In this document: in pieces, positions 1 to 19,497 of the stretch
How the letters are laid out: every line of letters starts with the position of its first letter
How positions within the stretch are numbered: the first letter of the stretch is position 1
The notes under the pieces: model-generated
The model's input: only the letters and a program-made list of their open reading frames with translations
Told to the model about the DNA's origin: nothing
The model's database searches: none
NCBI GenBank assembly: GCA_027596945.1
Contig: JADGJH010000397.1
Location: 1 to 19,497, forward strand
Direction of reading: 5' to 3'
DNA length: 19,497 nt
Source of the DNA: Physocladia obscura
Taxonomy: Eukaryota > Chytridiomycota > Chytridiomycetes > Chytridiales > Chytriomycetaceae
Position numbers and translations under genes: made by a program

Positions 1-171
1 ATGACTTGTGATATTTGTTGGATCAAATGCAACCATAACGTATGTGCGACGTGTCGAAAAGAACACGGAAGACAGCATAAATGCACCAACTGCAAGAATT
101 ATATGCCAAATTACTATTTAGAGAAAAAGAGAAGCAAATTTTGGCGCTTGGGGTGTCTTGGACGCCAATGA
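1..171 (+). CDS. Cysteine-rich reading frame, 5' end cut by window edge
   Basis: The frame is open from base 1 to a TGA at 169-171 (56 codons). It reads as a compact Cys/His-rich module: CDIC and CATC pairs, then a His-x5-His-x-Cys-x2-Cys stretch, followed by a basic tail. The spacing suggests a small zinc-binding domain and is loosely like the cysteine-rich C-terminus of piggyBac-type transposases, but the match is too short to name a family. An ATG happens to sit at base 1, yet the frame may continue upstream of the window, so this is probably the 3' end of a larger gene or element. The surrounding DNA is rich in mobile-element debris, which favours a transposon origin. Confidence 0.35.
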   Translation: MTCDICWIKCNHNVCATCRKEHGRQHKCTNCKNYMPNYYLEKKRSKFWRLGCLGRQ

Positions 172-479
172 ACAAATACTGTAACTAATCATTTATCGGA
201 TATATTCGCTGGGAAAAACAGGATTTAATTGAAGATTCACATTTTTGGACATCTCGTTTGTGCCGAACAGGAGACGTTGGAGACTCCAATTTTCAATAAA
301 TTGCTGCTGACAAATGTTTTGTTCCATTTTTCACCTCCGGAGGGGTTTTCGGCCCCGTACCGGAAACAACAGCATTCAAAACTATTGCATGCAGGAGTAA
401 AATTTATTCAATAAACATTTATATCCTCCGTTTGTATCTCATTTGAATACTAACACTCACGATTATTTCCAAGTTTACA

Positions 480-537
480 ACTTATTGTATGTTTTTGGTA
501 TTCACTATCGATAGTTTTTTGGTTTGTTTATGTCTAG
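480..537. repeat. Direct repeat, copy 1 (58 bp)
   Basis: The copy begins ACTTATTGTATG and ends TTTATGTCTAG. It is identical to the copy at 602-659 except for one base (C at 534 versus T at 656). The centre, ACTATCGATAGT (504-515), is a perfect 12-bp palindrome. The copies are 122 bp apart start to start, with 64 bp of unrelated sequence between them. Confidence 0.95.
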
Positions 538-601
538 AAAAAGGTGGGATCAATGATGTCCAAAATGAAATACATGAACCGTATGCCTCATGCAACTTCA
601 T

Positions 602-659
602 ACTTATTGTATGTTTTTGGTATTCACTATCGATAGTTTTTTGGTTTGTTTATGTTTAG
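602..659. repeat. Direct repeat, copy 2 (58 bp)
   Basis: This is the second copy of the repeat at 480-537, with a single mismatch at 656. The palindrome ACTATCGATAGT is at 626-637. Near-identity over 58 bp points to a recent duplication or to the ends of a small inserted element. No third copy of the full unit was seen in the window. Confidence 0.95.
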
Positions 660-967
660 TTCTAAATGCCCAGATGTAAGTGACATTAAGCATATCCAGC
701 GAAGTTTTCTCCATCAAAAGCAATACTTTTGAAAACTTCTTGCTCAATAAATGTGTTGTATCATTTTTTCTTTGGGCGTTCCTAACTCCGGTCCTTAATG
801 CGTGAATACCCAGACAAACAATGTGATTGCTTGCCAAATTGCGGAAACTGGAGCCAATATGCTTCGCAATTTTGAAATGGCAGGATGGAGTCGGTTGGCA
901 GTCATCGTTTGATGAATCTCTTGATTCCCTCATCGAATTAATTCATTCTCGTTTTGGATCGACACAA

Positions 968-1440
968 TCATGCGGAGTTATAAAAATAGTTGAGATTAGC
1001 CGTGTTTTGAAACGCGAGTTCAAAGTTGGCGTTAAAGGACTCGAGGGCCATACAGGGTAAGGTATTGTTTTCACGAATCAATTGTTCACAAAATAAGTCT
1101 TTCATTTTCAACCTCATATTAATAATGCGATTCTCATTTTCCATGTTTTCGTGTTGTCGTAAATAGATTGCAACGTGTTTCAAAAACGCGATTTTTTCAC
1201 CGTGCAGAGTGTGAAAGTTGAAAAATACTAATCAAAATCTCTCCTTTCTAAGAACAGTACTTGTTATCATTCTCAGTTGAGTAGGATAAATCAATTCTGA
1301 TGTATCGATAGTCGACACGTTTGGAACTCCTTCATCATACCTGTCAAGTAGCAACCCACCCAATCTAGTAGTTCAAATGTGTTGAATCAAAAGCACGCGA
1401 ATGATACCTCAAAAATCTACAAACTTTTCATGTAGACCAT
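968..1440 (-). pseudogene. Decayed coding remnant, unidentified
   Basis: Read on the minus strand from about 1440 down to 968, one can follow protein-like stretches broken by stops and a frame change. A segment around 1354-1238 contains LLLDRYDEGVPNVSTID. A second, open to 968, contains LRQHENMENENRIINMRLKM and ends in NYFYNSA followed by TGA. The composition (charged, balanced, few low-complexity runs) is more protein-like than expected for AT-rich non-coding DNA. No family is recognised. Its position just upstream of a broken integrase suggests it belonged to a mobile element. An alternative is chance open frames. Confidence 0.25.
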
Positions 1441-1567
1441 TTACTTGACAAATGTGTCCCAACAATTTAATTATGTGTTCACAACATTATGTATTCTTAT
1501 TGTTAACATTTCAATGGCCGGCGACAAAATTAAACAAGATTCTTGATATTTTAATAGGTTAATAAAT

Positions 1568-2738
1568 ATGTTGACCAAAAAACAAGAACAACTGTTGAAT
1601 CATGTTTACTATAAAGAAAACATGTTATTTGGACGTAATCGAATATACCAGTTTCTTTCAGAAAAATACCCTTTTGATTACCCTTCCAGAAGAGACCTTA
1701 TGGAGTGGTTAAAGCAACAATCGGTTTGGCAGATTCATCACAGGCCAGGTCCGAAGTTACCGGCAAGTTCAGTTCAAACAACAAAAACTCTAAGATACTT
1801 TCAAGTTGACTTAACAGGACCGCTAACCCGTGATCATGGCTTCAATTACATTTTCGGAGTAATAGACGTTCACACAAATGTTGTATACGGCTCCTTTGAA
1901 AACAAAAACCGCAGTATCTGCAGCAAACGCATTGCAAAAAATAATTAATGAAAACGAGTTGACCATTTCAGTTTGCCAAAGTGATAACGGATCAGAATTC
2001 CTAGGAGAATTTCAACAATTATTGCGTGAAAAGAATATAAAACAAGTTTTCTCGAAAGCAGGTTCCCCTTGGAGTAATGGAGTCATCGAGAGGTCTTGGG
2101 GGACACTAAAACAAATGTTGTATAAATACCAAAGCATTGTTGGAAGACAGATTTGGGTTTATATCTTACCAAAGTTGACAAGCAATTACAATTATACCTT
2201 TCATAGTTCCACACAAACAACTCCTATAAAAGCAAGCACAGGGGAATCGAAGATTGTTCTAAATAAACCAGATTACTCCAATTCAGTGGACAACATTACA
2301 CTTCAAATTGGGAATTTGGTCTGTGTTTGAATCAGAAACGATTCTCCTTTTGAAAAGAGCAAGCAATATTTTTCACGCGAACTGTACCAAATAAGACAAG
2401 TCTTTTCAGGAAATACAAAACAGTTTACAACTTACAAACTTCAAAATGATGATGGTCACAAAGTTTCTGGCGTTTATAACATAACCGATCTTTTACTTTG
2501 TAAAGAATCTCTTGGATTTATTCCTGATATGAAACCAACAATTACAATAAGAGGGCAGGTTGAAATTGATGGACTCCTCAAAGGTCAACAGCAAAATAAA
2601 AGTGAACAAGTATTAAAACCAAAGAAAAAAATTATATTACCAAAACAGGACACTATTCACAGTCATTTGCCTGTTTATAATAAGTGGCTTGAAATTGTTA
2701 ATGACCTACTTTCTCCGAAAACGGAAAACGCGACTTGA
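1568..2738 (+). pseudogene. Broken retroviral-type (DDE) integrase, Polinton/Ginger-like
   Basis: This is an integrase that would cut and join element ends to host DNA in the nucleus. The N-terminal part (1568-about 1885) has a helical region with the motif WLKQQSVWQIH, then the catalytic core begins with FQVDLTGP (Asp codon 1808-1810). After a frame change near 1880-1886 it continues with CQSDNGSEF (second Asp, 1983-1985) and NGVIERSWGTLK (Glu, 2088-2090), a D-x34-E spacing. A TGA at 2328-2330 interrupts the same frame. The reading resumes beyond it with an SH3-like C-terminal segment (FEKSKQYFSRELYQIRQVF, then GVYNITDLLL) and ends at 2738 after a basic Lys-rich tail. One frameshift plus one nonsense codon make it inactive as it stands. 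The family resemblance is to Polinton/Maverick and related integrases; no terminal repeats or other Polinton genes were identified. Confidence 0.8.
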
Positions 2739-2859
2739 TCATTTTCCGAAAATATTTGATTTTCAAGTTGTTGGAAAGCCACAAGACGAGACTATTATTT
2801 ATACATTGACGAATCATTTCCTCAACCAAAGGGAGGAGTCATGAGATCTATTCCAGATA

Positions 2860-3378
2860 TTAAACGATATTTTGAAACCTTAACAACACAGCAGTTGCAT
2901 AAAATACAAAAGTCAAGCAACCAATAGATTTGGTTTGCCTTGAACACATTAAATTTAACTTGCTGCTATTTGACATTGAGATAGTGTGGACTGCCACAGC
3001 TGCTTTGCCAGTCTTTGTTTGTTTCCAGTTGCAGTATTGCACATAGCAACTGTGTTTTGAATTGCAAAATCGAACACAGCTGCCAAGACCTGTGAAGTTG
3101 TTAATATTAATTTTGTGGCACAAGAGAAATGCGACAACTGAAGTTCCATTGATTTTGACTGTTTTGAAATTTTCCGTAGAGGCAACTGGCATGTTTGGAT
3201 CACATTCGCAGATGTGAGATGTTTCGTTGCAATTTAGGCATTTGCCACACTGCACACAGAGTTTATTAACATCAAACACTTCCGTGTTGTTATTTGAACT
3301 GATAGAAAACATATCAAGGTTGCTATCAATGTCATCCCTGCCAGTTGAGTTAGTTTGGAAGAGGTCAGTATAGACCAT
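2860..3378 (-). CDS. Cysteine-rich hypothetical frame, possibly a degraded element gene
   Basis: The frame has 172 codons on the minus strand and starts at an ATG at 3378. Residues 41-59 hold a regular Cys series (C41, C44, C47, C50, C57, C59) of the CxxCxxCxxC kind, preceded by a Ser/Asn/Asp-rich segment, suggesting a metal-binding module. From about 3100 downward, an overlapping second minus-strand frame (3203-2955, with AAVFDFAIQNTVAMCNT) looks more protein-like than the first, so a frameshift near 3090-3100 is likely. A further minus-strand frame just upstream (about 3548-3461, MVDLSKIFNDCSDFFEPN) ends at a possible donor (AAAG|GTAATT) and could be a preceding exon. No family is recognised. 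The gene is either real but poorly sampled here, or a decayed transposon gene. Confidence 0.25.
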   Translation of the reverse strand: MVYTDLFQTNSTGRDDIDSNLDMFSISSNNNTEVFDVNKLCVQCGKCLNCNETSHICECDPNMPVASTENFKTVKINGTSVVAFLLCHKININNFTGLGSCVRFCNSKHSCYVQYCNWKQTKTGKAAVAVHTISMSNSSKLNLMCSRQTKSIGCLTFVFYATAVLLRFQNIV

Positions 3379-5126
3379 TATAATCCATCACATACATTTT
3401 TTTGGAATCGGCGTTTTTATTTTTTCACAAAATTTTTGAAAACAGCTGTAATTACCTTTTCGAAAATTTCTTAAAAAATAAAGCCATTCTATTTGGTTCA
3501 AAAAAATCTGAGCAATCATTGAAAATCTTGGATAAGTCAACCATACTGAGATTCTCAATTCATTTTTTATGAATACCTTATCCTTGACTGTTTGAATTCA
3601 TTTTGCAAATTACTTTATCAGGAGGAATAAATTCATTTATGGGAAGAATTATACTGTAATTGAGCTTACTGATATGCATTTGAGAAATACTTTTTGTAAT
3701 GGATGGTTGCATTGTGTATTTATTATAGTTTTGGGTTTTGATATTGATGGAACAATGGACATGCCACAACTTCCCAAGCTCTTGGAGTGATAGATGTTTT
3801 ATATTACTCTATTAATTGCTCATGGTATTGTTTTACACAACTTTATTTCGAGGAAAAATCCCACCCTTTTGTGCCCTTTTTCAAAATTAATAAAAACACT
3901 CATGATTCTGACTCGAAAACCTCGTTCTCTACTCCTGCAACAAATTGCAACCCTTATCTCCTTCTTTCGAGTTGTCTTTTCATTTGTTTCACTCGTCCTG
4001 CCTTGTCAATTGGCTTGTGCTACCGCGTTGCCTTCTTTTGTGTCGGACTCGTTTTTCTTAACATCTTGGACGTGTCTGGGTCTCGAAAAACCAATATTTT
4101 AAACTTGTTTTCTTCAAATTCTAGTTTACAGTGATATATTGCATGAGTTTTCTCCAAATTTACTGAATAAGTCAATCTCGTTAACTCTCAGAAGAGTTGT
4201 AAGGAAGCAAGCAAAGGGAATTAGTGCTGTCATCAAAGGATTTTCGATTTTGCTGATTTTTTCACTTTTTCACGTTTCTGTCAAACTCTACAGACATTCA
4301 AAGAAAAAATATTAAAGATAATCATTTTCTTGTAGAATTTGTGGTCACAGAAGGTATTGATAATTATATTAAATTTTTATATAAATATTTTTGATAATAA
4401 CATTTCCTGAAAATCCAAAGATAGTGAGTACTATAACACCTAAATGGCAAGCTGTCAACTGGTAAATGGGTGTGAACACCCATGCAAACAACTTATCTGC
4501 AAGTTATCATGAAATTCTAATTGTAAATCCTTGTGACTTGCCGAAATGACCTAGCTGTGATACCTGAAACCTCAGAGAATAAATTCAATATCATCCTAAT
4601 TACTTTTAATTTGGTGAAAATAATATGTTTTTTATATCACTTAATAACAAATTCTAGAACTTTTTTTAAGTTAAGAACAAGAGCAACTGTTGTTGCTGCA
4701 TCATCATAGTATTGCCGTATTTGTACTCCTCTCTTGTATTTTTCAAATCTTTCTTTATTAACCCAGTCTACTCATCTTAGTGATACTCCAATCACATTTT
4801 CTCCATACTAGTGACTGTTTAATGCGTTTACTGAATCGGTAAATACAATAGTGAGGCACCACAAACAAATATAATAACACAGTAGCCAAGCGTGGCACTC
4901 TAACTAACAAAAAACTACCGCCAGCTAGCCTAAAAAATGCTATACAACAAATAAAACTATTTATATTCAAACTCACCGCATTTTAAATCGTGCAACTCTG
5001 ATGATCCAGATTCAAATTGGTTTCATTGACTCCATTCCCGTCAGCACGACTGTGCTTTAAATCCCTGTGATGCACTCTACTCGATCGATCGTGTTTGTTG
5101 ACTCATTTTCGAAAAGTTGAAAAACA
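3379..5126. other. Intergenic stretch upstream of the calpain gene
   Basis: I find no gene I can support. Overlapping plus-strand frames at 3787-4134 are hydrophobic and Ser/Thr/Phe-rich, which is typical of T-rich DNA. A perfect hairpin, ATGGGTGT-GA-ACACCCAT, sits at 4466-4483. Just before the calpain ATG there is a CGATCGATCG palindrome (about 5083-5092), which may lie in the promoter or 5'UTR. Possible minus-strand exon material at about 3461-3548 is described with the cysteine-rich frame. Confidence 0.5.
4466..4483. repeat. Perfect inverted repeat, 8-bp arms
   Basis: ATGGGTGT (4466-4473) and ACACCCAT (4476-4483) are exact reverse complements separated by GA. It could be a dimeric protein-binding site or chance. 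No gene is adjacent. Confidence 0.8.
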
Positions 5127-8039
5127 ATGGTAATTTGTCCTGCCAACATCGACGCTGACGTGTGGGCGAGTTTGCCGGCAGAAATTCAGCTGGAAATACA
5201 GATGCAGATGGAACTAGAACTGGCTGGGCCTGCGCGGGTGGATGGCTCAATGTGCCAATCTGCATCGGTTGCTGATTTGTCATCATTCGCAGACGTAGTT
5301 TTCGGACGAGTTCCACACAATGTCGATGCTTCTGTGTGGCGCAGTCTTCCCGACAATATCCGTGCCGAACTCTCGATCCAACCGGATTCGCAGTTAAACA
5401 CCACGCTTCAAAATACTTGGAGTCTTTCCTTCAACACCGGTCGCCGCCCTCTACTGTGCCTACCGCCCATGCTTTCCTATCAGCACAATCAGCAGAACGC
5501 ATATCGCTTTTCAGTTTCGCCACTCGCCGAAGAAATAAACGCGTCTGACCCGACCCCCTGCGCTTCTTCCACAGACCAATGGACTGACGTTGATTTCCCA
5601 CCCGACGCCTCGTCCCTTGACGGCATCAAAACCGATTCATCAATATATACAGCTGCTGAAACAAAAGCCCCATCATGCCAGTGTATACCTGCAAAACCAG
5701 CGCGGCTGAAAACTGTTTTAAAAGAAAACAAAAATCAGGTATATTTTGTCATTTAGCATAATTTTTTTTTTTTTTTACCGTTGTCGTACAAGGGCCGCAA
5801 GTTTTTTGGCTGTGCAGCATCAAAATGCAACTTTTTCTCATGGGCAGCACCAGCGCAACTTCATCATACTGCGCAAAACATATCAATTCGTTGGCAAAGA
5901 ATTCATTGGAACCCCGAAACTGAAATGAGAAAAACTCCACCACACCCTTCCCAAATTCGGCAAGGCCGTGTGGGTGATTGTTGGTTCATTTCCGCCCTCG
6001 CTGTTCTTTCCGAATCACCAGAACTCATCTCTCGCGTCTTTCCGTCGCATCAACCTCTCTCCTATAATGGCATATTTTCAACTTTTTTTTTCATTGATGG
6101 AAAATGGCGTTCAATTTACATTGACAATTACTTTGCGATATCACCACCCCCAAATTCATCGAAACGTTCCGTCGTTACCGCCTCCAGCTCTTCGTCATCA
6201 GCACTGAAATCCAACGATATAGTTCTCCACTTTTCCAAATCTGTCGCCGGAAGTCTCTGGGTGCCCATTCTCGAAAAAGCATATGCCAAAGCACATTCCA
6301 GCTACGCGGCACTCAACGGCGGATGGGTTGCAGAGGCTTTATTTGATTTAACAGGATTCCCGACATTGACAGTTGATTTCGGCGGTGTGCTGTTTAACAG
6401 TGAAAACTTTTGGGTGCGATTGATTTCATTTGCATCGCAGGGATTTTTAATGGGTGCTTCGTGTCCGGTTGGTGGCGATGGGCTTGTTGGCGGCCATGCG
6501 TATAGTGTTTTGCGAGTTGTTGAGAAGTCTGTGTGGGGAGATGAAGGTGTGACTGTTGGAAAACAACCCCAAGATTTGAGAGATTATTTTAGCAGCAGTG
6601 ATAATCATAGTAAGAGCAGCAAAAGTGGAAAGAATGGCTTTGATGAAGTGGAGGAATTTGGTGTGACAGAGAACGGGATGCTGCGATTGATTAAGTTACG
6701 AAATCCCTGGGGACGTGTTGAATGGAAAGGAAAATTTGGCATCAATAGTGCTGAAATGAATGGAGGAACTCTAAAAAAGCGGCTGAATGACGAACTAGAT
6801 TGCGAAAAAGGCAGTGAAGGTGTATTTTGGATGACATATCATGACTTTTTGCAACGGTTCATGTCTGTTGATGTTTGCTTCACTCTGAAAGATCATCAAG
6901 TTTTGAATGTAGAGAGTATTTTATCTGGTAAATTTACTTGCTCACCTATTTATACACTCACTTACGCGCTTCTATTCTATCTCTTTTGTTTCTTACTTGC
7001 TGATATTTTGATTCAGAATCGTCATCTATTGCTGAACAAGCAATTGAATTATTAGTACCAGATCCATCATGGATAAATATTTCCATCTGTCAGCGCACGA
7101 AACGCGGAAAACCAAACGAAAATTTTTACTACACAGACATCTCGATTCTTATCATTTCCATGGCCGACAACGACAATCCAGCAAACGCAGCGGCACATGT
7201 TGAAGATGTTCGTCTGTTTGGACACGGGCGTGATTCACATTTCGATCTTTTTCTTGGTGATCGTGGCAAAACACGCCGGTATTTGCTGATACCGTTTTCT
7301 ATTGAACGAGAAACCGCAAAACACGAGGCCAGTAAAAATGTATCTGGAATGACTCGAGTTGGAAGCGGTGAATGGGGACATTTGCGTAACATGGAGCTGA
7401 AGAGAGTTGAATTCACTGTCAGAATTTTAAGTGCGAATACAGTTGGTGTTTGTAAACTTGATATGAAGGAAGCCGATTTTGTTTGGAATGCATTTGACCG
7501 TGGAATTTGTGACTCTGGTTTGATAACGAGAAAAAATTCTTATGGATCTTTGAGACTGGTTTGCCAATTTTGATTCTTTTAATAGATATATATTTATTTA
7601 AAAAAAATTTATTTTGCAGACGCAAAATATCACACTTGACACGTGGTCTCAAATTATCGCTCCCGATATCGCCAGCAATCACAAAACAGAGCAATTGCAA
7701 ATTCATCCCTGGCCCAGCGACAATTTCACTTTCCGAATCCTCCAAACAACGGGAATTGCACTTGTTCATGTAACAAACACACATGCATCAATTTCTATTA
7801 AAGTAAGAATGCAACTACGCGCTGCCACAAAAACATTTAGCAGTACTGTCGCCCATGTTTGGAGAATCATTCCGCCGAAATCTCGCAAGATTGTCGGCGT
7901 GTGTGTGTGTCCTTGCAGCGAAGCGGTGTGCGGGCATGAGCTTGTATCTATTGACAATGTTGAATGGAATGGATTTTTTTCTAAAACGAGATGCGAGTGT
8001 TCTGCTGATGGAATGTTCCAGCCCTGGAATATTGAGTAA
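5127..8039 (+). CDS. UBM-UBM-GRF-calpain cysteine protease (4 exons)
   Basis: The exons are 5127-5738, 5793-6927, 7017-7558 and 7620-8039, joined in frame to 902 aa. Residues 8-24 (IDADVWASLPAEIQLEI) and 65-82 (NVDASVWRSLPDNIRAEL) are ubiquitin-binding motifs of the Rev1/Pol-iota type, with the key Leu-Pro pair in each. A Ser/Pro-rich linker follows. Residues 184-222 form a GRF zinc finger (C184, C186, C211, C216, with NQGRKFFGC and CNFFSWA). The calpain core runs from about 255 to 575 with C267 (QGRVGDCWF), H439 (GGHAYSV) and N508 (LRNPWG), so the full triad is intact. Residues about 590-760 and 764-902 are two C2-like domains. No EF-hands are present, so this is a non-classical calpain. The start has a good context (AACAATGG). 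Calpains are Ca2+-dependent cytosolic or nuclear regulatory proteases. The N-terminal modules imply recruitment to ubiquitin and single-stranded DNA, which is inference. Domain calls are by eye. Confidence 0.9.
5739..5792 (+). other. Calpain intron 1 (54 nt, phase 0)
   Basis: GTATATTTT...TACAAG with a 15-T tract before the acceptor. Splicing joins ...ENKNQ to GRKFFGC..., which restores the invariant N-x-G-R core of the GRF finger. This is strong internal evidence for the junction. Confidence 0.92.
6928..7016 (+). other. Calpain intron 2 (89 nt, phase 1)
   Basis: GTAAATTT...GATTCAG with a pyrimidine-rich 3' part. It removes a hydrophobic read-through and joins the end of the protease core to the first C2-like domain in frame. 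Confidence 0.88.
7559..7619 (+). other. Calpain intron 3 (61 nt, phase 0)
   Basis: GTTTGCC...ATTTTGCAG. It joins SLRL to TQNITLDTW between the two C2-like domains. Without splicing the frame hits TGA at once. Confidence 0.85.
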
Positions 8040-8380
8040 CTGAACTGTTTATAGCTAAAACTAAAGAAATTGTGGATAATATTTTGGAAAAAAAAAAGTA
8101 CGCAATGCTTCACGAAGATTGAGCAAAAAAAGGAAAAAGAAAAGATATTTTATATTGCAAAAAATTACAGCTGAATTTTTTTTTTTAGGAAGATGAGCAT
8201 TTCTGCGGTTTTCTTTTTTTCTATTTTCAGCTTTTTTCAATAAGCTGCACTATTATTCAAAATGAAAATCAAATCAAAGCACTCAATTTCTCATTTTTCC
8301 GTGTCCTCAGCGTTGAAGTTTTGAACAGTGGCAAAAATTTTAGTTGCGTCTGTTGGCAGCCAGGAATGTAACACTGGCCA

Positions 8381-9024
8381 TTAAAAAAAAAGGCTATCCA
8401 AGCAGTAAAAATGACATATAGCAAAGATATCAGGCTTTTGGCTGTATTGGACATGCTTGATGATTAAGTGAAACATCAAATTCACTGCGTATTGCACAGA
8501 GAACACTTCTGCATATACGAAAGTGCTGGAAATTATATGGTTGCCATTTGCCTGCAAAAATTGGGAAAGAAAGTGTATTATTGAAACTCCAGTGGCAGAA
8601 GTACTTGCACAATTATTAGTACATTGGAATATTGCTGAAACAAAGGAAAGACTGGTATTTATTTGAACTTTGTGAAGAAATTGCAAAATTTGGTTAATCA
8701 TGCAGCCTACCAACACTATGGTGATGCTTGTGTCGCAATGGAGTGACACACAAGCATTTCTTTCATATCTGTGGTGCTGTTATTTTGATTGCTTTTGCCT
8801 CCTTCTAAGTCATGTGAGGGAGATGTTTTGATTTCGAAATTATCATCAAGAGCAGACTGTGAATATTCAATATTGAATTCAACATTTGAGTCTGTTTAAA
8901 TGCTGTCTGCTCCAGGATTTGCTAATTGACTGCCCAGATATTTGTCTTCTGGTTCCTGACTTTCAATGGCAAGCCTATAAAAGAAAACTTCCTCCAAAAT
9001 TGCAGCTCTTCGTTGTAATTTTGA
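8381..9024 (-). pseudogene. Possible decayed coding remnant, unidentified
   Basis: On the minus strand a frame from about 9024 to 8716 is open apart from one TAA and reads as ordinary protein (for example LAIESQEPEDKYLGSQL, then an acidic Asn/Ser-rich stretch). Another frame, 8749-8381, follows and is open for 122 codons. A frame change between them would be needed. No family is recognised. In DNA of this composition such stretches can arise by chance, so the call is weak. Confidence 0.2.
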
Positions 9025-9201
9025 TCAGGTTGGCTCAGCAGGATCCTCACCTTAACCAAATGCATTCGCAAATTTTCCGGTTGGTTGTGCATTATTTGCC
9101 TGCATGACTCATCTTAATTCTTACTGGTCTTAATCTCTCAAATGCCTCTGTCTTCTTTTGTTTTCCACTCTTTATTCCTTTTGCGCTTTTGGCTGTATTT
9201 T

Positions 9202-9246
9202 TCTTTGATGTCTTTGAGTGGTCTTTGTAGTCTTTGTTTTTCTTTG
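9202..9246. repeat. Imperfect tandem TCTTTG repeat, about 10-bp period
   Basis: TCTTTG occurs at 9202, 9211, 9222, 9231 and 9241, spaced 9 to 11 bp apart, with varying bases between. It is close to one helical turn per unit. It may be simple-sequence drift in T-rich DNA or a cluster of sites on one face of the helix. Confidence 0.75.
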
Positions 9247-9265
9247 ATTTTAAAAATGGTGGCAG

Positions 9266-9290
9266 ATTTCATGAATGAAATTCATGAAAT
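9266..9290. repeat. Perfect inverted repeat, 11-bp arms
   Basis: ATTTCATGAAT (9266-9276) and ATTCATGAAAT (9280-9290) are exact reverse complements with a 3-nt loop (GAA). It would form a hairpin in RNA or single-stranded DNA, or bind a dimeric factor. It lies just upstream of the exon-like island at 9346. Confidence 0.9.
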
Positions 9291-9345
9291 GTAGGATACA
9301 TTTGTTTGGAGAAAAAATTCTTTTTTTACTATTTTTTGTTGGTAG

Positions 9346-9452
9346 ACCTGGAAACACCTGGTGGACAATAATAGTAAAAGAAATAACTCATCACAAGATT
9401 TATCCAGATTCTGATGTAAACCAATATCCTCTATCTTCCACTATGCTTTCAG
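9346..9452 (+). other. Exon-like island of unknown gene
   Basis: A pyrimidine-rich stretch ending TTGGTAG precedes 107 nt that are open in one frame (PGNTWWTIIVKEITHHK, then IYPDSDVNQYPL) and end TTTCAG|GTAAATCG, a strong donor. The flanking splice-like signals and protein-like content suggest an isolated exon or the remains of one. It does not join in frame to the gene starting at 10115 through any junction I could find. No family is recognised. Confidence 0.3.
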
Positions 9453-9792
9453 GTAAATCGCGTATAATGTATTTTTTTGCAGTAATTAATGTATAACCAT
9501 TAGTGTATTGTGTTGTGTGTGTGACACTGAAAATAGCATTCACTTGCAACGCAAAGAAGTTTACTTATTCAAAATCATTGCCAAAACGATTTTTATTATA
9601 TTTGGTGAGTTTTTGATGAATTTGTCAAAAGTTGTGAGCAGCTAACTGTCAGTGATCGATGCTTCATGTTTACGAATGAGTTCCGTAATCGCTAATTGAA
9701 GAAATTTTGAGACCTATTTCTGTGTCGGAGATCAGAAAATCGATTGACGCTGTTGCTGCTCGCGCTGCCGTTTGCTCGTGACGATGTGTCAG

Positions 9793-10056
9793 GTACGCAT
9801 TGATCCTGCTTATACTATCAAGTTATTTTGGTTCTAAAGTTTTACATAAATTTGACTAAGCTCTATTGTAAAACATGAGTCCTCAGTTAATCTGTAGATT
9901 TTTAGTTGCGCAAGTTTGGTGATTTAAACTGTTTCTTGAAAATAAAATTTATTTCAATAAGCCCGATAAATTTTTCATGACCGGCCTGATAAAAAGATAA
10001 TGCTTTGATAACAACATAGCACGATAACAATTGAGGTCATGTTTTTTCTCCCGCAG
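9793..10056 (+). other. Candidate 5'UTR intron of the DUF3638 gene
   Basis: ATGTGTCAG|GTACGC at the donor and TTTTTTCTCCCGCAG at the acceptor are both good splice sites, 264 nt apart. The downstream gene's frame has a TAA (10064-10066) just after the acceptor, so this would be an untranslated intron. The small ATG at 9784 would give a 14-codon upstream ORF across the junction (MCQVKLKFKFLGYC). Confidence 0.3.
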
Positions 10057-10114
10057 GTAAAATTAAAATTCAAATTTTTGGGATACTGCTGAAAGTCTTA
10101 TATCAAGTACGTAT

Positions 10115-13100
10115 ATGCAACAACTCACATCCACGTTACTTCTGGACAATCAAGCTAAATTTACGAGCTTCGCAGCTGAACAAAACATATCGGACAACGC
10201 TTTCACAACTAAACCCTCGCCTTCCAGCATAATTTTGCAATTTCCTTCAAGTATGATCACCAGTGGCATTCAACAGGCAACGTTCCCACAAGACATCTCT
10301 CAAAATAGCCGAATTGAGCTGCTAAATGCCATATATACATTCTCACACAATAATCCAAGTGACTCTCAATCGGAAACAAGCATTGTTGATTTGATCAACG
10401 TAATCGAGAATTTTTTTCTTGATCTAATGCCAGGAACGCTGGAATTATCTGAAAATGATTTAAACATGCTTCAGAAAGCTCTTACTGGAATGAAAAAACA
10501 CAGCCGCTTGCCAAATAAAATAAACAGGAAAGTCGTGTATCAATGGTTCCCGATATACGGATGCTGTTTGGTTGCGGAATATACGCAAGTTGGCCAAATT
10601 TCACTTGCGCTTTTATTTCCGGACGAATGGGCTCACAGCTCCTATCGCTCAAAAAATCAAGAAAATTTTGAATACTCGCAACCAAATGCAGAATCTACTG
10701 GGTTAATCGCATTTGGACAAGTTGAAAGTTGGTTATTTGAAAAGGAGTTTGATAAGTCATTTCAGGATTTGTTGGCAAAAGCGAAAGATACAAGTACTTT
10801 TCAAAGGTCTGCAGCAAACACCGGCAGAGGGCATCAAAAAACTCCCTCGTTTATTTCAAGTTTGGTAAAAGAAGCACTGCATAATATTAAAAACGCGGTT
10901 GAAAACAAAAATAACACAACTGAATTCCAACCCCTTGGCGGTACTACAGATGTTGGACTACACACAGGAGGTATGCTTTTTTCCCTTTCTCATTATATTT
11001 CTCTTATGAAATAAACTCCTATAGGAAAAAAACGCAGCACTTCTTATCAGCTGGTCTTCCACATTTTAAAATTTTTTTTGGGATCTGAAAGTACTCATTG
11101 GCGCATCATGGCTCTTCTGCATCTGCACATTCTGGAATCTCGATTAAACTGTATTGAAGTTAATAAATTAACGCAAACTGATGTTGATGAATGTAGCGTT
11201 ATCCTGAAATTTGCATCAAACAGCGTCTTGCATGTCCATGTTTCTCTTAAAATCTCTGTTTTGTCAGAGGTGGAACAGATTAAATTGCTACAATCTCGTC
11301 TGGAAAATTTTATCAAAGAATTTGTTTGTTTCAACTCTGCTAAGCTTCCTTATGAACTCGTTAACTTTCGGCCTGCGAATATTTTACCTGAGCCAAATTT
11401 TTTGAAGGTCAGCGTTGCCAAAGATGCGGCAGAGGTCATTGAAGCTCGCCGAAACGAGAATATTGGTATTTGAAAACCTTCATTTCTCTCATAACTGTGA
11501 CTCACTCTTTGTTAATTGCAGGGTTGATTGCTTTAATGTCAAAAGCTTATGATTCATTTGATTCTTTGTTGAGCTGGATTCAGATTACCATCAGTATCAA
11601 AAGTGGTGTGAATAGAAATCAACAAATTCTTTTTGTCATTCGCAGCATTGAAGCTTTCATCTTCCAACGAGCTGAACATTTAAAAGAAAACTGCTATGCA
11701 ATGGAAGTAACATCAATAAAGGAGGTTGTGATTGAATATCAGCAATGCATGAACGAGTGGCTCTCTGTTTCGATCAGTAAATCAAATATGCATGTTATAG
11801 AGCAAAGTCATCAGGCTCTTGTTGTCGGGATTGCTGCTTGTCTTATGCACAAACGTAACTGTGGTGAATTTAAAATGCTGAATGATTATGCAATTCCGCT
11901 TGATTGGCAAAGTTTGGAGCCTTTGGTGGTAAAGGACAAAGTCGCTTTGGATGCTTTACTAATTTTGAAACATTATTTGAATTGCGCATCAAAAGAAAAA
12001 CATCGGGTTATTTTTTCGCTCGAAAATTGTAACGATACATTTCAATTTGCATTTGATTACGCCTCTGCCAACTCTGAAATAATAAATCGATGGAATTGGG
12101 AATGTCATGCTGCTGAAGAAAGAAAAAATGAATACGCCAGGCAATTAAAAACCAAAAAAATTGAGCTTATTGAATTGAGAAGAAGCCTTGACACAGAATT
12201 GAGTGAATTGGAGGATCTTGAATGCGAAAAAGAACAGCTGGTACAAGACGGTGAATCATATCACAGAAAACAATTGAACAAAAAAGAAATTCGCCAAAAA
12301 ACTGCAACGATTTCAAGGTTAATGACTATGAATTAGAAATTTGAGAATATGATGAGTAAAATCAGCTTCTTTTTTTTTTTTGATTTTAGATTAAGACAAG
12401 CAATAATTGTCGCAAACACGCCACCCCATTTCGTTAAAAATCCTCTTCCGGCCACAAAATCGAGCGCAATCACAGTCCTTTTTTTTGCAATGATGCCCTT
12501 ACCATTAAATATAATGTCGGAATTATTCGTTTTTTCAAAAAAGGCGTTCACAAATAGTTGGTCAATTCCTGTTGCTTCACAAGGTACTTCATGGCTTTCT
12601 CATTACGTGTCTTTGGAAAAAAGAAAGCTTTTTCAAGCAAGTCACTTTATGATATATGCTGTTCCTTTGTCTATGCCAAATTCAGTTGGCGCATCAACAG
12701 TCGACCAAATTCATTCTCCGTGTGTTTGGCATCCGTCAAATTTTGTCAACTTCATGTTTTTACCGTGCAAAACCAATCCATGGAAAGTTCAAAGAACCAA
12801 AATTCTTGAATCATTCACCGAAAAACTTCCACCTACAGCACACAAAACTTTTAAATGGGCAATCGAATTTCCAAGCCAATCTGACCAAAAATGTTCACGT
12901 GGAAATACGTTATTTACAAAAATGGACGCAATACCGCCTAAATTTTTTCAAAAGGATTTTCAAACTTTAAGTTCGCTACGATCATTTCCTCTGGAACAAG
13001 TTCGGAAGATTACAACACAAATTCTTCGCGATAAAAATTTTCCTTTGGACAATTCGGATTTAATCACGTTGATCAAGCAAGCCATGTATCAGATTGGAGA

Positions 13101-16100
13101 AATTTCTGAATCGTCAGAATTTATTTGGAAAACCGAACTTTTTAAATCTGATGGAGGCGAGAAAATGCTTTTTGAGTTGAAAAAGCACTCTGAATTGCTA
13201 ATTCCAGCACCAAGAAATTACAAATACTTGAATATTCTTGCAGATTTGACTTCATATCTTGGTCAATATATCGGTGAAGACGCCGCAAATTTAAGTAGAA
13301 AATTTTCAAAAATTGCTTCTGATTGGGCAAAAGATGTTCGACTGGATTCAGAAGAAAATCCACCTTCCTCAACCAAAGCACTTTTGGAAATGAAAGCAAA
13401 GGAGTGCATGTTTAATGCATATTCAATTTTTTGCCTTTCTCATTTGCCAAAATTGAACAATAATGATGTGGCAAATATTTGCGAGATGCTTGCAAGATTT
13501 TTTAATGGGCGAATTTTTGCTAATGACAGTTCTATTCATCAAGAAATTTCCATGCTGGAAGTACATATTCAAAATATTATGGCAAGAAGAATCTCTGAAA
13601 TTTTATTGAAAGTTACACCGAGGATCATCACAGCAGCAGTTCAATCTGTTTTGGGCAGTTTGACTATTTCAAAGACCGCAGTTTGGAATAAGTATGGTAC
13701 AAGTAGTTGTTTTGATTCTGATATTGATGGTTGCATGTATTCCTTTAATGTTTTGACCGGATGCCTACTCATTGACGGAATGCCTCCTGGAAGACTTCCA
13801 GAAAGCATTCTAAACAATGAACTGTACAAAAAACATTTCAAATCACGCAACTTCCAGGTAAAATACATTTATTTATTCTTTTCAAAAATTGAAAATATTT
13901 CAGGTTCAAAAAATTGGATCCATCCTAAAAACTTCAGATCCATTGGACGACAAGCTTTATGAATTTGCGCTACTTAAATCTATATTGCTCATTCGCGAAA
14001 TTGATGTGAACACAGGAACAACTCTTGAACTGATTGATTTCAATTCAGGCCACATCAAATGGTGGTCAGAATTGCCAATTAGACTTCAAAAATTACATTC
14101 ACACTGGTATTGTGCTGAAAAACGGGCGTTGATAATGCGAGGGATTGAAATATTGGATAAATCAATTAGCCATATCGCGTTTTGGAATAACAGTGAAGTA
14201 GGATTTTGTTTTGAGGTGGAATCCCATGACAAGGCAAATACTATAGCCGAGCTTGAAAAAAAAAAAAAAGATATGGAATACTTTGCATATTTTTCCGCTC
14301 CAATTTTTGAAAGAATTGAGCTCCAAGAATTTGTGCATACAATGTCAACATCTACAGGAAAGGCTTTGGTCCACTTGCCTCGATTCAATTTGAGATTTAT
14401 CCAATCTACCAACAATTTCAGATTCGAATCTCAACAATACCGAAACTTTTATCTTCGGGTTGATCAACAGCTGGATAATTTTGCGTTACCATTTTTCAAC
14501 CAATACTTGATTCTTTGTCCTTCTGAAAATTCATCGGAAAATATGAAAATAATTGTTCAAGATGGAGAAATTGGCTCCAATTTGCGGATTAAAATATCAT
14601 CAAACTATCAAGAAGTGATCCATCATATTTGCTTTCATATTTCTCCATTTCTCAGAACAATTGTTGCAAACAAAGTCTCAGATCGTCTCCAACTGGCTTC
14701 GATATTCGCAGCAACTGGCACGCTGGCTCGGGATTTAGCCTATCATTTAACTGGAGGGGAATTGGCAATTGAAATGATACGACAATCTTGGACTGGACGT
14801 TCATTAAGTGAAGTCGAAGTGAAAAAGCTGAAAAATGTTGTGACATTTGCTTATCGTGAACCAGCTCTGACCGTTATTTGCGGACATATCAAGTATTTTT
14901 CGGAAAGGTGTTTTTACTTGCGAGGCAGCTCTGTCAACCCTGTGGACTTATCTGAATTTGATTGCATGGTTGTAAATGCAACAACCCAGTTCAAAAAAAC
15001 GGAAGGATTGGATATTAATCCACGTCGGCATTTAACTACATTAGAGCGTATTCCGCAACTTGGTAATCCATTTCAAAAATTCGTTAGTCCTTTCATGAAA
15101 ACAGTATCTTTCAGTTGCCCTGCTGTTTCAGAAAACTTCATCCACGACATGGAACAAGCTCAATTAGATTTAGTTAACTTCATTGAAAATGAACAAATTG
15201 GTGAATATCCTCTGATTTCACCTGAAAATAAGAGTGTATTGGATTCTGTCGTTCACGAAGAGTTGAAAAAAAGCTGGGAAAAACATGCGATTCAAAAGAA
15301 TGCGTCAATTTCTGCAGAAAACCTCACCTTACTTGTAATATTGCTTGATAAGCAGAAAAAACAGGCTTCGAACCAGTATTATATTTTGGAAAACTGCTTG
15401 ATCAAATCTTTTGAAGCTCAACAGACCGAGCACATTTTGCTTGCCATAGCCAACAATCTCCCGAAAGTAACTCGGTCAGACTTTCTTCGCATGGCGCTGG
15501 ACAAGACCTTAATTCAAAAATTTAATCCATTTTTGATTGATATCGAGGTCTCGGATATCTTTTGCGCAATTTTGACGTTGCTTCAAATTGTTGTTTTTGA
15601 AGAGAGGTTGACGAGAATTCATCGGTTGATTACAGCAAATAACATTCCGGCCCTTCTTAAAGAAATTTTTGTTCGAGAATGGAGCGTTGAAAATAATCCT
15701 ACTTGGCTGGTGTTTGAAGTTGAAGGTATAAAAACTCTATCAGAAAATAGAATTAATTTAAGTAGTATTTAAATTTGCACACAGGGGAGCTTCAAATTCG
15801 ACCAAATCAGTATTCTGTAGCACGTCAACTTATAAACAACCCAAGATCAATTGTTCAGCTGAATATGGGAGAAGGAAAGACCAGAGTAATCATCCCCATG
15901 ATTGTCAGTAAATGCATCTCTGAAAGTCAGAATGAGAGCAATCTGGTGCCCAAGCAAAGTCTGGTAATTCGCGTAAACGTTTTAACTCAACTCTTCCAAG
16001 AAGCTGGAGAGCATCTTCACAGTACGTTAACTGCCAGCGCATTGGGCATAAAATTTTGTGAATTTCCTTTTCATCGCCAAATACCTCTTAACCTCGAAAA

Positions 16101-18962
16101 AGTTGAAATAATGGAAGAGTTGATAACTATCATGCAGCAAAATTCTGGATTCATACTGTCAGCACCAGAACATCAATTGTCTCTTAAACTAAAACAGCAA
16201 GAAAGTGCTAAAAGCAACTTAAAGCTGGCAGATTATTTGACAGATTTTGCAGGAAAAATCGGATATTACGATATTATCGATGAATCTGACGCTTTTCTTT
16301 CGCACAAATATCAGATGATTTACGCAGTCGGAATTCAAGAAAAATTGCCCCAAGGAAGTGAAAGATGGACGGTTATTCATGCAGTCCTTCACATTATGAA
16401 TATCAGCGAAAAATTGAAAAAATTGAGCGCAGATTCAAAATTTATGACCTATTCCAAGCTTACCACAACTTCTCACTTCAAGCATATTCGACTGAGTCAA
16501 AATATTTCTGGTTCTACTAGTCAGGAAAGATTTTTGAAAGATTTTTGCACAACTCTTCTTTCTGAATTGGTTGATAATTTACCTGAAGAGATGAAATGGA
16601 TTGATGAGGTTGCAGAAAAATATCCAGTCTTCAAAGAGAACGTTAAAATTTGCACATTAAACCTAAGTAAAGAGATGGACTCGATGTTTAAGCAGTATGA
16701 TTTGAATGAAACGCAAGCTTCGCAATTGCTAATGCTCCGTGGATTATTCGGGTATCACTTGTTGGAGCACTGTTTGTCAATGCGTCACGCTGCTAATTAT
16801 GGAATAGACAAAAACCGCAAAAAAAGAGTTGCTGTTCCTTATACTGCTGTTGATTCCCCATCTGCAAGATCGGAATATAGCCACCCTGATGTGTGCATCA
16901 TTCTAACATCGCTTTCTTACTATCATATTGGTCTAACAGGCAATCAGTTGAAAGAAGCATTTGAAACCTTGCTTAGAAGAGGTCTTTATTTATTTTCCTT
17001 TATAGTAAGAACTAAATACTGAAGAGAAAAAAAACAAAAACAAAAATAGCTATTGGAGAGCAAAAATTCTATTACACGGCATGGTTTGCCCAAGTAAAAA
17101 CGGATCTTAATGAAGCACAATCTGCATCAATTGACAGCATTGAAAAAATTGATCTTACAAATACGACCCAATTTGCAACAATTATCACAGTGTTTGCCAA
17201 AGCTTTGCTTGTAGTCAACTTTTGGCTCGAATTTTGTGTATACCCAACTGACACAAAACTTTATTCTGAGAGAATTTGTGCAAGTGCATGGGATCTTGCT
17301 GCTGCACCAAAAGTTGTTGGTTTCAGTGGAACAAATGACGATCAATATTTGCTGCCAGGTCAAGTGCGTCAGACCGATCCTGATGACTTAGTTTTAATGG
17401 GCACAAATGGGTTGATGCTTGATAAAATCTTAAGCACAGTTATTTCGTATCGAGTTTTGAATCCAAACTCCCAACTATTTCCTGAACTCGCAGATATTTG
17501 TGTCGAATTGCATGCAAGTGCATTAATTGATACTGGCTGCATTCTTGCAGGCACCTCCAATCAAGAATTCGCAAACACAATGAGAAAAAAGCTCAAAGAA
17601 CACAAAACTGACTGCGTAAAGTTCTTGGGAATTCTTTACTTTGATCTTTCCGAAAATAAGTGGATTGTTCTTGAATTACAAACAGGAAAACGTACCCCAG
17701 AATTATGGAGTCCGATTCTTGCGAAAACTTGTTTCACAATTTTTGATGACGCTCGTACCCGTGGAGTCGACAAGAAATTAGAGCAAAATGCAACAGCTGT
17801 TCTAACTCTTGGACCTCGGTTGAATAAAGGAAAACTGATGCAAGGAGCGGGAAGAATGAGAGGACTCGGTGTCAATGGACAGAAATTGTATCTTGTTGGA
17901 AGTTTGGAAGTTGATCACAGTATTCGTCAGCATCGAATTCAAAAAGACAGCAGGCGTAATATTGATGTAAAAGAAGTGCTAAATTGGGTATTGGAGAATA
18001 ACAAAGATGATTTAAAGAATGGATTGAGTCAATGGGCTTTGCAAGGGATGCATTTTGAGGCTTGTGTGCAAAATCCTACAAAAATCGTGGTTAAAGATGA
18101 CTGGAGCTTAAAAAGCTTGTATTGCTCAAACAGAAAAGCAATTAAATTGGCCGAATCAGTTCGAAGAATATCTGAATCACGTGTGGAGAAACCGTCGGCC
18201 TTTGTTGATTTTATTTGCACACAAACTGCGTGGTTGGGTCAGGAAGTTGAGGTTTCATCAAGTCAGCATACCGAAGAATGTGAGCGAGAGCTACAAGAGG
18301 AAGTTGAAGAAATCAAAGAACATGTGCAGGAAACGCTATCTTATGAATCAATAATTGAAGAACCTTGGGACGTATTTCAATGCTGGACAGAAAATTTTTT
18401 GAGTCAGAGCTCATCAAAGATTCAGAGATTGGATTCTCAGATTTTTCAAGCTTTTGGAATTATCGAACTTGACAATTTAAACTGGAATATGGGATCTGTA
18501 TTTGGAACTAAAAACTTCTTCAAAACAGTTTTGCCAACCTCTGGGCGAATGGACGCACAATTTTTAAGACTAATTGATTCGTTTGTATACTACAAAAAGC
18601 ACAAAAGGATTTTACTACTTTCCGAAATGGAAGCCAACGCTCTTCTCCGGCAAATTTGGAGCAGGGATTTACAACCATCAGACGTTATTTACAGTAATCT
18701 TAGTGACGTTCGCTTCTCGCATGACAATCGCCAAATTCGGCACCCGCTTATTTCATTTGTCTTGATTATGATTATGCAAATTTTTAACGGCGAGACAAAA
18801 TTTAGCAATATCGAGCCAACAGATGAAATGATGGAAGAATTGAAAAGCTTTACGTGTAAACGAAATTCAAAAATTGCAATTAAGATGCTTGTGACTGCCA
18901 GAGGACGTGAAACTGAATGGGGGTTTTCGCAGTTGAAAAAAGTTTGCGAAAGGATGTATTGA
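10115..18962 (+). CDS. Giant DUF3638/DUF3645 protein, helicase-like ATPase (7 exons)
   Basis: The exons are 10115-10970, 11025-11465, 11522-12317, 12390-13857, 13904-15725, 15785-16981 and 17050-18962. They sum to 2830 codons without an internal stop, slightly shorter than the roughly 3000-residue fungal relatives. Residues 630-697 form a coiled coil. Family landmarks are LRSFPLEQVRKI (894-905) and GCLLIDGMPPGRLPES (about 1155). DUF3638 starts near 1796 with QLNMGEGKT (Walker A-like, G1823-T1827), then FILSAPEHQLS and IIDESD (D1960-D1963). DUF3645 is SEYSHPDVCIILTSLSYY (from 2157). GFSGTN (2284-2289) and LMQGAGRMRGLG (about 2456-2467) follow, then an acidic coiled segment near 2600. The order matches superfamily-2 helicase motifs I, II and VI, so ATP-driven remodelling of nucleic acid or protein is inferred. 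Related proteins are often labelled ubiquitin thioesterase without a visible Cys protease. The start at 10115 is the first in-frame ATG after a stop; M47 (10253) has a better context. The family call is strong; function is unknown. Confidence 0.92.
10971..11024 (+). other. DUF3638 gene intron 1 (54 nt, phase 1)
   Basis: GTATGCTTTT...CCTATAG. It joins LHTGG to KKRSTSYQLV in frame; unspliced, the frame stops at 11014. Confidence 0.88.
11466..11521 (+). other. DUF3638 gene intron 2 (56 nt, phase 1)
   Basis: GTATTTGAAAA...TTAATTGCAG. It joins RRNENIG to LIALMSKAY in frame, and the unspliced frame ends at TGA at once. Confidence 0.88.
12318..12389 (+). other. DUF3638 gene intron 3 (72 nt, phase 2)
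   Basis: GTTAATGAC...TGATTTTAG with a run of 12 T before the acceptor. It joins TATISR to LRQAIIVANT after the coiled coil, in frame. Confidence 0.87.
13858..13903 (+). other. DUF3638 gene intron 4 (46 nt, phase 0)
   Basis: GTAAAATAC...ATATTTCAG, the shortest intron in the window. It joins SRNFQ to VQKIGSILKTS, continuing a conserved family segment. Confidence 0.9.
14256..14269. repeat. 14-A homopolymer inside coding exon 5
   Basis: The run of A encodes the end of a Glu codon and four Lys (ELEKKKKDM). The frame stays correct with exactly 14 A, so any length error in a read would break the gene model. It is a potential slippage site. Confidence 0.95.
15726..15784 (+). other. DUF3638 gene intron 5 (59 nt, phase 1)
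   Basis: GTATAAAAAC...TGCACACAG. It joins VFEVEG to ELQIRPNQYS, directly ahead of the Walker A-like motif. The unspliced frame ends at TAA 15770-15772. Confidence 0.9.
16982..17049 (+). other. DUF3638 gene intron 6 (68 nt, phase 1)
   Basis: GTCTTTATT...CAAAAATAG. It gives ETLLRR-A-IGEQKFYYTAW in frame. The donor GTCTTT is not ideal. An alternative uses the stronger GTAAGA at 17005 with an acceptor ending at 17060; it is also in frame and would replace the short segment at the junction. Confidence 0.65.
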
Positions 18963-19021
18963 AAGATTTGCTGGTGATTTTTTTGTATTTGCTGCTGCAA
19001 TTTCTGTTTAGTTTTTCTGTA

Positions 19022-19027
19022 AATAAA
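19022..19027 (+). terminator. Probable polyadenylation signal AATAAA
   Basis: AATAAA lies 60 nt after the stop codon of the DUF3638 gene and is followed by T- and C-rich sequence, the usual layout of a eukaryotic 3' end. The next 30 nt would hold the cleavage site. Confidence 0.6.
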
Positions 19028-19386
19028 AGATAAAATGCTGTCTCTTTTCTTGTCCCTTTCGTTTCCACCTTGATATTTCAAACCCATGTATCCATAAAAT
19101 TGTAATATAATCCGAAATTTTAAGTTCTAGCAAAAATCATCTACACGATTTGATCAAACAGCAATTTGACATATTTTGTGGAGTGGAGTGGTGATAAAAA
19201 AAATTTTGATTCTGTCAAGTAGGTCGTTCCTTCTAAATTCGAAAAAAAATTGAAGGCGCACCCTCAAAATAGTCGTGGTATTGCAACGACGGCGTGGTTT
19301 GCAGTGAGTTTAGTTCTTTCAATCTTTACTAAATCCTGATAGGCATACTTGAAAATAGCCAAAAGTCAAGATTTTTCACAGGAAAT

Positions 19387-19497
19387 CAAAAAAAAAAAAA
19401 AAAAAAAATTATAATTTTTAATTATTAACAAAAATAAAAAATATAAAATTTTAAAAATTAATTTTTGAAAAAAAAAATTAAAAAAAAAAATAAAAAA
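19387..19497. repeat. A-rich low-complexity tract
   Basis: The tract contains long A runs (more than 20 in a row near 19390) and A/T-only sequence up to the window end. It carries no coding content. Confidence 0.9.

Follow-up and report, generated by a model that had tools for sequence, protein, structure and literature searches.

Results and Discussion

Gene model and domain architecture

In the window, by which we mean the whole analysed stretch of 19,497 nucleotides from the Chytridiales chytrid Physocladia obscura, splicing of four exons on the forward strand (Table 1) gives 902 codons and a stop, with all three introns being of the GT..AG type (54, 89 and 61 nt). A protein search showed the spliced product to be identical to the deposited Physocladia obscura protein P0001. 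The original prediction of two ubiquitin-binding motifs (UBM), a GRF zinc finger and a calpain core within one spliced reading frame is confirmed. The residue numbers given there for the catalytic triad (C267, H439, N508) and for the start of the GRF finger (C184) were also correct. The GRF finger is split by intron 1 after Q204 and resumes with G205, so that it is intact only when exons 1 and 2 are joined. The calpain core scores 184.5 bits in Pfam, above the cut-off, with all three catalytic residues present, and the predicted structure of the protein has a mean pLDDT of 70.2. The deposited name 'Calpain-type cysteine protease dek1 [Physocladia obscura]' looks misleading judged by sequence similarity, as the closest proteins among the matches listed are GRF-calpains, followed by the SOL/CAPN15 family with about 26–33% identity. 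DEK1 is characterised by a long transmembrane N-terminus, and the N-terminus of the 902-aa protein carries the UBMs and the GRF finger.

Table 1: Features of the calpain gene in the window; the 48 representatives are described in the section on the GRF finger.
Feature	Position	Strand	Residues and remarks
Exon 1	5127..5738	+	1-204; open frame with GT donor at 5739; covers both UBMs, a linker and the GRF finger's first half
UBM 1	5136..5207	+	4-27; CPANIDADVWASLPAEIQLEIQMQ
UBM 2	5307..5381	+	61-85; RVPHNVDASVWRSLPDNIRAELSIQ
GRF zinc finger, first half	5676..5738	+	184-204; CxC; Pfam Zn_ribbon_GRF
Intron 1	5739..5792	+	54 nt, GT..AG; interrupts GRF finger
Exon 2	5793..6927	+	from 205 into codon 583 (first base); rest of the GRF finger and calpain core
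GRF zinc finger, second half	5793..5846	+	205-222; GRKFFGC...CNFFSW
Calpain catalytic core (Peptidase_C2)	5871..6878	+	231-566
Catalytic Cys267	5979..5981	+	kept in 48/48 representatives
Catalytic His439	6495..6497	+	kept in 48/48 representatives
Core insertion loop	6507..6698	+	443-506; 64 aa, between GHAYS and RNPWG
Degenerate PIP-box-like motif	6564..6590	+	462-470; QPQDLRDYF, inside core loop
Catalytic Asn508	6702..6704	+	kept in 47/48 representatives, one gap
Exon 3	7017..7558	+	583-763; bulk of calpain domain III / C2-like domain
Exon 4	7620..8039	+	764-902 and stop; second beta-rich domain, strands in predicted model

The relatives of P0001 were taken from two protein searches with at least 228 proteins, using the best 120 of each, and the extent of the family given here is a lower bound. 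Proteins P0018–P0120 served as control set, which is mostly, though not wholly, of the SOL/CAPN15 type and highly redundant.

Candidate ubiquitin-binding motifs

The two N-terminal motifs are candidate ubiquitin readers. In the Pfam check the GRF finger and the calpain core of the original prediction passed their cut-offs and the UBMs did not: UBM 1 reached 14.0 bits against a cut-off of 23.3 (PF14377), and UBM 2 was not reported in the Pfam scan of P0001. A profile built from 16 chytrid UBM copies, in all of which Trp, Leu and Pro are invariant, gave 43.1 bits on UBM 1 and 40.7 bits on UBM 2, both of which belong to its training set. In the predicted model the helices 10-15 and 18-32 flank the Leu-Pro of UBM 1 and the helices 68-73 and 76-82 that of UBM 2. 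Searched against the PDB, the same profile returned 18 matches at E ≤10 (best E 1.4e-5), the top 13 belonging to Pol iota, REV1 and HUWE1, a result that supports the reading of the motifs as UBMs.

Applied to 239 proteins, the profile matched P0229, P0226, P0164, P0121, P0238, P0158 and P0156 outside its training set (E 3e-12 to 0.0053), with the next match at E 0.82, so that no member of the control set (103 proteins) gave a better E value. P0226 is a second copy from Obelidium, and P0158 and P0156 are from Rhodosorus, the match to P0156 being weak (10.3 bits, E 0.0053). Of ten further proteins, seven were matched by the Pfam UBM model at E ≤1, the best at 2.6e-4 and all of them short of the cut-off, and the other three gave nothing at this threshold; the UBM is sub-threshold in every scanned protein where Pfam reports one. 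A UBM search of the Physocladia obscura genome at E ≤1 did not recover the window gene; its three matches all lie on a single different contig. No UBA domain was matched in P0001 by Pfam at E ≤10, with HMMER filters that drop most weak matches, and UBMs are found instead. From these sequence features we regard binding of ubiquitin by the window protein as quite likely.

The same domain order was found in relatives. At least one UBM segment is present in 10 of 11 chytrid proteins (P0001–P0010 and P0012), the sole exception P0004 beginning downstream of the UBM region, and nine of the 11 (P0001–P0009) have a GRF finger by profile. The order also recurs outside this set, and a red alga is among the cases, with a weaker UBM: the Rhodosorus marinus entry P0156, which stems from the transcriptome project MMETSP, combines GRF finger, calpain core and PIP box in one sequence.

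GRF zinc finger

The GRF finger of P0001 scores 41.6 bits with Zn_ribbon_GRF (Pfam cut-off 25.9). Its best solved relatives are the NEIL3 chains 7omk and 7jl5 (E 5.1e-12 and 2.6e-11), and 5u6z, a chain named AP-site lyase and corresponding to the APE2 finger, follows with E 0.0076. We compared 48 representatives, obtained by clustering at 60% and selected for having a GRF match. The four cysteines are kept in 48/48, partly by choice due to this selection, Gly205 is found in 47/48 and Arg206 in 44/48, the remaining 4/48 having Lys. We regard nucleic-acid binding by the window protein as likely. A GRF search of the Physocladia obscura genome gave three matches, all below threshold and including exon 2 of the window gene itself (22.2 bits), and therefore says nothing either way about further GRF genes.

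The GRF-calpain family and its relation to CAPN15

The original prediction could point to no described calpain of this architecture, yet it is not without precedent. The combination of Zf_GRF and calpain core was already tabulated by Zhao in 2012 (PMC3563603), the architecture UBA_4~zf_GRF~pC2 was reported for Ostreococcus tauri and Micromonas by Rawlings in 2015 (PMC4631099), the published members include green algae, a cryptophyte and others (PMC3563603, PMC4631099), and a paper from 2026 treats Zf-GRF calpains of Phytophthora, Ostreococcus and, as predicted, Rhodosorus in the context of cytokinesis. The published proteins resemble the window protein in having the GRF finger ahead of the calpain core, some of them with a ubiquitin-binding module, but the window protein carries tandem UBMs where those of Ostreococcus and Micromonas have a UBA. 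The passages available from PMC3563603 and PMC4631099 mention neither a DNA-repair role nor a PIP box for GRF-calpains.

A local profile detected the GRF finger in 104 of the 125 proteins outside the control set among the matches listed. Members with the finger include the diatoms Epithemia, Mayamaea, Cylindrotheca and Fistulifera, the haptophyte Prymnesium, the red alga Rhodosorus and chytrids, and with this profile no finger was detected in the listed dinoflagellate Cladocopium and thraustochytrid Hondaea. Among the Pfam readers found in the 48 representatives at E ≤0.1 are UBA_4 (14), CUE (4), UBA_8 (3), UBM (3), UIM (2) and PBZ (1), counts in which overlaps are unresolved and several matches are weak. 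Protein P0164 unites UBM, GRF finger, the loop motif QSKIRSFF and the calpain core, and P0121 and P0229 likewise combine UBM, GRF finger, loop PIP box and calpain core. By eye, the latter two also show acid-flanked stretches resembling SUMO motifs, together with a LARELQ sequence and an additional ITDFF. P0017 is a GRF-calpain with a UBA-like match and a Smr domain (PF01713).

Sequence evidence for the originally proposed ubiquitin-guided, DNA-linked protease is good, and it becomes stronger with the relatives, where UBM, UBA, UIM and PBZ stand beside the GRF finger and most tested non-chytrid proteins have a PIP box. The idea of a ubiquitin-directed calpain as such is not new, since mammalian CAPN15 was shown to be a ubiquitin-directed calpain that cuts the membrane protein E-cadherin and needs its ubiquitin-binding fingers for this (PMC12805371). 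CAPN15/SOL and the window protein share a calpain core and N-terminal ubiquitin readers, predicted in the latter, but CAPN15/SOL has NZF fingers where the window protein has UBMs and a GRF finger, and its core loop is short and lacks a PIP box. Neither NZF/RanBP2 fingers (PF00641, E ≤10) nor PF26741 were matched by Pfam in P0001; the latter, which we took as the SOL-homology domain from its position in CAPN15 rows, may be lacking in the Pfam copy used.

CAPN15 sets a precedent for a calpain guided by ubiquitin, which speaks for the reading that we favour below. Alternatively, the window protein could itself work like CAPN15, as a ubiquitin-directed calpain trimming ubiquitylated proteins in the cytoplasm or at membranes, its GRF finger being a structural or RNA contact with no role at DNA. 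The similarity to SOL/CAPN15, the ubiquitin dependence of CAPN15 and the missing canonical PIP box of the window protein all fit this explanation. We nevertheless consider it rather unlikely, as the control set is short-looped and has the GRF finger in 0/103 and a loop PIP box in 0/101 proteins, and as a quick tree, built from 76 catalytic domains with the loop left out, separates 15 SOL rows from the 61 others by a branch with SH-aLRT 99 (no bootstrap). P0001 lies across this branch and does not cluster with the SOL calpains. Furthermore, precomputed annotation lists PBZ (PF10283), a poly-ADP-ribose-binding domain and another type of damage-signal reader, in the three GRF-calpains P0198, P0213 and P0221, all with a short core loop. 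The GRF label needs seven changes on the quick tree because members without a detected finger fall inside the clade, and P0021 and P0022, which belong to the control set and in which no loop was found, are grouped with the GRF clade.

A possible link between the GRF and SOL/CAPN15 branches is P0218, which combines a GRF match, the loop motif QPTLDAFF and an AEVIDLT stretch with a CxxC..CxxC finger at its N-terminus that by eye resembles RanBP2/NZF. In the control set P0025 and P0027 show N-terminal stretches that resemble SUMO motifs (for example VVDLTQDD), and judged by such motifs some SOL-type calpains may read SUMO too.

A PIP box in the core loop

The catalytic core of GRF-calpains contains an insertion between GHAYS and RNPWG with a median length of 54 residues, compared to 15 in the control set. 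A canonical PIP box follows the rule Q-x-x-[ILMV]-x-x-[FY]-[FY], and among the matches listed, 60 of the 91 GRF-calpain loops contain it, where shuffling each loop predicts 0.083; it is absent from all 101 control loops, which are mostly of the SOL/CAPN15 type. The motif was first seen by eye in 15 sequences of one alignment and counted afterwards, and without these 15 the count is 55/76. It persists after clustering at 90% (50/80), 70% (38/59), 60% (25/40) and 50% (11/18), and 57 of the 60 canonical motifs are found at the same loop offset. Beyond the loop the motif occurs six times in 79,921 residues, although three of these cases are in fact the same loop, which the finder had failed to recognise; the control set has it once in 106,447 residues. 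The loop finder missed 13 of the 104 GRF proteins, which are excluded from the 60/91 and of which P0149, P0206 and P0218 carry the loop motif. In five of the 13, namely P0192, P0195, P0198, P0213 and P0221, the loop is short or missing.

In 39 representatives the column information amounts to 2.92 bits for Gln, 1.29 for the hydrophobic position and 2.30 and 2.89 for the two aromatics, with Lys, Thr and Asp being favoured between the conserved positions and 0.4–1.0 bits in the twelve columns that follow. The strand directly preceding the motif is likewise conserved.

The motif is degenerate in the window protein, where Gln is misplaced (QPQDLRDYF or PQDLRDYF) and the predicted model has a short helix at 466-471. 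Non-canonical loops are also found in nine of the ten other chytrid relatives tested, the strictly canonical exception being P0005; P0012 ends in Phe-Leu, and accepting this ending lowers the number to eight of ten. A remnant of the form hydrophobic-x-[DEN]-[FY]-[FYL] is nevertheless kept in 9/11 chytrid proteins versus 0.35 expected. Judged by this motif, PCNA binding by the window protein itself is uncertain, and we would sooner doubt than assume it.

The loop peptide might also act mainly as a PIP degron, by which CRL4-Cdt2 would destroy the PCNA-bound enzyme in S phase, so that PCNA would limit and not recruit the protease. A PIP degron has Thr-Asp at motif positions 5-6, and this pair is found in 32 of the 60 canonical motifs, but only 6/60 combine it with a basic residue at +4, and 10 of the 11 chytrid forms are non-canonical, which makes a degron improbable as the main function. 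Equally improbable is that the UBM- and PIP-like stretches are structural or arose by chance, leaving a GRF-calpain with nucleic-acid-linked targets and no tie to ubiquitin or PCNA: the motifs are short, the UBM stays below the Pfam cut-off throughout and short-motif scans can mislead, since a loose SUMO pattern fires in 52/103 control N-termini, but the UBM profile retrieves known UBM proteins as its top PDB matches, the PIP box exceeds its expectation by far, and the reversed motif and an Asn-for-Gln motif each gave 0/91 in the same loops.

According to PMC6356670, REV1 has UBMs and lacks a PIP box, and a UBM-led GRF-calpain without the canonical motif is therefore not odd. Within the literature searched, the link between calpains and a PIP box, which the original prediction had overlooked, is apparently unpublished, and we found no paper uniting calpains with a PIP box or with crosslink repair in this search, which covered part of the matches.

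Proposed function and comparison with crosslink proteases

The explanation that we favour, with a probability of about 0.58, is that the window gene encodes a ubiquitin-guided, ssDNA-binding and ancestrally PCNA-linked protease that would work like SPRTN or Wss1 with an unrelated protease fold. Ubiquitin on a chromatin protein would be recognised by the tandem UBMs, the target being for instance PCNA in its ubiquitylated form or a ubiquitylated protein trapped on DNA. The GRF finger would grip exposed single-stranded nucleic acid, most probably ssDNA, and cleavage of the tagged protein would fall to the calpain core with its intact active site. Many relatives would, in addition, use the PIP box of the catalytic-domain insertion for docking on PCNA. 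In the chytrid branch the leading Gln would have been lost and the hydrophobic-x-acid-aromatic-aromatic part mostly kept, and this branch may rely more on ubiquitin. Such an enzyme would be located in the nucleus and would clear proteins from damaged or replicating DNA.

In the literature SPRTN (DVC1/Spartan) is described with a PIP box, a ubiquitin-binding UBZ and DNA dependence, and at the family level GRF-calpains appear to share with it the combination of protease, ubiquitin binding, DNA binding and PIP box. SPRTN, however, is a SprT metalloprotease with UBZ, whereas GRF-calpains are calpain-fold cysteine proteases with UBM or UBA, and unlike in SPRTN their PIP box lies inside the catalytic domain. 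Neither a SprT-like metalloprotease domain nor a UBZ was matched by Pfam in P0001. The literature also describes SIMs in Wss1 and a SIM replacing the PIP box in some Spartan relatives, which is the same kind of swap as suggested for the UBM-led GRF-calpains. Wss1/WLM proteases resemble GRF-calpains in combining motifs that bind small modifiers with a DNA-linked protease, which is DNA-activated in Wss1, but they are SUMO-directed metalloproteases and are separately present in the Physocladia obscura genome. The polymerases REV1 and DNA polymerase iota have UBMs of the same sequence type as the window protein and are not proteases.

A six-frame search of the assembly that ignores introns found PCNA and two matches to WLM (Wss1-type) proteases (G000:C80 26011-26484 and G000:C595 10458-10907, the latter with a stop codon inside) and no SprT-like match. 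The two WLM matches could already serve the crosslink job and speak against our favoured reading, as do the missing canonical PIP box in the window protein and most of its chytrid relatives, the sub-threshold UBMs, the fact that the CAPN15 substrate is membrane E-cadherin and not DNA, and a conceivable role of GRF fingers in RNA binding or protein contacts. The known proteases for DNA-protein crosslinks include the SprT/WLM metalloproteases and the proteasome. We infer a role at such crosslinks for GRF-calpains from their parts, and for the window gene crosslink repair is plausible, if tentative. On sequence grounds the description of the family as ubiquitin-reading calpains with an ssDNA finger and a predicted PCNA link is well founded. 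It is a more doubtful, though possible, step to see in GRF-calpains an unrecognised multi-lineage class of replication-coupled, PCNA-docked crosslink proteases directed by ubiquitin and perhaps SUMO, in which docking of the loop could gate activity.

If GRF-calpains do clear DNA-protein crosslinks, diatoms, red algae, haptophytes and chytrids would have a calpain-class cysteine protease alongside the known crosslink proteases, and the convergence on ubiquitin reader, ssDNA finger and PCNA peptide would show the requirements of such an enzyme. The conserved short loop peptide, which is predicted to bind PCNA, offers a direct test of the family claim.

Surroundings in the window

Upstream of the calpain gene, three frames on the forward strand at 1547-2738 resemble a mobile-element integrase by eye (QSDNGSEFLGEF..), and a Pfam scan of the first of them gave nothing relevant. 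Downstream, a run of long open frames extends from 10067 to 18962 on the same strand. The other four frames scanned in this run gave nothing significant in Pfam, and the frame at 15766-17022 contains DUF3638 (PF12340, 163.4 bits) and DUF3645 (PF12359, 59.3 bits); the whole run is probably one very large multi-exon gene.
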